A stretch of DNA of 64,000 nt from Candidatus Altimarinota bacterium (GTDB lineage Bacteria; Patescibacteriota; Gracilibacteria; UBA1369; UM-FILTER-53-11): contig JAGOUV010000006.1 of assembly GCA_018061065.1 (NCBI GenBank), positions 1 to 64,000 of the forward strand, read 5' to 3'. This document shows positions 1 through 64,000 of the stretch, one piece after another (positions within the stretch are counted from its first letter, which is position 1; the number at the start of each line of letters is the position of its first letter). Made by a program: the position numbers and the translations under genes. The notes under the pieces are model-generated. The model searched no databases, was not told where the DNA came from, and worked only from the letters and a program-made list of their open reading frames with translations.

Positions 1-2
1 AA

Positions 3-302
3 GGTAACTTCTTATTGGATATTGCGGGTCGTTTAACGGGAAAAGCGGATTTTAAAACGGGCGACGAGGCGATTGATAAAAAATACTTTATCAATGCAGA
101 AAATGGGGATGAGGTTATTCCCTTTCTCCATCAGCTCCAGGTGCAAGATGCCCTTGATGAGCTCATGAAATCCGGTCGCGTGGTGGTGAATGAGCTGGGT
201 GTGTGTGCCCAGAAAGAAGGTAATTTCTATCGGGCGACGGCTGAAACAATGCGTGATGAGCTCGTCCGCGTGACGGATGCGGTTCGTAAAATAGGCCGAT
301 AA
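3..302 (+). CDS. C-terminal part of an unknown protein (5' end outside window)
   Basis: An open frame runs from the window edge to a TAA at 300-302, so only the last ~99 codons are visible. The visible part is soluble, without membrane segments. It carries the phrase KTGDEAIDKKYFI followed by a mixed helix/strand region ending in basic residues. A 'tGDe.fDk.f' phrase of this kind also occurs in some DUF3137-like membrane-associated proteins, but that is only a loose resemblance. The nitrilase-family gene follows 33 bp downstream behind its own -10 element, so co-transcription is not required. Function not recognised. Confidence 0.6.
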   Translation, partial: GNFLLDIAGRLTGKADFKTGDEAIDKKYFINAENGDEVIPFLHQLQVQDALDELMKSGRVVVNELGVCAQKEGNFYRATAETMRDELVRVTDAVRKIGR

Positions 303-335
303 ATGGTATACTGTAGGGAATAAATAAAAATACAT

Positions 336-1175
336 ATGAAGTTTAAAGTAGCGATTGTGCAGTTTGAAATTGCACAGTTTAAAACGGAAAAAAATCTAAA
401 AAAGGCAGCGCGCTTTGTGGAAAAAGCAAAGGCCAAAGGTGCGGAGTTAGTTGTTTTTCCTGAAGATTTTGTGACGGGTCCAATTTGTGGACAAATTGAA
501 TATACGGATACGAAACATGTCTTCCGGGATTTTTTTATTGCGTTGGCAAAAAAGCATGCAATCGATATTGTCACCGGCTCATTTATGGAGCGTGCGGGGA
601 AACGCGTATATAACACCACGTACTATATAGATGCGAAAGGTAAGGTGAAGACGCGGTATCGTAAAATTAATTTGTGGCATCCCGAACGCAAATATATGAC
701 ACCGGGAAAAAAGGCGATGGTGTTTAATACGAAATTTGGAAAAGTTGGTTTGATGATTTGTTGGGATTTAATTTTCCCTGAAATGTTTCGGAAAATGCTC
801 AGTAAAGATGTAGAGATTGTTATTTGTACGAGCTATTGGTGTGACTCTGATGCGGGCCCTGCGTTGAAGCAATTTCAGCAATCCGAGAAACATCACGTGG
901 ATTCTATTGCAGAAGCACGAGCTTTTGAGGATGAAATTATTTTTATGTATTGTAATGCGGCGGGTGCGTTTGATTATGATGGACAGTACGATCCGTTAAT
1001 CGGTCACTCGCAGGTGACGGCACCGCTTGAAGGTGTTATTAAGAGGCTTAACCATAACCGCCAGGCAATGATGATAGTTGATGTGGATACCAATTTGCTC
1101 AAAATGGCGGAAAAAACATATAAGGTGCGCAAGGATTTAAAGAAGGGTGTTTTTGCTCAGAAAAGATATACATAG
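336..1175 (+). CDS. Carbon-nitrogen hydrolase (nitrilase/amidase family)
   Basis: A 279-aa cytoplasmic enzyme of the nitrilase superfamily, which hydrolyses nitriles or amides through a Glu-Lys-Cys triad. All three signature motifs are visible: Glu43 in FPEDF, Lys110 in YRKINLW and Cys142 in MICWDLIFPE. Length is normal for a single-domain member. The substrate cannot be told from sequence; N-carbamoylputrescine amidase, omega-amidase and other amidases share this layout, and there is no polyamine or amino-acid pathway gene beside it. A TATACT hexamer at 307-312 precedes the gene and leaves a leader of about 17 nt. The ATG at 336 gives the expected N-terminus (KVAIVQFEI), so the start is secure. 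Confidence 0.9.
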   Translation: MKFKVAIVQFEIAQFKTEKNLKKAARFVEKAKAKGAELVVFPEDFVTGPICGQIEYTDTKHVFRDFFIALAKKHAIDIVTGSFMERAGKRVYNTTYYIDAKGKVKTRYRKINLWHPERKYMTPGKKAMVFNTKFGKVGLMICWDLIFPEMFRKMLSKDVEIVICTSYWCDSDAGPALKQFQQSEKHHVDSIAEARAFEDEIIFMYCNAAGAFDYDGQYDPLIGHSQVTAPLEGVIKRLNHNRQAMMIVDVDTNLLKMAEKTYKVRKDLKKGVFAQKRYT

Positions 1176-1194
1176 AGGGTTAGCGCGTTTAATG

Positions 1195-1200
1195 TATAAT
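1195..1200 (+). promoter_or_regulatory. -10 element TATAAT, 7 nt before the start of the CuA lipoprotein gene
   Basis: A perfect TATAAT ends 7 nt before the ATG at 1208. With normal spacing (start point 7 nt after the hexamer) transcription would begin at about 1207, leaving at most one untranslated nucleotide. This is one of several such arrangements in the window. Confidence 0.6.
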
Positions 1201-1207
1201 TGCCTAT

Positions 1208-1693
1208 ATGAAAAAAACTACATTTAGATACATAGTAGGCTTATTGCTCATGGGTCTTTTGGCTGCATGTGGCACAACAACCACGACGACAGAAACCACA
1301 CCCGCTGCAACAACGACTCCTCCGGTAGTGATACCTACGGTGGTAGTGCCCGCTCCTGCGCCTGTACCGACTACGCCACAACCTACTTCTACGCCCACTC
1401 CGGCAGCTCAACCAGTGACCAAAACATTTAACATCATCGCACAGCAGTTTTCATTTTCACCAGGTGCAATTGTCGTTAAAAAAGGCGACAAGGTAGTCAT
1501 TAATGTAACGAGTAAAGACGAGATGCATGGTTTGGCAATTGCTGAGTTTGGAGTAAATCTTACGGTTAATGTCGGCGAGACAAAAACGGCAACATTTATA
1601 GCAAATAAGACAGGGGTCTTCACTATGTTCTGTTCGGTGTATTGTGGTGGAGGACATGGTGGCATGAGAGGCACGCTCACCGTAACGGAATAA
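1208..1693 (+). CDS. Lipoprotein with a CuA-type cupredoxin domain (COX2-like)
   Basis: A 161-aa protein with a lipoprotein signal: hydrophobic core then LAAC with the lipidated Cys21. A Thr/Pro/Ala-rich linker (about residues 22-70) leads to a single cupredoxin domain (72-161). The ligand set of the binuclear CuA centre of cytochrome c oxidase subunit II is present: His107 in DEMHG, then Cys142, Cys146, His150 and Met153 in the spacing CX3CX3HX2M. It lacks the two transmembrane helices of COX2, and no cytochrome oxidase subunit I or nitrous-oxide reductase gene is nearby. The seen ligands make copper binding likely. Whether it moves electrons, delivers copper or protects against stress is unknown. 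The RsiV-like lipoprotein gene follows 7 bp later and may be co-transcribed. Confidence 0.85.
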   Translation: MKKTTFRYIVGLLLMGLLAACGTTTTTTETTPAATTTPPVVIPTVVVPAPAPVPTTPQPTSTPTPAAQPVTKTFNIIAQQFSFSPGAIVVKKGDKVVINVTSKDEMHGLAIAEFGVNLTVNVGETKTATFIANKTGVFTMFCSVYCGGGHGGMRGTLTVTE

Positions 1694-1700
1694 CTGTTTT

Positions 1701-2423
1701 ATGAACTATCGACTTCCAGTTTTGACTTTGGGTTTGCTCGTGCTCACGGGTTGCTCCTCTGTGCCTGTTAGTCAGCAGTCTACGTTGCCGCATTTTATTA
1801 AACAAAGTTACGAGGAAGATGCGGGTAAATTAAGTTTAAAAGTTGCGGCGCATTATCCTGAGTTTTCAGAAATTAAAAATAAAAAAACACAGCAGTTGAT
1901 TAATGAAGCGGCCAAAAAAGTGGCACTTGATGAAGTTGATAAGTTTAAAAAAGAGCTTGATAGTAGCGAGAAACCAGCAGGGACTTTTGAGGTGGGAAGT
2001 AATATTGCGGTGGAGTATGTGCCAAGTTTAGTGAATGAGAATTTTGTGAGTTTGCGTTTTAATATAAGTGCTTACACTGCAGGTGCAGCGCATCCGAATA
2101 ATTTCACGATTGTTTTTAATTATGATCTACGCACCAATAAACAGCCTACGTTAGCGGATTTTTTTAAGGGTGACTACCTGCCGGAACTTTCAAAAAATGC
2201 AGAGGAAATTCTCACGGCACGCTTTAGGCAAAAACGATGGGGAACGATTATCAAAAAGGGGATCGCACCTACGTATGAGAATTACAAAAATGTATTGGTG
2301 ACCGAGGCGGGATTTGTTTTTATATTTGATGTGTATCAAGTTGGTCCCTATTCAATTGGGCCACAAGAAATAACCATACCGTTTGATAAGCTATCCTCGG
2401 TTCTTACTTTCTCAATTCTTTAA
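1701..2423 (+). CDS. Lipoprotein with DUF3298/RsiV-like domain
   Basis: A 240-aa protein with a lipobox LTGC (Cys18). The middle and C-terminal parts resemble the DUF4163/DUF3298 module found in RsiV anti-sigma factors and in the accessory domain of the PdaC deacetylase. The typical phrase is 'FNISAYTAGAAHPN...FNYDLRTNK...LADFF' at about residues 120-155. In RsiV this fold binds lysozyme; no anti-sigma segment is visible here, so the role is probably in the envelope but unspecified. The gene starts 7 bp after the CuA lipoprotein gene. Its 3' end overlaps the convergent ctpA gene by 20 bp. Confidence 0.65.
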   Translation: MNYRLPVLTLGLLVLTGCSSVPVSQQSTLPHFIKQSYEEDAGKLSLKVAAHYPEFSEIKNKKTQQLINEAAKKVALDEVDKFKKELDSSEKPAGTFEVGSNIAVEYVPSLVNENFVSLRFNISAYTAGAAHPNNFTIVFNYDLRTNKQPTLADFFKGDYLPELSKNAEEILTARFRQKRWGTIIKKGIAPTYENYKNVLVTEAGFVFIFDVYQVGPYSIGPQEITIPFDKLSSVLTFSIL

Positions 2424-3612
2424 GCGCGGCATCTAGCTGCGGATCTTTTCCGGCTGCTTTGTCTTCTTTAGTAAACGACACCGCTAAGTCCGGCTCCAAT
2501 CCTGTCTGATCAATGCTGCGACCATTTGGTGTAAACCACTTAGCAATCGTAAGACGTAACAATGAGCCATCCGTAAGTGTTTTAAGTTCCTGAACCGTTC
2601 CCTTTCCATATGATTTTTCTCCAATAAGGGCACCGCGTTTGTGATCTTGAATAGCCCCTGCCACAATCTCAGAAGCTGAAGCGGAAAATTTATTTATCAA
2701 TACCACTACGGGAATATCTCCGAGTGGCCCTGACCCCGTTGTCTTGAGCGTTTTATCTTTCTTAGGATCGCGTTTTTTTACCGTAACTGCCAATGTATCT
2801 GGCGGCAAAATAAATGATAAAAAGTCCACTGCTGTTTCTAGATAGCCACCTCCATTGTTGCGTAAATCAACGATAATTCCATTTGGTTTATCCAAAAGCA
2901 TGTCTTGCAAAATCTCATTGAAATCGGTGATGGTCGTGTCATTAAACTGGTTCACGCTCAGCTGGACAATCTTTCCTGGATGAGTTGTGGCCTCCACACT
3001 TGCTACGGTAATCGTATCGCGCGTGATGGTGAGGGTAACGTCATCTTCTTCGCCTTCGCGGTATACCGTAAGTGTCACGGGTGTTCCTTTTGGCCCGCGG
3101 ATTTTTTTAATTGCATCGATAAATTTCATTTTGCTCGTATCTTCATCATTGATTTTTAAGATGATGTCGTGAGGCTGTAATCCTGCACCTTCTGCGGGTG
3201 ATTTTTTTAATACATTTACTACGGTGATAGCACCGCTATGTACCTCCATTTCTGCACCGATGCCCTCAAGCTTACCTGCCAAGTCACTCGAAAATTCTTT
3301 CGATTCTTCAGGTGTCATGTAGACGGTGTAGGGATCGTTTAAACCTTCTACAAAGCCTCTCACTGCTGATGATTCCAAGTCAGTACGATTGGCTTTATCA
3401 AAATTATAATAATCTTTGTGAAGTGTCTCCCAGACCTCGTCTAAATTTTTAATTTCAGGCGTTATCTGAGGGCCATTTTCTTTTGCTGACGATATGCCAT
3501 TACCTTCTGCGGGGCCAAAAAATGAATGGGGCAACGGAGTATAAACGCCGATGACAAAAGCAATTGCGACCGCAGCAATTACGGTATGGAGAGGGTACGA
3601 TTTTTTATGCAC
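2404..3612 (-). CDS. ctpA: C-terminal processing peptidase (S41 family, CtpA/Prc-like)
   Basis: A 402-aa membrane-anchored serine protease that trims proteins in the envelope. The order is an N-terminal signal anchor (about 10-24), a helical region, a PDZ domain (about 112-185) and the S41 catalytic core. The catalytic dyad is Ser312 in SASASEI and Lys337 in SYGKGT; Ser312, Asp323 and Lys337 keep exactly the spacing of Ser430, Asp441 and Lys455 of E. coli Tsp. Translation starts with GTG at 3612; the next in-frame Met lies far inside the PDZ region, so the GTG is needed. A TATAAT lies exactly 6 nt upstream, which predicts a leaderless transcript. Confidence 0.95.
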   Translation of the reverse strand: MHKKSYPLHTVIAAVAIAFVIGVYTPLPHSFFGPAEGNGISSAKENGPQITPEIKNLDEVWETLHKDYYNFDKANRTDLESSAVRGFVEGLNDPYTVYMTPEESKEFSSDLAGKLEGIGAEMEVHSGAITVVNVLKKSPAEGAGLQPHDIILKINDEDTSKMKFIDAIKKIRGPKGTPVTLTVYREGEEDDVTLTITRDTITVASVEATTHPGKIVQLSVNQFNDTTITDFNEILQDMLLDKPNGIIVDLRNNGGGYLETAVDFLSFILPPDTLAVTVKKRDPKKDKTLKTTGSGPLGDIPVVVLINKFSASASEIVAGAIQDHKRGALIGEKSYGKGTVQELKTLTDGSLLRLTIAKWFTPNGRSIDQTGLEPDLAVSFTKEDKAAGKDPQLDAALKELRK

Positions 3613-3618
3613 GAGAAG

Positions 3619-3624
3619 ATTATA
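3619..3624 (-). promoter_or_regulatory. -10 element TATAAT exactly 6 nt before the ctpA GTG start
   Basis: Read on the minus strand, TATAAT (3624 to 3619) is followed by six nucleotides and then GTG at 3612. Canonical spacing puts the +1 on the G of the start codon, i.e. a leaderless mRNA starting with GUG. Confidence 0.6.
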
Positions 3625-3752
3625 GCAGAGTCGGCAATGAGTAAAAATTCATAATTTTTTCATCTTTAATTCACGGAAATTTCATCTGAGTTTGCTAGCA
3701 TCCATTTGCATGAGTTGTCCTTAACAAATGAAGGGAAGGGAGAGGTTGTAGT

Positions 3753-4223
3753 ATGCGTTACCTGACGTTCTTTGTAGTGCTGCAGTGCGCGGTATGTGCG
3801 TGCAGCGATTCAGGGGTTCATCAGTCGCGGATTGAAGCCGAGGTGCAGGAAGGAAATTCTCCGGTTCTGGAGAACTTCCTCTGTATCGACTTCAGTGACG
3901 CGGCAGACGAGCTGCAGTTCAGCCCGCGGCTGGATCCCAGTCACGGGCCGTGCGACGATCAGTTCCTCCAGGAGGAGGTCGTCGTGCACCAGCAGGCGCC
4001 GTTCTCGCTGGAGCTCTATGGCCAGTCGGGTCTGGAGTACTGCATCGAGGTGCTGCGCACGTCCGGCTACATCACGATCTCGCATGAGCGCGGAGTGGTC
4101 CACCGCGATGGTGACTACTTCACCTGGTGCGTCACGCCTGCCGCTTTTTCTTCACTTCAGCCTGAAAAGGCCCTCATCCGCTCTTTCACCGCCAGCGCGA
4201 CGGTCACCGTCTCTGTGTGGTAG
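3753..4223 (+). CDS. G+C-rich lipoprotein-like protein of unknown function, probably foreign
   Basis: A 156-aa protein with a short hydrophobic N-terminus ending in VCAC (candidate lipidated Cys17) and several further cysteines, then a beta-rich body ending in SATVTVSVW. No family recognised. It differs from its neighbours in two ways. Base composition is high: positions 3901-3960 have 42 G+C of 60, against 27 of 60 at 4681-4740. It also has a strong purine-rich ribosome binding site, GGGAGAGG at about 3738-3745, while most genes here have none. A 14-bp hairpin follows the stop. The gene therefore looks like a recent acquisition, although assembly contamination cannot be excluded. The overlapping frame 3796-4287 is Arg/Ser-rich, as expected of a shadow of G+C-rich DNA. 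Confidence 0.6.
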   Translation: MRYLTFFVVLQCAVCACSDSGVHQSRIEAEVQEGNSPVLENFLCIDFSDAADELQFSPRLDPSHGPCDDQFLQEEVVVHQQAPFSLELYGQSGLEYCIEVLRTSGYITISHERGVVHRDGDYFTWCVTPAAFSSLQPEKALIRSFTASATVTVSVW

Positions 4224-4235
4224 AGGCGCTTCTCA

Positions 4236-4267
4236 GGGTGGGGCGCGACAACAGTCGCGCCCCACCC
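4236..4267 (+). terminator. Strong 14-bp hairpin after the G+C-rich gene
   Basis: Arms 4236-4249 and 4254-4267 pair perfectly (14 bp, mostly G-C) around the loop AACA, 12 nt after the stop codon. The downstream stretch is only moderately T-rich, so it may act as a terminator or as an mRNA-stabilising hairpin. It shares the high G+C of the preceding gene and looks like part of the same insert. Confidence 0.65.
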
Positions 4268-4288
4268 ATTCTGCTTATCTCTATTGAT

Positions 4289-4318
4289 TTGACATAACCC
4301 CTTAATTAGCTCTAAAGT
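4289..4318 (+). promoter_or_regulatory. Promoter TTGACA-N18-TAAAGT for the DUF4256-like gene
   Basis: TTGACA at 4289-4294 and TAAAGT at 4313-4318 are 18 nt apart, with a predicted start near 4325 and a short A/T-rich leader of about 23 nt that lacks a Shine-Dalgarno motif before the ATG at 4348. Confidence 0.5.
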
Positions 4319-4347
4319 CTCTATCTAAAACATAACGATAATTATTT

Positions 4348-5130
4348 ATGGCAGAGAAACAAGAGGCATGGGATGGAGTTGAACGCAGAAAAGAGCAACT
4401 TCCTTTTGCAGCAGTCGCTGGTAGGGTAGTAGATCGTGTCGAGGCGGGAAAGGGTAGTGCCACCCGTGAGCACGGCCAAAAAAGAGATGGGCTCATTGCT
4501 CAGGCTCAGGTTATAGCTGCTGGTCGCGTAAGAAATCTTACCGAGGGACTGGGACTCACTGATGAATCAGTAGCTCAGGCGGAAAAATTTTTAGGAAGCG
4601 GAGAGACTGGTACCGAGTTGAATGATGAGCAGTATAGTTTTTTGGTTTTACTTGAAGGTGCATTCAATCGCGAATCGGATTTAAGTAACGGAGTTGAATG
4701 GAAAGATGTTGAAGCTGCACTCCGTTTGCGTCCCTACCTATTGGAAAGACTTATGAAACAGGGAGAGCAAGGAACTCACCTCTCAGTTATAGGTCAAACG
4801 GATGAAAAAATACTATTTGGTCAGGCTCATGAGAACGTCGATAGGGCAGGGTGGACCGTTGCAGTTGCAGCTGCAGAAAAAGCCGGGATGCGTGTTATTG
4901 GTGAGTCAGAATATAATTTGATACAGGCGCATCGCCCGATTGATCAAAATACGAGACGAAAAGGCACAGTAGACCCTAAATGTGAATGTTGGGTTGTCGG
5001 TGAAGATGGCACGATGCGTTCAGCCCATAGAGCTAAAGACGGCAAGGTTGTAATTTCCGCCCCCGTTACGCCAGACAGTATATACAGCACATACAAGGTG
5101 CGCTTTGCACTTGATGTACCCAAGGCATAG
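4348..5130 (+). CDS. DUF4256-like protein
   Basis: A 260-aa soluble protein. Residues from about 110 onward follow the layout I know from DUF4256: a GVEWKDVEAAL helix, a 'LLERLMKQGEQG' helix, a middle segment ending 'AAAEKAGMRVIGESEY', and a C-terminal part containing KCECWVV and ending YKVRFALDV. The N-terminal ~100 residues are charged and helical and appear lineage-specific. DUF4256 has no assigned activity. The gene has its own promoter and converges with pcrA, ending 5 bp from it. Confidence 0.55.
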   Translation: MAEKQEAWDGVERRKEQLPFAAVAGRVVDRVEAGKGSATREHGQKRDGLIAQAQVIAAGRVRNLTEGLGLTDESVAQAEKFLGSGETGTELNDEQYSFLVLLEGAFNRESDLSNGVEWKDVEAALRLRPYLLERLMKQGEQGTHLSVIGQTDEKILFGQAHENVDRAGWTVAVAAAEKAGMRVIGESEYNLIQAHRPIDQNTRRKGTVDPKCECWVVGEDGTMRSAHRAKDGKVVISAPVTPDSIYSTYKVRFALDVPKA

Positions 5131-5135
5131 AACAT

Positions 5136-7418
5136 CTATATCTTCTCCAGCGGTGCGACAGAGATAGCTAGTTTTTTGATGCCGATGGTTGGGTTCTTGA
5201 AGGCCACGGTGACGATACCTCCCAGTGTCGAGATCACTACGCCTTCGCCCCACATTTTGTGTACCACGCGGTCACCGTCAGAAAACTCGGGAAGTTCTTT
5301 TTCCATGGGAATTTCTTTGCGTCCGATTTGATCGGCAGAAAGTACCGTGCGGTGTCCACGCGGATCAAGTCCCACTCGTCGTGAATTGGTGATGAGTAAT
5401 TCCATCGGGATATCGCCTAGGAATTGTGAGGGGACCGCATTCTGTGACTCGCCATAGAACATGCGATTTTTTGTGTGCAATAAATACAGACGCTCCATTG
5501 CGCGCGTGCAGCCCACATAAAATAATCGTCGTTCTTCTTCTAATTCTTCTGGAGACAACATTGCTCGAGAGTGCGGCAGCAAGCCTTCTTCCATGCCTAA
5601 AATGAATACCCATGGATACTCCAATCCCTTTGCGCCATGCAGCGTCATCATCGTGACTGCATTTTCTTTTTCTTCCAAACTGTCCAAATCAGAAATCAAT
5701 GAAACTTCTTCCAGAAATATATTGAGTGACAATCCCGGCTCCAATTTCTCGTATTTAGTCGCCACTGAAATCAACTCTGCAATATTTTCCAGTCGTGCCT
5801 CTGCTTCTTGTGAGCCATCATCAATAAACTTTTTATATCCACTTTCATCAATCACAAATTTAATAAGTGATGCGGCGGTTGTATCTTCATTGAGCTTTTG
5901 CAGATGCTTAATTAACTTCGCAAATTTTTCAATGCTCTGCATTTTTGCCTCGGGTAGATCAGAAATTTCTTCCACATGCTGCATCGCCTCAAACAATGTA
6001 TAGTCCTTTATGTTCGCATAGGTCTGCAGTTTTTCAATTGTCTTGGGTCCAATATTTCGCTGAGGTGTATTGATAATGCGCAGCATGCTCACCGAGTCCG
6101 ATGGATTGGCGATCACGCGCAGATAGGCCATGATGTCCTTGATTTCTTTACGCTCATAAAAACGAATTCCCCCCACAATCTTGTAGGGAATTCCATAGCG
6201 CATAAATACTTCTTCAATCGTACGGGACTGGGCGTTAATGCGGTATAGTATAACGAAATCTCGATAATCCGGTTTCTCATGTTTGCGCACTGCCTCTAGA
6301 ATTTCGCGTGCGGCAAGTTCAGCTTCGTGGCGTTCATTTTCTGCGATCCATAGACGGATCATTTCACCACCTGTTTTCTCCGTCCATAATTTCTTTTCTT
6401 TGCGCTGCTTATTTTTAATAATCACCGAGTGTGCAGCATCCAAAATTCTCTGTGTAGAGCGGTAATTCTGCTCTAGGGTAATCACTTTTGCATCTTTATA
6501 GTCCTTTTCGAAATCCAAAATATTCTGAATATTGGCTCCGCGCCAGCTATAAATCGACTGATCATGATCACCGATCACGTATAAGTTACGATATTTTTCA
6601 GAGAGCATTTTTGCGATCAAATACTGTGCATGGTTGGTATCCTGATACTCATCGACATGCACAAATTTGAATTTTTCCTGATAGTAGTCCAATACCGATG
6701 CATCTTTTTGGAGTAGCTCAAGTGTCTTCATCAAGAGATCATCAAAATCGAGTGCGTTATTTTTCTTGAGTGCATCTTGGTATGGTCCATAGAGCCGTGC
6801 AACTTTTTCTGCAAAGTATGAATCCGCCATAGCCGCAAACTGTCGCGGATTTACCATGCGGTTTTTTGCGTTGCTAATATGGCTTAGGACAGCCTTCGGA
6901 TTCACTTCTTTGTCGTTCATCTTCAACTCTTCCATAAGCCGTTTCATCAAAATCTGCTGATCAGACGTGTCGTAAATCGTAAATTGATTTTCAAAATCGA
7001 GTAGGTGAATGTGCTTGCGTAAAATTCTCACACACAGCGAGTGGAATGTTCCAATAGTCGGAAGGTCAACAGGAATCGGCTCACCATTTGCACCCATCGG
7101 CGTGCCAAAATCCAAACTTCCAAAAAGTGAGGCCTCTTCCGCATTGAGTGTCGGTGTCTGCCTCTGTCCACCTATGTCTTCAGTGAGTAATTTGGTTATA
7201 CGTTCGCGCATCTCACCCGCCGCTTTGTTGGTAAACGTCACTGCTAAAATATTATGAGGCGAAATTCCACATTCTTTTATCAGATAAGCGATACGATACG
7301 TCAGTGCGCGTGTCTTACCTGAACCCGCTCCCGCGATAACCAAAACAGGGCCCGAGGTCGCCAAAACTGCCTCACGCTGGCCGGGATTTAAACCTAAAAG
7401 AAGAGGCGAGTCAGTCAT
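5136..7418 (-). CDS. pcrA: UvrD/PcrA-type superfamily 1 DNA helicase
   Basis: A 760-aa 3'-5' DNA helicase used in excision repair and in clearing RecA filaments and stalled forks. Visible motifs are Q motif LNPGQREAVLA, Walker A GAGSGKT (30-36), motif II VDEYQDTN, motif IV QNYRS and motifs V/VI MTLHGAKGLEYPWVFI and YVGCTRAMERL. The C-terminus carries the small PcrA-type Tudor-like domain (DGDRVVHKMWGEGVV...), which in PcrA contacts RNA polymerase. Length is normal. A TAAAAT hexamer at 7432-7427 ends 8 nt before the ATG, predicting a leader of about 2 nt. No recB/recC/addAB gene is in the window. uvrA lies far away at 40 kb. Confidence 0.95.
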   Translation of the reverse strand: MTDSPLLLGLNPGQREAVLATSGPVLVIAGAGSGKTRALTYRIAYLIKECGISPHNILAVTFTNKAAGEMRERITKLLTEDIGGQRQTPTLNAEEASLFGSLDFGTPMGANGEPIPVDLPTIGTFHSLCVRILRKHIHLLDFENQFTIYDTSDQQILMKRLMEELKMNDKEVNPKAVLSHISNAKNRMVNPRQFAAMADSYFAEKVARLYGPYQDALKKNNALDFDDLLMKTLELLQKDASVLDYYQEKFKFVHVDEYQDTNHAQYLIAKMLSEKYRNLYVIGDHDQSIYSWRGANIQNILDFEKDYKDAKVITLEQNYRSTQRILDAAHSVIIKNKQRKEKKLWTEKTGGEMIRLWIAENERHEAELAAREILEAVRKHEKPDYRDFVILYRINAQSRTIEEVFMRYGIPYKIVGGIRFYERKEIKDIMAYLRVIANPSDSVSMLRIINTPQRNIGPKTIEKLQTYANIKDYTLFEAMQHVEEISDLPEAKMQSIEKFAKLIKHLQKLNEDTTAASLIKFVIDESGYKKFIDDGSQEAEARLENIAELISVATKYEKLEPGLSLNIFLEEVSLISDLDSLEEKENAVTMMTLHGAKGLEYPWVFILGMEEGLLPHSRAMLSPEELEEERRLFYVGCTRAMERLYLLHTKNRMFYGESQNAVPSQFLGDIPMELLITNSRRVGLDPRGHRTVLSADQIGRKEIPMEKELPEFSDGDRVVHKMWGEGVVISTLGGIVTVAFKNPTIGIKKLAISVAPLEKI

Positions 7419-7426
7419 AGGACAGC

Positions 7427-7432
7427 ATTTTA
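7427..7432 (-). promoter_or_regulatory. -10 element TAAAAT 8 nt before pcrA
   Basis: Minus-strand TAAAAT (7432 to 7427) followed by 8 nt and the ATG at 7418; predicted start point leaves about 2 untranslated nucleotides. Confidence 0.45.
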
Positions 7433-7467
7433 GCAGAAAAATTGATGCGGGAAAGCACTGTGCCTTT

Positions 7468-7923
7468 TTAAATCCGATCTTCTGTTACCTTGTAGCCAAT
7501 TTTTTTCATCATGAGCTGGCGAATTGCATCAAAGACTACCTTAAATTGCGCATCATATTTTGTTTCGAGCGCTTCTAACTGGCGTGCAAGTTCCGTGTGA
7601 GTGGAGAGCAGCTGCCGTAGTTTCACAAAAGATCGCATGATCTCGATGTTAACCGCTACTGCTCGTTTGCTTTTGAGTACGCTGGAGAGCATGGCGACTC
7701 ACTGTTCCGTAAAGGCGTAAGATGGCTTCCTTCTGCCTCCCCAGGAACTTGAAGTGCCAATTTGGAATTTCAAGTTTGTTGTTTCTTTTAATGTCAGTTG
7801 AAACATAAAATCACTAGGAAACCGATCTTTATTTCTGCTCACTGCCTTGTTGAGTTCGCTCGTTTTTACCTCATATAGCTGGGCTAAATCCGAATCCAGC
7901 ATCACTTTCTTATTTTGCCTCAT
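7468..7923 (-). pseudogene. ORF6N-domain DNA-binding protein interrupted by one in-frame TGA
   Basis: Read through, the frame encodes an almost complete ORF6N (KilA-N-associated) protein: KKVMLDSDLAQLYEV, LNKAVSRNKDRFPSDFMFQL, then SYAFTEQ, a TGA at 7701-7699, and [22 protein letters not shown] in the same frame. In this family the interrupted stretch normally reads FTEQGVAMLSS, so the TGA replaces a conserved Gly and differs from GGA by one base. The N-terminus is short: the frame opens at ATG 7923 inside the last codons of the upstream gene and lacks about 15 residues of the usual start. ORF6N proteins come from phages and mobile elements. The likeliest reading is a decayed gene. Readthrough, or transfer from a bacterium that reads UGA as Gly, is also possible. 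Confidence 0.85.
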
Positions 7924-8800
7924 GCTTCCAGTAATCCTCATCCACCTTGCCCGCCTCCAAATCTTTCCAGTACTGCTCATTTAATTTTCCGTCAGAAGCT
8001 TCCAGGAGCCACTTTTTCATAAGTTCAAATTTTTCCGGACCACCTTTTTCTGCCATGAATTCTTCATACCACTCCTGGTAATCGGCGCTCTCATACCGAT
8101 TGAAAAGAACGCTGCAGAATCCTGCCTGATATTCATCTCCGAGTTGTCCACTTTGTTCTTCTTCAGTTGCGGGATTTTTACTTGCCCACTCACTATTTTG
8201 TTCAGTGCCATTCTTGTAGTATTTCCAATCGTCCATGTTAATCATCCCATCTGTTTTTTGTCCGCCCAGCAATGCGTCAATCATATGGAATAATTCATGG
8301 TGAAAAGGGAACACGTCCGCCAAATACATCTTAGGATTCCCCGCCATGGTTGCTCCATCAAGGGGCACAATTTCTTTCCCGTCTGCATTATAATAAGTGT
8401 GATAGAGCTCTTTTGAGATGATAATTTTTTTCAATCCTATTTTTTCGATAAGTTTCGGTGGAAGTTTCGATATATCTTTTTTAAGATTCAAAAACGCCGC
8501 ACTCAATTTATCTTTATGAGTGAATGCCGTAAGTCGCAAAGGGCCGTATTCCGTTTCTTTTCCTTGGATCACCAACTCCACATCGTATTTTTCTTTAAGG
8601 AAATCCCGCACGCTTCCTATCTCCTGTAATACGTGTTCTTCCTCGGTTTGAATGCCAGGTAGCTTTGTTGCCTCGAGTGCGTCTTTCAAAGCCCCCAGTC
8701 TGCCTTGTGACGTATTAACAACATCATTTCTCACTGCGACATCCAGTACCGGCCCCTCGTCTTGTTTTTGGGTTTTGGGTGATTCCAGTGGTTCTGCCAT
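7910..8800 (-). CDS. Putative HExxH zinc metallopeptidase
   Basis: A 296-aa soluble protein with no signal peptide. It carries HELFH at 168-172, the zinc-binding HExxH motif, preceded by 'FPFH' and followed by a short helix. Around 205-230 comes WASKNP...GDEYQAGFCSVLF, the position and style of the downstream acidic ligand in several bacterial putative zinc-binding peptidase families; Glu223 is a candidate third ligand. The C-terminal 70 residues are charged and helical with YW-rich repeats. Family membership and substrate are inferred only from these motifs. The 3' end overlaps the start of the broken ORF6N gene by 14 nt. Confidence 0.55.
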   Translation of the reverse strand: MAEPLESPKTQKQDEGPVLDVAVRNDVVNTSQGRLGALKDALEATKLPGIQTEEEHVLQEIGSVRDFLKEKYDVELVIQGKETEYGPLRLTAFTHKDKLSAAFLNLKKDISKLPPKLIEKIGLKKIIISKELYHTYYNADGKEIVPLDGATMAGNPKMYLADVFPFHHELFHMIDALLGGQKTDGMINMDDWKYYKNGTEQNSEWASKNPATEEEQSGQLGDEYQAGFCSVLFNRYESADYQEWYEEFMAEKGGPEKFELMKKWLLEASDGKLNEQYWKDLEAGKVDEDYWKHEAK

Positions 8801-8808
8801 ATTTTATT

Positions 8809-9912
8809 TTAATAATGCACCACCACGGGCATACCCACCTCGCTTATCGCGAATAGATCTGAAGCATCTTCTGGCAACATTCTAATACAGCCATGCGATA
8901 CACGACGGCCAATATGATTGAGTGCCTCTTTCCAGAAGGTACCTCGGTCATTTTCCAGATAAGGGAGTGAGTGGAAGCCGACAAAACCCGGCGTGATCTG
9001 CTGGAAGTACGGCATGCGATAGTGAGGTGATTTACTTCCGATACGCAACTCCTGCTTGCTCAGAATCTTAAAACGACCTGTTGGCGTCGGTGTCTCGTAA
9101 GCACCTGTTGAGGTTTTAAACTCTCTGATCATGCTTTCGCCTGCATATACTCGCGCAAGCTGCTCACCTAGATCTACATCCACGTATACTTGGGCATTTT
9201 CAGAAAGTGATGATGCCTGTGCTGACCAGTTGAGAAGTTTAGCACGCTTGGCGTGGGAGTCGTTTACCTCACCAACATGTACCATTACAACAATCGTCTC
9301 GTTTGCCGTCTCCAACCATGCGGTATTTTCCACGACTATATTAAAATATTCTTTAAAAGAATCAGTTACCTTTGGCGCCTTTGCTTGAATGGTAAAGGTA
9401 GCAATCTGTCCCGGATTTACTCGTGTTTCCACCATTTTTATGCGATTGCGTGTAGCCCAGCTTGCATCGCCAGGAGTATAGAAAACGCTTGCACGATCCG
9501 TTGGACGCGTCGTTCCTAAATGGACAATGGGGGAGGTAGCACAACCGCTCGTGTCATTAAACCACGGAGCAGTTCCCACATTTTTTACAAAGAGAGAGAG
9601 GGAAAATGCTTCGCCTGGTTGAGCGTCTACATTCACCTGACGTGCCGTTACCTCACCTTTGTAATCTGCTCCTGAACGTTTTTGAAGGTCACATCTAACC
9701 GTAACAGCCGTACCATCTGAAGTCATTCCTTGTGCAACACGCTGGGTTACTTTTTTAATTTTCTTTACAGCCGTTTTTTTGAGAACACTTGTTTGAAGTT
9801 CTTCTGAGTAACTACTAAATGCAGAGGTCGTGCTCACCGCTCCTAGTACGAGGACACCAACGAGCGAAGCGACTAATAGTGTAGAGATGCGTTTGATTTT
9901 TTTGCTGCTCAT
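8809..9912 (-). CDS. L,D-transpeptidase (YkuD) with an N-terminal Ig-like domain
   Basis: A 367-aa secreted enzyme. Order: signal peptide/anchor (about 9-31, ending TTSAFS), a basic linker, a beta-sandwich (about 70-215) with the phrase 'FSLSLFVKNVGTAPWF' that resembles the NBR1-type Ig domain, then the YkuD catalytic domain (about 240-367). The YkuD motif is present with His340-Gly-Cys342 in VSHGCIRML; Cys342 is the nucleophile that forms 3-3 peptidoglycan cross-links or attaches proteins. An extended -10 (TGGTATAAT) at 9952-9947 gives a leader of about 30 nt. A second TACCAT hexamer lies 5 nt before the ATG. The gene begins downstream of the terminator of the lipoprotein gene on the same strand. 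Confidence 0.9.
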   Translation of the reverse strand: MSSKKIKRISTLLVASLVGVLVLGAVSTTSAFSSYSEELQTSVLKKTAVKKIKKVTQRVAQGMTSDGTAVTVRCDLQKRSGADYKGEVTARQVNVDAQPGEAFSLSLFVKNVGTAPWFNDTSGCATSPIVHLGTTRPTDRASVFYTPGDASWATRNRIKMVETRVNPGQIATFTIQAKAPKVTDSFKEYFNIVVENTAWLETANETIVVMVHVGEVNDSHAKRAKLLNWSAQASSLSENAQVYVDVDLGEQLARVYAGESMIREFKTSTGAYETPTPTGRFKILSKQELRIGSKSPHYRMPYFQQITPGFVGFHSLPYLENDRGTFWKEALNHIGRRVSHGCIRMLPEDASDLFAISEVGMPVVVHY

Positions 9913-9946
9913 ATAGAATGGTACATTTATTTTTATATTTCATTTC

Positions 9947-9952
9947 ATTATA
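9947..9952 (-). promoter_or_regulatory. Extended -10 TGG-TATAAT upstream of the L,D-transpeptidase
   Basis: Minus-strand TATAAT (9952 to 9947) preceded by TGG, directly downstream of the hairpin terminator of the upstream gene, so the transpeptidase has its own transcription start. Confidence 0.5.
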
Positions 9953-9955
9953 CCA

Positions 9956-9981
9956 AAAATAGCCTATTGACACAATAGGCT
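9956..9981 (-). terminator. Rho-independent terminator of the lipoprotein gene
   Basis: On the minus strand an 8-bp stem (AGCCTATT with AATAGGCT, positions 9981-9974 and 9968-9961) around a 5-nt loop is followed by A and five T. It lies 34 nt after the stop of the gene ending at 10016. Confidence 0.6.
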
Positions 9982-10015
9982 TATATTCCTGGGTTCAGTA
10001 TTGTGGTGTCCTGAA

Positions 10016-10582
10016 TTAGGCCTTTTTCTCAACAATTTGGTGGCTCTCTAGGTCGTATTGGTATGTCGCTGAATTCTCAGGGCAATCACCCGGTGCGTCG
10101 CTTTCTGATGGGGCACAAACGGTATCTACGAGGTCGATTTTGGTACCACTTCGTTCGCCAAAAATACTTGGATAAGGAAGGCTGTCTGCATGAATTGCAG
10201 ATAAAACAGTGTTGGTCCGTGTGTCGTACTCAAAAATACCGAACGCAGCTCCGCCCAATTCATATGCTGTATTTGTTAGAACGAGTGCCGTTTTGAGTTT
10301 TTCAGAATAGCAGGCGCCTACAATATAATGCGCATCTTCACTTACTTCATCTTCTGGAGCAGGGAGAAGTGCAGGCGTTGAGTTTATTTTAAGGCTTACG
10401 ATAAGGGAATTATAAAAAGCCATATTTTCGTAGGCATCAATTCCTGGGCATTCATCAAAAAGTTGTGGATCAGAATAACTCACGGATTCCGTAGTGGTGT
10501 TCACCGTGTTTGTGCTTGCCATGCAAGCAGATAATGAAAGTGTTAGAATGGTGACCGCAGTGATTGAAAATATTTTTTGCAT
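10016..10582 (-). CDS. Lipoprotein of unknown function
   Basis: A 188-aa protein with a clear lipobox LSAC (Cys20) after a hydrophobic signal core. The mature part has a Thr/Ser-rich spacer and a beta-rich domain with paired cysteines (DECPGID, VGACYSE, DTVCAPSE, GDCPEN) that could form disulfides outside the membrane. No family recognised. It is divergent from yebC with only 9 bp between the two start codons. A CATAAT hexamer (10594-10589) sits exactly 6 nt before the ATG, overlapping the yebC start codon. A terminator follows. Confidence 0.7.
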   Translation of the reverse strand: MQKIFSITAVTILTLSLSACMASTNTVNTTTESVSYSDPQLFDECPGIDAYENMAFYNSLIVSLKINSTPALLPAPEDEVSEDAHYIVGACYSEKLKTALVLTNTAYELGGAAFGIFEYDTRTNTVLSAIHADSLPYPSIFGERSGTKIDLVDTVCAPSESDAPGDCPENSATYQYDLESHQIVEKKA

Positions 10583-10588
10583 ACATCA

Positions 10589-10594
10589 ATTATG
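10589..10594 (-). promoter_or_regulatory. -10 element CATAAT overlapping the yebC start, 6 nt before the divergent lipoprotein gene
   Basis: Minus-strand CATAAT (10594 to 10589) is followed by six nucleotides and ATG at 10582. A TTGATG at 10618-10613 gives an 18-nt spacer. The element lies over the yebC start codon, so this promoter would be inside yebC coding DNA. Confidence 0.45.
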
Positions 10595-11323
10595 GCACGA
10601 CACTCGCACTGGCATCAAATTCGTTTAAAGAAAGGCGCGGCAGATGTAAAGCGCGGGAAGATTTTTACGCGACACGGACGCTTGATTGAGATGGCGGCGC
10701 GGCGCTCAGGCGGGGATCCTGGTATGAATCCGGGCTTGGCCACAATGATTGAAAATGCGCGTGCAGATAACATGCCTCGTGAAAATATTGATCGTGCAAT
10801 TAAAAAAGGAACGGGTGAGGGAAAAGATGCCGTGCAGTATGAAGAGGTGGTGTATGAGGGCTTTGGTCCAGGTGGTGTTGCCTTGATGATCGAGACGTTG
10901 ACCGATAATAAAAATCGTACGTTTCAGGCAGTGCGCACGATTATTACTAAGACGGGAGGGACGATGGGCTCTGCGGGTGCGACGAGTTTTTTATTTGAGA
11001 GAAAAGGCGAAATTCATGTAAAAGCAAAGGGTGCGCGTGATGATGATGAGTTGGAAATTATTGATGCGGGTGCGCAGGATTTAATTGAGAATGATGTTGA
11101 AAGTGGAGGGGGATATACGGTGTATACGCATCCCAATGAGTTGGCTGTGGTGAGGACAAGACTACTTGAAAAAGGATTTACGCTTGAGTCACAGAAATTA
11201 AGTTATATTCCCTTAAATCCCATAGAATTAAGTGATGAGGCGACAGGAGAAAAAATGATGACGCTTTTAGATGCGCTTGATGAGGATGAGGATGTGACCA
11301 ATGTGGCTGCGGCACTCGCTTGA
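10592..11323 (+). CDS. yebC: YebC/PmpR (TACO1) family protein
   Basis: A 243-aa cytoplasmic protein. Known members act as transcriptional regulators or, as shown more recently for some, in translation of proline-rich stretches. The family N-terminus is clear: MARHSHWHQIRLKKGAADVK, then GKIFTRHGR, followed by NARADNMPRENIDRAIKKGTG and VVYEGFGPGGVALMIE. The ATG at 10592 gives the family-like start; an in-frame TTG 15 nt upstream would add an atypical extension. The stop codon at 11321-11323 lies inside the lexA promoter. If the PolyPro translation role applies, the many Pro/Ala- and Pro/Thr-rich proteins of this window would be natural clients; that link is inference. Confidence 0.93.
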   Translation: MARHSHWHQIRLKKGAADVKRGKIFTRHGRLIEMAARRSGGDPGMNPGLATMIENARADNMPRENIDRAIKKGTGEGKDAVQYEEVVYEGFGPGGVALMIETLTDNKNRTFQAVRTIITKTGGTMGSAGATSFLFERKGEIHVKAKGARDDDELEIIDAGAQDLIENDVESGGGYTVYTHPNELAVVRTRLLEKGFTLESQKLSYIPLNPIELSDEATGEKMMTLLDALDEDEDVTNVAAALA

Positions 11324-11348
11324 CTATGAGCGCGCGCTCATATATACT
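11320..11348 (+). promoter_or_regulatory. lexA promoter with an 18-bp palindrome (candidate LexA operator) in the spacer
   Basis: TTGACT (11320-11325) and TATACT (11343-11348) are 17 nt apart. The spacer is almost entirely filled by the perfect palindrome TATGAGCGCGCGCTCATA (11325-11342). The hexamer ends 6 nt before the lexA ATG, so +1 falls on that A. A perfect palindrome within the promoter of a repressor gene is what autoregulation predicts. The core differs from the E. coli (CTGT-N8-ACAG) and Bacillus (CGAAC-N4-GTTCG) LexA boxes. Confidence 0.65.
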
Positions 11349-11354
11349 CCGGGC

Positions 11355-11963
11355 ATGGAACTTACACCTAAAGAACAACAGTTGTTTGATTTTATTGAAA
11401 GTTATCAGCTTAAGCATGGTGCGTCCCCGACGGTGAAAGAAATGCGCATGCATATGAAACTTAAGTCCGATGGATTTGTGGTGCACTGTATTAAGTCGTT
11501 GGTTGATAAAGAAGTTATCCAAAAAGGAGATACGCCACGAAGTATTAAGTTGTTGCCGCGTGTTGCGGAGCAGTTACATTCGCCGTCTGTGCGCATACCG
11601 ATTCTTGGAACGATTCCTGCTGGTGGTGCAGTGGTTACAGAAGAGTCAGTTCAGGACTGGGTGAGCATCGATGAATCGCAGATTCGTGATCCACGCGATG
11701 CGTTTGTATTAAAAGTTCGTGGTGACTCGATGATTGATGCGGGTATTTTTGAGGGTGACCATGTTATTGCCGATAGTAAGCGTCATCCAAAGGTGAATGA
11801 TATTGTGATTGCATTGGTGGACGGAGGATCAACGGTAAAACGCTACATGATGAAGAATGGGAAGGCCTACTTAAAGGCTGAAAATAAGGAATATAGTGAT
11901 ATTCATCCTGAACAAGAGCTCTATATTCAAGGAGTAGTCGTTGGATTGATGCGGTGGTATTAA
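11355..11963 (+). CDS. lexA: LexA repressor (SOS regulator)
   Basis: A 202-aa self-cleaving repressor. The N-terminal winged helix (1-66) contains SPTVKEMRMHMKLKSDG. The C-terminal S24 peptidase domain has the cleavage site Ala89-Gly90 in IPAGGAV, catalytic Ser125 in RGDSMID and Lys162 in STVKRY. Length is normal. The start at 11355 matches the family (MELTPKEQQLFDFIE). RecA-stimulated autocleavage is expected from the intact residues. recA is not in the window. The promoter palindrome just upstream is the best candidate for its own operator. Confidence 0.95.
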   Translation: MELTPKEQQLFDFIESYQLKHGASPTVKEMRMHMKLKSDGFVVHCIKSLVDKEVIQKGDTPRSIKLLPRVAEQLHSPSVRIPILGTIPAGGAVVTEESVQDWVSIDESQIRDPRDAFVLKVRGDSMIDAGIFEGDHVIADSKRHPKVNDIVIALVDGGSTVKRYMMKNGKAYLKAENKEYSDIHPEQELYIQGVVVGLMRWY

Positions 11964-12007
11964 ATTTGACTGTTAGCCGCTGAGTCATATAGCATTTCGC
12001 ATGCGCC

Positions 12008-12063
12008 GATGTATCTACGATACATCTGGCTCGTCACTCGCAAATGCGAATGCAAGCATTCGC
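12008..12063 (+). other. Two perfect hairpins between lexA and tRNA-Thr
   Basis: Stem 1 pairs 12008-12015 with 12019-12026 (GATGTATC/GATACATC, 3-nt loop). Stem 2 pairs 12046-12052 with 12057-12063 (GCGAATG/CATTCGC, 4-nt loop). Neither is followed by a T-run, so they are not typical terminators. They could guide processing of the tRNA 5' end or end the lexA transcript in a different way. Confidence 0.5.
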
Positions 12064-12079
12064 GCTTGCCTCGTTTCTC

Positions 12080-12155
12080 GCCGATGTAGCTCAGTTGGTA
12101 GAGCAGTCCCTTCGTAAGGGAAAGGTCGGAGGTTCAACTCCTCTCATCGGCTCCA
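12080..12155 (+). tRNA. tRNA-Thr (anticodon CGU), CCA encoded
   Basis: A full cloverleaf can be drawn: acceptor GCCGATG/CATCGGC, D-arm GCTC...GAGC, anticodon stem around loop TTCGTAA (anticodon CGT at positions 34-36, reads ACG), T-arm GGAGG-TTCAACT-CCTCT. CCA is encoded at 12153-12155. The G1-C72 and C2-G71 pairs fit threonine identity. The outermost anticodon-stem pair is a G/A mismatch, the only irregularity. Confidence 0.95.
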
Positions 12156-12232
12156 TATTAAAATCATAATCCGTTCGGTTCGACTGTGGACATAGTGCTT
12201 ATTTGGTGTATGATCATCTCTTACCTTAATGT

Positions 12233-12757
12233 ATGGAAGAAAAACCACTTCAACATCCTTATGAGCCGTATGAGCCAGAACATTTTTTAACAGCCGGAAG
12301 AATTGCGGCCGTTATTGTTGTAAGTGCATTATTTTTGGGATTAATAGTATGGGGAACGACAAAGCTTTATAAAAAAGGGCCACAAGAACAAGCGCAAGTT
12401 CCACCGGTTCCCGTTTCTGCTACACCGATTATCTCTGCAGCAGAAGGTGGTGTGGTGATAAGTGATGTGGGCGGTGCACGCATTATCGTGCCACCAGGTG
12501 CACTCGAAAAAGATCTTATCTTGGAGATGAAACGGATACAGGCGGGTACGGTGATCGATGAGTTCCAGATGTTGCCCATCGGTACAAAATTTATCAAACC
12601 AGTGCTCGTGCTTTTGCCTTATAACGAAGAGGGACTCGGTCTTTTTGAGAAAAGTTTTCGTCCTCGTGTGAAGTATGAATGGGATGGTGAGGTCACCGCG
12701 CCCTACGCGATTGATCGCCAAAATAAATTGATTCTCATTTCGCTCAAAAGCTTCTAA
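12233..12757 (+). CDS. Single-pass membrane protein with a ZU5-like domain
   Basis: A 174-aa protein with a short cytoplasmic N-terminus, one transmembrane helix (about 24-43, AAVIVVSALFLGLIVWG), a Pro/Gln linker and a C-terminal domain outside the membrane. The phrase 'GGARIIVPPGALEKDLILEMKRI' (residues ~82-104) is characteristic of ZU5-like beta domains. Function is probably structural or adhesive in the envelope; this is inference. A TATGAT hexamer at 12209-12214 gives a leader of about 12 nt. Confidence 0.6.
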   Translation: MEEKPLQHPYEPYEPEHFLTAGRIAAVIVVSALFLGLIVWGTTKLYKKGPQEQAQVPPVPVSATPIISAAEGGVVISDVGGARIIVPPGALEKDLILEMKRIQAGTVIDEFQMLPIGTKFIKPVLVLLPYNEEGLGLFEKSFRPRVKYEWDGEVTAPYAIDRQNKLILISLKSF

Positions 12758-12766
12758 GCTGTGTAC

Positions 12767-13102
12767 ATGGGAGATCGTGAATTTGTGAAAATTATTGTCT
12801 ATGTGCCGGTAACGCATGCGGAACAAATTCGCAGTGCATTGGCTATGGCCGGTGCGGGAAAGTGGAACAAGTATGATTCCTGTTCTTTTTCGGTGCGTGG
12901 TGTGGGGAGGTTTCGTCCGCTCAAGGGCGCGGATCCTTTTCTAGGTAAAGAGGGGAAGATCGAGGAGGTTGAGGAAGAGCGTATCGAGGCTATCTGCCCA
13001 CGAGAATTATATAAAACAGTTATGGCTGCTGTGCGCGCGGCACATCCCTATGAAGAGCCGGCAATTGAAGTTATTGCAGTGCTCGATACAGCCAGTTCGT
13101 GA
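12767..13102 (+). CDS. Stand-alone NIF3/YqfO insert-type domain protein
   Basis: A 111-aa protein matching the small alpha/beta domain that is inserted in YqfO-type NIF3 proteins and also occurs alone. Diagnostic phrases are 'KIIVYVPVTHAEQIRSALAMAGAG', 'YDSCSFSVRGVGRFRPLKGADPFLG', 'VEEERIEAICP' and 'AAHPYEEPAIEVIAV'. The fold is related to CutA/PII-like proteins; activity unknown. ATG at 12767 is preferred over the GTG at 12761. The 3' end overlaps the convergent receiver-domain gene by 32 bp. Confidence 0.75.
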   Translation: MGDREFVKIIVYVPVTHAEQIRSALAMAGAGKWNKYDSCSFSVRGVGRFRPLKGADPFLGKEGKIEEVEEERIEAICPRELYKTVMAAVRAAHPYEEPAIEVIAVLDTASS

Positions 13103-13460
13103 GCAATTCGTGATTTCCGTACTTGTCGAAAATTGTTATTTTTTCGCTTACTTTTGAAATTCGTCGTCGTGCTGATGAAGGTGCACTGGTAAAAAGACAG
13201 ATCTTGTTTTCTGGGATTCCCAAGGCGATAGCTGCAGCAATTACGTCTTCTCCCTGGGGGTCGTTTGGATGTTCGGTGAGGTTTAAGTCGCTGATAATAA
13301 TGTCGATTTCCGGGGCATTTTCTTTAATAAAAGTGAGCGCCGTTGCGCCGTCTTTCAGTTGCTCAAGTTCCGCGGAAGATTCCGCTACTAATTCAAGCTG
13401 ATCATATAACTCTGCAACCTGAAGCCGCCAATGGGGCATGTCTTCTACGTGGAGGATCAT
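13071..13460 (-). CDS. Stand-alone response-regulator receiver domain
   Basis: A 129-aa single-domain CheY-like protein. The phosphorylation pocket is complete: Glu6-Asp7 in HVEDM, phospho-acceptor Asp58 in IIISDLNL, Thr91 in LFTSAP and Lys113 in IFDKYG. There is no output domain, and no histidine kinase is in the window, so its partner is elsewhere. It is divergent from mutS, whose start lies 27 bp away. On the minus strand TATAAC lies 4 nt before the ATG at 13460. Upstream in-frame starts would extend into the mutS start and remove the family-like N-terminus. Confidence 0.8.
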   Translation of the reverse strand: MILHVEDMPHWRLQVAELYDQLELVAESSAELEQLKDGATALTFIKENAPEIDIIISDLNLTEHPNDPQGEDVIAAAIALGIPENKICLFTSAPSSARRRISKVSEKITIFDKYGNHELLTNWLYRALQ

Positions 13461-13487
13461 TAGTGTTATACTAGGCCACTGTTGCAT

Positions 13488-16046
13488 ATGGCTCAAGAAA
13501 AAGTTACTCCCATGATGAAGCAATACCTGGATATTAAGCAGAAATATCCGGATTGTGTGGTGTTTTTTAGATTAGGCGATTTTTACGAGATGTTTTGTGA
13601 GGATGCGATTGAGATTTCACGGTTGCTGAATTTGACGCTGACGAAACGTCAGGAGACGCCCATGTGTGGGATTCCCTATCATGCGGCGAGTGGATATCTT
13701 TCACGGCTCACGCGTGCAGGGAAAAAAATTGCGATCTGCGAGCAGCTGTCGGATCCAAATTTGCCTGGAATTGTGAAGCGCGATGTGGTGCGTGTGGTAA
13801 CGCCGGGAACGACATTTGATGAACGCGTTTTGAATAATAAGCAGCATCATTTTATCGTCAGTATTATTCCGGAAAAAATGTCGTATGGAATTGCGGCGGC
13901 CGATGTGACGACGGGATTATTCCAGGTTATGTATGCGGAGGGAGTGGATGGTTTGAGTGAGGCATTGATGCGACTTGAGCCTGCGGAGTTGATCGTAGAA
14001 GCGCATGAGCAGTTGCTGCCAGAGGTGGCGCAGCACTTTGCATCTCTGCCGGTTTTTCCCCATCAGCAGTGGCACGAGCCGGCACAGTTTTTGGCGGAAT
14101 TTTACAAAGTTAAAAATATCGAGGCCTTTGGTTTTGGGGAACATGGTGCTGTGGTGAAGGCCGCGGCGTTATTGCTTAGTTATTTGAAGGAGACGCAGAA
14201 GTCCGATTTGACTCATATGCAGCCGCCGCGATTATTGAGTGCGACCGATGAATTAATTTTGGATGAAAATGCGGTGCGCAATTTGGAGTTGTTATCAACG
14301 CTTCGTGAACGGACAGTGGAGGGTTCGCTGCTCTCGGTTATTGATATGACATTGACGGCGATGGGGGCTCGTATGCTTAGAAGTTGGCTTCTACATCCGC
14401 TGCATTCTATTTTAAAAATCAATGAACGGCTTGATGCGATTGAAGAAGTGATTGGGTCATTTGAATTGAAGTCGGGATTAGAAGAGGCTTTGAAGAAAGT
14501 TTTGGATATCGAGCGCTTGTTGGGGCGTATTACGGTAACGAGCGGAAATGCACGAGATATGCTGGGAATTGCGCACTCACTGAGTGCGCGTGAACAGTTG
14601 CAGAAGATTCTTGCAACGACAAAGACACCGTTATTTATCGAGTTGCAAAAACAATGTGAAGCGACCGTTGAATTAGAAAAACTGCGGCAGCATTTGATGA
14701 ATGCGCTGGTCGATGAACCGCCACTTTCAGTAAAAGATGGTGGATTAATTCGTGATGGATATAACGCGGAACTCGATGAGCTGCGGGCTCTGGAGCAGGG
14801 AAGTAAGGCCGTAATTCAGCGGATGCAAGAAGAGGAAATCGCACGTACGGGAATTAATTCGTTGAAAATTCGCTATAACCAAATCTTTGGTTACTATATT
14901 GAGATTACTAAAACTCATCTGGCAAAAGTTCCAGAAAATTATACGCGCAAGCAGACCATGACAAATGCCGAGCGTTATATCACGCCGGAGTTAAAAATAT
15001 TGGAGGAGAAAATTTTGGGCGCGGAAACAAAAGCCCGTGAACTTGAGCACCAATTGTTTTTAAAGTTGCGAGAAGAAGTGACTTCCCATACACGTTTACT
15101 ACAGGACGCTGCGCGATTATTTGCGACGGTTGATGTATTGCGTTCGTTTGCGCGACTGGCAGAACTTAAGCGTTATGTGCGCCCCTTGATGAAAGAAGCG
15201 GGTGCGCCACTCATGATAAAAGACGGTCGCCATCCCGTTGTGGAGGCGGTGCACAGCGAGCAGTTTGTACCCAACGATACGAGCTTGGCCGAGTCAGAAT
15301 TGATGCTGATTACGGGTCCGAATATGGGCGGTAAATCTACCTATCTGCGTCAGACGGCGTTGGTGGTTCTGATGGCACATATGGGAAGTTTCGTTCCTGC
15401 CTCGGTAGCTGAAATTCCTTTAATTGATCGGATTTTTACGCGTGTAGGGGCAAGTGATAATCTCGTACGCGGGCAGAGTACATTTATGGTGGAGATGCAG
15501 GAGACGGCGCATATTTTGCATTACGCGACGCGCGACAGTTTGATTATTTTGGATGAGATCGGGCGCGGAACTTCTACCTATGACGGTGTTTCACTCGCAT
15601 GGTCAATTCTCGAGCACATTCACAATGTCGTGCAGGCCAAGACGATTTTTGCGACCCACTATCATGAGCTCATTGCCGTTGCAGATCAGCTTCCCCGTGC
15701 GGTAAATTTCAGTGCCGCAGTTCAGGAAAATAAAGACGGCATTATATTTTTGTATCGTATAATTTCCGGCGCGATCGATCGTAGTTATGGAATTGAGGTA
15801 GCGCGATTGGCGGGTTTGCCCAAAGAAATTATCTCACATGCGAAAGAAATTTTATCGAACCTGGAAGAAGATGTAGTAAATGCAGCAGTTAAAAAAGAGG
15901 CGCATGCTCATGTGGAAAATGACTCACAGCCCTCACTCTTTGTAGAGCGGGAACATAAGGTATTGAAGGAACTGTCTGAGACCGATGTGGATAACCTCAC
16001 GCCATTACAAGCGTTGCAGAAGCTTCACGAGATGAAAAATCTATAA
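13488..16046 (+). CDS. mutS: DNA mismatch repair protein MutS
   Basis: An 852-aa mismatch-recognition ATPase. The N-terminus holds the mismatch-binding motif FFRLGDFYEMF, followed by connector, lever and clamp domains. Near residue 610 come Walker A GPNMGGKST, then the signature STFMVEMQE, Walker B LIILDEIGRGTSTYDG and FATHYHEL. The C-terminal ~60 residues are charged and include PSLFVEREH. Length is normal. ATG 13488 gives the family start; a TATACT at 13467-13472 leaves a leader of about 9 nt. The partner mutL lies 0.5 kb downstream on the same strand with one opposite-strand gene between. Confidence 0.97.
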   Translation: MAQEKVTPMMKQYLDIKQKYPDCVVFFRLGDFYEMFCEDAIEISRLLNLTLTKRQETPMCGIPYHAASGYLSRLTRAGKKIAICEQLSDPNLPGIVKRDVVRVVTPGTTFDERVLNNKQHHFIVSIIPEKMSYGIAAADVTTGLFQVMYAEGVDGLSEALMRLEPAELIVEAHEQLLPEVAQHFASLPVFPHQQWHEPAQFLAEFYKVKNIEAFGFGEHGAVVKAAALLLSYLKETQKSDLTHMQPPRLLSATDELILDENAVRNLELLSTLRERTVEGSLLSVIDMTLTAMGARMLRSWLLHPLHSILKINERLDAIEEVIGSFELKSGLEEALKKVLDIERLLGRITVTSGNARDMLGIAHSLSAREQLQKILATTKTPLFIELQKQCEATVELEKLRQHLMNALVDEPPLSVKDGGLIRDGYNAELDELRALEQGSKAVIQRMQEEEIARTGINSLKIRYNQIFGYYIEITKTHLAKVPENYTRKQTMTNAERYITPELKILEEKILGAETKARELEHQLFLKLREEVTSHTRLLQDAARLFATVDVLRSFARLAELKRYVRPLMKEAGAPLMIKDGRHPVVEAVHSEQFVPNDTSLAESELMLITGPNMGGKSTYLRQTALVVLMAHMGSFVPASVAEIPLIDRIFTRVGASDNLVRGQSTFMVEMQETAHILHYATRDSLIILDEIGRGTSTYDGVSLAWSILEHIHNVVQAKTIFATHYHELIAVADQLPRAVNFSAAVQENKDGIIFLYRIISGAIDRSYGIEVARLAGLPKEIISHAKEILSNLEEDVVNAAVKKEAHAHVENDSQPSLFVEREHKVLKELSETDVDNLTPLQALQKLHEMKNL

Positions 16047-16505
16047 ACCTAATAGCTCTCGGATAATTTCAATGTTCTCTGCAACACCAGGATGATCAGA
16101 CCCTTTGATGATCGCATCAACTACGTCTGGTGCAAGTTTCAGTGTGTCTAATGCAGCTAAAAATTCTTGAGGATTATGGTACTCCATAGCCCAAATCTTT
16201 GTTCTTTTGTATGCACTCCAGTCTGTTATCTGCACCGTTCCTGTTTGATCAATAAAAAAGCAAAATCCATCTTCATCGCCATAGTTAATGCCAATGAGTG
16301 CTAACTCTGTTCCACTTTGTTGTATCCATTCAATACGTACACGGTGTTTTTCCGATACTATAAATTCTTTGCCATTTGTTGAAAATGTTCCTATCTGGCC
16401 ATCTCGAATATTCTGCAGTTTTTCAAAAGCTACATTACTTAGACTCAATTTTTGAGGGCTTACACTTTCTCCCCCTCCATCAATTCTTCTTAATTTATCA
16501 GCCAT
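16041..16505 (-). CDS. Unknown soluble protein between mutS and mutL
   Basis: A 154-aa protein (157 aa if ATG 16514 is used). It begins MADKLRRIDGGGES and has a beta-rich middle with 'RVRIEWIQQSGTELALIGINYGDEDGFCFFIDQTGTVQI' style strands (not a known motif) and a helical C-terminus. No signal peptide or membrane segment and no family recognised. Its stop overlaps the mutS stop region by 6 bp. A TAAAGT at 16521-16516 lies 10 nt before ATG 16505. It is transcribed against the mutSL direction, so it is not part of that operon. Confidence 0.6.
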   Translation of the reverse strand: MADKLRRIDGGGESVSPQKLSLSNVAFEKLQNIRDGQIGTFSTNGKEFIVSEKHRVRIEWIQQSGTELALIGINYGDEDGFCFFIDQTGTVQITDWSAYKRTKIWAMEYHNPQEFLAALDTLKLAPDVVDAIIKGSDHPGVAENIEIIRELLGL

Positions 16506-16548
16506 AATTATCATTACTTTAACACTAAATGCATGTTAGTCAATATGC

Positions 16549-16554
16549 TACAAT
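16549..16554 (+). promoter_or_regulatory. -10 element TACAAT upstream of mutL
   Basis: TACAAT ends 10 nt before the ATG at 16565, giving a predicted leader of about 4 nt. Confidence 0.4.
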
Positions 16555-16564
16555 GGTTAAACTT

Positions 16565-18259
16565 ATGGGATTTATAACAGTGCTTCCGGACGCGCTCATT
16601 AGTCAGATTGCGGCGGGTGAAGTAGTGGAGCGGCCGGCCTCGGTGATAAAAGAGCTTTTGGAAAACAGTATTGATGCAGGAGCGACGTACTGTGCAATTG
16701 AGGTGCAGCAGGATGGAACAAAATTAATTTCCGTGCGCGATAATGGCTGCGGAATGGATGCGGAAGATGCGCGCTTGGCTTTTGTACAGCACGCGACGAG
16801 CAAGATCGACTCACTGGAGGATTTGTCTGCGGTGAGCTCTTTTGGATTTCGTGGTGAGGCGTTGGCGGCGATTAGTTCCGTGGCGCATGTGTCAGTAACC
16901 ACACGCGTGAGCGGAGCAGAGGGTGGTTACGCTGTTCATGCTGATGCGGGGAAGGTGACTTCTCATGGCCCGACCGGCTGTGCGCCGGGGACTGAGATTG
17001 TGGTTCGCAATTTATTTTTCAATACACCTGCGCGCAAGAAATTTTTAAAAACCGAGAGCACGGAATTTTCACATTTGTTGCAGACGGTCACGCATATCGC
17101 GATGTCTCATCCACGCATTGGATTTTCTTTGACGCATAATGGTCAGCCGGTTTTTGAGCTGCCGAATAATTCTTCCTATGTGGAGCGATTGAGTGCGCTG
17201 TTGGGAAAAGAGGTGATGCGTGAAGCTGTCGCGGTAGATTTTGAAACTGGCTCGTTGCATGTCTATGGATATGTGGGGCGACCGGGAAGTGCTTTTGCCT
17301 CCAAACGTCATCAGTATTTATTTGTGAACGGCCGCGATGTTACTGATTCTAGTGTTGCGCGTGCGGTGATCGATGCCTATGGCTCACGATTGGCTGCGCG
17401 TAGCTATCCGCTCTTTGTGTTACATATCGATCTTGATCCGCGTGAGGTAGATGTGAATGTGCATCCACGCAAGCTTTCTGTAAAATTTGTGGAGCCCGGG
17501 AATATTTATCGGAATGTGCTACAGGCGGTGAAGCAGTCACTTGATGAGCAGCAGCTTTTCTCTACGCAGTCATCCATGGTCACGCAGACGGGCCGTACCG
17601 ATGCACCAGTACAGTCCACTCCGTCACTTCTAACGCAAACTTCTCTTGAGGATCGTCCGCATAACTCTATTGATCAATCTCAGACGCACTTGATAGAGCC
17701 GCTCGGCTATTTGGCAAACTCATACATACTCATGCGCGATGGAGACAGCTTGGTGCTCGTAGACCAGCACGCCGCTCACGAGCGCATCATGTATGAGAAG
17801 CTCAAAAAGCAGTATCAACAAGCCCAGAAGCAAACACAGCCTTTGCTTGTTCCTATAACTCTTCACTGTACACATGCGGAAGCGGTCTTCATTCAAGAGG
17901 CGCTCACACACCTTCAGCAACTTGGTTTTGAGTGTGAGCAGTGGAGTGGCAATACTCTCGCCATTCACGCGATTCCCGCTCAGCTCGATGCGAATTCAAT
18001 TGAAAAAATAGTGAAGCAGATGATTGAAGAAGTCATGCAGCAGCAAAAATCCTCAGAGCTCTTTAACGAGCGCCTACTCAAATCCCTCGCCTGCAAGTCC
18101 GCCGTGACCTTTGGCATGCCCCTTTCACCGCACGAACAGCGTCAACTCCTCACCGATCTCCAAGTTACAACTAATAACGCTACGTGCCCCCACGGCCGCC
18201 CTTCTAAGATCGCGATCACCTTTGAGGAGCTTGAGCGAAAATTCATGCGCAGGAAGTAA
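16565..18259 (+). CDS. mutL: DNA mismatch repair protein MutL (endonuclease type)
   Basis: A 564-aa GHKL ATPase that couples mismatch recognition to strand removal. N-terminal motifs: LISQIAAGEVVERPASVIKE, DNGCGM, TSKI, FGFRGEAL and NTPARKKFLK. A Ser/Thr/Gln-rich linker (about 340-385) leads to the C-terminal dimerisation domain. That domain carries the metal-dependent endonuclease motif DQHA-X2-E-X4-E (DQHAAHERIMYE) and the CPHGRP zinc motif, so this MutL should nick DNA itself, as expected where MutH is absent. ATG 16565 was chosen because the family start MGFITVLPDALISQ follows; ATG 16529 would add 12 unlikely residues. Confidence 0.96.
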   Translation: MGFITVLPDALISQIAAGEVVERPASVIKELLENSIDAGATYCAIEVQQDGTKLISVRDNGCGMDAEDARLAFVQHATSKIDSLEDLSAVSSFGFRGEALAAISSVAHVSVTTRVSGAEGGYAVHADAGKVTSHGPTGCAPGTEIVVRNLFFNTPARKKFLKTESTEFSHLLQTVTHIAMSHPRIGFSLTHNGQPVFELPNNSSYVERLSALLGKEVMREAVAVDFETGSLHVYGYVGRPGSAFASKRHQYLFVNGRDVTDSSVARAVIDAYGSRLAARSYPLFVLHIDLDPREVDVNVHPRKLSVKFVEPGNIYRNVLQAVKQSLDEQQLFSTQSSMVTQTGRTDAPVQSTPSLLTQTSLEDRPHNSIDQSQTHLIEPLGYLANSYILMRDGDSLVLVDQHAAHERIMYEKLKKQYQQAQKQTQPLLVPITLHCTHAEAVFIQEALTHLQQLGFECEQWSGNTLAIHAIPAQLDANSIEKIVKQMIEEVMQQQKSSELFNERLLKSLACKSAVTFGMPLSPHEQRQLLTDLQVTTNNATCPHGRPSKIAITFEELERKFMRRK

Positions 18260-18262
18260 AAC

Positions 18263-18291
18263 TTGACTTCATTTAGCCCTTTAACTAGAAT
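18263..18291 (+). promoter_or_regulatory. Promoter TTGACT-N17-TAGAAT of the rpsF-ssb-rpsR operon
   Basis: TTGACT (18263-18268) and TAGAAT (18286-18291) with optimal 17-nt spacing, directly after the mutL stop. The predicted start near 18298 leaves a 60-nt leader that contains the self-complementary stretch around ATAGCTAT but no Shine-Dalgarno motif. The leader is a possible site of S6:S18 feedback, but I could not identify the known CCG-bulge motif. Confidence 0.65.
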
Positions 18292-18357
18292 CCACACGCT
18301 GCTTTAGTTACTTTTAAGACTAAAGCTATAGACTTTTAGTTTATAACCATAGCTATT

Positions 18358-18924
18358 ATGACTCATACAACTGAGCCTGCTACAACTGAGGAGGTGGACC
18401 TACGTCAGTACGAACTGATGTTTATTCTTTCAGGAGATCTTGCTGAAAGAGAATTCGAGGTAGAACTCGGAGAGGTCAAAAAGATTATCAATGAAAGCAT
18501 TGATAAGATTACGTACGAGGAAAGCTGGGGTCGCCGCAACTTGATGCACAAGATCAAGAAGCAGAGACACGGTTACTACATCTTGATGAATTTCATGGCA
18601 GATCCTGCAAAGATCATGGATTTGAACATGAACTTGAAGATTTATCCTGCGGTACTCCGTCATTTGATGATGGTTATGCCAAACAGCTACGTTCCTGGAA
18701 GCTATAAGACGGTTGCTTTCAAGCCTGATGAGGTGGACGAAGAGGGAACTGAGCAGCAGCGCGGTGTGTCATCACGCAAGCCATCAGTACGCCCACGCAG
18801 AGAGATGCCTGGTATTACGGTAAAAGACGTTCAGGAAAATGAAGTGGTCACTCAGGAGAAGATGAAAAAGGTTGAGAAGAAGCTTGAGCAGATTCTCGAA
18901 AATCCTGACATCGACGTCCGCTAA
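18358..18924 (+). CDS. rpsF: 30S ribosomal protein S6 with long C-terminal extension
   Basis: A 188-aa protein. Residues about 16-110 form the S6 core (RQYELMFILSGDLAE..., YEESWGRRNLMHKIKKQRHGYY, 'PAVLRHLMMV'). S6 binds S18 on the small-subunit platform. Typical bacterial S6 is 95-135 aa; the last ~75 residues here are a charged tail with a RGVSSRKPSVRPRRE basic patch and a predicted final helix. The linkage rpsF-ssb-rpsR is the classical arrangement. Nothing resembling a Shine-Dalgarno sequence precedes the ATG. Confidence 0.93.
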   Translation: MTHTTEPATTEEVDLRQYELMFILSGDLAEREFEVELGEVKKIINESIDKITYEESWGRRNLMHKIKKQRHGYYILMNFMADPAKIMDLNMNLKIYPAVLRHLMMVMPNSYVPGSYKTVAFKPDEVDEEGTEQQRGVSSRKPSVRPRREMPGITVKDVQENEVVTQEKMKKVEKKLEQILENPDIDVR

Positions 18925-18945
18925 TAATCCTAAACCCTATATCCC

Positions 18946-19383
18946 ATGAGATGTGTTAATAAAGTAATTTTGATTGGTAACCTGACGCGCGATCCAGAGA
19001 TGCGCAAGACAACTACAGGTCAGTCAATTGTTACCTTTGGACTCGCAACAAACCGTGAGTGGCTCACAAAAGATAATCGAAAAATGACTTCAACAGAATT
19101 TCATGAGCTCGTGGCATGGGCCAAGCTTGGTGAGATCTGCCAGGAATATCTCAGAAAAGGAAAGTTGGTTTACGTTGAGGGATACCTCAAGACACGCAGC
19201 AAAGTTATGCCCGATGGCACTAGGAAATTTCGCACTGAAATTGTCGTTCAGGACATGATTATGCTCGAGAAGAGACCTAAATCTGAAGAAGAAGAAAATG
19301 AATTGTTACAGGGCGCACCTACTCCAGACTCAAGCAATAACGGCATGGACGAGGCTCCCTCTGATGACATGTTCGAAGGCTAA
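18946..19383 (+). CDS. ssb: Single-stranded DNA-binding protein
   Basis: A 145-aa OB-fold protein that coats single-stranded DNA. The family start MRCVNKVILIGNLTRDPEMR and the core phrases FGLATNREW, 'EFHELVAWAKLGEICQEYLRKGKLVYVEGYLKTR' region and the acidic C-terminal tail are present. The tail ends PSDDMFEG instead of the usual DDDIPF, so the partner-binding tip is only partly conserved. It sits in the middle of the rpsF-ssb-rpsR operon, 21 bp after rpsF and 22 bp before rpsR. Confidence 0.95.
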   Translation: MRCVNKVILIGNLTRDPEMRKTTTGQSIVTFGLATNREWLTKDNRKMTSTEFHELVAWAKLGEICQEYLRKGKLVYVEGYLKTRSKVMPDGTRKFRTEIVVQDMIMLEKRPKSEEEENELLQGAPTPDSSNNGMDEAPSDDMFEG

Positions 19384-19405
19384 TATTAACTAACTACTAA
19401 CTTAT

Positions 19406-19621
19406 ATGACAGCAGGACGCAGCAAAAAAAAGTGTAAATTCTGTGCCGACAAGATCGTCTACATCGACTACAAAAATCTTCCTATGATCGGTAGATTTAT
19501 GTCACAGTACGGACGCATCGTACCTAAGTACTACTCTGGTGTATGTATTCAGCACCAGCGCCGTCTTTCAAACGCAATCAAGATCTCACGTGAGATGGCA
19601 TTGCTCCCTTACGTTCGTTAA
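19406..19621 (+). CDS. rpsR: 30S ribosomal protein S18
   Basis: A 71-aa basic protein that pairs with S6. It has CKFC at the N-terminus and VCIQH further on, the zinc-binding (C+) version of S18. Later phrases 'KNLPMIGRFMSQYGRIVPKYYSGVC' and 'HQRRLSNAIKISREMALLPYV' are diagnostic. The spacer before the ATG (TAACTAACTACTAACTTAT) is A/C/U-rich without Shine-Dalgarno. A terminator follows. Confidence 0.95.
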   Translation: MTAGRSKKKCKFCADKIVYIDYKNLPMIGRFMSQYGRIVPKYYSGVCIQHQRRLSNAIKISREMALLPYVR

Positions 19622-19643
19622 TTTTTTCAACACAGCAATTCTG

Positions 19644-19679
19644 AAAAATCCCATGGCATAACCGCCTGGGATTTTTTTT
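19644..19679 (+). terminator. Rho-independent terminator after rpsR
   Basis: Ten-base-pair stem (19644-19653 with 19667-19676), 13-nt loop, followed by a run of eight T (19672-19679). It ends the rpsF-ssb-rpsR operon immediately before the proB promoter. Confidence 0.85.
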
Positions 19680-19681
19680 GC

Positions 19682-19687
19682 TATACT
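19682..19687 (+). promoter_or_regulatory. -10 element TATACT 7 nt before proB
   Basis: TATACT ends 7 nt before the ATG at 19695. Transcription would start at 19694 or 19695, giving a leaderless or 1-nt-leader mRNA. It directly abuts the terminator T-run of the upstream operon. Confidence 0.55.
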
Positions 19688-19694
19688 GCGCCCG

Positions 19695-20501
19695 ATGCGA
19701 TTTGTCATAAAAGTCGGTACCGGTCTGCTCACAAATGAAGACCACCAGCTCAATGTAGCCTTTTTAAAGCGTTTTATTGGCGATTTGGCAGCCATGCACG
19801 CTGATGGACATGAAATCGTTATTGTGAGCTCTGGTGCAGTTGCAGCGGGTCGTACGAGTATCACATTTAATCATGAAGATAGCAGCATTCCCTATCGTCA
19901 GACGTTGGCGGCGGTGGGGCAGGTAATGCTCATGAAAACCTACGATCGCTATTTCGAGAAACACAATGTTGTGGTGGCACAGGCACTGCTTACCAATTAT
20001 GATTTTGTGAATAAAGAAAACTCAAAAAATACGCGCAATGTTTTTGAATTATTGTTGAAAAAAAATGTGATTCCGATTGTGAATGAAAATGATGTGACGA
20101 CGATTGCAGAATTGCAGTTCGGAGATAACGATATGCTTTCTGCAAAAACGGCAGCACTTATTAACGCTGATTTTTTAATCATCGTGACGAGTGTCGATGG
20201 ACTTTTTACTGCCGATCCACGGAAACATCCTGAGGCGAAATTCATTCCCGTGGTTGAGCGCATCGATGCGAAAATTAAGAAACTGGCCCAGGGCGCCGGA
20301 GACAAAAATAGCCGTGGCGGTATGAAAACAAAATTACAGGCGGCGGAGTACGTCACGGAACACGGTACGCCGATGTTCATAGTGAACGGCACCAACAAAT
20401 CAATACTAAAAAACATATTTAAATTCTGTAAACAGTATTCTGACGAGTGGAAAGAGGCATTGCCTGATTTGCCCGTCGGTTGCACGTTTTTCACGGAGTG
20501 A
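19695..20501 (+). CDS. proB: Glutamate 5-kinase, without PUA domain
   Basis: A 268-aa amino-acid-kinase-family enzyme that phosphorylates glutamate in the first step of proline synthesis. Motifs: FVIKVGTGLLT (ATP/phosphate), IVIVSSGAVAAG, 'PIVNENDVTT', 'FGDNDMLSAKTA', 'TSVDGLFTADPR' and GAGDKNSRGGMKTK. It ends after the kinase domain and lacks the C-terminal PUA domain of E. coli ProB (367 aa), as in several short bacterial forms. proA and proC are not adjacent, so whether the pathway is complete cannot be judged. Confidence 0.92.
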   Translation: MRFVIKVGTGLLTNEDHQLNVAFLKRFIGDLAAMHADGHEIVIVSSGAVAAGRTSITFNHEDSSIPYRQTLAAVGQVMLMKTYDRYFEKHNVVVAQALLTNYDFVNKENSKNTRNVFELLLKKNVIPIVNENDVTTIAELQFGDNDMLSAKTAALINADFLIIVTSVDGLFTADPRKHPEAKFIPVVERIDAKIKKLAQGAGDKNSRGGMKTKLQAAEYVTEHGTPMFIVNGTNKSILKNIFKFCKQYSDEWKEALPDLPVGCTFFTE

Positions 20502-20564
20502 TAGCGTTGAGGAAATGCTGATTTTCTGGTAGAATGAGTGGATTTAATAAACACAAAAATCGGA

Positions 20565-21071
20565 ATGGAAAAACACAAAAAACAAATTGTTCATCGTCAC
20601 ATGTTTGAAGACGCGACCATGAGTTGGGTTGCACCCGAGTATGCACACCATGAAAAATCACTCACGTGGTTCGTAGGTGCTGCATTAATTATTTTGGGTT
20701 TGGTGATCTACGGACTGATGACTAACGGCTGGACATTTTCTATCGCCGTCTTGGTTTTTGCAGGAACATATTATTTGATTTATCGCACACCGCCTCAGCA
20801 TGTCGAAGTAAAAATTTCTCGTGCTGGAGTGAAGATTGGCAGACATATTTTTTCTTATGCGGAGCTACGTGGTTTTTGGATCGTGTATAATCCACCGTTT
20901 GTTTCTCGCTTGTATATACGCATGCAGACGCGGTTGCGTCCCGATGTATGTATTGATCTTGTGGATATGGATGTATCCGAGGTGAAGCGTGAATTGCTTG
21001 AGCACATGCATGAAATTAAGGGCGTTGATGAGCCCTTTGCTGATACCGTAATTCGTTTATTGAGACTGTAA
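20565..21071 (+). CDS. Two-helix membrane protein with PH-like C-terminal region
   Basis: A 168-aa protein with a short N-terminal region, two transmembrane helices (about 36-54 and 59-75) and a soluble C-terminal domain. The C-terminal phrases 'VEVKISRAGVKIGRHIFSYAELRGFWIVYNPP' resemble bacterial PH-like (bPH) domains. It is the first gene of a tightly packed four-gene cluster (next gene 4 bp away). A TAGAAT at 20530-20535 precedes it with a leader of about 23 nt. The ATG at 20565 was chosen because an upstream GTG at 20538 would lie before the predicted transcript start. Function unknown. Confidence 0.65.
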   Translation: MEKHKKQIVHRHMFEDATMSWVAPEYAHHEKSLTWFVGAALIILGLVIYGLMTNGWTFSIAVLVFAGTYYLIYRTPPQHVEVKISRAGVKIGRHIFSYAELRGFWIVYNPPFVSRLYIRMQTRLRPDVCIDLVDMDVSEVKRELLEHMHEIKGVDEPFADTVIRLLRL

Positions 21072-21075
21072 TTTT

Positions 21076-22836
21076 ATGGCTCCAGAAGTAAAACCAACAC
21101 CGGAAAAAAGACAGGATCCTCGAGAGGTAATCGATGGTGCGCTCGCTGCTGAAAAACAGCAGACCGAAAAAGAACGACTCAAGAGCCTGATGCGGATGCC
21201 TGATGTGAACGCGAAACTTTTTGGCGACCCGGATAAAGATAATGAAACAGATCATGAGACGCAGGCGGCGCATGATCGTTATATGAATGATCCAAAATAT
21301 AAAGAGCTTCATAGAAGCGTCATGGTTTCTGTGCGCAATCTTGCAGAACGTCAAAAAAGAGAAGTGAAGTACAAGGATGAGACGCAGGAGCAAATTTATG
21401 ACAAGACAATGCTGGCACTTAATAGACTACAGACACAGCTTGTGACCGAAGGTCGCTCAATGAAGCTTCGAGAAACAAAACGTGCACGCACTGATCAAGG
21501 TAGTGTGGACGGGAAGATTGCAAAGGAAAAGATTAATCCTGATTTAGAGGTGATGGATTACGAGGAATTGCTTACCTTTAAAAATCGTATTGAACAGTTG
21601 GAGCGCGTAGATGCCAATGAAGTACGCAGCATGCTTGAAGAAGATGCAGATTTTACGCTCATGCTCTTTGAGCAGATGAGTCGTGATCGCGTGGTGACAC
21701 AAGTGGGAACATTAAAGGATACTTCCGTTGAGGGCATGCAGAAGATGCAGAAGGACGCTCAGCGCATGTTGAGCTTGGAAAATCCGAATGCAGTTGCACA
21801 TTATAAACGTCTTATTGGATTTATTTCTGGAGATGACGAGCAGAATAACGTCTCAAAATCTGACTTCCGCCATAACGCGGAGCGTCCGTTGTGGATCGAA
21901 ATCGTCCGTAATATGAAACAGGATGAGAAGAAGTTTTTAGTTGAGCGATTTGCAGTGGAAAAAACACCCGCTGCGGCAAAAGAATTCATTCAGGGCTCGA
22001 TAGCTGCAGGTACAATTCGTGTTCGCGATGTTATGAAGTGGACTATGGAAGCTCAGCAGAATCCCGAAAGTTCCTTTTTCCAGACATTGGATAAACCTTT
22101 TTTGGATTCGCTCGATACGCTAGCAGACATGCGTCGTGCTACTAAGGAAGATCTTCAGAAGCATGTTGAAGATATGAGCAAGACAAATCTCGACAGTGCT
22201 GTTGGGCATTACCTTACCTTTAACAACTTCCTTTATAGCCGTTTAATGGATATTGGTGCGCTCTCGATGTTAGTGAGTTTGATTACCAATGTTTCAGACC
22301 GTCTTAATCGTCGTACTGAACACACGCGTAATGAAGGAAGAATTAAGGCCTTTGTTATGGGTATTAAGGATGGAGTGATTAATCGCTCAAGTATTTTTGG
22401 TATGACTTCTGCCGCTATTGGTATGAATGGTATCTCCCCATTTTTTACTAAAATGATGTATGCCCCAAGTGTAAAAGAAAAAGAGCTTGTAGCGAGAAAT
22501 CATGACCTTGTGGAGCTTGATGATATGTTTTCAGACCGTCCCCAGCTTGCCCGTTTTATGTTGAATAATTTTGATGACATGCATCAGCGTGCCACACAAA
22601 ACAAAGAAGGGACGTTCCCTAATAATGAAAATGAAAAACGCGGTGATTTTTCTCTGTGGCCAAAGGATGTTATGGAATATGCCACGATTGATAATACGTT
22701 GAAGTGTGGTTACAAGGATCATGTGCGTTTTGGTTCTGATGTATTTCACTCATTCCGCATTCTTTCTAAGGTTGTTGATATTCATGACAAAGAAAAATTG
22801 GAAAAATATTTAACCGACAACGGCTATCTCCTATAA
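21076..22836 (+). CDS. Large helical protein of unknown function (cluster gene 2)
   Basis: A 586-aa protein without a signal peptide. The sequence is highly charged and mostly helical up to about residue 380. A short more hydrophobic stretch follows (about 385-410, LYSRLMDIGALSMLVSLITNVS) that could touch the membrane, then a region with 'FGMTSAAIGMNGISPFFTKMMYAP' and a soluble C-terminus. No recognisable enzymatic motif. It starts 4 bp after the PH-like membrane protein and ends 2 bp before the TrbL/VirB6-like gene, so translation is probably coupled. Confidence 0.6.
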   Translation: MAPEVKPTPEKRQDPREVIDGALAAEKQQTEKERLKSLMRMPDVNAKLFGDPDKDNETDHETQAAHDRYMNDPKYKELHRSVMVSVRNLAERQKREVKYKDETQEQIYDKTMLALNRLQTQLVTEGRSMKLRETKRARTDQGSVDGKIAKEKINPDLEVMDYEELLTFKNRIEQLERVDANEVRSMLEEDADFTLMLFEQMSRDRVVTQVGTLKDTSVEGMQKMQKDAQRMLSLENPNAVAHYKRLIGFISGDDEQNNVSKSDFRHNAERPLWIEIVRNMKQDEKKFLVERFAVEKTPAAAKEFIQGSIAAGTIRVRDVMKWTMEAQQNPESSFFQTLDKPFLDSLDTLADMRRATKEDLQKHVEDMSKTNLDSAVGHYLTFNNFLYSRLMDIGALSMLVSLITNVSDRLNRRTEHTRNEGRIKAFVMGIKDGVINRSSIFGMTSAAIGMNGISPFFTKMMYAPSVKEKELVARNHDLVELDDMFSDRPQLARFMLNNFDDMHQRATQNKEGTFPNNENEKRGDFSLWPKDVMEYATIDNTLKCGYKDHVRFGSDVFHSFRILSKVVDIHDKEKLEKYLTDNGYLL

Positions 22837-22838
22837 AA

Positions 22839-25127
22839 ATGACTACCAAAAAACAAAAATGGGTTAAGAAGTTTGCGGCGATTGTGCTGTCTGTGTGGCT
22901 CATGGGCGTGGTCTATGCTTTTGCAAATGTCACGCCGGTGTCTGCTCAAGGCGCGCCCGCTGCAGCTCCTGCCGCCGCTCCTGCAGCTGCACCCGCAGAT
23001 CCACAGAACGCCGGAGCCGTAGGCGCTCCAGATAATGATCCCACTGATCCTGAGCTCGTGAAGTTACTCAATCAAGTAAACGCGATTGCCAATATCGGTC
23101 TGCGTTTAATTTCTGGATTGCTCTGGCCGGTGCTTCTTATGATCGGAGCGCTTCTCAATAATGATCTTATTTTTGGTGGTGCTATGGGTGAGCGATTACT
23201 CGATGTCTCAATTCAGATTCGCAATTTGGTAAATATAATGTTCGTATTAATCTTGCTCGCCATCGCCGTGTATAACGTGCTTGGTCTAGGGCAGGAAGGT
23301 GGCTTGCAGCTTGGATTTAAGCAGGCGCTTCCGAAATTTGTTCTCGCATTGATTGGGGTAAATTTTTCATTTATCGCCATTAAAATTATTTTGGATTTTA
23401 GTAATGTTATTACTGGTGCGGTGTTTGCACTGCCGTCTGCATCACTTAGTAGCACGACGAGTTTTCAGAATGAACTCGAAAAATCTATATGTATGGTGAA
23501 TAGTGATGAGGCACCGTTACATCTGCAGTTCTGCGATGATCAACATTTTAATGCGCGTGCTAAACAATTTTTCTCACGCTTAGATCGCAACAATATTGCC
23601 GTCGTCTACGCAATTAAATTCGGTAAGGCCATTAATCTCAAATACATTCGTGATGGCGTAAAGGATATTACCTCGCTCGGCTTTAATATTCTCTTTAATC
23701 TCGTGCTGTTTGCAGTCTATGCACTTTCATTTATCGCGCTGTTTCTGGTCTTGCTCTTCCGCCTTGTGGTGGTGTGGGTGGCCGTGGCGCTTTCGCCGCT
23801 TATAGCCTTGGGAATCGTGCTGCCGGGTCTGTCTAAATTTGCCGGAGACGGTGGAGATATTCAGGACAAAGTCGTTCAAAATATCATCGCGCCAATTACG
23901 ATCGGTATCGTCATGTCTATTGGATATATCATGCTCGATACGTTCTCAGTAAATACCAGTTTGGCAGGTGATTTGCTTTCATCTAATACGCTGGATGCGA
24001 TTGATCCAAGTGCCGTTCCTACTGACATTACGAATCTTCAGGAATTGCTCATTGCAATTGGTACGGTGGTCATTGTTTGGACCGGTGTATTTGGTGCCGC
24101 GAGCAAAACCTACGCTTCAACGATTACTGATGGTATTAAAGGAGGTGCCGAATCATTTGGAAAATTCCTCGCAAAACTTCCTACCTACGCCCCTGTTATC
24201 CCTATGAGTGTGGGTGGAGTGGATAAGAGTTTAAGTGCTGCAAGTATCTTTAATACCCTTAAACAGACTCCAGGTAGGGTTGAAAGTACCTTTGGACGAT
24301 CGGTTTATGAAATGCCGCCTAACCCGGAAGTCGACCGTGCATTGAAAGATTCTGCCCGTGTAAGTGCGCAGGCATTTGGAAAGGAAATTGTGAACACGTT
24401 GAAGAATTCACCTACATATATTGCATCAGCAGGATTTTTCGACTCACTGCGTACGTTTGCAACTGAGAAAGCAGGTATGAAGCCTGATGAAATTGAAAAG
24501 CAATTCGGTAAAGAGCCGACTGACTATAAACGTGTACTGGAAGGTATCAATAGAAGCACTGATCCCCAGATATCAGCTTTGAAACGTGAAATTGAAACCA
24601 ACTCAGGAAAGAAGATTGATGATATTAAATTGGCTGTTGAACGAGGCCAAAAAGAAGAAAAAGCTAAAGCGGAAGGAAAAGAGCCTCCTAAGCCGGAGGC
24701 CGCTCCTGTGGCAAGTAACTCAACACAAGCATTGAATATTTTGACTAAGAGTGCACCTGATGCGGCTCGACAGCGTGCATTCCAGGCAGGTGGATTTACT
24801 GAGGCAGAACTTACTGCTCTTCAGAAACAACTTGTCGCACTTACGGGTCCTACTGCCGACAAGCTTAAGCAGTCACTCATCGTCTTGGAGGACGGCAAGG
24901 TGAAACACGTTACAGCTGATAAAGTAGAGAAAGGAAACACCTTTCTCCAGGCAATCGATGATAAAACCGATGCTGCCGCAATTCGTACGGCGGTGGACGC
25001 TGCGCTCAAAACAGATCTCGAAACATGGCAGATTACCAATATTCTTAAAGCTGCCACGATCAATGATGGCGCTCTAAAGACTGATCTTGAAAAAGTAGTG
25101 ACGAGCACGCCCCGACCACAAAAATAA
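22839..25127 (+). CDS. Polytopic membrane protein, TrbL/VirB6-like
   Basis: A 762-aa protein. Order: signal peptide (about 12-36, ending VSAQG), Ala/Pro repeat ([14 protein letters not shown]...), then at least six hydrophobic segments between residues ~75 and ~420, including GLLWPVLLMIGALL, 'NIMFVLILLAIAVYNVLGLG', 'FVLALIGVNFSFIAIKIIL', 'LVLFAVYALSFIALFLVLLF' and 'VVVWVAVALSPLIALGIVLPG'. The last ~340 residues are soluble and charged. This is the layout of TrbL/VirB6 proteins, the inner-membrane channel component of type IV secretion systems; the assignment is by topology. No VirB4, VirB8-11 or VirD4 genes are adjacent. Confidence 0.65.
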   Translation: MTTKKQKWVKKFAAIVLSVWLMGVVYAFANVTPVSAQGAPAAAPAAAPAAAPADPQNAGAVGAPDNDPTDPELVKLLNQVNAIANIGLRLISGLLWPVLLMIGALLNNDLIFGGAMGERLLDVSIQIRNLVNIMFVLILLAIAVYNVLGLGQEGGLQLGFKQALPKFVLALIGVNFSFIAIKIILDFSNVITGAVFALPSASLSSTTSFQNELEKSICMVNSDEAPLHLQFCDDQHFNARAKQFFSRLDRNNIAVVYAIKFGKAINLKYIRDGVKDITSLGFNILFNLVLFAVYALSFIALFLVLLFRLVVVWVAVALSPLIALGIVLPGLSKFAGDGGDIQDKVVQNIIAPITIGIVMSIGYIMLDTFSVNTSLAGDLLSSNTLDAIDPSAVPTDITNLQELLIAIGTVVIVWTGVFGAASKTYASTITDGIKGGAESFGKFLAKLPTYAPVIPMSVGGVDKSLSAASIFNTLKQTPGRVESTFGRSVYEMPPNPEVDRALKDSARVSAQAFGKEIVNTLKNSPTYIASAGFFDSLRTFATEKAGMKPDEIEKQFGKEPTDYKRVLEGINRSTDPQISALKREIETNSGKKIDDIKLAVERGQKEEKAKAEGKEPPKPEAAPVASNSTQALNILTKSAPDAARQRAFQAGGFTEAELTALQKQLVALTGPTADKLKQSLIVLEDGKVKHVTADKVEKGNTFLQAIDDKTDAAAIRTAVDAALKTDLETWQITNILKAATINDGALKTDLEKVVTSTPRPQK

Positions 25128-25149
25128 AAAGCTAGAAAAATAAAAAAAT

Positions 25150-28100
25150 ATGTTCCGCGAAAATAAAAATACACATCGATTCATCTATAGGACTACCTCA
25201 CCGAGAGGAGGCGCCTCCGAAGGCGCAGTGCCACCAGATGAGCAAGATGAGGAGCAGAAGCTGCGCATGAATCAGCTCATGGAGGAAGATCGTCGTCGCA
25301 GTTTACAGACGAAGATCGGTACTTCACGCGCAAGCACGGCTACTAAGTTGCGCATGCGCGACTATCTTTCTGCGGAGGATGCCTCCAAGCAGAATTTAGT
25401 TGAGCGTTTTTTGAATGATGAAAATGTAAATGAAGCAACGCTTTTGAAAGAAATGAACGAGATCGAGTCGTTGGAGGATTCGTGGAAAGTGATTGGCTCG
25501 ATTCAGCGTGATGTGCGTGGAAAAATTCATGAGTTGCAGTGGCGTGTAGAAGGATATGCGGATCGTTTACCGCATCAGCGTGCACGTTTTGAGGCTGCGT
25601 TAAAAGATATTAAAGCATTGAATCGCAACGATGATATTTTTGATCGCGGCTTAAAGAATGAGCTGCTTGCACTTATGAAGCCAGCGCAAAATGGCGATAA
25701 GACTGCTGTTTTAAATTCAGCTGCGGTGAAGGCAATTTACATGCTCGATCCGACCTCAAAAGATTTTGAGAAACAGATGAAAGTGTATCAGCCATTGATA
25801 GAGAAACGCACCGGAGGAGATGCAATTTTTAAACGCATTATCGAACGCAAGCGTGAGGAAATTATTATTGAAAGGAATTTTAAGAAATTGACGGATACCG
25901 CCAATAACATGATCAGCGATAACTTGAGTAGAGTGCGTCGTGCCGCTGATAAAAAAGAAATTCTCAAAAATGCTTCCAGTGCCGTGGGAGTGAGTATTGA
26001 AGAGGGAACTGAGCTTGAGTATGAGCGCCCGGATCCTACGTCAATCATATCAGTGAAGAGCAAGCACCACGTCACGATTAAAAATATTACGATCGAGGAA
26101 ATTCCTAAATATGATAATCACGGGAATCGCATTGGGTATGTGCTCGGTGCACCGAAAATTATTTTAGATGATGGTAGCTCATATACGTTGGGTCGTTTTA
26201 AGAAATGGGTGGACGCAGTGGATGCAGTTGAGGCGGTTCACGGTATGAAGGAGGTGCAGAAAAAGATTGGATACGGCGTTTACGGAAGTGAGTTAGAGGC
26301 GGGCACGATGCTTTCATACATGTTGCACACGCGCACTAAGGAAGGAAAAATTTTGGGAACACCGACATTCGTGACGGTCACTGAAATTAAAAATGGAGTT
26401 ATTTATTTTAATATGCCGGTTCAGTTTGCACCGGGTATGGAGGGTGTCGATGAATTTGAGATGCGTGAGTCACTTACCTATGGAGAGTTTGTAAAATGGT
26501 GGCATCGTTATGAAGTTGAAAAGGCGATGAGTCAGCAAGAGCTGCGCGAGGCGCTTTTCCGCTATAACCAAGTTCAGAATAAAGAATACGGAACTAATAC
26601 AGATAGCAATCCACCGATTGACCTGGAGGCGGGTGAAGAGCTGCGGTATCCCGATGATAGTGGTGCTAGTTTTATTATAGAAAAAGTAGACAACAACGGC
26701 GTGAAATTAAATAACGGCCGCTACATGTCGTTCCCTGAATTTTTTAATTGGATTAAGGTAAATCAAGTTGAAAAATTGCCGATAAAGGTGCGTTCACGTG
26801 CAGAGCGTGAAGAAGAGGAGAATGTACGTAAAGGAATCAAGGATAAACTTGAACATGAGTTTACTAAGGTTGAGTTAAAAGAAGATGCTGCCGCAAAGCG
26901 TTGGGAAGGCGTGTATAAAGAACGCGATGAAGTACAGGCTCAGACACCAATGAAAATGCTTGCTCGCATGTGGCATACCACGACGTTTTTGTCGCTCGCG
27001 GATCTTTGGAATGTGGGTAAGGAAATTTATGAATTTGTGAAGCGCCGCCACGAGCGCCGTTCAAAGGGTCGTTATGCAGAGGCGCTCAGTAAGATGCCGG
27101 GCTTGCTCGGTGTGGAAGGTGAGCGTGTGAAGGAATCCGCAGAACACGAAGAAGTAAATAAATATAAGGAAGCCATGGAGCACTGGGGTATTCCTAAAAT
27201 TAAAAAAACCATGTACGAGACGTCCGATAAAGATGTCTCAAAAGCCTGTATGCTCACGCTCATTCATAAAGGTGAAATGCGTTGGGATGATCATTTTATG
27301 TGGAATACACTCAACCGTTTGACCTCACGCTACACGCTTAAAGGTACGATGTTGTATATCCCGTCGCCGGAAAAAATGCCACCGGGAGAAAGTGGTGAAG
27401 ATTTTTGTAGAAAATCTATTGATGCGCTTTGGGGTGAGGGTACTGCTGCCGAGTGGTATATGGATAACACAGGTAAGTACAACAGCCACAAAAAAGAATT
27501 TGAGTGGAAGTTTAAACAGTTGGAAAACGATCCAAAAGGTACGGGTGGTCCTTCTGCTGAGTTGCGCAAGATGTTGCAGGACTGGCTCAAGGGTGAATAC
27601 GTGAGTCCTCATGAATATGAGGCGATTTTGGATGGTGCACTTAAATACGGAAAAATGTACACGGAAGACAAAGTGTTCTTCATTTTTATGGGAGTAATGG
27701 CGCGTGAAGGTAATGGACACGGCCATAATCCTCACGGTGAAACACTACTACATATCGATCGTCTTGGTGAATTGAACTCGTTGTATCTTAACCAGTTCCC
27801 TTTGCTTGATTTTTATACTCAGGAAGTTGTGTATGACCCCATCATCAAGAAACATCGAAAATTGAATTTGAACGATTTTATGGAAATGATGGAAGAGTAT
27901 TTCCCTAATGATTTCCGTAATTGTAAGGCGTCAGAAGAGTTTAATAGATTTTTATGGGAGAAAATGCTTATGAGTGATTCGGTTCGTGTGCGTATTAGTA
28001 AGGGCTTACGCAACGCAGAAAACATGGATCACGATGACGCGCATCTCTATATCCCTCCCGCAAGTGCAACTGAAATTGATCAGTTAACGCTGCCCGCTAC

Positions 28101-28752
28101 AGGTAACAAGAAATATTTCTCTACACCTGGTTTTATGAATGCCTATCCAGGTTTTGCCCATTATATTAAGAGTCTTACGTATTCAATTGATGAAGAAGAT
28201 GACGACGAAAAGCGTGGAAACAAGATTTCATCGCTTGCTGAAGGTATAAACTCTTTTATTCGTTTCGATTTGATCATGGATAGTCGTTATGACAAAAAGA
28301 GCCCGGCACGCGCACGTTTGGATGAACATCACTATAGAAGTCCTCCAGTGGTGGATGATGTAACCGTGGGTTTCCATCAGGGGCAGATGCGTAATTTAGT
28401 AATGGAAATTGCTAAGGAATACGGTCGTGCACAAGATTTTGATTTCTTATATAAAGATAAAACAAAGTCGATTTTGGATAAGGATGAGGAGCGCAAACAA
28501 AATGAATATGAAGGTAAAGTTCAGAATCTTCCTCAATTAGTACAGGCCATGATCGCTGAAGATAAAGGTGCAAAAGCAATGCAAGTTATCAAACGTGCTA
28601 TCTCACGCGGTATGGACGCGGCAAATGGACTACGTGGTATTCCTCGTGCGGATCGTCCTGGTCGAGATAAACTTATTGAATTGCGCAACCACGCACGAGA
28701 GGCTTTGGTCGAACGCCAGCATGCAGAAGAGCATGGAGATGCCCATCACTAG
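25150..28752 (+). CDS. 1200-aa soluble protein with three internal repeats (cluster gene 4)
   Basis: One of the largest proteins of the window and not recognised. No signal peptide or membrane helix; strongly charged and largely helical. Between about residues 283 and 545 a unit occurs three times. Each starts with an acidic E-[EA]-G-x-x-L-x-Y box (EEGTELEY, EAGTMLSY, EAGEELRY) followed by a beta-rich stretch. Each ends with an aromatic box: YTLGRFKKWVDAVDAVE, LTYGEFVKWWHRYEVEK, MSFPEFFNWIKVNQVEK. The C-terminal half is rich in His/Asp/Trp but shows no familiar catalytic motif. It follows the TrbL/VirB6-like gene by 22 bp and closes the cluster. Confidence 0.65.
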   Translation: MFRENKNTHRFIYRTTSPRGGASEGAVPPDEQDEEQKLRMNQLMEEDRRRSLQTKIGTSRASTATKLRMRDYLSAEDASKQNLVERFLNDENVNEATLLKEMNEIESLEDSWKVIGSIQRDVRGKIHELQWRVEGYADRLPHQRARFEAALKDIKALNRNDDIFDRGLKNELLALMKPAQNGDKTAVLNSAAVKAIYMLDPTSKDFEKQMKVYQPLIEKRTGGDAIFKRIIERKREEIIIERNFKKLTDTANNMISDNLSRVRRAADKKEILKNASSAVGVSIEEGTELEYERPDPTSIISVKSKHHVTIKNITIEEIPKYDNHGNRIGYVLGAPKIILDDGSSYTLGRFKKWVDAVDAVEAVHGMKEVQKKIGYGVYGSELEAGTMLSYMLHTRTKEGKILGTPTFVTVTEIKNGVIYFNMPVQFAPGMEGVDEFEMRESLTYGEFVKWWHRYEVEKAMSQQELREALFRYNQVQNKEYGTNTDSNPPIDLEAGEELRYPDDSGASFIIEKVDNNGVKLNNGRYMSFPEFFNWIKVNQVEKLPIKVRSRAEREEEENVRKGIKDKLEHEFTKVELKEDAAAKRWEGVYKERDEVQAQTPMKMLARMWHTTTFLSLADLWNVGKEIYEFVKRRHERRSKGRYAEALSKMPGLLGVEGERVKESAEHEEVNKYKEAMEHWGIPKIKKTMYETSDKDVSKACMLTLIHKGEMRWDDHFMWNTLNRLTSRYTLKGTMLYIPSPEKMPPGESGEDFCRKSIDALWGEGTAAEWYMDNTGKYNSHKKEFEWKFKQLENDPKGTGGPSAELRKMLQDWLKGEYVSPHEYEAILDGALKYGKMYTEDKVFFIFMGVMAREGNGHGHNPHGETLLHIDRLGELNSLYLNQFPLLDFYTQEVVYDPIIKKHRKLNLNDFMEMMEEYFPNDFRNCKASEEFNRFLWEKMLMSDSVRVRISKGLRNAENMDHDDAHLYIPPASATEIDQLTLPATGNKKYFSTPGFMNAYPGFAHYIKSLTYSIDEEDDDEKRGNKISSLAEGINSFIRFDLIMDSRYDKKSPARARLDEHHYRSPPVVDDVTVGFHQGQMRNLVMEIAKEYGRAQDFDFLYKDKTKSILDKDEERKQNEYEGKVQNLPQLVQAMIAEDKGAKAMQVIKRAISRGMDAANGLRGIPRADRPGRDKLIELRNHAREALVERQHAEEHGDAHH

Positions 28753-28814
28753 ATCGTAAATAGATAGTAGGCAACAGTAGTGATCTATGCGCTAACTTTT
28801 TTTGCTATGGGGGC

Positions 28815-30278
<1,464 letters not shown>

Positions 30279-30294
30279 TAGTAGTCATCCCCAT

Positions 30295-30750
30295 ATGTCC
30301 CACATTAAATTCAAAATAGTAACTCCTGAGCGCATTGTGTTTGAAGACACGGTAGACGCTGTTGTGTTACCCACGACTCAAGGTGAAATCACGGTGCTTC
30401 CGCATCATATTCCCCTCGTATCACTGTTGCAGGCAGGTATTGTGCGCATTAAGAAAGGGGATGAGGAAATTCCTCTCGCGGTTTCAAGTGGTGTTATCGA
30501 GGTAAATAAGAAGGAAATTGTGGTATTGGCGGATTCTGCAGATAGAGCGGATGAGTTGGAAGAAGAAAAAATCCAGCGCGCACGCGACGATGCAAAGAAG
30601 TTAATGGAAGAAAAACGAAACGATGTTGAGGGCTTTGCAGAGGCAACCGCCATCCTGGAGCGTGAGTTGGCCCGCTTGAAATTAGTACAACAGTACAGAA
30701 GACATGCATCTCGCAGCACTCCTGGCCCACGACCTGATGATCAGCAATAA
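30295..30750 (+). CDS. atpC: ATP synthase F1 subunit epsilon
   Basis: A 151-aa subunit: N-terminal beta-sandwich (FKIVTPERIVFEDTVDAVVLPTTQGEITVLPHH) and C-terminal helical arm (about 90-140) that can inhibit ATP hydrolysis. The last ~12 residues are a Ser/Pro-rich tail. ATG 30295 follows atpD by 16 bp; a TTG at 30271 would overlap atpD. The gene overlaps the next small membrane-protein gene. Confidence 0.93.
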   Translation: MSHIKFKIVTPERIVFEDTVDAVVLPTTQGEITVLPHHIPLVSLLQAGIVRIKKGDEEIPLAVSSGVIEVNKKEIVVLADSADRADELEEEKIQRARDDAKKLMEEKRNDVEGFAEATAILERELARLKLVQQYRRHASRSTPGPRPDDQQ

Positions 30751-30958
30751 AAAGTCGAACACTGCATCGCTCATGTCGCTTGCCATGGATCTGGGCTTCA
30801 CCATCGCCATCCCGATTGTACTGTTTGGACTCGGCGGCGCACTCCTGGATCGCAAGCTTGGCACTTCTCCTCTGTTTCTCCTCATCGGTGTCGTTCTCTC
30901 TATTGTCATCACATCGATTGGTATCTACCGAAAAATTAAATCGTACAAACTCTTTTAA
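30737..30958 (+). CDS. Small F1Fo accessory membrane protein (AtpI/AtpQ-like)
   Basis: A 73-aa protein with two transmembrane helices (MDLGFTIAIPIVLFGLGGALLD and LFLLIGVVLSIVITSIGIY) and the short 'DRKLGTSP' turn typical of the ATPase_gene1/AtpI-like family that helps c-ring assembly. It overlaps atpC by 14 nt (47 nt if ATG 30704 is used). Its place right after atpD-atpC matches AtpQ of N-type ATPase operons; the companion AtpR was not found. Confidence 0.75.
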   Translation: MISNKKSNTASLMSLAMDLGFTIAIPIVLFGLGGALLDRKLGTSPLFLLIGVVLSIVITSIGIYRKIKSYKLF

Positions 30959-30963
30959 CTCTT

Positions 30964-31845
30964 ATGGCATTCGCAGCTCCTACACTCGGTTCTGAAACAC
31001 TCATGGAAATTGCTGGATTTCCTATCCGCAATAGCATGGTGATGGCATGGATCGCGATGATTCTACTGATCATCGTAGCTATCGTGTATAAGCGTAAAAG
31101 CGGCAATTTGGTTCCTCGTGGATTACAGAATTTTATGGAGATGCTCATTGAGGGCCTCTTCAATTTTTTCAATTCAATTACACAGGACGCAAAGTTAACA
31201 CGTCGTTTCTTCCCTGTTGTAGCAACTATTTTCTTCTTTGTTATCGCCTCAAACTGGCTCGGTATTTTCCCGGGCGTGGGTTCAATCGGTATTAAAGAGG
31301 GTGGCGAAGAAGCTGTACATGAAGAAATTGTTAAAGAAGAACCCGTCGCACCTACCGCAATTGTTCCTGTAGACGCAGAAGTAGGACATCCACCAGCCGG
31401 TGAATCAGCTGAAGCCGCTGTTGCCGAGGAATCCGAGGGCGGCCACGAGGTTATTCATATCTTCCGCACAGGTTACGCTGATGTGAACATGACACTTGCA
31501 CTCGCGCTTATCTCTGTTTTCATGACGCAGTATTTTGGTATCAAAGCTCTTGGATTCTTTGGATATGCAGGTAAGTTTTTTGTTAATCCTTTCCGTGATC
31601 CTATCGGATTCTTCGTCGGTATACTGGAATTTATTTCTGAGTTCGCAAAATTGATATCATTCTCTTTCCGTCTTTTTGGAAACATATTTGCCGGAGAGGT
31701 GCTTCTCGTTGTTATCGGCTTTTTGGCGCCGTTTATTGCTCCTTTGCCTTTCTATGGACTGGAGATCTTCGTGGGATTTGTGCAGGCATTAGTGTTTGCA
31801 TTGCTCACGCTGGTCTTCATGAAAAATGCTTCCACGGCACATTAG
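30964..31845 (+). CDS. atpB: ATP synthase Fo subunit a
   Basis: A 293-aa polytopic subunit that forms the proton half-channels. The essential Arg is in SFSFRLFGNIFAGEVLL (about residue 238). An acidic, Ala/Pro-rich insertion (about residues 114-165, rich in Glu) sits in a loop before the 'MTLALALISVFMTQYFG' helix and is longer than in typical a subunits. Follows the AtpI/Q-like gene by 5 bp. Confidence 0.95.
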   Translation: MAFAAPTLGSETLMEIAGFPIRNSMVMAWIAMILLIIVAIVYKRKSGNLVPRGLQNFMEMLIEGLFNFFNSITQDAKLTRRFFPVVATIFFFVIASNWLGIFPGVGSIGIKEGGEEAVHEEIVKEEPVAPTAIVPVDAEVGHPPAGESAEAAVAEESEGGHEVIHIFRTGYADVNMTLALALISVFMTQYFGIKALGFFGYAGKFFVNPFRDPIGFFVGILEFISEFAKLISFSFRLFGNIFAGEVLLVVIGFLAPFIAPLPFYGLEIFVGFVQALVFALLTLVFMKNASTAH

Positions 31846-31896
31846 GAGTAGAAAAGTACGCTATGCCGCATTGATTTCTCGTTCATTGCTCTATAA

Positions 31897-32175
<279 letters not shown>

Positions 32176-32304
32176 AGCTTACTTAATAAGCTCAACCTCG
32201 TTCAGTTGCCCTTATTACGGGCTCCTTCACTTGGTTTCGCGCTCGCGCCGTGCGCTCGCATTGCAGCGATTTTGAAACGAATTGTGTAACCGCCCCTCTA
32301 TCTT
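32176..32304 (+). promoter_or_regulatory. Structured intercistronic spacer after atpE
   Basis: Directly after the atpE stop a hairpin forms (AGCTTA at 32176-32181 with TAAGCT at 32187-32192), followed by a smaller GCCC/GGGC hairpin and a G+C-rich stretch with the repeated octamer GCGCTCGC. No T-run, so not a typical terminator. Position suggests a role in raising c-subunit expression relative to its neighbours through mRNA stability or processing; this is inference. Confidence 0.4.
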
Positions 32305-32805
32305 ATGGAATTACTCTCTAAATTAGCCATCGACTGGAAGTTGTTGATCGCACAGATCGTCAACTTCACTATCTTGGCCATCATTCTCTTCAAACTCGTG
32401 TATCGTCCTCTCTTAGCTACCTTGGACAAACGTACCAAGATCATTGAAAAGGGAATGCATGATGCAAAAGCAGCTGAAGAAAAACTCGCCTCTGTTGAAA
32501 AAATGGAGCACGAGCGCATGATGGAAACTAAGAAAGAAATCGGACGTCTTATAGAGGAAGCTAAGTCTGATGCTGAGACTATGAAAAAAGATATTTTGGC
32601 TGCAGCAGCAACTCAGTCAGAAGAACTTTTGGACCGTGCACGTACGCAGATCCAGGATGAAAAGACCGCTATGCTCGCAGAAGTAAAAGGTGAGTTGGTG
32701 GGTCTCATTATCCAGACGAGCGCAAAAGTCATGGGCAGAGAATTCTCCGCAGAAGACCAGAAACGCCTCGTAGGTGCTATCAGCAATGAAATGAAGTCTG
32801 TATGA
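32305..32805 (+). CDS. atpF: ATP synthase Fo subunit b
   Basis: A 166-aa stator protein: N-terminal transmembrane helix (about 7-28, WKLLIAQIVNFTILAIILFKLVY) and a long charged helix that dimerises and reaches to F1. Overlaps atpH by 4 nt (ATGA). Confidence 0.94.
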   Translation: MELLSKLAIDWKLLIAQIVNFTILAIILFKLVYRPLLATLDKRTKIIEKGMHDAKAAEEKLASVEKMEHERMMETKKEIGRLIEEAKSDAETMKKDILAAAATQSEELLDRARTQIQDEKTAMLAEVKGELVGLIIQTSAKVMGREFSAEDQKRLVGAISNEMKSV

Positions 32806-33203
32806 AAATTACCCCTCGCAAATACGCACAAGCCCTCGCGCTTATGGTAGCTGAAAACGGTCTTGAGAAAGACAAGAATTTGATTCAAAATTTTCTCAAG
32901 ATGTTACAGCGCCGCAAGCAGATGAAGCTCCTACCCAAGATCATGAAAATGTTCGAGGCGGAGTGGTATAAGTCGCAGGGCGTCGTACAGATGCAGGTTC
33001 AGTATCCAGAAAAATTTCCCGACTCAGTAAAAGAGTTTGAGAAGCAGATGAATGCACAGTTTGATAACAAAGTAAGCATTGCTGCCACTCCTTCCTCTGC
33101 AATTTCAGGAGGACTCAAAGTTAAAATAGACGACACTCTTATAGACGGAACAATTGAAGCTAAACTTCAGAAGCTCACACACAACTTAATCCACAGCAAG
33201 TAA
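32802..33203 (+). CDS. atpH: ATP synthase F1 subunit delta (short)
   Basis: A 133-aa stator subunit linking b to the top of F1. Start '[19 protein letters not shown]' and C-terminal '[25 protein letters not shown]' are the family hallmarks. It is about 45 residues shorter than E. coli delta (177 aa), missing part of the helical N-terminal bundle. N-type ATPases lack delta altogether, so its presence matters for classifying this operon. Confidence 0.9.
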
Positions 33204-33222
33204 GTATCTAATCCCAATCCCT

Positions 33223-34722
33223 ATGACGCACCCTAAAGATCACATTCTCCAGACTATCCAACAGGAAGTCGAAAAATTTCAATCCGGTATCTCTGCTGAG
33301 AAAGTGGGAACGGTGGTAGAAGTCGGTGATGGTATCGCTCGTATCTCAGGATTGAGTGATGTTAAAGCTGCTGAAATGGTGGATTTTGGAAACAATGTAT
33401 ACGGAGTAGCATTGAACCTTGAGCAGGACACTGTTGGTGCGATGTTGATGAGCAACACGACAACTATCCGCGAAGGCGATACAGTAAAAGGAACAGGCCG
33501 TATCTTGTCAGTGCCGGTTGGTGATCAGTTGATCGGCCGCGTGGTAAATCCACTCGGTGAAGCTATTGATGGCAAAGCTCCTATTAAAACGGACAAATTC
33601 TATCCGGTTGAAAAAATTGCTCCTGGTGTTATCACCCGTCAGTCGGTGAATCGCCCGCTGCAGACCGGTATTAAGGCAATCGACGGTATGATTCCGATTG
33701 GCCGTGGTCAACGTGAGTTGATCATTGGTGATCGTCAAACCGGTAAGACTGCCATTGCAATCGACACGATCCTCAACCAGCAAGGACAAAACATTATCTG
33801 TATCTATGTAGCGATTGGTCAGAAAGAATCTAAAATTGCAAAGATCGTAGCAGAGTTAGAGAAGCGCGGTGCGATGAAGTACACCACGGTTGTTTTGGGA
33901 AGTGCTTCAGATCCAGCATCATTGAACTTCTTGGCTCCGTACGCAGGTTGCGCAATTGGTGAATATTTCTTGGATCAAGGAAAAGACGTACTCGTGATTT
34001 ACGATGATTTGAGTAAGCACGCATGGGCATACCGTGAAATTTCATTGCTCTTACGCCGCCCACCAGGTCGTGAAGCATATCCTGGTGACGTTTTCTATCT
34101 CCACTCTCGTTTGCTTGAGCGCGCATGTTCACTTAATAAAGAAAATGGTGGTGGTTCACTTACTGCATTACCTATTATCGAGACGCAAGCTGGTGACGTA
34201 TCTGCATATGTTCCTACGAACGTTATCTCGATTACTGACGGTCAGATTTACCTTGAACCAGATCTTTTCTATAAAGGTATTCGCCCTGCGGTAAACGTAG
34301 GTCTCTCGGTATCTCGTGTGGGTTCTGCTGCTCAGACTAAGGCTATGAAAAAAGTGGCTGGCCGTCTTCGTTTGGACTTGGCTCAGTTCCGTGAATTGGC
34401 TGCATTTGCACAGTTCGGTTCTGACTTGGATGCAGGTACTAAGAAACAATTGGATCGTGGTCGCGCATTGACTGAGCTCTTGAAGCAAGGTCAGTACACC
34501 CCGCTCGTTATGGAAAAACAGGTTGTCTCATTGTATGCCGGTATTAACGGATACTTGGATGACGTGCCAGTTGAGAAAATTGGTGAATTTGAAAAGAAAT
34601 TCTTGGATTACCTTGAGCATGTTGAGCGCAGCATTCTCAAAGAAATTGGTGAGAAGAAGGAGATGAGCCCTGAGACAGAAGAGAAATTGAAGAAGGCAAT
34701 CGCCACATTTAAGACTATGTAA
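33223..34722 (+). CDS. atpA: ATP synthase F1 subunit alpha
   Basis: A 499-aa non-catalytic nucleotide-binding subunit. Motifs: [16 protein letters not shown], Walker [14 protein letters not shown], '[42 protein letters not shown]' region and [15 protein letters not shown]. Length is normal. Confidence 0.97.
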
Positions 34723-34724
34723 TT

Positions 34725-35660
34725 ATGGCAAAGGGTACACGCGAAATTCGTCAGAAGATTAAGTCGACCAAAAACACACGCCAGATTACTAAGGCGATGG
34801 AACTGGTCTCCGCATCTAAGATGCGCCGTGCAGTGGCTAACACCCTTGCGCTGCGTCCTTATGCGCGTATGGCTCAAGCGCTCTTACAGAATTTGGCCGA
34901 GAAAACAGCAAATACTGAAGAGGGAGCAAAGGCTATGCACGCATTACTTGATGTTCGCGCAGTAACAAAAGTTTTAGTGGTAGTGGTCTCTACGGATAGT
35001 GGATTATGTGGCGTATTGAACGCACAGCTCTTCCGTCGTTTAAATGAATATCTGAAAAACGAAGAGAAGTTGGATCATAAGCCGGAGTTGTCTTTCGTGG
35101 CAATCGGACGCAAGGCGCAGGATTTCCTCCGTCGTTCAGGAAAAAATGTCGTAGCTGCTTACAGCGCTATGAGTAATAAACCTAAGTTGAAAGATACGTT
35201 CCCGCTCAGTCGCATGATTTTGCAGGATTATACTTCAGGCAGTTACGATAAAGTCGTTTTGGTTTATACCGATTATATTTCCGCACTTTCTCAGAAGCCG
35301 ATGGTACGCAGATTGTTGCCGTTTTCACGTGCTGCTCTGGATGAAATGATTAGTGAAATTGATAGCCAAAAAGCTATGGAAAAAGATGAGGCGACGATCC
35401 AGGAAGAGTATCTATTTGAACCTTCACCTGAAACTATTTTCGCCACATTGTTGCCACGATTAACAGAAATGCAGGTGTATCAAGCAGTGCTTGAGGCTGC
35501 AGCATCTGAGCACGCTTCACGTATGGTGGCTATGCGCAATGCTTCTGATAATGCATCACAGCTCATCTCTGACTTTACCCTTACCTACAACAAGATTCGT
35601 CAGGCAAGTATTACGGCGGAGTTGGCTGAAATTTCAGCAGGTCGCGCAGCGTTGGAATGA
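34725..35660 (+). CDS. atpG: ATP synthase F1 subunit gamma
   Basis: A 311-aa central rotor shaft. The N-terminal helix start GTREIRQKIKSTKNTRQITKAMELVSASKM and the C-terminal RMVAMRNASDNA plus TLTYNKIRQASITAELAEI are diagnostic. Starts 2 bp after atpA and ends the operon; the mltG -10 element overlaps its stop. Confidence 0.96.
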   Translation: MAKGTREIRQKIKSTKNTRQITKAMELVSASKMRRAVANTLALRPYARMAQALLQNLAEKTANTEEGAKAMHALLDVRAVTKVLVVVVSTDSGLCGVLNAQLFRRLNEYLKNEEKLDHKPELSFVAIGRKAQDFLRRSGKNVVAAYSAMSNKPKLKDTFPLSRMILQDYTSGSYDKVVLVYTDYISALSQKPMVRRLLPFSRAALDEMISEIDSQKAMEKDEATIQEEYLFEPSPETIFATLLPRLTEMQVYQAVLEAAASEHASRMVAMRNASDNASQLISDFTLTYNKIRQASITAELAEISAGRAALE

Positions 35661-35666
35661 TATACT
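35661..35666 (+). promoter_or_regulatory. Extended -10 TGA-TATACT exactly 6 nt before the mltG GTG
   Basis: TATACT at 35661-35666, preceded by TGA (the atpG stop), ends 6 nt before GTG 35673; +1 would be the G of the start codon. Confidence 0.55.
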
Positions 35667-35672
35667 AACAAC

Positions 35673-36608
35673 GTGAAAAAACTCCTCTACATTGTCATTG
35701 GTCTTTTTATAGTTTTCTGGTGGTTCCAACGCCAGTTATTTTCTCCTGTGGACACCGATAGACAGCCGGTGACATTTGCGATTCAGCGCAGCCAGAGTTT
35801 TTCAGACATTTTGGATTCTCTAAAAGAGAAAGAGCTCATCCGTAGCACATCAGTTCTTAGCCTGTATGCTCGGGCGAGAGGTCTTGACCGCAATATGAAG
35901 GCTGGTCGCTTCGACATAGACCCGAATTTCTCTCCTGTTGAGGTACTCGCGTTTCTTAGTAATCCCTCTTCCGGTCAGCTCACCGTCACCATTCCCGAAG
36001 GCTATTCGATCTATGATATTGATGAGCGTCTCGCTGAGCTGGGTATCACTCAGGCAGGGGAGTTTACCGCTTGGGCTAAACAGGAAAACGCAGAGGGCAT
36101 GCTCTTTCCCGATACGTACTTTGTCACACCTGGCGATTTTACCGCCGCTTCTTTTGGAAAATATATGAAGCGCACCTTTGAGCAAAAAGTCGTGCGAGAT
36201 TTAGCGCCAGACTTTAAAGAGTCCAAGCACTCACTTCAAGAAATAATTATCATGGCCTCTATTTTAGAAAAGGAGGCACGTCATGCTGAGGATGCGCCGA
36301 TCATCGCAGGAATTTTGTGGAAGCGTATCGAGAACGACTGGCCACTTCAGACGGATGCAACACTGCTGTATGGCGATCCAGACCGAACGGTCACTTCTAA
36401 AAAATTACAAACGGATACTCCCTACAATACCTATACGCGCAAAGGTTTGCCCGTCGGCCCGATTGGTAATCCGGGTCTATTGATGATTAAAGCGGCCTTA
36501 CACCCACAGGAGTCACCATATTGGTTCTACCTTACAGATAAAGACGGCCGCGCCCAATATGGCGTTACAAATGCAGATCACGAGGCCAACAAAGATCGAT
36601 ATTTGTAA
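35673..36608 (+). CDS. mltG: Endolytic murein transglycosylase MltG
   Basis: A 311-aa membrane-anchored enzyme (YceG-like) that cleaves nascent glycan strands and sets their length. One N-terminal transmembrane helix (about 5-18), a LysM-like subdomain (about 25-115, with 'LTVTIPEGYSIYDIDERLAE') and the catalytic domain with the Glu in IIMASILEKEAR, then 'PLQTDATLLYG' and 'YNTYTRKGLPVGPIGNPG'. Length slightly below E. coli MltG (340). Starts with GTG, with a -10 element 6 nt upstream. Confidence 0.93.
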   Translation: MKKLLYIVIGLFIVFWWFQRQLFSPVDTDRQPVTFAIQRSQSFSDILDSLKEKELIRSTSVLSLYARARGLDRNMKAGRFDIDPNFSPVEVLAFLSNPSSGQLTVTIPEGYSIYDIDERLAELGITQAGEFTAWAKQENAEGMLFPDTYFVTPGDFTAASFGKYMKRTFEQKVVRDLAPDFKESKHSLQEIIIMASILEKEARHAEDAPIIAGILWKRIENDWPLQTDATLLYGDPDRTVTSKKLQTDTPYNTYTRKGLPVGPIGNPGLLMIKAALHPQESPYWFYLTDKDGRAQYGVTNADHEANKDRYL

Positions 36609-36621
36609 TATCCGCGCGGAT

Positions 36622-37365
36622 TTAATATTCAATCGAAGATAACGCTTGTCCGTAGTGAGTTTGTATATTCTCCGGTGTTGCATGTGAAGCCGGATAGAAC
36701 TCAATCGGGGCAGGTTTTCGCTTGTCAGGCTCAAACAGTGGGGAGTAGGTTCCGTCGGCATATAAGAGAAAATTACCTCTCACTACGGGATCTTCATCTG
36801 GTTCTGGGAATTCTACGGCTTGCGCCATTTCTTTAAATGCTTGCTCAGCCTTTGGCGCAAGTCCCAGAACAATAACAGGAGGAATATCTCGAGACTCCGC
36901 TACTTCTTTTACTAAATTAGAGGCAAGTGAAACTTCTATCCCTTCTTGCCCACTAAAAACTATATTTCGAAAGCCCTTTTTATCAATATTCAGTAATAAA
37001 TGTCCCCAATTGGGAGGTCTACTACTAGGATAATTTGGGAAGGTAGCATGATATAAATTGCCACCAAAACGCGGGCGTCCTTTTTTATGGTCTGCAATGA
37101 CTGCACTAACGGGAAGAAAAGAAACATATATATCCGTAGCAAAGCATTGATATATGATAATTACATCACCTTTTTTAACTTTAGTGCCAGGTGAAAATAG
37201 GCTTAAAGGATCTTCTATAGAAAGTCCTTGTGATAAATGTCCCTCATAAGCTCGAAGCAATTGCTCCAGTTTTCGGCGCTTATCAAAATACATCTTAACC
37301 CGCTGTAATTCGGCTTCAGATGGAATAATATCGCTAGCCCTATTTTGGCCTTCACTAGGTCGCAT
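36622..37365 (-). CDS. Unknown soluble protein
   Basis: A 247-aa protein starting MRPSEGQNRASD, with a charged helix (about 20-45) and a mixed alpha/beta remainder that includes 'PGTKVKKGDVIIIYQCFATDIYVSFLPVSAVIADHKKGRPRFGG' like strands; the part around KKGDVIIIY could be a small barrel. No family recognised. A good promoter stands upstream on the minus strand: TTGACA-N16-TATTAT, ending 9 nt before the ATG at 37365, so the leader is about 3 nt. It converges with mltG across 13 bp and lies downstream of thrS on the same strand. Confidence 0.65.
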   Translation of the reverse strand: MRPSEGQNRASDIIPSEAELQRVKMYFDKRRKLEQLLRAYEGHLSQGLSIEDPLSLFSPGTKVKKGDVIIIYQCFATDIYVSFLPVSAVIADHKKGRPRFGGNLYHATFPNYPSSRPPNWGHLLLNIDKKGFRNIVFSGQEGIEVSLASNLVKEVAESRDIPPVIVLGLAPKAEQAFKEMAQAVEFPEPDEDPVVRGNFLLYADGTYSPLFEPDKRKPAPIEFYPASHATPENIQTHYGQALSSIEY

Positions 37366-37435
37366 AGATATGTCATAATAGCACAAATTTAACTAATGTC
37401 AAATTAGCTAAATTATCTCTGTTAAATAAGCTATT

Positions 37436-39181
37436 CTAGCTCACTTTTGCCAGGAAATCTGCCAGCGTCATCACCTCCTGTTTTTTCGTTGCGTAGTCGC
37501 GCACTGCGATGGTGTTATCGGCAGCTTCTTTTTCACCGACGACAAACATGTACGGAATTTTTTGCATCTCCGCGCCACGAATTTTTTTACCGAGTGACTC
37601 TGCTGCGTCATCTACCTCCACGCGCACATCCAGTTTTTTCAGCGCTTCTTCAATTGTGTGAGCATAAGGCAAATACTGATCTGAAATCGGCAAGATACGC
37701 ACCTGCACTGGCGCGAGCCAGTAGGGGAATGCACCACCAAAGTGCTCGATGATGATCGCCATAAAGCGCTCAAATGAGCCAAAAACAGCTACGTGCAATA
37801 CGGCACAGTAGTGAGGTTTTCCATCTTCACCCACGTACGTCATCTCGAAGTTTTTTGGTTGTACAAAATCCATCTGCACCGTGGTCATCTGCCACTCACG
37901 TCCCAATGCATCCTCAATCATAATATCAATCTTTGGTCCGTAAAAAGCAGCTTCTCCCTCGCCGATAAAATATTCAACGCCCCAACGCTGAACGCCCTCG
38001 ATTAAATTTTTCTCCGCCATCTGCCAAATTTCATCAGTGCCAAAATATTTCTCAGGTTTTTTCGGATCACGAATCGAAACACGCGCACGGAATTTTTTAA
38101 ATCCAAATGTTTCATATACCTCACGCACTAATCCCAAAATCATATCGATCTCGGATGCGATTTGGTCATAACGCACAAAGTGATGCGTATCATCTTGAGT
38201 TAGTGCACGTACACGCAATAATCCATTCACCTCGCCGCTTTTTTCATTGCGATACACCACTGTATTTTCTGCATAGCGTAGCGGTAACTGGCGGTAGCTG
38301 TGTTGCTGTGCGTTATATAACTCAAAGTGGTGGGGGCAGTTCATTGCCTTCATCACCAGTCGGTCGCCATCTTCTGTTTCCATGACCGGCATCATCGCAT
38401 CGTACTTTCCCATGTGACCCGAACGTACATAGAGATCTTCCTTTGCAATATGAGGAATGCAGACAAATGTATATCCGCGATCTTTCTTTTTCTTGGTAAT
38501 AAAATCAGTGAGTGATTGCTTGAGCTGTGCACCCTTTGGTAAAAAGAGGGGCAGCCCACCTCCCACTAAGGTGCTATGCGTAAATAATTCGAGCTGTTTT
38601 CCGAGCAATTTGTGGTCGCGTTTTTTTGCCTCCTCCAAATTTTTTACATATGCATCGAGCTCTTCTCTTGTCTCAAATGCAGTTCCATAAATACGCTGTA
38701 GCATAGGGTTTTTCTCGTCTCCACGCCAGTACGCGCCTGCGGTGTGCATAAGCTTAAATGCCCTGATCTCGCCTAGATTTTCCAGGTGGAATCCTTCACA
38801 CAAATCGACGAATTTTACTGCACCATTCTTATCGACATTTTCATAAAAGCTCACGGTCTCCGTACCCTGTGCCATCCACCCTTTGATCAAATCAATCTTG
38901 TACGGCTGACCTGCTTTTTCTAAAAACTCGATTGCTTTTTCCACAGGCTCATCGCGTCGCACAAATGTCTGACGTTCTTTGGTTATCTCCTTCATTCTTT
39001 TTTCAAGCAGTGGCAAATCCTCTGGAATCAGAGCGCGCGGGAGTTCGAAGTCGTAATAAAACCCGTTTTCAATTGGTGGGCCAAAACCCAACTTTGCCTC
39101 GGGAAACATCTGCATGACCGCCTGAGCTAATAAATGAGAGCAGGAGTGTCGTAATTTATAAATCGAAGAATTTTTATCCAT
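37436..39181 (-). CDS. thrS: Threonyl-tRNA synthetase lacking the TGS domain
   Basis: A 581-aa class II synthetase. It starts directly with the editing domain (HSCSH at 12-16, the HxxxH site, and KLMHTAGAYWRGDEK), followed by the catalytic core with motif 1-3 (PHIAKEDLY..., 'YRNEKSGEVNGLLRVRALTQDDTHHF', 'APVQVRILPISDQ') and the anticodon-binding domain. E. coli ThrS is 642 aa; the missing ~60 residues are the N-terminal TGS domain. ATG 39181 follows a -10-like TATTAA and no upstream frame restores a TGS. Confidence 0.95.
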   Translation of the reverse strand: MDKNSSIYKLRHSCSHLLAQAVMQMFPEAKLGFGPPIENGFYYDFELPRALIPEDLPLLEKRMKEITKERQTFVRRDEPVEKAIEFLEKAGQPYKIDLIKGWMAQGTETVSFYENVDKNGAVKFVDLCEGFHLENLGEIRAFKLMHTAGAYWRGDEKNPMLQRIYGTAFETREELDAYVKNLEEAKKRDHKLLGKQLELFTHSTLVGGGLPLFLPKGAQLKQSLTDFITKKKKDRGYTFVCIPHIAKEDLYVRSGHMGKYDAMMPVMETEDGDRLVMKAMNCPHHFELYNAQQHSYRQLPLRYAENTVVYRNEKSGEVNGLLRVRALTQDDTHHFVRYDQIASEIDMILGLVREVYETFGFKKFRARVSIRDPKKPEKYFGTDEIWQMAEKNLIEGVQRWGVEYFIGEGEAAFYGPKIDIMIEDALGREWQMTTVQMDFVQPKNFEMTYVGEDGKPHYCAVLHVAVFGSFERFMAIIIEHFGGAFPYWLAPVQVRILPISDQYLPYAHTIEEALKKLDVRVEVDDAAESLGKKIRGAEMQKIPYMFVVGEKEAADNTIAVRDYATKKQEVMTLADFLAKVS

Positions 39182-39281
39182 ATAATTGAGTGTTGCTTAA
39201 TAACTCGTTGATTGTACCGCATCTGGTGGCCAGATTGCGAGGGGAGAGAAAGTATGGTATACTAGATAAGGAAATAAAAAT

Positions 39282-40214
39282 ATGTCAAGCAACCTTATTT
39301 CATACGTGCAATTGATTACGGGGCTTACCTTTATGGCGGCCATTCCTGCTGCTGCATGGTGGCTTGTCTTTTATAAAAAACAGCGTGAAGACCGTCTTCA
39401 TAGTTTGCTTACCTTTGGTCTCGGTGGGTTAGCCGTCTTCCCCATTCTCTACTATAAATATTTGTGGCAATTTTTCCCCAGTATTGATATTCATAACTAT
39501 CTCAGTAAAGTCAGCCATATTACGGTTAGTGTGGGAGATATTATTGCCATTCCGTTAAGTGTGATTTTGTTTTTTGCTTTTGTAGGAGTTTTGGAAGAGA
39601 TTATGAAACTCTCTGTGGTGCATGCGGTGGACGATCATCGGTTGAGACATATTGATGATGCAATTATGTTTTCGATTATAGCCGCGCTGGGATTCTCATT
39701 TGTTGAAAATATTAGTTACTTTTACGATGCATACACAAAAGGTGGCGTAGATACTTTATTTGTTAATTTCATCTTCCGCTCACTTTTTTCCACTTTTGCT
39801 CATGTGCTTTTTTCCGCAATATGTGGCTATTATTACGGGATCGGCCATTTTGCAAAACCACTTTTGCAGAAAGAGCTTACCGTCAATCGTCATCGTTTTT
39901 GGAGTTGGTTCCATCGCATATTTAAATTTAAAACTGAAAATTTTTTCCATGAAGAGAAGATTCTTCAGGGTCTTTTTATTTCAGTGATACTGCATGGCGT
40001 CTTCGATATTTTCCTGCAAATGCGTTGGGATTACGTTATGGTGCCCTATCTTGTAGTTGGATATCTCTATGTACGGCATTTATTTAATCAAAAAGAAAAT
40101 CATCGTCGTTTGGATCTATTGATGGAGGAAGAGCGCAATAATGTCTCCTTAACGCCAAATTCGACGCGACGTTGGGACCGGTTACTAAAGTGGGCTGGTA
40201 GACAAGAGTCTTGA
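39282..40214 (+). CDS. PrsW-family intramembrane metalloprotease
   Basis: A 310-aa polytopic protein. PrsW hallmarks: EEIMK (about residue 106), the GFSFVENISYF motif and 'FRSLFSTFAHVLFSAICGYYYG', plus a later 'LHGVFDIFLQ'. In B. subtilis PrsW cleaves the anti-sigma factor RsiW, so a role in envelope stress signalling is possible; the RsiV-like lipoprotein in this window is not an obvious substrate. TATACT at 39255-39260 precedes it. It has one of the few plausible ribosome-binding sites here (AAGGA, about 9 nt before ATG). Confidence 0.85.
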   Translation: MSSNLISYVQLITGLTFMAAIPAAAWWLVFYKKQREDRLHSLLTFGLGGLAVFPILYYKYLWQFFPSIDIHNYLSKVSHITVSVGDIIAIPLSVILFFAFVGVLEEIMKLSVVHAVDDHRLRHIDDAIMFSIIAALGFSFVENISYFYDAYTKGGVDTLFVNFIFRSLFSTFAHVLFSAICGYYYGIGHFAKPLLQKELTVNRHRFWSWFHRIFKFKTENFFHEEKILQGLFISVILHGVFDIFLQMRWDYVMVPYLVVGYLYVRHLFNQKENHRRLDLLMEEERNNVSLTPNSTRRWDRLLKWAGRQES

Positions 40215-40253
40215 TCTTTCTGGAAATTCTGCTAGCGTGTAGTAACACTATTT

Positions 40254-43157
40254 ATGCTAGGGCTAGATCCAAAAGATACAATTCGTGTTAAGGGCGCGCG
40301 GCTTCACAACCTGAAGAATATAAACGTCGAGATTCCCCGTAATAAAATGACGGTGATGACGGGTTTGTCAGGTAGTGGTAAGTCTTCACTGGCGTTTGAT
40401 ACCATTTACGCAGAGGGGCAGCGTCGGTATGTAGAAAGTCTATCTACCTATGCGCGTCAGTTTTTGCAGCTCATGGAAAAGCCCGATGTAGATGCCATTG
40501 AGGGGCTCTCTCCCGCGATCTCTATTGATCAAAAAACAGCACCCCGTAATCCACGTTCCACGGTAGGAACAGTGACGGAAATTTATGATTACTTACGTTT
40601 GTTATTCGCAAAAATTGGTAAGCCTTTTTGTAGGAATTGTGGCAAGCCTATTGCTCGTCAGACGGTGAGCCAGATTGTGGATCATATCGCGCATATGCCA
40701 GAGGGGAAACGCATTATGATCATGGCGCCGATTGTGCGTGATCGAAAGGGAAGTCACGATAAAGTTTTTGAAAAAATTAAGAAAGCCGGTTTTGTGCGCG
40801 TACGTATTGATGATGAGATTTATGCGATGAATGAGATACCTCAGCTGGATGCACATAAAAAGCACACGATTGAGGTGGTAGTGGATCGTGTGCAGGTGAA
40901 GGATTTAGGAAAGAAGACGCAGAAATTGGGGAATGATACAGAGATCGATGTTACTAACCCTAATCGTACCCGTCTGGCTGACTCCGTAGAAACGGCGTTG
41001 AGACATGGCGAGGGATTGATGGAGGTGATGGATCATGATGATCCTAAGTCAAAGCCGATGATTTTTTCAGAGCGTTTTGCTTGTCCGGATTGTAACGTGA
41101 GTATCCCGGAAATTTCACCACGCAGTTTTTCTTTTAACAGTCCACACGGTGCGTGTGATGCGTGTCATGGATTGGGAACGAAGCTTGAGATTGATCCTGA
41201 GTTGGTTATTCCCAATAAGAATCTAACGCTTGCAGAAGGGGCAATTATGCCTTGGTCAGCAACGACATCGCATTTGTCTTGGTATAATAAAATTCTTGAA
41301 AAAGTAGCTAAGAATCATAATTTTTCGCTACACATGCCTATAGCTAAATTATCGCAGGAGGCGATTGATTTAATTTTATACGGCGATAAAAAAACGAAGT
41401 ATGAGGTGCCTTTTGGTGACGATGAATCAAATTTCCAAGGAACATATTCGACGACGTTTGAAGGTGTTATCCCTAATTTAGAGCGTCGTTATCTTGAGAC
41501 GGATTCAGAATATATTCGCAAGAAAATTGACCAGTACATGCGGATATTAGAATGTCCGATGTGTAAGGGAAATCGTCTAAAACCCGAGTCTCTTTCTATA
41601 AAAATTGGTGATCTGAATATTATTCAAGTAACGAAATTTTCAGTTGATCGTTCACGGGAATTTTTTGATACCGTGGTGCTTTCCAAGATGGAGCAAGATA
41701 TTGCCCGTATGATTTTTGTCGAGATAAAAAACCGTCTACAATTTTTGTCAGATGTGGGATTGAGCTATCTCACGTTGGATCGTGCCGCGAACACACTTTC
41801 GGGTGGTGAGGCGCAGCGTATTCGTCTGGCAACACAGATCGGATCAAAATTGTCCGGGGTGATTTATGTATTGGATGAGCCATCAATCGGTCTTCATCAA
41901 AATGATAACGACAAGCTTATTACAACGCTGAAAAATTTACGCGATTTAGGAAATACGGTAATTGTGGTGGAGCATGACGTAGATACGATGCTCGCGTCTG
42001 ATTATATTATTGATATTGGTCCGGGGGCAGGAAAGCATGGTGGTGAGGTAGTGGCCGCGGGTACACCGCAGGAAATTATGAAGAATAAGAATTCGGTAAC
42101 GGGTGGCTATTTGTCAGGTAAGCTTGAAATTCCTCTGCCCAAAATTCGCCGTAAAGGAAATGGAAAAACACTTGTTATAGAAAATGCGACCGAACATAAT
42201 TTGCAAAAGGTAAGTGTGGAAATTCCGCTGGGAATTTTCGTTGGGGTAACGGGCGTTTCTGGTTCGGGTAAATCGACACTTATCAACGATATTTTAGTGA
42301 AAAAAGTTTCACAGGAACTGTACGGTTCTTCTGACCGTCCGGGTGCACACGAGCGCATCACGGGAATTCATCATTTGGATAAGATTATTAATATTGATCA
42401 GTCACCGATCGGTCGTACGCCCCGCTCAAATACTGCAACATATACTGGTGTTTTCACTGATGTACGTGAGCTTTTCGCGGGAACTCCTGATGCAAAATTG
42501 CGAGGTTATAAAGCTGGCCGTTTTAGCTTCAATGTAAAAGGTGGTCGCTGTGAGGAATGTGCAGGTGACGGTTTGAAGAAAATTGAAATGCACTTTTTGC
42601 CTGATGTATACGTCGCCTGTGAGGCATGTAAGGGTCGTCGATATAACGCAGAGGCACTTGAAATTACCTACCGTGGAAAAAATATTGCAGATGTGTTGGA
42701 TATGACGGTAGCTGAGGCATATGAGTTTTTTGAGAATATTCCTTCGATCAAGCAGAAGATGGAGACGTTGGATAAAGTGGGTCTTTCATATGTGCATTTG
42801 GGTCAGTCAGCAACGACGCTTTCTGGTGGTGAGGCACAGCGTATTAAGCTTGCGACAGAGCTCTCACGCCGCGCAACGGGCCGTACATTGTATGTTCTCG
42901 ATGAGCCAACGACGGGTTTGCATTTTGATGATGTGCGTAAGTTGCTCAATGTTTTGCAGGAGCTTGTGGATCGCGGCAACACCGTTCTGACGATTGAACA
43001 CAACTTGGATATTATTAAATCCGTTGATTATATTATTGATTTGGGACCTGAAGGTGGAGAGAAGGGAGGCTTGATTGTGGGATTGGGAACGCCTGAACAG
43101 ATCGCCAACAATCCAGAGTCACTTACGGGCAAGTGGTTGAAAAAGATTGGGGTGTAA
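40254..43157 (+). CDS. uvrA: Excinuclease ABC subunit A
   Basis: A 967-aa damage-recognition ATPase of nucleotide excision repair. Two ABC modules: Walker [10 protein letters not shown] and [10 protein letters not shown], signatures [10 protein letters not shown] (twice), Walker [12 protein letters not shown] and [11 protein letters not shown]. Zinc-binding cysteine pairs CRNC, CPDC...CDAC and CEECAGDG...CEAC. Length is normal. A terminator follows after 100 bp. uvrB and uvrC are not in the window. Confidence 0.97.
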
Positions 43158-43260
43158 TATATAGTTTTTACAGTGAACACACGTACTACCATCATCACTA
43201 TTAAGATGAAGAAGCAGGAGCAGCTGCGGCGGTAGTGTTGTGCATAATGTGATACACACT

Positions 43261-43288
43261 CCCGCTCGCACTGAGCGGGATTTTTTTT
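43261..43288 (+). terminator. Rho-independent terminator after uvrA
   Basis: Seven-base-pair stem CCCGCTC/GAGCGGG (43261-43267 with 43273-43279), 5-nt loop, followed by eight T (43281-43288). Confidence 0.85.
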
Positions 43289-43305
43289 ATTTAATTTTAT
43301 TTTCT

Positions 43306-43572
43306 ATGTCAGAAGCAAGCACAACCCAAATTGAAGACATTGACGGTGTAGCTTCCCCAGAAGGGAGTGCAGCGCCGCAGCCCGAATCGCCCCCACAGAT
43401 ACCCATAGAAAATATACGGGAAGTTACCTCGGATCATATTTTAAACTTTCGCCTTGCTTCATATTTCTTCGGTGAAGTACCGCAAGGCTTAACTGCTCGC
43501 CAAATTCGTGTGCTTGGCTATGGTGAGGTCACCCGCTGTGGAGCGCTCTACTTAACCTCGTATATGGAGTGA
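43306..43572 (+). CDS. Small unknown protein
   Basis: An 88-aa acidic protein starting MSEASTTQIEDIDG. The first half is Pro/Ser/Glu-rich and probably disordered; the second half (NIREVTSDHILNFRLASYFFG...RQIRVLGYGEV) may fold as a small helical unit. Not recognised. It begins 17 nt after the uvrA terminator T-run with no clear Shine-Dalgarno motif and ends 13 bp before the convergent DHH gene. Confidence 0.5.
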   Translation: MSEASTTQIEDIDGVASPEGSAAPQPESPPQIPIENIREVTSDHILNFRLASYFFGEVPQGLTARQIRVLGYGEVTRCGALYLTSYME

Positions 43573-43585
43573 GTGTTCGATATGA

Positions 43586-45097
43586 TCAGCCAATTCCTGG
43601 AGGAGTGGGGTAGGTTGGAGGTACAGGAGGAGCGACGGGAGCTGGAGCAGCAGGAGCAGGGGGAGGCGTCACGGGCATAGGTGCTGGTGTTGGTGCACCC
43701 GGAGCTACGCTTAGTGGGTTCATGAATGGCGGCATTGAGGTGAGGGTCGCAGGTGCCGCCGTAGGTGCTGGTGTAGTTGCGGGTGTTGGTGCTGGCACAA
43801 CCGTAGGAGCTGGAGCTATGGGAGCAGGAGGAGGAGTCATGGGCATAGGAGCTGGTGCAGGCGCAGCAACAGGCGTTGGTACTGGCGTCGGTGCAGCCAC
43901 GGGAGTAGGTACTGGAGCTGCCGTTACGGCCTCAACAATTCCCAGGCGTTTTTTCTGGAAGTCGCGCATGCCGTCTACTACTGTTTTTTCGGCTTCCACA
44001 ATGGTTTTTCCGCTTAATTTAAATCCTGCAGCTTGAATGTGTCCACCGCCTCCAAATATTCCCGCTAACTTGCTTGAGTCGATACTTGAAGACAAGGTAC
44101 GGATAGATCCAGAAACTTCTTGAGGGCCTTTTTCTTTGAGCAAAAATACAATTTCAGCACCCGGCGCGTTGCTCATAAGTTCATCGATGACACCTTCAGT
44201 TTCATCCGGTGAGCTTCCAATTTCTGCAAAATCTTTTGCGGTTAAAACTGACCAGACCAATTTGTGCTGTTCGTCGAATTGAATTTTTGTAAGTGTGCGT
44301 CCCCATAAACGTAGTGTCGAAAGTTTTTTCGTTTTATATATATTGCGAATAATTTCTTGCTGACGCGCACCGTATCCAATTAATTTTGCAGCGAGAGCAA
44401 ATGCATCCGGTGTCGTGTTTGCATTCTGAAAACTTCCCGTGTCCGTGATTAATCCTGCCAAGAGCAATGTTGCGATATCGGCATCTATAAGCTGTTTTCC
44501 CGCATCGGCACCCATCTCTTCAATCAGCGGCAAAATCATGGTCGTTGTAGCTGGTGCCATCACGTCTACCAAATTAATTTTTCCAAATCCTTTATTACTT
44601 ACATGATGATCAATATTGATCACCGGTGCTAAGTGCAAAATTTCTGGAAATGTTTCATACACTTTTCCAAACTGAACAGGATCAGCAGCATCGACGGTAA
44701 TAATACAATCGAAAGGGAAGGGACCTTCTGAAAAACTTACGAGATCTTTGTTCAACGCACCTTTGTGGGGTGTGACGATAATATTAACTTTATTTCCCTG
44801 AATTTCGTGACGCACATTTTCCGGCGGCGTCTCACGACAGTCGATGGTAATAATAAAGTCACGGATAAAATTCAACTCCGCAGAGATCGTATTAATAGCG
44901 GGGAGAAAGTTATAGCTCGCGGGCACTGCATCGGCAGCAACCACTGTTACCTTTTTCCCCAATTTCTGAAGGGTAAGATAAAAGGCAAGACTTGATCCTA
45001 GTGAGTCAGCATCAATTGGTGCTGAGGGTAGAATCAAAACATTCTTTGCGTTTTTGATAAGGGCAAGGGCGTCTAGTTGTGTTTGTGTTAATTGCAT
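43586..45097 (-). CDS. DHH/DHHA1 phosphoesterase (NrnA-like) with Pro/Ala tail
   Basis: A 503-aa protein. Residues 1-385 are an NrnA-type phosphoesterase: PIDADSLGSS (first metal motif), 'IITVDAADP', the DHH motif NIDHHVSN, ITDTGSFQ and the DHHA1 GGGGHIQAAGF. Known relatives degrade nano-RNA, pAp or cyclic dinucleotides. The last ~115 residues are an extreme low-complexity run of Pro, Ala, Thr and Met (repeats of the type PTPVAAP, APAPMPM) that is not part of the family. Such a tail could be a flexible tether. The opposite strand of this tail gives a spurious Gly/Ala frame. Confidence 0.85.
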   Translation of the reverse strand: MQLTQTQLDALALIKNAKNVLILPSAPIDADSLGSSLAFYLTLQKLGKKVTVVAADAVPASYNFLPAINTISAELNFIRDFIITIDCRETPPENVRHEIQGNKVNIIVTPHKGALNKDLVSFSEGPFPFDCIITVDAADPVQFGKVYETFPEILHLAPVINIDHHVSNKGFGKINLVDVMAPATTTMILPLIEEMGADAGKQLIDADIATLLLAGLITDTGSFQNANTTPDAFALAAKLIGYGARQQEIIRNIYKTKKLSTLRLWGRTLTKIQFDEQHKLVWSVLTAKDFAEIGSSPDETEGVIDELMSNAPGAEIVFLLKEKGPQEVSGSIRTLSSSIDSSKLAGIFGGGGHIQAAGFKLSGKTIVEAEKTVVDGMRDFQKKRLGIVEAVTAAPVPTPVAAPTPVPTPVAAPAPAPMPMTPPPAPIAPAPTVVPAPTPATTPAPTAAPATLTSMPPFMNPLSVAPGAPTPAPMPVTPPPAPAAPAPVAPPVPPTYPTPPGIG

Positions 45098-45273
45098 AGT
45101 TTTAAGGTGATATCAACACATAATATAATATATATTCATAAAAGTCAAGGGAACGCACTACCTCAAATTCAATATACGACTATATACCCATGCCAAACAC
45201 GCGCGATAGCCGTTTATGGTTGACATATCTATGGTTTTATAACAGTATAACGCCTTCATTAAGCAACTAATAC

Positions 45274-45546
45274 ATGGCAGATATCGAAAGCAGAATCACT
45301 GAATTTCAAATGCCCGACGCCAATGAGGTGACTAAGGTTGAGTTAGGTCTGCGTGTTCCTGTTACCTTAAGTAGTCCTGCAACGGTTGCATTGAATCTAG
45401 TCGCCAAAACAATAGGTATTAGTGTGACGGTAAGGAGTGGGGTATTGAGTGTCTTTGCCGTGCCGGGTAGTCCTGCAGCGAAAAAGCTCACACAGATTAT
45501 AAGTGGTGCGGTGCTGCACGTTACGCACACACCGAAAAATCAATAA
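45274..45546 (+). CDS. Small unknown protein
   Basis: A 90-aa protein starting MADIESRITEFQ with a beta-rich pattern (VELGLRVPVTLSSPATVALNLVAK, ISVTVRSGVLSVFAV, AVLHVTHTP). No family recognised. TTGACA at 45220-45225 and TATAAC at 45246-45251 may be its promoter. Its 3' end overlaps recJ by 26 bp in convergent orientation. Confidence 0.5.
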   Translation: MADIESRITEFQMPDANEVTKVELGLRVPVTLSSPATVALNLVAKTIGISVTVRSGVLSVFAVPGSPAAKKLTQIISGAVLHVTHTPKNQ

Positions 45547-47191
45547 TATTTAGTTGTAGTCGTTTGCGACCCATCCACTCGTTTTCTTCCAGCTCGCATA
45601 CGGCGTCGATCGTGGTTGCGGCGCTTAGTTCAGCCAATAAATGCCCCATCTTAAATGCCATGCAGTCAATTTTTTTGCCGTTGAGATGAGAGGTTATCTT
45701 TAAATGTTTTTTTTCTTTTCCCACGGTGTTTACCTCATGTACCGGTAGACCAGTACAGAGAAATTTGGGTCGTTCGTTGCCCATGCCGTATGGCTCCATG
45801 AGCTCAAGAAGCTTAATAGTTCTATCGGTAATATCCGCTTCTTCTAGCAAGCAATCGATATCGAGCTGCGGTTTCAGCGGTCCCGCTTTAAGCATCGTAT
45901 TCATTTTTTTGATCGATTTCTTGGTGAATTTTTCTAGATTTTTTTTCGGCATTTCAAATCCCGCTGCGGCTGCATGACCACCAAAACCGGTCATTAGCTC
46001 GGACGCATGGGTAAGAATTTCAACGACATTTATACCCGGAATACTCCGGCACGAACCCACCACAACCTCTCCACGATCTTCCATAATAATCGCGGGCTTA
46101 CCGTATTTTTCGCATATGCGTGCGGCAATCAGACCAATAATTCCGCTGTGAAAACTAGTATGAGCGATCACCGTCAACGGCTCTTCTTTTTGTTCCATCG
46201 CAATTTCCTCGGCAATTTCAATGAGCTCTCCCGTTAATTTCTGGCGTTTTTTATTGAGTATTTCAAGCTGATCGGCCATCACGCCCGTCGCATTTCCATC
46301 GCTAATAAGTAACTTCAATGCATCCGTAGGATGCGCCATGCGTCCTGCGGCATTAATGCGTGGACAAAGCATAAATCCAATATGATGAACCGTTAATTTT
46401 CCCTGAATTCCCGCACTTTCTTTGAGCCGTGAAAGTCCTGGCCAGCGCGTGTTTTGTAATTTTTGTAATCCCTCTTTTACGATAAACCGATTTTCTCCGC
46501 GCAGTTCCCCCAGATCCGCTACCGTTCCCATGCATGCTAAATCCAACAGCTCATAAATATCATCTTTTTTTTCTGGCAGACGTCGTTCATATAATGCCTG
46601 TGCGAGCTTTAGTGCCACGCCTGCGCCCGTCAGCTCGGTACACGGATATCCCGCTCCGGGAAGTTTTGGATGCAACAGCGCAATGGCATCGGGCAACTTC
46701 TCTGGTATTGTGTGATGATCGGTCACAATCGTATCTATTCCAAGTGAATTTCCGTGTGCCACCTCGTTAAAACAAGAGATGCCGTTGTCCACGGTGATTA
46801 CCAGCTTTACCTCTATTTTCTTGAACTCATCCATGAATTTTTTTCGCAATCCGTAGCCATCTTCTATCCTATGCGGCAGACGACACGAAACCTGTGCCCC
46901 CATTTTTTTCAGCGTTCGCAGCAGGATCGCCGATGCGGTAATGCCATCTACATCGTAATCACCAAAAATCATAATGCGCTCACTTTTATCAATCGCCTCA
47001 CCAATACGCGCCACCGCCTTTTCCATATCCGCCATAAGAAATGGATCGTGAAAATCGCGCACCTGCTCGGGGTATAAAAAGTTCTGAACTTGTTCGGGAT
47101 GCTCAAGTCCGCGATTCTTTAAAAGCCGCTCCAGCAAAGGCACTCCATGCTCGCTGTTCTTAATATTCCACACTTTCCCCAAAATGCTCAT
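45521..47191 (-). CDS. recJ: Single-stranded-DNA exonuclease RecJ
   Basis: A 556-aa 5'-3' exonuclease of the DHH superfamily used in recombination and mismatch repair. Motifs: IFGDYDVDGITAS, VTVDNGISC, VTDHHTIP, 'HPKLPGAGYPC', NAAGRMAHPTDAL, and the DHHA1 GFGGHAAAAGF, followed by the RecJ OB domain. Length is normal. TACACT with an upstream TG (extended -10) at 47205-47200 ends 8 nt before the ATG. Confidence 0.95.
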   Translation of the reverse strand: MSILGKVWNIKNSEHGVPLLERLLKNRGLEHPEQVQNFLYPEQVRDFHDPFLMADMEKAVARIGEAIDKSERIMIFGDYDVDGITASAILLRTLKKMGAQVSCRLPHRIEDGYGLRKKFMDEFKKIEVKLVITVDNGISCFNEVAHGNSLGIDTIVTDHHTIPEKLPDAIALLHPKLPGAGYPCTELTGAGVALKLAQALYERRLPEKKDDIYELLDLACMGTVADLGELRGENRFIVKEGLQKLQNTRWPGLSRLKESAGIQGKLTVHHIGFMLCPRINAAGRMAHPTDALKLLISDGNATGVMADQLEILNKKRQKLTGELIEIAEEIAMEQKEEPLTVIAHTSFHSGIIGLIAARICEKYGKPAIIMEDRGEVVVGSCRSIPGINVVEILTHASELMTGFGGHAAAAGFEMPKKNLEKFTKKSIKKMNTMLKAGPLKPQLDIDCLLEEADITDRTIKLLELMEPYGMGNERPKFLCTGLPVHEVNTVGKEKKHLKITSHLNGKKIDCMAFKMGHLLAELSAATTIDAVCELEENEWMGRKRLQLNIIDFSVCA

Positions 47192-47199
47192 GTAGGTTC

Positions 47200-47205
47200 A
47201 GTGTA
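47200..47205 (-). promoter_or_regulatory. Extended -10 TGC-TACACT 8 nt before recJ
   Basis: Minus-strand TACACT (47205 to 47200), preceded by TGC, followed by 8 nt and ATG 47191; predicted leader about 2 nt. Confidence 0.45.
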
Positions 47206-47216
47206 GCACGAACCGC

Positions 47217-48329
47217 TTATGAATTTTCAGTGACAAAATTCTCTATAAGTGCCTCGGCGATATTTGTACTGTCTGGCCAAATAATACCTCGCTCCTCATA
47301 GAATTGACGGTGGTGCTCAAGTAGCTCGCCATATTTAGCATGAAGATGTTTTGCTATTACCTGTGCCATGGCCATTTCTTTTTCCTCATTTTCGTTATCT
47401 GGGCTCCGTCTGCGAATCTGTCGTACCCTTCCTTCATTTACTCCATGCTCAAAACATAGGGCTGCATATTCATCAAGCACCGCTTCTATAATCCCCTCTG
47501 GATCTGAATATTCCCTTGCCGTTTGGTCAGCACTCATCGTCTGGGAATAGAGCCAGCCGTCCAGTAATTCCTTTACCCTCGGCCTTACCGTTGGTGGGAT
47601 CGCGCTCAATGCTTGGTCTAAACTTTCCGCTCCTGCATCGATTCTCTCACTTAGCTCTTGTGCGACAGTAGGTGAATCTTCTCCGGTAGCGGTATCCATT
47701 ACTAGTTTTTTAGCGCATTCATCAACAAGTGTTCTCAAGCGAACTCCTTTATTATCCTGCGCTGCTTCAATCCAATATCTCGCCTCTGCAAAAGTATGAA
47801 TTGCTTCTGGCACCTCCGATGCATCACTAAGTTTTGTACGCTCACGCAGTTCTGTAATGAAGTAATCTATAAAAAGTTTTGTCTCAAGTGGGGTGGGGAT
47901 ATCGTCTTTATTCCGGAACTCTCTAAAAATCCCTTTTACCAAAAAACTGGCAGCTTGCTGCAACATATTTACGGTAAGGGCAGCTTCACCACCTTCATCT
48001 TCACAGAGCAGAGAAACTAATGCATCAATGTTAATTGCCTTTTGAGTATCGAGAATTCTCTCTCTCACTACATAGACGCCGTCATAAAAAAACATCCTAG
48101 GTACGGTAATAGTAGTGTTAGCTACTTTTCCCGTAGAAGGATCAACATAGTCTAAGTTAATTGCAATCTGTTCCGGCCCCAGTTCTTTTACCTCTTTAAC
48201 CTCTACACCTAAGATGCCTTTGTAAATAATTTTTGCACCTCCGGGATTTTGTAATGCAAATAAATCGCGGACAATAGTGTCTGATTCAACGTCGGTTCCC
48301 TCGAATTCTATAGGTCGTCTAGGTTGCAC
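47217..48329 (-). CDS. Unknown 370-aa soluble protein
   Basis: Begins with GTG at 48329 (MQPRRPIEFEGTDVESD). The N-terminal ~100 residues are beta-rich (IIYKGILGVEVKEVKEL, ITVPRMFFYDGVYVV); the rest is helical and acidic. No membrane segment and no recognised family. A TAAAAT hexamer (48341-48336) ends exactly 6 nt before the GTG and overlaps the miaA stop codon, so the gene could have its own leaderless transcript although it also follows miaA by 9 bp. Confidence 0.65.
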   Translation of the reverse strand: MQPRRPIEFEGTDVESDTIVRDLFALQNPGGAKIIYKGILGVEVKEVKELGPEQIAINLDYVDPSTGKVANTTITVPRMFFYDGVYVVRERILDTQKAINIDALVSLLCEDEGGEAALTVNMLQQAASFLVKGIFREFRNKDDIPTPLETKLFIDYFITELRERTKLSDASEVPEAIHTFAEARYWIEAAQDNKGVRLRTLVDECAKKLVMDTATGEDSPTVAQELSERIDAGAESLDQALSAIPPTVRPRVKELLDGWLYSQTMSADQTAREYSDPEGIIEAVLDEYAALCFEHGVNEGRVRQIRRRSPDNENEEKEMAMAQVIAKHLHAKYGELLEHHRQFYEERGIIWPDSTNIAEALIENFVTENS

Positions 48330-48335
48330 AAAAGC

Positions 48336-48341
48336 ATTTTA
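48336..48341 (-). promoter_or_regulatory. -10 element TAAAAT exactly 6 nt before a GTG start, overlapping the miaA stop
   Basis: Minus-strand TAAAAT (48341 to 48336), six nucleotides, GTG at 48329; +1 coincides with the G of GTG. Confidence 0.5.
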
Positions 48342-49301
48342 ATGTTTTACTTCACCTTGTGCAATCCAATTTATGTCAGGTTCACGCTTCCACCAGGTCA
48401 TCTGGCGCTTGGCAAAGTTGCGTGTATTTAATTTAAGCAATTCAGTTGCCGCTTCTAGGGTTAATTTACCTTGAATATACTGCACCATTTCTTGATAGCC
48501 GAGTGATTTCATAGAGGGAATTTCTGGACTATATCCTTGTTCCAGCAGGGTGCCTGTTTCTTCGATTAATCCATTGTGATGTACTTGTGCATCGATACGC
48601 TCTTCTATTCGTTTGAATAAAATATCGCGTGGCCAGTTGAGTCCGATTTTCAGTACTCGGTATTTTGGCTTTCCCTGGAGTGCCGATTTAGGCTTGCCCG
48701 TAATCTCAATGATTTCCAATGCGCGGGTCAGGTAGGGGATATTGTTATAATGAATGGTGGCTGCAGATTCAGGGTCTAATTTTTGTAATCGTTCATGTAA
48801 TTTTTCCGCACCAATTTTTTCTAACTCGTCATAGATTTTTTTTCTAATTTCCAGATCTTGTCCGGGAAATAAAAAATTATCGGTGAGCGCGCGAATGTAT
48901 AATCCCGTGCCGCCAACAACAAACGGAATTTTTTTTCGTTGCATCATTTCCTCAATAGCTTTTTCCGAGTGTCGCTTAAAATCCGCAACAGTAAAGCGTT
49001 CTGTGGGATCAGCGACATCAATAAGGTGATGGCGAATACTATCGTGAAAAAGTCCTTCCGCATTTTTTTCCAGTTTAATTTTATCTGTTCCAATATCCAT
49101 TCCGCGATACACTTGTCGACTATCTGCAGAAATAATTTCTGCGTTGAATGTGTGGGCGAGAGAAATTGACGCGCCAGTTTTTCCCGAGGCAGTAGGCCCC
49201 AGCAAAACAATGAGTGGTGGCTTTTTGTCCTCCACGGAAATTTTCAGGAAGTCACTTACCAATTGCTCCAGTTGTTTACCAAGAGAATTCACAGGCAGCA
49301 T
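48339..49301 (-). CDS. miaA: tRNA dimethylallyltransferase
   Basis: A 320-aa enzyme adding a dimethylallyl group to A37 of tRNAs that read codons beginning with U. Motifs: P-loop VLLGPTASGKTGAS, ISADSRQVYRGMDIGTDK, 'HHLIDVADPTERFTVADF', VVGGTGLYIRAL and RNFAKRQMTWWKR. It has ~27 extra N-terminal residues before the usual start. A TAAAAT at 49305-49300 lies 7 nt before an in-frame GTG at 49292, which may be the true start. Confidence 0.94.
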   Translation of the reverse strand: MLPVNSLGKQLEQLVSDFLKISVEDKKPPLIVLLGPTASGKTGASISLAHTFNAEIISADSRQVYRGMDIGTDKIKLEKNAEGLFHDSIRHHLIDVADPTERFTVADFKRHSEKAIEEMMQRKKIPFVVGGTGLYIRALTDNFLFPGQDLEIRKKIYDELEKIGAEKLHERLQKLDPESAATIHYNNIPYLTRALEIIEITGKPKSALQGKPKYRVLKIGLNWPRDILFKRIEERIDAQVHHNGLIEETGTLLEQGYSPEIPSMKSLGYQEMVQYIQGKLTLEAATELLKLNTRNFAKRQMTWWKREPDINWIAQGEVKH

Positions 49302-49343
49302 TTTAGCATCAAAAGGGTTCCATAATTTACGAGCATACGAGAT

Positions 49344-49371
49344 TTGACAATCTGCCGTATTATTCTACAAT
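49344..49371 (+). promoter_or_regulatory. Promoter TTGACA-N16-TACAAT, 8 nt before its gene
   Basis: TTGACA 49344-49349, TACAAT 49366-49371; the ATG at 49380 follows after 8 nt, so the predicted leader is about 2 nt. Confidence 0.55.
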
Positions 49372-49379
49372 ACGCGTCA

Positions 49380-49829
49380 ATGGCTTTGAAACAGATTCTA
49401 TCGCCGGATGAGGTGGGTGAACTTGCGCCCCATTGGCATGAGCTGGACAAGGCGAAATTGGATAGGATACGGACACGGAGTACGCGAAGAGTTAAGCTGC
49501 ACGGTCAGCATAAGTCTGGAGAAGTTTTAGATGTAGCGCCAATTTTGTATTATGCACGCCCACATACGATGGATCGGCCAACGATCCTCAATGGAAAGCA
49601 CCGGGCTGCAATATCCTTCATGAGGGGCGTGTCTCTCCTTGCTATCCAAATCGCAACAGCTGCGGAAATCAGGCATCATGTAAAACTGGAGTGTCTGGGT
49701 GATTTAACTGCGGAAGATCTTGAAGAGCTGATTGATGATCGTCAAAAATACCTCTCGATTGTTGATCAAAATGGAACGCCGACCATCCGTGCTCTGGTAG
49801 AAAAAAATCGGCATTTGTTTATCAATTGA
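49380..49829 (+). CDS. ParB/sulfiredoxin-like domain protein (tentative)
   Basis: A 149-aa soluble protein starting MALKQILSPDEVGEL. The centre has 'TILNGKHRAAISFMRGVSLLAIQI', which matches the 'vidGhHR..A....g...vpv' turn of ParB-like folds. The rest is helical. No HTH is evident. The promoter just upstream supports an independent gene. It ends 33 nt before the rplJ operon start point. Confidence 0.55.
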   Translation: MALKQILSPDEVGELAPHWHELDKAKLDRIRTRSTRRVKLHGQHKSGEVLDVAPILYYARPHTMDRPTILNGKHRAAISFMRGVSLLAIQIATAAEIRHHVKLECLGDLTAEDLEELIDDRQKYLSIVDQNGTPTIRALVEKNRHLFIN

Positions 49830-49855
49830 CTTTTGGCTGAGCGATCAATTATAAT
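49826..49855 (+). promoter_or_regulatory. Promoter TTGACT-N18-TATAAT of the rplJ-rplL operon
   Basis: TTGACT 49826-49831 and TATAAT 49850-49855 overlap the end of the upstream gene; predicted start about 49862, which leaves a 135-nt leader. Confidence 0.7.
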
Positions 49856-49861
49856 CCGACC

Positions 49862-49996
49862 GTCGTAGAAAGTAGGCATTATGCCGTTTGGCATCTCTAA
49901 GCCCTGCCCAGACAATAGGTACTACATTTAGCTTCTATAAAATGTTGTGCTCGCTGTCTCTATGATGGTCGAGTTATTTTATTAGCCCTTCTTACT
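49862..49996 (+). promoter_or_regulatory. Probable L10 autoregulatory leader of rplJL
   Basis: The 135-nt leader contains a perfect small hairpin (ATGCC/GGCAT, 49881-49894) and a GCCCTGCCCAGAC segment resembling the conserved part of L10 leaders. An outer pairing of GTAG (49864-49867) with CTAC (49922-49925) is possible. In many bacteria the L10(L12) complex binds such a leader to control its own synthesis. It is the only long leader among the well-defined promoters here. Confidence 0.5.
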
Positions 49997-50533
49997 ATGG
50001 CAATTACGAAAGATCAGAAGAAGCAGATGCTCGCGGAGCTCATTGAGAGCTTCAAAAATGCCAGCTCTGTCGTCTTCAGTCAGTATCAGGGCAGCAACGT
50101 AAAAAGCATGCGCACCTTGCGTAAGAAATTGCGCGAACAGGGTGTCATGTATAAGGTTGCCCGCAAGACGCTGGTTGAACTTGCTGCAAAAGAAGTCGGT
50201 TTTTCCGAGCTTCCTGCATCATTTCTCGAAGGCGCAATCGGTATCGCATTCGGTGCTAAGGATTCTGTTGCTCCCGCAAAAGTCCTCTATGAGGTCGGCA
50301 AAGAGGTAGAGAGCATCAAGATCGTTGGTGCGATTTTTGAAGGCAAAACAATGTCTGCGGCAGATGCCAAAGCTATTGCAACCCTTCCATCACGCGATGT
50401 GCTTTTGGCTCGCTTGGTTGGCTCAATGAAGAGTCCAATTTCAGGTTTCCATGGCGTATTGCATGGTGTACTTCGCGGCTTTGTTCTCGCACTTTCTGAG
50501 GTTCAGAAAAAGCGTGCAGCAGCCGGCAACTAA
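49997..50533 (+). CDS. rplJ: 50S ribosomal protein L10
   Basis: A 178-aa stalk base protein: AITKDQKKQMLAELIESFKNASSVVFSQYQG start, 'MRTLRKKLREQGVMYKVARKTL' and 'ATLPSRDVLLARLVGSMKSPISGFHGVLHGVLRGFVLAL' are diagnostic. The C-terminal helix should carry L7/L12 dimers. No Shine-Dalgarno motif precedes the ATG. Confidence 0.96.
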   Translation: MAITKDQKKQMLAELIESFKNASSVVFSQYQGSNVKSMRTLRKKLREQGVMYKVARKTLVELAAKEVGFSELPASFLEGAIGIAFGAKDSVAPAKVLYEVGKEVESIKIVGAIFEGKTMSAADAKAIATLPSRDVLLARLVGSMKSPISGFHGVLHGVLRGFVLALSEVQKKRAAAGN

Positions 50534-50567
50534 TGTTTACTAATTACTAATCACTAACTACTATTCT

Positions 50568-50957
50568 ATGTCAGACTTATCAGCAGAGGCACAAAAGATT
50601 CTTGAGGCAGTTGAGAAGCTCTCAGTTATGGAGCTCGCAAACCTCGTGAAGGCTATGGAAGAAAAATTCGGTGTTTCAGCAGCAGCTCCTGTAATGGCAG
50701 CTATGCCAGCAGCAGGTGCAGCAGCAGGCGCAGCAGATGACGATGGTGGCAAGTGTTCTGTAGTTCTCGTCGATGGCGGAGCTCAGAAGATTGGCGTTAT
50801 CAAAGTTGTTCGTGAGCTTACAGGTTTGGGTTTGAAAGAGGCTAAAGACCTCGTTGACGGAGCTCCAAAGCCAGTCAAGGAAGCAGTAGACAAGAAAGAG
50901 GCAGAAGACATGAAGAAGAAGCTTGAGGCAGCTGGTGCAAAGGTAGAATTGAAATAA
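50568..50957 (+). CDS. rplL: 50S ribosomal protein L7/L12
   Basis: A 129-aa stalk protein: N-terminal dimerisation helices ([29 protein letters not shown]), an Ala/Gly hinge and the C-terminal domain ([41 protein letters not shown]...). The spacer before ATG is a run of ACTAA-type words without Shine-Dalgarno. A terminator follows. Confidence 0.97.
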
Positions 50958-50981
50958 TTAGACCTAACTTGTACAGGCAGA

Positions 50982-51011
50982 AGACCGGGGTTTAAACACC
51001 TCGGTCTTTTT
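50982..51011 (+). terminator. Rho-independent terminator after rplL
   Basis: Nine-pair stem (50982-50990 with 50999-51007, one G-U), 8-nt loop, followed by TTTTTA. Confidence 0.85.
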
Positions 51012-51052
51012 ATTTGTAATAGATCGCTTACTTTATCGTATTAACTAGTGCA

Positions 51053-51196
51053 ATGAGCACTACTCCTACCACTACCATCTCCCTTCCAAGCCTGCTGTTT
51101 ACCCTGTTTTTGACCGTTACCTTCCTGGCGAGCAGCTTGTATATTTTGATTTCGGGTTTGATTGTGCCGGCTATGACTGTTGCGAGTGCGGGTTAG
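51053..51196 (+). CDS. Possible 47-aa single-span membrane peptide
   Basis: An open frame of 48 codons between the rplL terminator and the pilus genes. It starts MSTTPTTTISLPS and has one long hydrophobic stretch (LLFTLFLTVTFLASSLYILI) ending VASAG. The intergenic position and the clean Thr/Ser-rich start plus membrane helix favour a real small protein. There is no homology support, and a weak TTAACT hexamer 6 nt before the ATG is the only expression signal. Confidence 0.35.
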   Translation: MSTTPTTTISLPSLLFTLFLTVTFLASSLYILISGLIVPAMTVASAG

Positions 51197-51286
51197 CCGC
51201 TTAGATAATTCGTTGCTATAAGAAGACAGGGGTTGCCGAAAAGCCCTTTTTTTGGTAGAATATATAGATTTAATAGAAACACAAAA

Positions 51287-52621
51287 ATGAACGACGAAAT
51301 AAAAAATCAAACGCCCAATCTACCTGATTCAACAGATGAGAACACGGTGGAAAAGAAACCCGAAACATTTTCACTGGGAGGTGGAGGCGGTAAGACGTCA
51401 AAAGGCGGGATTTTGGATCGGTTATTAAATAAATCCCCCAGCGCGGGAACGCTTGCGGATAGCGGTAAATTGCCTGATCTGAATGAGATTTTGAAGACGC
51501 CAGCTCCAACGGGCCCAGCTTCTTCTGGCGGTTCAATTTCACAGTTACTAGGACCTCAGCCGATTTTTAATAAAGCTGTTTACCAAGAAGCATATCGAAA
51601 AAAATTAAAGCTTACTCAGTCGATTTTTTATGGAGCATTCTTGATCGCGATTCTTGTTTTTGGATTTTTCTACGTACAGTTAAACTCGAATATTACTGCC
51701 TTAAATGATCTGATGGGTGGCCCTAATACGGCAAGCTCTTTTGAGCGTTCAAACGCAGAAGTAAAAAATAAACAGACGGAAATTAATCTCGTGCGGTATC
51801 GATATATTCGCTTGTTACTTGATGATGTAAATCTCTCAATCGATCCGTACTTAAAGGCAGTGCACGATATTCCTGTAATAGAAACGACGCGTGTTGCTGA
51901 TTCGTTAGCAACGGTAATCCGTGAGCGATTAAAAGAAATTCAAAAGCAGTTTAATGAAAATTTGAGTATTCCGCTCATCACTACTAAACCGGTGACTTTT
52001 GAAGAGAGAGAAGCTGAATTTGCTCAGCTCCTTAAGGATAATTTGATTGAGCAGAAGAGAAGTCTTACCGATCAAAAAGAGCCTAACACTGACGAAATTC
52101 GCATTGTAGAAAATGTTCTGCGACTCATAGAAAACGATAATTTAAAAAATGCACTTAGCGATAAGCAAATTGATAAGTTATCACACGATGAGTTGGCTCA
52201 GCTGCTTTCAACGATTCGCGCAGATGGTACGGATGAGCTCTCTTCAATTCAAAAAATAAAATTGCAGCGATTGGATTGGGCAAAATTAATTCAGGATATT
52301 CACGCTATCGTGCGCAAGGCAGATACGTATTACGGCCAGGGCTTATTTAAGAGCGTTGGAGGATTCTTATTCTCTAGTTATCGCTTTGATGCAGCCACAA
52401 ATCGTATTTCGATTAGCGGTCTTACTAAGACGCCAAACAACCGTACCTTTAGCTTTATTACGCAGCTTATTGATGCGATTGAAAAATCTTCTAAATTTAA
52501 AGATATCGACTTCCGTTCATTTTCTAAGACGCGCGATGACAAAGGCGATTACACTTCAGGAATTGATTTGGAATTTGCTATTCAAACAGGTTCAGATCCT
52601 CGTGATGAGGAAGTAAAATAA
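51287..52621 (+). CDS. PilN-like type IV pilus inner-membrane protein
   Basis: A 444-aa protein starting MNDEIKNQTPNL, with a Gly/Ser/Pro-rich cytoplasmic N-terminus (to ~105), one transmembrane helix (about 111-131, SIFYGAFLIAILVFGFFYVQL) and a long periplasmic coiled-coil/ferredoxin-like part. It is the first gene of the pilus cluster and precedes a PilO-like protein, the position of PilN. Sequence is divergent and assignment rests on topology and context. A TAGAAT at 51256-51261 gives a leader of about 20 nt. Confidence 0.6.
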   Translation: MNDEIKNQTPNLPDSTDENTVEKKPETFSLGGGGGKTSKGGILDRLLNKSPSAGTLADSGKLPDLNEILKTPAPTGPASSGGSISQLLGPQPIFNKAVYQEAYRKKLKLTQSIFYGAFLIAILVFGFFYVQLNSNITALNDLMGGPNTASSFERSNAEVKNKQTEINLVRYRYIRLLLDDVNLSIDPYLKAVHDIPVIETTRVADSLATVIRERLKEIQKQFNENLSIPLITTKPVTFEEREAEFAQLLKDNLIEQKRSLTDQKEPNTDEIRIVENVLRLIENDNLKNALSDKQIDKLSHDELAQLLSTIRADGTDELSSIQKIKLQRLDWAKLIQDIHAIVRKADTYYGQGLFKSVGGFLFSSYRFDAATNRISISGLTKTPNNRTFSFITQLIDAIEKSSKFKDIDFRSFSKTRDDKGDYTSGIDLEFAIQTGSDPRDEEVK

Positions 52622-52634
52622 CGTATCCACTTTT

Positions 52635-53258
52635 ATGGTTCAACAAGACGCACTTAAAGGAACGACAATCTACATTACGCTTGCGCTCGTCGTATTGGCG
52701 GCAACGGGCGTGCATGCATTTCTACAGTATAATTTGTTGAATGCTCAGAAAGCCGCAATTGCCACAAGTGGACAGCGGTTGGAAACCCTTAGTACAACGC
52801 TTGATTTGCGTACGAAAGAATTTAAGTTGTTTGCTGAGGCGCAGGCGCAGAAGCAGAAAAGTTTGTCTGAGAATATTGCGGCCATTTTGCCTCCGAATGA
52901 AAACTATACAGAATTGACGCGTGTTTTTGATGACTTTTTTGCAAAGAACGATCTCAAGGAAAATCCAATTTTCCAGAGCAGCTTGCGCTATGGGAAGGGC
53001 GCACCGATAAAAGGTATGCCTGGTATTTCCGGGCTACCTATCTCTATGAATATCGAAGCTACGCGTGATAATTTCTTTAAATTTTTGAATTTTATCAACG
53101 AGGCGGGAACAGTAGACACGGGTCGTCGACTTATGTCTATAAGTTCTATACAGCTCAATTTTCCTGATGGTGGAGAGGTTTTGGACAATGCCAAGCAAGT
53201 GCTGAACTTTACGGTGGAGATGGTGGCCTATTATCAGACGGGCAAAATACGGAAATAA
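52635..53258 (+). CDS. PilO-like type IV pilus inner-membrane protein
   Basis: A 207-aa protein with an N-terminal transmembrane helix (about 10-28, IYITLALVVLAATGVHAFL), a heptad coiled coil and a ferredoxin-like C-terminal domain ('GMPGISGLPISMNIEATRDNFFKFLNFINEAGTV' and 'ISSIQLNFPDGGE'), the layout of PilO. PilN/PilO heterodimers align the motor with the outer pilus complex. Located 13 bp after the PilN-like gene and 9 bp before pilB. Confidence 0.7.
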   Translation: MVQQDALKGTTIYITLALVVLAATGVHAFLQYNLLNAQKAAIATSGQRLETLSTTLDLRTKEFKLFAEAQAQKQKSLSENIAAILPPNENYTELTRVFDDFFAKNDLKENPIFQSSLRYGKGAPIKGMPGISGLPISMNIEATRDNFFKFLNFINEAGTVDTGRRLMSISSIQLNFPDGGEVLDNAKQVLNFTVEMVAYYQTGKIRK

Positions 53259-53267
53259 AAACAAAGT

Positions 53268-54641
53268 ATGGATCCAAGTAAGCTACAACAATTACAAGAT
53301 GCAATTTTGGCCGGCAATGTGCCGCAGATTGTGCTTGCGACCATTTCCGCGGCGCTGGATATGCGTGCTTCTGATATTCATATCGAGCCCGAGCGCGCGA
53401 CTACGCGCGTACGCTACCGTGTAGATGGCGTCTTGCGACGCATTGTAGAGTATCCCCTTAATATGCACCCTGCAGTGATCTCGCGTATTAAGATTATGTC
53501 GAATTTGAAAATTGATGAACAGCGCATTCCTCAGGATGGCCGTACGACGGTGACTACCCGCGATAATCGCGAGATGGATCTGCGTGTCTCTACCTTTCCT
53601 ACGGTGAACGGCGAAAAGATTGTGATGAGAATCCAGGACAAGTCGCGCAAAATTCCTTCGCTTGAGGAGCTTGGAATTGAGGGCGTGAGTATGAAATATC
53701 TTAAAAAGGGTCTCGAGCTGCCCAATGGCGTTATCATGACTACCGGTCCGACAGGTTCGGGTAAGACGACGACGTTGTATGCGTGTTTAAATGTGTTAAA
53801 TACGACGGATGTAAATGTGCTCACGATTGAAGATCCCGTTGAAATTCAAATGGAGGGACTCAACCAAAGTCAGGTGCATCCCGATATTAGTTATACCTTT
53901 GCAAATGGCTTGCGTACGGCTCTGCGTCAGGATCCAGACATTATCATGGTGGGAGAAATTCGTGACCGCGAGACGATGGATGTGGCGATAGAATCATCAC
54001 TGACGGGTCATTTGGTGTTCTCTACCATTCATACGAATAGTGCCGTGGAAACGCTTACCAGAATCGCAAATATGGGCGTTCCGGGGTATCTCATGGCTTC
54101 AACAATTAATCTTATTATTGCCCAGCGTTTGGTGAGAAAAATTTGTACTAATTGTAAAATTGCTGACGAGGTTTCTACAGAGCTGATGAGACGTGTTGAA
54201 CGTTCACTGCGCAAGCTCGCTCAAGAAGAAAAAAATAATTATGATCCTGCACTGTTTTCGGCTCCTCATTTTTTCCGTGGCAAAGGCTGCGAACAATGTG
54301 GTGGCACCGGATATTTTGGACGTGTGGGTATTTATGAAGTGATGTGGATGAATGGGAAATTACGTCGTTTAATTACTGAAGAAGGTCGTTCTGTGGATAT
54401 TGAAAAAGCGGCTATGGAAACGGGAATGGTAACCCTTGAACAGGCCGGAATTATTAAATCTCTCAAGGGCGAGACAACATTAGAAGAGGTCTATAGCGTT
54501 GCTCGTGAAGTTGACGATGATGATACACCTCCGCTTATGGTGGTACCTCCTACCGTAGCAGCCGCACCGGTTGCTGCGCCGGTTGTAGCTGCACCGATTC
54601 CACCCGTTGGAGTTCCCGTTGTAACTCAACCAACAACATAA
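53268..54641 (+). CDS. pilB: Type IV pilus assembly ATPase PilB/GspE
   Basis: A 457-aa hexameric motor ATPase. Walker A GPTGSGKTT (160-168), Asp box, Walker B region QDPDIIMVGEIRD with Glu230, His box HLVFSTIHTN and a tetracysteine zinc site CTNC (293-296) and CEQC (341-344), which marks the extension (GspE/PilB) type, not PilT. It is shorter than PilB (~560 aa) because the N-terminal GspE/MshEN domain is missing. The C-terminus carries a ~40-residue Pro/Ala/Val tail. Confidence 0.92.
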   Translation: MDPSKLQQLQDAILAGNVPQIVLATISAALDMRASDIHIEPERATTRVRYRVDGVLRRIVEYPLNMHPAVISRIKIMSNLKIDEQRIPQDGRTTVTTRDNREMDLRVSTFPTVNGEKIVMRIQDKSRKIPSLEELGIEGVSMKYLKKGLELPNGVIMTTGPTGSGKTTTLYACLNVLNTTDVNVLTIEDPVEIQMEGLNQSQVHPDISYTFANGLRTALRQDPDIIMVGEIRDRETMDVAIESSLTGHLVFSTIHTNSAVETLTRIANMGVPGYLMASTINLIIAQRLVRKICTNCKIADEVSTELMRRVERSLRKLAQEEKNNYDPALFSAPHFFRGKGCEQCGGTGYFGRVGIYEVMWMNGKLRRLITEEGRSVDIEKAAMETGMVTLEQAGIIKSLKGETTLEEVYSVAREVDDDDTPPLMVVPPTVAAAPVAAPVVAAPIPPVGVPVVTQPTT

Positions 54642-54648
54642 AAATATA

Positions 54649-55905
54649 ATGAAAAAGGCACAAGATTTTATTCTCGATAGCAAACTGGGCGATAGCTCGT
54701 TCCAGGTTTCGTCGAGTTCAAGTGCACAAGATCCGGAGACGATTTCTCTTGCGATTGATGAGGGAGCTTTGCCCATTTCTATGCTGAAAGAAGTTCAGCG
54801 AAAAATGAAACAGGCACCGACGGGGATTAACCTATATAGGCGTGTTGATGCATGGATACAGTCCCGCGGTAAGCCAAAGGCAAATGAAATGGCGACGTTT
54901 TTCCGCCTATTTTCGATTATGATTAATGCGGGCGTGCCACTTATTAAGTCGCTCGATACGATTGCTGAACAGACGGGTAATTATAAATTAAAAAATGCGC
55001 TTTTTGATATCGCGCGTTCGATTGAAAAGGGTTCTACTTTTTCAGAAAGCATGGTGGGGTTTGATGATCTTTTTTCTGACTCGCAACGCGGTATGATCCG
55101 CGCTGCCGAGGCCTCTGGTCAATTGAATTCTATTTTAAAAGAACTTGCCCTGGAGGTGGAGAAAACCGCATATATTAAAGCAAAAGTGAAGGGCGCACTT
55201 ATGTATCCTGCCTTCGTGATAACCGTTATGATTGCGGTGGTGATCGCGATGATGGTGATGGTGATACCGGGTATTTCTCAGATTTTTTTGGATACGGGAA
55301 AGGAGCTGCCTATGCTTACGCAATATGTGATCGCAGTAAGTGATTTTTTTGTGAATGATTATGTTTATCTTATTTTGGGAATAATTACATTGGGACTTAC
55401 CACTGCGATTGCTTCCAAAACAGCAGAGGGAATACGATTTTTTGACTGGGCAATTTTGCGTTTACCGATTTTCGGTTCGATTGTTCAGAAATCTATCTTG
55501 GCTCGTTTTTGCCGGACGCTGGGAAATTTATTGCGCAGTGGCGTGGCGATTACAAAAAGTTTAGCCATAAATGGAAAGTCACTCGGCAACGTTATTTATC
55601 AGCAACGTATTGCATTGGTAACTGAAGATTTGGAAAAAGGTATTCCGCTTGGTGAAAGTTTGCGCGACTCGCCGGAGTTTCCGCCCATGATGGTACAGAT
55701 GATTTCTGTGGGTGAGCAGACCGCGCAGCTGGATACGATTGTTATGAAGATCGCTGAATATTACGAAGATGAAATTGACACCGCAGTTGCCTCAATTTCC
55801 AAATTGTTAGAGCCGCTTATTATTGTCGTTCTTGGTGGCATTGTCGGTGTGATCGTCGCCGCAATTATGATGCCAATTTTGCAGTTGTCTAACATCGTCA
55901 CCTAA
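54649..55905 (+). CDS. pilC: Type IV pilus platform protein PilC
   Basis: A 418-aa polytopic platform protein (T2SF family) with two repeated helical domains: ATFFRLFSIMINAGVPLIKSLDTIAEQT and 'ARFCRTLGNLLRSGVAITKSLAI', and transmembrane segments around 183-203, 228-250 and at the C-terminus (PLIIVVLGGIVGVIVAAIMMPILQ). Starts 7 bp after pilB and its stop overlaps the next start by 1 nt. Confidence 0.93.
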   Translation: MKKAQDFILDSKLGDSSFQVSSSSSAQDPETISLAIDEGALPISMLKEVQRKMKQAPTGINLYRRVDAWIQSRGKPKANEMATFFRLFSIMINAGVPLIKSLDTIAEQTGNYKLKNALFDIARSIEKGSTFSESMVGFDDLFSDSQRGMIRAAEASGQLNSILKELALEVEKTAYIKAKVKGALMYPAFVITVMIAVVIAMMVMVIPGISQIFLDTGKELPMLTQYVIAVSDFFVNDYVYLILGIITLGLTTAIASKTAEGIRFFDWAILRLPIFGSIVQKSILARFCRTLGNLLRSGVAITKSLAINGKSLGNVIYQQRIALVTEDLEKGIPLGESLRDSPEFPPMMVQMISVGEQTAQLDTIVMKIAEYYEDEIDTAVASISKLLEPLIIVVLGGIVGVIVAAIMMPILQLSNIVT

Positions 55906-57107
55906 TGAATTCCACGCATCACCATAAAGGCTTTACTCTGGCGGAAATCCTCATTGCGATTTCTGTTTTTGGTATTATTGCAACGGTGGTTTCTAGTTTG
56001 TTTATCGACTCATTTAGAGAGTCGCGCCGTGCCTCAACGCAGAATCAGTTATATGAAGATGCACGTTTTATTATGGATACGATTGCGCAGCAGGTGCACG
56101 ATGGCATGATCGATTATGATGAGTATTACAATCAATATGTTGTGCAGGCTCATCCGGCAAATGGCCGGCCGTTGAATTTTGGGCAAAATTTTGGACGTTA
56201 TTATTCCGCGTTTTTTAATCCGGGAACTGATAATAGACTTGGATTTGAGTGCAATGACGGTCAGCGAAATATGAAGAATTGTGTGCCGTTAAAAAAGACA
56301 ATTGATCGAGCAACAGGACAGAATCCTTACGATGGAAAGCGTTTAAACGGTGCTGCACCAGATAGAGAAAATGCGTTTTGCGCCACGATGCGATATTTAC
56401 GCCGCATGGCTCAGCAAGATAATAAAGGCAAAGATTTTTTGACTGGCTTGGATCTGACTAATTGCTTTGGTGAAAATGCACCGAATCAAGCACAGTTGGG
56501 TTTTGTGCCCGAGCTATATCTCATTTCTCCCGATGCGCGCTATAAGACGATTTTTGCCCGCGAGAGAATTGGACGGAATTCATATGCGCTTTCGATGTTA
56601 AAAATGGAGGGAAAAGATACGGATAACGATGGCGTCTATGATAGTTTTATCTGCGCGCCGGAGTTTCAGTGCCGTGGAGTTGATGCTGCGCCAGACGTGC
56701 CGCTGCCGCCTCCAGCTGAGTTAATTAATGATTGTCCTACGGTAGGTGCGAACTTGCCGGGTCAGCTGCCGCGTCCGCGCAATGAAGAGCTTTTGCCGCC
56801 TGATGCACAGGCGAATGATGACTTGTGTGATACAAAAGAAAAGGGCTTTAGTAAGGATTTTGTTCCGGTGAGTCCGCTGCGCGTGAGTATTTCGCAGTTG
56901 CAGTTTTTGATCGCGCCGTTGGAAGATCCGCACTATGCATTTGCCGAAAAAAATCAGCTTACGCAGCCGCGCGTGACTATTGTGCTCACGGTACAGCCGA
57001 ACCCCGATTATATCGGAGCGCGTGACACCCTTGAGCCGTTTACCATTACACAGACGGTTTCTACGCAATTACTAACGCCGATTCCGGCACCTTTGTTAGT
57101 TGAATAA
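55905..57107 (+). CDS. Large prepilin-like minor pilin (PilW-like)
   Basis: A 400-aa protein with a type III signal peptide: HHKG/FTLAEILIAISVFGII, cleaved after Gly9 with Glu at +5. Size, Cys-containing globular domain and position match PilW-type minor pilins that prime pilus assembly. Contains a DTDNDGVYDSF stretch at about residue 236 that resembles a calcium-binding loop. Confidence 0.8.
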   Translation: MNSTHHHKGFTLAEILIAISVFGIIATVVSSLFIDSFRESRRASTQNQLYEDARFIMDTIAQQVHDGMIDYDEYYNQYVVQAHPANGRPLNFGQNFGRYYSAFFNPGTDNRLGFECNDGQRNMKNCVPLKKTIDRATGQNPYDGKRLNGAAPDRENAFCATMRYLRRMAQQDNKGKDFLTGLDLTNCFGENAPNQAQLGFVPELYLISPDARYKTIFARERIGRNSYALSMLKMEGKDTDNDGVYDSFICAPEFQCRGVDAAPDVPLPPPAELINDCPTVGANLPGQLPRPRNEELLPPDAQANDDLCDTKEKGFSKDFVPVSPLRVSISQLQFLIAPLEDPHYAFAEKNQLTQPRVTIVLTVQPNPDYIGARDTLEPFTITQTVSTQLLTPIPAPLLVE

Positions 57108-57111
57108 TTAT

Positions 57112-57780
57112 ATGAATTCTCTACGATCTACCGCTGGCGAGTCTCTCCTGGAAGTTATCATTGCTCTGGGCGTGATTATGATCGTGGCAGGTCCAGTGGG
57201 CGGATTATTTATAGCTTCGCGCAATGCAAGTCATGTGGAGCGCACCGATGTTATCGCCACGCGTTTAGCGGATGAGGGATTGGAGGTGATGCGTAATTTT
57301 CGCGATACGAATTTATTGCGTTTTTCTACGCGTGAATCGTTGTGTTGGAATACGGAAATTGATTATACCGATGCTCGAGATTGTGAAAATCATAGAATTG
57401 TGGGGGATCGTTCGTATACGCTTGAGGTGGAGCTGGATGGCCAGTCTCCGCGGTATTTGCAGTGGCAGCTGGGGCCGCAGGCCGTGGCACTTCATGAAAA
57501 TCTACGAGGTGATCATGACGATGTATATAAGTTGGCGCTCAATGAGGCGACGGGTGTGTATCATCATGCGCTCAATGTGGCGGGTGAGCAGGAGACAATT
57601 TTTCATCGCGAGATTGCTGTGCAGTATTTTGATATGGTCGGCGAGCCCGGTTCGCTTACACCTCTTACTCCCGATGGCACTGACGACACGATGTTGGTCG
57701 TTTCAAATGTTCGCTACCGTACTGGTCCATCGGTACGCTCGGTTTCGCGCAGTTTAGTTTTGACTAAATATTCCCGCTGA
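57112..57780 (+). CDS. Prepilin-like minor pilin (PilV-like)
   Basis: A 222-aa protein with the prepilin motif AGESLLEVIIALGVIMIVAG; cleavage after Gly9 leaves Glu at +1 (instead of Phe) and Glu at +5. The globular part has two cysteines. ATG 57112 is preferred over TTG 57100, which overlaps the previous gene. Confidence 0.75.
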   Translation: MNSLRSTAGESLLEVIIALGVIMIVAGPVGGLFIASRNASHVERTDVIATRLADEGLEVMRNFRDTNLLRFSTRESLCWNTEIDYTDARDCENHRIVGDRSYTLEVELDGQSPRYLQWQLGPQAVALHENLRGDHDDVYKLALNEATGVYHHALNVAGEQETIFHREIAVQYFDMVGEPGSLTPLTPDGTDDTMLVVSNVRYRTGPSVRSVSRSLVLTKYSR

Positions 57781-57785
57781 TTTTT

Positions 57786-58964
57786 ATGAAAAAGAATTTT
57801 CTCCCACTTTCAAACACCCGCGGCGTGAGCCTCATGGTCGCCATCATGTTCGTCTCTGCATTTTTATTAATCATGGGCGGATTATTTGATGCGCGATTGC
57901 GTGCGCTGCTCGCCGTTGCCGAGCGGGGAAGTAATGATGTCGCTACGTATTTAGCTCAATCTGCTGCGGAAATCGGTTCGCTGTATGCGAGTGTCAGTGG
58001 CGTGGGTGCAGACTCCGCACAGCTTCCACAGGAGACGCGTACACACTTAACACAAGTGCTAGCCGCTGCGGCCAGTGCTGCGGGTATTGAGACCTGCGCG
58101 GATGGAAGTTGTGTTTCATTTCAGGTGCGCGGTCGTACGGTTGCGACGCTGAGATTTAATAATCAAAATCTATATTCTGTTCCAGAAAAGGGGACAGGAA
58201 CCGCTGCCGCTACATGCGCGAACGCCGATGATGCCGATGACGGATGTAATTGGAATAAGTTGTTTGTCGGCGACTCAATTGAAATTCCGCTGTATTACAC
58301 TGATTCAAATGGTCGCGAGGTCCGGCTTGATCTGACGCAGCCCAATAGTTATTTTTCCCTGCGTGTCCGTGCACCGTGCGAGGGGTATGTGGAAAATTGT
58401 CCCGCCGATGACCGCATTGTTCTCTATCCACCCACCGATAATGCCGATGCCTACCGTGACGTGAAAAAGGATCAGGTGCTGATGCAGTGGAGTATTAATA
58501 GTACGGATGGAGAGATTACGCTGCTGGCGAGGGATCAGGTTGATCGGCAAGACAGCAAAAAACGTAGTTTGGATTTAATCACAAATAATGAAATTTCCTC
58601 TGGTCGCATTAATGATGTGTCGGAGAGTGCGTTTGGAGTATTGAGTCACGATCTATCAATACAAAGAATACCAACTGCTGTAAATATTTTAAGTGCATTA
58701 TTGCCCAACAACCAATCGATGGTCATGCGCCTCAACGCCATCGGCCAGCCCCGCCGCAATCCTGAAGATAGGGAGCAATTTGATATTAACAATAAGACAT
58801 TCTTTGTACCTTTCTTGGAGTATCAATTGCTCGTCTCTCAACCGCTTTCTGATCAGAAAATTGCCATTGATGGGCAGGCGCGTATTGGCAGTATTACCCG
58901 AGACTTCCATATTGATAAAAAACGTAAGCCTACACTGGGTGGATTTGTGCTAGAAAACTTCTAA
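57786..58964 (+). CDS. PilX-like pilus assembly protein
   Basis: A 392-aa protein with a short basic N-terminus, RGVSLMVAIMFVSAFLLIMGGLF as a single N-terminal membrane helix, and a large periplasmic domain. The prepilin +5 Glu is absent (VSLMV), as in PilX/GspK-like initiators. Last gene of the pilus cluster; the promoter of the Gly-rich surface protein follows. Confidence 0.65.
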   Translation: MKKNFLPLSNTRGVSLMVAIMFVSAFLLIMGGLFDARLRALLAVAERGSNDVATYLAQSAAEIGSLYASVSGVGADSAQLPQETRTHLTQVLAAAASAAGIETCADGSCVSFQVRGRTVATLRFNNQNLYSVPEKGTGTAAATCANADDADDGCNWNKLFVGDSIEIPLYYTDSNGREVRLDLTQPNSYFSLRVRAPCEGYVENCPADDRIVLYPPTDNADAYRDVKKDQVLMQWSINSTDGEITLLARDQVDRQDSKKRSLDLITNNEISSGRINDVSESAFGVLSHDLSIQRIPTAVNILSALLPNNQSMVMRLNAIGQPRRNPEDREQFDINNKTFFVPFLEYQLLVSQPLSDQKIAIDGQARIGSITRDFHIDKKRKPTLGGFVLENF

Positions 58965-58981
58965 TTGCCAAGCCGTTTCTA

Positions 58982-59011
58982 TTGACTTTTTCAGTAGGTA
59001 GGGCTTAATAT
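58982..59011 (+). promoter_or_regulatory. Promoter TTGACT-N18-TAATAT of the Gly-rich surface protein gene
   Basis: TTGACT 58982-58987 and TAATAT 59006-59011; predicted start about 59018, leader about 21 nt. Confidence 0.5.
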
Positions 59012-59038
59012 AAGCACTTAATTTTAGGTCACTGTCAA

Positions 59039-61558
59039 ATGCCACTCCCCATTGACGTTCAACCACTACCGGAAGAAATACGACAAGATCAAGACCCAAA
59101 TGTCTATGGATCGAGTTTTTCAGTTATGTCCGGTTCAAATCAGGGACAGATTGGATTGAATAAACGTGCTGGTTTTTCTCAGGCAGAGACACGTATCAGA
59201 GATAGTGTCAGTGGTTTTGTTATTGATTTTGCCCCGCCACAGCTTAAACATCCGGCGAATGAGTCTCCTAGAACAACGCAAGATTTTGTGTTGTTGAATC
59301 AGAACGGGACAAAAATGCGTGTAATCAAGGAATGGGATACGAATAGGGTAAAAGTAAATGGAGTAGAAAAAGTTGCAAATGATGCAGGTGGTGAGCCCAA
59401 TCCTATACCCGGGGGAAAAGTGGCGTATGATGGTACCCCATTTGGAGTTGATGGTTATGCTGACTCCGATAACTGGCAGTTTGATCCGAATACACCCGGT
59501 ACCTGGGCTGAACTCGTTCGTCAACAGGTAGCCTTGGGTCAGGATCCCTTGGATACGGGATTACTTGATTTCGCAACTTCAACACCTGGCGTGGACGATG
59601 CACCCGCATACTACGGCCACAACGTGATTGCACAAGGTGATCAGCTTTTAGGCCGTGGATTAGATGGGTTCGCCTATCAGCTCACATGGCAGGGTGATCA
59701 GTTAGTTGAAGATACAAATTGGACAGGTGATCAGGATGTAGATTGTGGCAATCCAGAAATGGTAGGTGCATACACTGTTGATGGTCGTCAGATTGACGTT
59801 GTAGTCTTGAATACTGCAAATGGATTGCAGTCATTTGCTCTAGAAACTGTTGATATCAATGCTAACGGCGTACCTGTTCTTGAGTTACGCCCTCACACAT
59901 GGAACCCCGTTGCCGCGATCGCACCGGCAGATATGGATCGCGATGGTGTCGCAGATGACGATGATAATGAGCCAACCCGCGCACTTCCTCGTACTGATAC
60001 GAACGCAGATGGCATTGATGACCGTATACAAATTCAAGCAGGAGCAGAGGTGCCCCCACCAAACTTAATGCCTGGCTGGACACCCGCAACAAGCTCATTG
60101 GCAGATAGCAATGGCCAGGTGTATCCAAACGCAGGAATAAGCCCGAACCATGAAGAGCACCTTCACTGGAGGGGAGAAGTGGTACCTACCGGAGAGCAGG
60201 ACACAGTTCTTGCAAGTGCCGGTTCAGAATTAAACTATACAAATGCTCCTGATGTCCGTGACCAGGGACCACATGGTGACTTGGTGGTAAAACTCAATGA
60301 GGCAAATGGACGTGTTAGTCCTGTTACCCTTGATGTTACCTCAGGGAGCGTCACGGTAACTGGTCGTCCTATCGTCGATGGTATTTTTGGAGAGCCCGTT
60401 AATGTGGTTGTAAATGCTGGTGAATCACGCCGATTCCCTCCTATGGCCGATGCAGTTATGGCGGCAAATGGTACGGGCTTTAGATTGTCAGTATCAGAAG
60501 ATAGTGTCGCAATTCCTGGTGAAAATCCCCCAGAACAGGATGCTGGTGTGGGTGGTCAGGGAGGAGGCGACGCAGCAGTTCCCGACGCAGCAGCCCCAAT
60601 TTTAGATGCAGAAGTTATCGTTCCACCTCTTGATGCAGGCGCAGGCGGTGAAGGTGGCCAAGGCGGAATGGGAGGAATACCGGAAGTTCTCGATGCAGGT
60701 TTGCCTATTGATGCTGCCGCAGCTGGTGGACAAGGAGGTACAGGCGGATCTGAAGAAATTGGTGGTTCCGGTGGGACAGGCGGAATGGAAGCCCCCGGTG
60801 GAAACGGAGGAACAGGTGGCACAGGTGGAATCGAGGCTCCCGGTGGCAGTGGTGGTGAAGGTGGTTCCGGCGGAGCAGGCGGAATGGAAGCCCCCGGTGG
60901 AAACGGAGGAACAGGTGGAATCGAGGCTCCCGGTGGCAGTGGTGGCGAAGGTGGCTCCGGTGGAGCAGGCGGATTTGAAGCTCCCGGTGGCAGTGGCGGC
61001 GAAGGTGGCTCAGAAGCTCCATGTACACCAAATGAAGAAATTGAAACCCGCTGCGACAATATAGATAATGATTGTGATGGATTAGTTGATCGGAGACGGG
61101 TAGAACAAGATGGTCAGATGGTTATTGTTCCCTTGAGAAGTGCTGGCCAGGAATTCCGTTGTGAAGATGGCAGAGTTGTAACTATTGGCGAAGAAGAGTG
61201 TGATTTGAGCGTCAATCCTCATCGTATGACTTCAGCCGACGTTAATGCTGATGAAATTTGTAAGCAAGGCCAAGGAGGTGCCGGTGGAACAGGTGGAGCT
61301 ATGGAAAATGGTGGTGAAGGTGGCACTGATCCTGAAGTAGGCGGAAATGGCGGTGAATCCGGTCATATCGGCAATGGTGGAGACACTGAAAATGGCGGTG
61401 AAGGTGGCGAGGGCGGAAAGGAAGTAGCTCCTGGCGGTTCTAATGGAGGTGGTGGATGTGCTATTGAGGCAGGGAATCGTCCAAAAGGCTTACCCGCATG
61501 GATGGCATTAGGTGCAGTTGCACTTCTTAAGCGCATTCGCCGAACACGCGGGGAATAA
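59039..61558 (+). CDS. Gly-rich repeat protein with MYXO-CTERM-like tail
   Basis: An 839-aa protein. Order: N-terminal beta-rich region, a calcium-loop stretch like thrombospondin type 3 (about 298-330, DMDRDGVADDDDN and DTNADGIDD), further beta domains, Gly-rich repeats (about 500-660, GGxGG with EAPGG boxes), a MopE-like Cys motif (CDNIDNDCDGLVD, about 670), more Gly-rich sequence, and a C-terminal triad: GGGGC with Cys807, a hydrophobic stretch (LPAWMALGAVALL) and a basic end (KRIRRTRGE). The tail matches the MYXO-CTERM sorting-signal layout of Myxococcota. No N-terminal signal peptide is seen; an in-frame TAA at 59006 prevents a longer start. A surface role is inferred. Confidence 0.7.
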   Translation: MPLPIDVQPLPEEIRQDQDPNVYGSSFSVMSGSNQGQIGLNKRAGFSQAETRIRDSVSGFVIDFAPPQLKHPANESPRTTQDFVLLNQNGTKMRVIKEWDTNRVKVNGVEKVANDAGGEPNPIPGGKVAYDGTPFGVDGYADSDNWQFDPNTPGTWAELVRQQVALGQDPLDTGLLDFATSTPGVDDAPAYYGHNVIAQGDQLLGRGLDGFAYQLTWQGDQLVEDTNWTGDQDVDCGNPEMVGAYTVDGRQIDVVVLNTANGLQSFALETVDINANGVPVLELRPHTWNPVAAIAPADMDRDGVADDDDNEPTRALPRTDTNADGIDDRIQIQAGAEVPPPNLMPGWTPATSSLADSNGQVYPNAGISPNHEEHLHWRGEVVPTGEQDTVLASAGSELNYTNAPDVRDQGPHGDLVVKLNEANGRVSPVTLDVTSGSVTVTGRPIVDGIFGEPVNVVVNAGESRRFPPMADAVMAANGTGFRLSVSEDSVAIPGENPPEQDAGVGGQGGGDAAVPDAAAPILDAEVIVPPLDAGAGGEGGQGGMGGIPEVLDAGLPIDAAAAGGQGGTGGSEEIGGSGGTGGMEAPGGNGGTGGTGGIEAPGGSGGEGGSGGAGGMEAPGGNGGTGGIEAPGGSGGEGGSGGAGGFEAPGGSGGEGGSEAPCTPNEEIETRCDNIDNDCDGLVDRRRVEQDGQMVIVPLRSAGQEFRCEDGRVVTIGEEECDLSVNPHRMTSADVNADEICKQGQGGAGGTGGAMENGGEGGTDPEVGGNGGESGHIGNGGDTENGGEGGEGGKEVAPGGSNGGGGCAIEAGNRPKGLPAWMALGAVALLKRIRRTRGE
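60785..60973 (+). repeat. Tandem direct repeat inside the Gly-rich gene
   Basis: Two near-identical units of 99 nt (60785-60883) and 90 nt (60884-60973), each beginning ATGGAAGCCCCCGGTGGAAA and differing by one 9-nt deletion and a few third-position changes. A partial third copy follows to about 61018. The similarity at DNA level points to recent slippage or recombination. Confidence 0.8.
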
Positions 61559-61561
61559 GGA

Positions 61562-62323
61562 TTACTTGCTCGTCTTCCACAATATTTCGAATATCACTTT
61601 CATTGAGTGATAGATTTCTTCGCTTTGGATTAAGATCCCGATTTTTTCGCTTTTCAAGGTAATGATCGAAACTTTGCCATCATAAATATTAATCTCATTT
61701 GAGATATCAAAAAGATTCGCGGTTAGATGGTGTGAGCTGCGTAAGTATTTTTTATCTTTCTTAGCCTCCTCGCGCTCAAAGGGCGTATTTTTTGAAATAT
61801 AGCGACAGGCAATTTTGCTTTTTACACGCCTTTTTACATACCATTGATCATATTCCTTGCCGAATAAATCCCATAAATCTTCAACGGAGCTTAAACACAA
61901 GATCTCTGTTTTTGACGTCAACGAGTCCGCATACATGCGCTTAAGATCATGCGTGCCCTCGTAAAAAGTAACCTTGGGCAGGTTCATATCTTTGCGCGTA
62001 ATAGAGGTCAGCTCGGGAAGTATATGAGAGAAAGCCGAGATATTGCGATCCCACTTCTCCAGCGCTTTTGTCTTGTGCTGACGGAGAGATTCAAGAGCTT
62101 CATCGGGTTTTTCCGCAGTGAAATATTGCGTACGCCCCTTCCATGTAATTCTCACAAAACTATCCTGAGCTAGTTGTTCAAGGTACACGCGAACCGTTGT
62201 TCGTTTTTTTTCTAAGTGCCGCGCCAGCACGCTCGCGGGTTGAGTTCCCAGTTGCAAAAGTGCCGTATACACATCGATTTGTTCTGCACTCCAGCCGAGA
62301 TTTTTGAGCACTTGTTGGTACAT
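61562..62323 (-). CDS. TrmB-family transcriptional regulator
   Basis: A 253-aa protein. N-terminal winged helix (about 1-75: VYTALLQLGTQPASVLARHLEKKRTTVRVYLEQLAQDSFV), a helical connector, and a C-terminal TrmB-type sensor domain ('VTFYEGTHDLKRMYADSL', 'EILCLSSVEDLWDLFG'). TrmB regulators sense sugars or other small molecules, mostly in archaea. It is divergent from the secreted-protein gene at 62.8 kb, with a large palindrome between. TATAAT at 62337-62332 ends 8 nt before the ATG, so the leader is about 2 nt. Confidence 0.8.
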   Translation of the reverse strand: MYQQVLKNLGWSAEQIDVYTALLQLGTQPASVLARHLEKKRTTVRVYLEQLAQDSFVRITWKGRTQYFTAEKPDEALESLRQHKTKALEKWDRNISAFSHILPELTSITRKDMNLPKVTFYEGTHDLKRMYADSLTSKTEILCLSSVEDLWDLFGKEYDQWYVKRRVKSKIACRYISKNTPFEREEAKKDKKYLRSSHHLTANLFDISNEINIYDGKVSIITLKSEKIGILIQSEEIYHSMKVIFEILWKTSK

Positions 62324-62331
62324 ATACGGTA

Positions 62332-62337
62332 ATTATA
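62332..62337 (-). promoter_or_regulatory. -10 element TATAAT 8 nt before the TrmB-family gene
   Basis: Minus-strand TATAAT (62337 to 62332), 8 nt, ATG 62323; predicted leader about 2 nt. Confidence 0.5.
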
Positions 62338-62420
62338 TGTTGTCAAAAATTTTACGTCAACAAGGATTTATGGTTTGAAATAAGGCTTATAGTTAAATAA
62401 AAACAGGTGACGTAGGCTCA

Positions 62421-62444
62421 TTGACTCATCTATAGATGAGTCAA
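62421..62444. promoter_or_regulatory. 24-bp perfect palindrome, candidate regulator binding site
   Basis: Left arm TTGACTCATCTA and its exact reverse complement lie back to back, about 100 bp upstream of the TrmB-family gene and on the far side of its promoter. A related, imperfect inverted repeat (TGACT...AGTCA) occurs in the promoter at 62761. A perfect 24-bp dyad between a divergent regulator and a secreted-protein gene is a natural operator candidate. Confidence 0.6.
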
Positions 62445-62588
62445 CACCATGACTACCATTACTTTTTAATCACCACGATAGAAGAAATCGACGATGCGAT
62501 CGGAGAGACTAAAGATTTGGCATTTAATATTTCTATGCTTTTTACCAGTGCTTATGACCTTGAAGGTCATATTATTTGGAAGCTGTAA
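62436..62588 (+). CDS. Possible 50-aa protein starting inside the palindrome
   Basis: A 51-codon frame starting MSQHHDYHYFLITTIEEID and ending EGHIIWKL. The ATG lies in the right arm of the palindrome, so a bound regulator would cover it. Composition is that of a normal soluble peptide. However, the frame also contains a hairpin (TATGACC/GGTCATA, 62553-62571) and no promoter is evident, so it may be chance in a structured noncoding region. Confidence 0.3.
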   Translation: MSQHHDYHYFLITTIEEIDDAIGETKDLAFNISMLFTSAYDLEGHIIWKL

Positions 62589-62594
62589 TGGTTT

Positions 62595-62676
62595 ATAGCC
62601 GCATAGGAAACCGCAGGCGCTAAGGTTGTTAGCTAATCGAGTTCATAACTCCGCAACATCAGTTGCAAGCGGCTAT
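62595..62676 (+). ncRNA. Candidate structured RNA with four-way junction
   Basis: An 8-bp closing stem (ATAGCCGC 62595-62602 with GCGGCTAT 62669-62676) encloses three successive perfect 5-bp hairpins: GCTAA/TTAGC (62619-62633), GAGTT/AACTC (62639-62651) and GCAAC/GTTGC (62653-62666). GGTTT at 62590-62594 could instead pair with AAACC at 62608-62612, a possible switch. It is not a tRNA: arm and loop sizes are wrong. I do not recognise a known riboswitch class. A weak terminator (CGCAA/TTGCG, T7) at 62720-62754 follows. It may be a small RNA or part of a leader. Confidence 0.4.
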
Positions 62677-62719
62677 TTAAAGATATGTAAGGTGTTAAAG
62701 CGGAATGACTAGGTAATTT

Positions 62720-62754
62720 CGCAATGTGTCACAAATTTATTCTTGCGTTTTTTT
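62720..62754 (+). terminator. Weak terminator-like hairpin
   Basis: Stem CGCAA (62720-62724) with TTGCG (62743-62747), 18-nt loop, followed by seven T. It could end the structured RNA upstream. Confidence 0.35.
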
Positions 62755-62760
62755 ATGTAA

Positions 62761-62790
62761 TTGACTTAGAGTGAGTCATTACTCTCAAAT
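62761..62790 (+). promoter_or_regulatory. Promoter with inverted repeat before the secreted-protein gene
   Basis: TTGACT (62761-62766) and TCAAAT (62785-62790) are 18 nt apart; the ATG at 62802 follows after 11 nt (leader about 5 nt). The inverted repeat TGACT-N7-AGTCA (62762-62778) overlaps the -35 element and shares its half-site with the 24-bp palindrome upstream. Confidence 0.45.
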
Positions 62791-62801
62791 TCACCACGGT
62801 G

Positions 62802-64000
62802 ATGTCTACACACAAACTTGTTTCTAAATCGGCAGTCATTTTTTTAATTGTGTCTTTGACCATCCAGCCACTGCTAATGCCGTTTTCGGCTTCAGCTTTT
62901 GGACTCTCCACAACTAATCCCGAGAGCCAGCCGATAGAAAAAATAGAAATCTCAAGTCCTACTACGGTAGCACCTGAGTCGCTTACACTTACTCCCACGG
63001 TACTGCCACCAACAAAAGAACTTCCGACCGTGCAACCGGTTGGAGATTTTAAAATTGAAGCTTCTCCCACGAATCCGACAGACTCGACTACCCAAATTAT
63101 CGAACCGATCTCTACGATTTCAACGCCTGAGTTACCAACTACCGTAACGCCTTCTTTTGATCCGATGATTCCCGGGACTACGATTACTCCCAATCCTTTT
63201 TTGCTTGCTGAACCCCCAGAGACGATCACAACCGCTCCGGTTTTTCCACTCTTTACTATGCCCGAGTATCAGCTCACGAAAGAGTATCTCGATACTAAGA
63301 TGGAGGTGCTTGATGAAAAGACCGATATAGCCTATCTCCCAGATGGCACAACGGTGCATCGTTTATACAACAACCCGCGCCTTTTGTATCAAGATGGCGA
63401 GGAGCTAAAGGTGCAAGATGAGGATTGGAGTTTGTTTAACGAGATGACGGATACTCAGTTAACACCCCAGGACGAAGCGGGCTACGAGTATGAAATTCCC
63501 ACGGAAGATACATTGGAAAATACAGATACTGTCGTCGTGCGAACCGGAGTGTTTCAAAAAGGAGAAGAAGTTATCGAGCCACAGACCGCACAGTTCGAAC
63601 AGACGCAAGAAGACAACGTAACTGTTACCCGTTATACCGATGTCTACCCAGGTGTCGACACCGTATTCCGCGACAGTGGTTTTAAACGTGATCGTGAGAT
63701 AATTATTAAAGAGCCTCTCAAAAACATCACTCCATCAGACACGCTGCTATTTTGGGAAGAGTACGAAATTCCAGAAGGTGCAAAGGTTGTTGCGGGGGAT
63801 GGCACAGTTGTAACTGGCACCCACAAACAAGGCATGGAGCCGGTTAATATTAAGTCTGCGGATGGGGTAAATGTTCATATCAGTGGTTCCATGATGTTTG
63901 ATGGCACGATCGAGCATCGAGACGAGCTGGATCTTTCCCCCGATGTTTTGTTGGGTCTGGATGAGATAATCGAGGTGAAAGGTAATACGTTGCGAATTGG
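62802..64000 (+). CDS. N-terminal part of a large secreted/surface protein (3' end outside window)
   Basis: The frame starts at ATG 62802 and stays open to the window end (399 codons). Signal peptide: MSTHKLVSKSAVIFLIVSLT..., cleaved near FSASA. A ~140-residue Pro/Thr/Ser-rich linker follows. From about residue 165 a folded region carries TVHRLYNNPRLLYQDGEELKVQDEDW and 'TRYTDVYPGVDTVFRDSGFKRDREIII'. The phrase YPGVDtvyR...k.eiil is familiar from the start of DNRLRE/Rhs-type giant surface or toxin proteins. No repeats or catalytic domain are reached in the window, so the final identity is open. Confidence 0.75.
   Translation, partial: MSTHKLVSKSAVIFLIVSLTIQPLLMPFSASAFGLSTTNPESQPIEKIEISSPTTVAPESLTLTPTVLPPTKELPTVQPVGDFKIEASPTNPTDSTTQIIEPISTISTPELPTTVTPSFDPMIPGTTITPNPFLLAEPPETITTAPVFPLFTMPEYQLTKEYLDTKMEVLDEKTDIAYLPDGTTVHRLYNNPRLLYQDGEELKVQDEDWSLFNEMTDTQLTPQDEAGYEYEIPTEDTLENTDTVVVRTGVFQKGEEVIEPQTAQFEQTQEDNVTVTRYTDVYPGVDTVFRDSGFKRDREIIIKEPLKNITPSDTLLFWEEYEIPEGAKVVAGDGTVVTGTHKQGMEPVNIKSADGVNVHISGSMMFDGTIEHRDELDLSPDVLLGLDEIIEVKGNTLRI

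Follow-up and report, generated by a model that had tools for sequence, protein, structure and literature searches.

Sequence comparisons firmly assign P3, a 762-aa protein encoded in a compact four-gene block of a Candidatus Altimarinota genome, to the VirB6/TrbL-type membrane proteins. The source bacteria, members of the class Gracilibacteria, are ultra-small and host-dependent, and type IV secretion systems (T4SS) are common to them. VirB6 was reported absent from Gracilibacteria in a 2025 survey (PMC12102498), and P3 fills this gap. The window analysed here (64,000 nucleotides of contig JAGOUV010000006.1) contains the block with the following features:

20507..20535, + strand: candidate promoter of sigma-70 type for the block (TTGAGG-17-TAGAAT, the -10 being preceded by TG)
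20565-21071, + strand: P1, 168 aa, ATG at 20565
20799-20999, + strand: PH-like domain of P1 (residues 79-145), after the two helices
21076-22836, + strand: P2, 586 aa
22839-25127, + strand: P3, 762 aa
23490..23534, + strand: cysteine codons C218 and C232 of a P3 loop, from the class alignment
25150-28752, + strand: P4, 1200 aa
26011..26763, + strand: beta modules 1 to 3 of P4 (residues 288-356, 387-453 and 497-538), each with a short terminal helix, from AlphaFold2 secondary structure

All four open reading frames lie on the + strand and are separated by 4, 2 and 22 bp (P1/P2, P2/P3 and P3/P4, respectively), in agreement with the tight cluster described in the initial annotation. We take them to be real genes because P3 homologues are widespread and because the order and orientation of P1, P3 and P4 recur in relatives. 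A GTG codon in frame with P1 is found at 20538. The candidate promoter is weak and draws its support from position only, since similar sites across the region were no commoner than in shuffled sequence. Searches of P1-P4 against Pfam, NCBIfam and PDB sequences gave no match above cut-off, and P2 and P4, initially described as unrecognised, belong to no Pfam or NCBIfam family at that level.

Homologues of P3 were recovered by single-sequence search in 56 of 59 relatives, and by profile in 134 of 145 genomes of the class and in 206 of 287 genomes of the phylum. An alignment was needed for the scan of the genome contigs, where the single P3 sequence gave no match; by profile search the source genome encodes only one P3-type protein. 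When the class P3 alignment was compared using hhalign with VirB4-linked proteins from outside the class, the match (probability 99.8, E 7.8e-30, 277 columns) spanned the whole membrane core. Two outside-class members of the P3 family exceed the TrbL (PF04610) cut-off (31.0 and 30.1 bits versus 25.9), and in one of these, encoded 5 kb from VirB4, the P3-matching and TrbL-matching stretches overlap. Outside the class, P3 and VirB4 genes were on the same strand and less than 10 kb apart in 10 of the 18 genomes examined, the remainder having mostly short or different contigs. The order P3-(x)-PrgI-TrsD-VirB4 was seen in L067, L070, L072, L073, L074, L076 and L078; in other classes, the proteins encoded between P3 and PrgI had no homology to P1-P4. 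These data support the initial description of the 762-aa protein as TrbL/VirB6-like. P3 itself had no direct match to the PF04610 or NCBIfam TrbL models, which is a test of sensitivity rather than of structure; a PF04610 search of the source genome at E<=1 gave no match anywhere, and P3 had no sequence match to solved VirB6.

P3 carries an N-terminal hydrophobic signal (residues 9-34), about seven membrane segments within residues 86-422 and a variable C-terminal tail, and so has the polytopic character (at least 4-6 hydrophobic helices) of VirB6/TrbL proteins. Profile-profile comparison shows its polytopic core to be homologous to Patescibacteria proteins that are TrbL-positive and linked to VirB4; as in 'extended VirB6' proteins, P3 is large with an extra hydrophilic tail at the C-terminus (PMC12857230). 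Residues N132, N175, R308 and P320 are invariant phylum-wide. By contrast with known VirB6/TrbL proteins, P3 is too divergent for the Pfam/NCBIfam models, is encoded apart from virB4 amid genes of unknown families (linkage to virB4 being typical of VirB6, not defining), and possesses a class-specific loop in which C218 and C232 are kept in 40 of 41 and 41 of 41 aligned class members, respectively, while the pair is missing from homologues of other classes. The conserved cysteines suggest that this loop may lie on the outer, oxidising side, whereas the order of segments places it inside and positive-inside loop counts favour neither side.

The set of T4SS parts found in Patescibacteria, a system related to the MPF-FATA class (PMC12102498), is present in the source genome as VirB4, VirB3/PrgI, TrsD and VirB2-like pilins (14 T4SS-pilin matches at E<2e-5). 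P3 homologues belong to this cluster in other classes, whereas in the source genome the parts are spread over several contigs, with VirB4 and PrgI-TrsD on contig C18 and P3 on C20. The genome-wide search for VirB4 and VirD4 homologues proposed in the initial annotation recovered VirB4, together with VirD4-like ATPases matching PF10412 above cut-off on C21 and C28, a frequent family for which the VirD4 assignment is weak. Its observation that no T4SS ATPase adjoins the block is correct locally, because VirB4, PrgI and TrsD were all missing from the named loci, examined over up to +/-10 kb; likewise, no T4SS ATPase was present within 10 kb of the block in relatives of the order, and P3 was near VirB4 in 0 of 12 genomes of the class, including the source genome.

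The AlphaFold2 model of P1 (pLDDT 88.6) and Foldseek comparison, which returned FERM-F3/PH folds (probability 1.0, best E 6e-3), agree with its initial reading as a PH-like two-helix membrane protein. Two transmembrane helices (residues 33-52 and 56-73) are followed by a soluble domain that resolves into six strands of at least three residues each and then a helix, and this was taken as a PH barrel, the PH-like fold being defined by seven barrel strands with a helix closing the C-terminal end. Strand order and C-terminal helix are shared with the PH superfold (FERM F3, FACT PH and PTB), a likeness at the level of fold only (10-17% identity), and in P1 the domain sits on a two-helix bacterial membrane anchor.

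P4 is soluble, with helical N-terminal (residues 32-279) and C-terminal (residues 600-1195) parts and three beta modules that close alike in sequence (FKKW, FVKW and FFNW). Its AlphaFold2 model (pLDDT 80.6, pTM 0.49) had no fold match at E<=1e-3 among PDB and viral structures, and weak matches to helical-repeat proteins and tape measures, none of which reached that value, were treated as generic. P4 was detected in 21 of 287 phylum genomes, every one within the class; this class restriction sets the present system apart from the general Patescibacteria T4SS. In the searched libraries P4 has no relative, either by sequence or by fold. P2 is fast-evolving and mostly soluble, with one weak hydrophobic stretch in the family average (residues 384-408), and has a positional homologue in 21 named relatives. 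Kinship of P2 with the extra gene found between P2 and P3 in relatives was ruled out (hhalign probability 0.6%).

We consider it probable that P3 serves the Patescibacteria T4SS as its VirB6-type subunit and that the block is a detached module of this system in Gracilibacteria, and we infer a joint complex of P1-P4. P1 was upstream of P3 in 33 of 33 testable named loci, with one (7 loci) or two (26 loci) same-strand genes between them, and P4 was immediately 3' of P3 in 39 of 41. Conserved synteny, the lack of which would have refuted the initial proposal, is present, and no hits placed the genes in unrelated known families. Synteny alone is no proof of a shared complex, because rpsF, ssb and rpsR upstream of the block are likewise conserved (31, 23 and 32 of 46, respectively). 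This conservation is also consistent with a rather unlikely arrangement in which the scattered T4SS has P3 as its VirB6, but P1, P2 and P4 do not belong to it and form a separate membrane-linked module that only shares the rpsF-ssb-rpsR super-operon. Such separation would fit the phylum-wide occurrence of P1 (profile matches in 228 of 287 genomes), which in many other classes neighbours recG, comF, radA, dprA or LytR-type genes and is often beside recG/comF rather than within a T4SS block. It would also fit a sister lineage of the class (family f19), where a large protein, of P4 type or other, directly follows P1, and P3 is encoded at a distance of ~20 kb or on a different contig. The initial claim of one complex is only partly supported, as P1 and P4 stay adjacent here without P3; the retained P1-P4 pairing itself speaks for the main reading. 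However, the order P1-(P2)-P3-P4 is retained in the testable loci despite a changing downstream neighbour (ATP synthase in 2-4 of 46, a threonyl-tRNA synthetase-like gene in 25 of 46), and, of 67 genomes outside the class, 22 had P1 and P3 no more than 20 kb apart versus ~4 expected.

The gene neighbourhood of P1 bears on a further reading, in which the whole T4SS and module serve DNA uptake as a ComB-like competence channel, with P1 as the link to recombination genes. Although recG, comF, radA and dprA adjoin P1 in many classes, and the T4SS itself adjoins comF, recG and radA in class ABY1 (PMC12102498), all four genes are missing from this block, and a Saccharibacterium was found to grow epibiotically with no need of comEC while its T4SS genes were essential (PMC12102498); we therefore regard this function as unlikely. 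The initial suggestion that the four genes suffice for a reduced apparatus of secretion or uptake, with no dependence on VirB4/VirD4, would account for the lack of a nearby T4SS ATPase in relatives of the order. It is now largely refuted and very improbable, given VirB4, PrgI, TrsD, pilins and VirD4-like proteins encoded on other contigs, a VirB4-type P-loop family in 29 of 32 genomes checked, and P3 homologues inside the VirB4 cluster of other classes. It is likewise very improbable that P3 belongs to some other kind of polytopic membrane protein and that its likeness to TrbL/VirB6 is compositional; the missing direct TrbL match would agree with this, but the strength of the profile-profile match, the polar invariants and the recurrent gene linkage argue against it.

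If P3 is the VirB6-type subunit, it would by analogy with established T4SS biology oligomerise in the cytoplasmic membrane, VirB6 being pentameric in solved systems (PMC12857230). Together with PrgI/VirB3, TrsD and VirB4 it would build the channel and a platform on which VirB2-like pilins would assemble towards the host cell. Gene order alone would place P1 as a membrane anchor with its PH-like domain in the cytoplasm, and P4 as a large cytoplasmic protein of beta modules and helices; with P2 they would form an accessory module where P3 opens to the cytoplasm, perhaps receiving or gating substrate. Tentatively, these three proteins and the tail-anchored extra protein of relatives could represent a new cytoplasmic sub-complex within the Gracilibacteria T4SS, the genes of which are spread around the chromosome. 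It would act as a platform specific to the class that receives or gates substrate and docks on an unusually divergent VirB6.

According to work cited in PMC12102498, no secretion machine other than the T4SS has been shown to be essential for epibiotic growth in a cultured Patescibacterium. The P3 profile yields VirB6 candidates in ~72% of sampled phylum genomes; with P3, the Gracilibacteria T4SS becomes a complete set for modelling, and P4 occupies a position expected of a substrate receptor.

The four genes form a block on the forward strand, with intergenic gaps of 4, 2 and 22 bp (P1/P2, P2/P3 and P3/P4, respectively), and the ORF coordinates bear out the close packing described in the initial annotation.

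20507-20535, promoter-like site upstream of P1
20565-21071, + strand, P1, 168 aa
21076-22836, + strand, P2, 586 aa
22839-25127, + strand, P3, 762 aa
25150-28752, + strand, P4, 1200 aa
25150-25240, region of the motif [RK][FLM][ILVF][FY] in P4, found also at the P4 N-termini of retrieved loci L086, L087, L090, L094 and L109

Promoter-like sites, that at 20507-20535 included, showed no excess over shuffles. By sequence inspection, the block is preceded by rpsF, ssb, rpsR and a proB-like kinase gene and followed by an ATP synthase operon. Read from the sequence only, this operon (28845-35660) appears to have the gene order beta-epsilon-I-a-c-b-delta-alpha-gamma, with beta and epsilon leading; it starts with beta-epsilon as N-ATPase operons do, but differs from them in the presence of a delta subunit.

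A P3 homologue was detected in 56 of 59 relatives by single-sequence search, and by profile search in 134/145 genomes of the class (Gracilibacteria) and 206/287 of the phylum (Patescibacteriota). The named relatives are nearly all Ca. Peregrinibacteria, Peribacteria or Gracilibacteria assemblies. Across 46 named loci sampled for synteny (smaller denominators being the testable cases), P1 was upstream of P3 in 33/33, separated from it by one (7 loci) or two (26 loci) same-strand genes, and P4 came directly after P3 in 39/41. ATP synthase was a neighbour in only 2–4/46 loci. Upstream rpsF (31/46), ssb (23/46) and rpsR (32/46) were also kept, which makes the block part of a wider conserved neighbourhood. 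P2 evolves fast (mean column identity ~20%), and 26 of 33 relatives carry an extra gene encoding 250–550 aa between P2 and P3 (L048 8260-9225, L051 7760-9235, and equivalents) that is absent from the family of the window's genome. The extra product, which showed no relatedness to P2, is of low complexity with a hydrophobic stretch at its extreme C-terminus, and on inspection is probably tail-anchored. In-frame TGA codons are read through in the P3 homologues of some class members (genomes G068, G071, G104, G133, G175 and others), as expected in recoded Gracilibacteria lineages; a TGA=Gly code is used by some Gracilibacteria and Absconditabacteria.

P3 by itself matched no Pfam or NCBIfam family. 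Its homologues in other classes (600–1360 aa; e.g. L067, L070, L072, L073, L074, L076, L078) adjoin genes for PrgI (VirB3-type), TrsD and VirB4, and in 10/18 genomes examined outside the class the homologue lay ≤10 kb from VirB4 on the same strand. Two of these proteins exceed the curated cut-off of the TrbL/VirB6 family (Pfam PF04610; 31.0 and 30.1 versus 25.9 bits), four further P3 homologues gave sub-cut-off matches, and the P3-profile and TrbL matches overlap within the same proteins. When a profile of 41 class members was compared with one of 14 homologues from other classes, 277 columns aligned (99.8%, E 7.8e-30), spanning P3 residues 90–438. All 26 aligned sequences share N132, N175, R308 and P320 without exception. 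Taken together, these data show that P3 is a member of the VirB6-type proteins of the Patescibacteria type IV secretion system (T4SS). Its layout, a hydrophobic N-terminal signal, ~7 membrane segments and a 340-residue variable tail, agrees with that of 'extended VirB6' proteins (PMC12857230). C218 (retained by 40/41 class members) and C232 (by 41/41), both absent from the aligned homologues of other classes, may form a disulfide; segment order would place their loop inside the cell, the conserved pair rather on the oxidising outer side. Several other Patescibacteria carry two tandem P3/VirB6-type genes (L069 5598-10797; L073 8740-14290; L074 6044-11125).

Other core T4SS parts are present in the window's genome (1.30 Mb in 28 contigs, of which the window covers 64 kb). 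VirB4 (685 aa) lies on contig C18, with PrgI/VirB3 and an adjoining TrsD-type protein ~50 kb away on the same contig, TrsD being named from its VirB4-N-terminal-like sequence and its place next to PrgI in all clusters inspected from other classes. Pilin-family matches number 14 at E<2e-5, most of them clustered in arrays on C18 and C5, and PF10412 matches above cut-off on C21 and C28 mark candidate VirD4-like ATPases. The stand-alone 'reduced apparatus' proposed initially is therefore unsupported. T4SS-pilin domain arrays occupy C18:102703-105102 and C5:30971-33521 (L168, L169), one of them within a 1665-aa protein starting with a signal peptide. No TrbL match was found in the whole genome at E≤1, and it encodes no P3-type protein besides P3. 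For Gracilibacteria, a published survey reports PrgI and TrsD genes located away from virB4 and a lack of VirB6 homologues, 'suggesting extreme sequence divergence' (PMC12102498); P3 is the divergent VirB6 to be expected. In all 12 class genomes with both genes located, the window's included, P3 and VirB4 were on separate contigs or >60 kb apart.

P1 was modelled with AlphaFold2 (pLDDT 88.6) as a pair of membrane helices plus a PH-like barrel, and Foldseek returned FERM F3, FACT PH and PTB folds, in agreement with the initial annotation as a PH-like two-helix membrane protein; probabilities were ~1.0 with weak E-values, so the likeness is at fold level only. Profile matches in 228/287 phylum genomes make P1 a phylum-wide conserved PH-like membrane protein. 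In other classes P1 lay ≤20 kb from P3 in 22/67 genomes against ~4 expected, an expectation calculated as if the two genes were placed independently of each other in 0.9 Mb of genome, such that common siting near conserved neighbourhoods could inflate the excess. There, recG and comF were frequently nearest P1; most of the Patescibacteria sampled from other classes have recG close to P1, frequently together with comF (L131-L139, L147, L149).

P4 is confined to the class, its profile matching every genome of the order (12/12), 9/14 from the other orders and 0/261 outside the class. In its model (pLDDT 80.6, pTM 0.49), three beta modules lie between helical N- and C-terminal parts, and no PDB or viral structure matched it at E≤1e-3. 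P4 is predicted to be cytoplasmic because neither a signal nor a membrane segment was found. The motif [RK][FLM][ILVF][FY], typically followed by a G/P-rich linker, occurs within the first 70 residues of 14/27 P4 proteins and at the same place in 12/289 other proteins of ≥300 aa from the retrieved loci; it is a possible docking motif. The coupling between P1 and P4 appears tighter than that of either with P3, since in a sister-lineage family of the class (f19) a large protein, P4-type or other, lies directly 3' of P1, with P3 ~18–24 kb away or on another contig. The main alternative to a joint apparatus is that P1, P2 and P4 are a separate module that shares the locus.

The most likely mechanism of a joint apparatus would be as follows. 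By analogy with known T4SSs, P3 would oligomerise in the cytoplasmic membrane and, together with PrgI, TrsD and VirB4, form a translocation channel and pilus-assembly platform directed against the host cell. Gene order suggests that P1 may anchor P4 (and P2) at the membrane on the cytoplasmic face of P3, where P1, P2 and P4 could act as a receiving or gating module. P3 adds a new and very divergent form of an established component to a system that is known but little studied, and P4 is an undescribed, class-specific putative partner.
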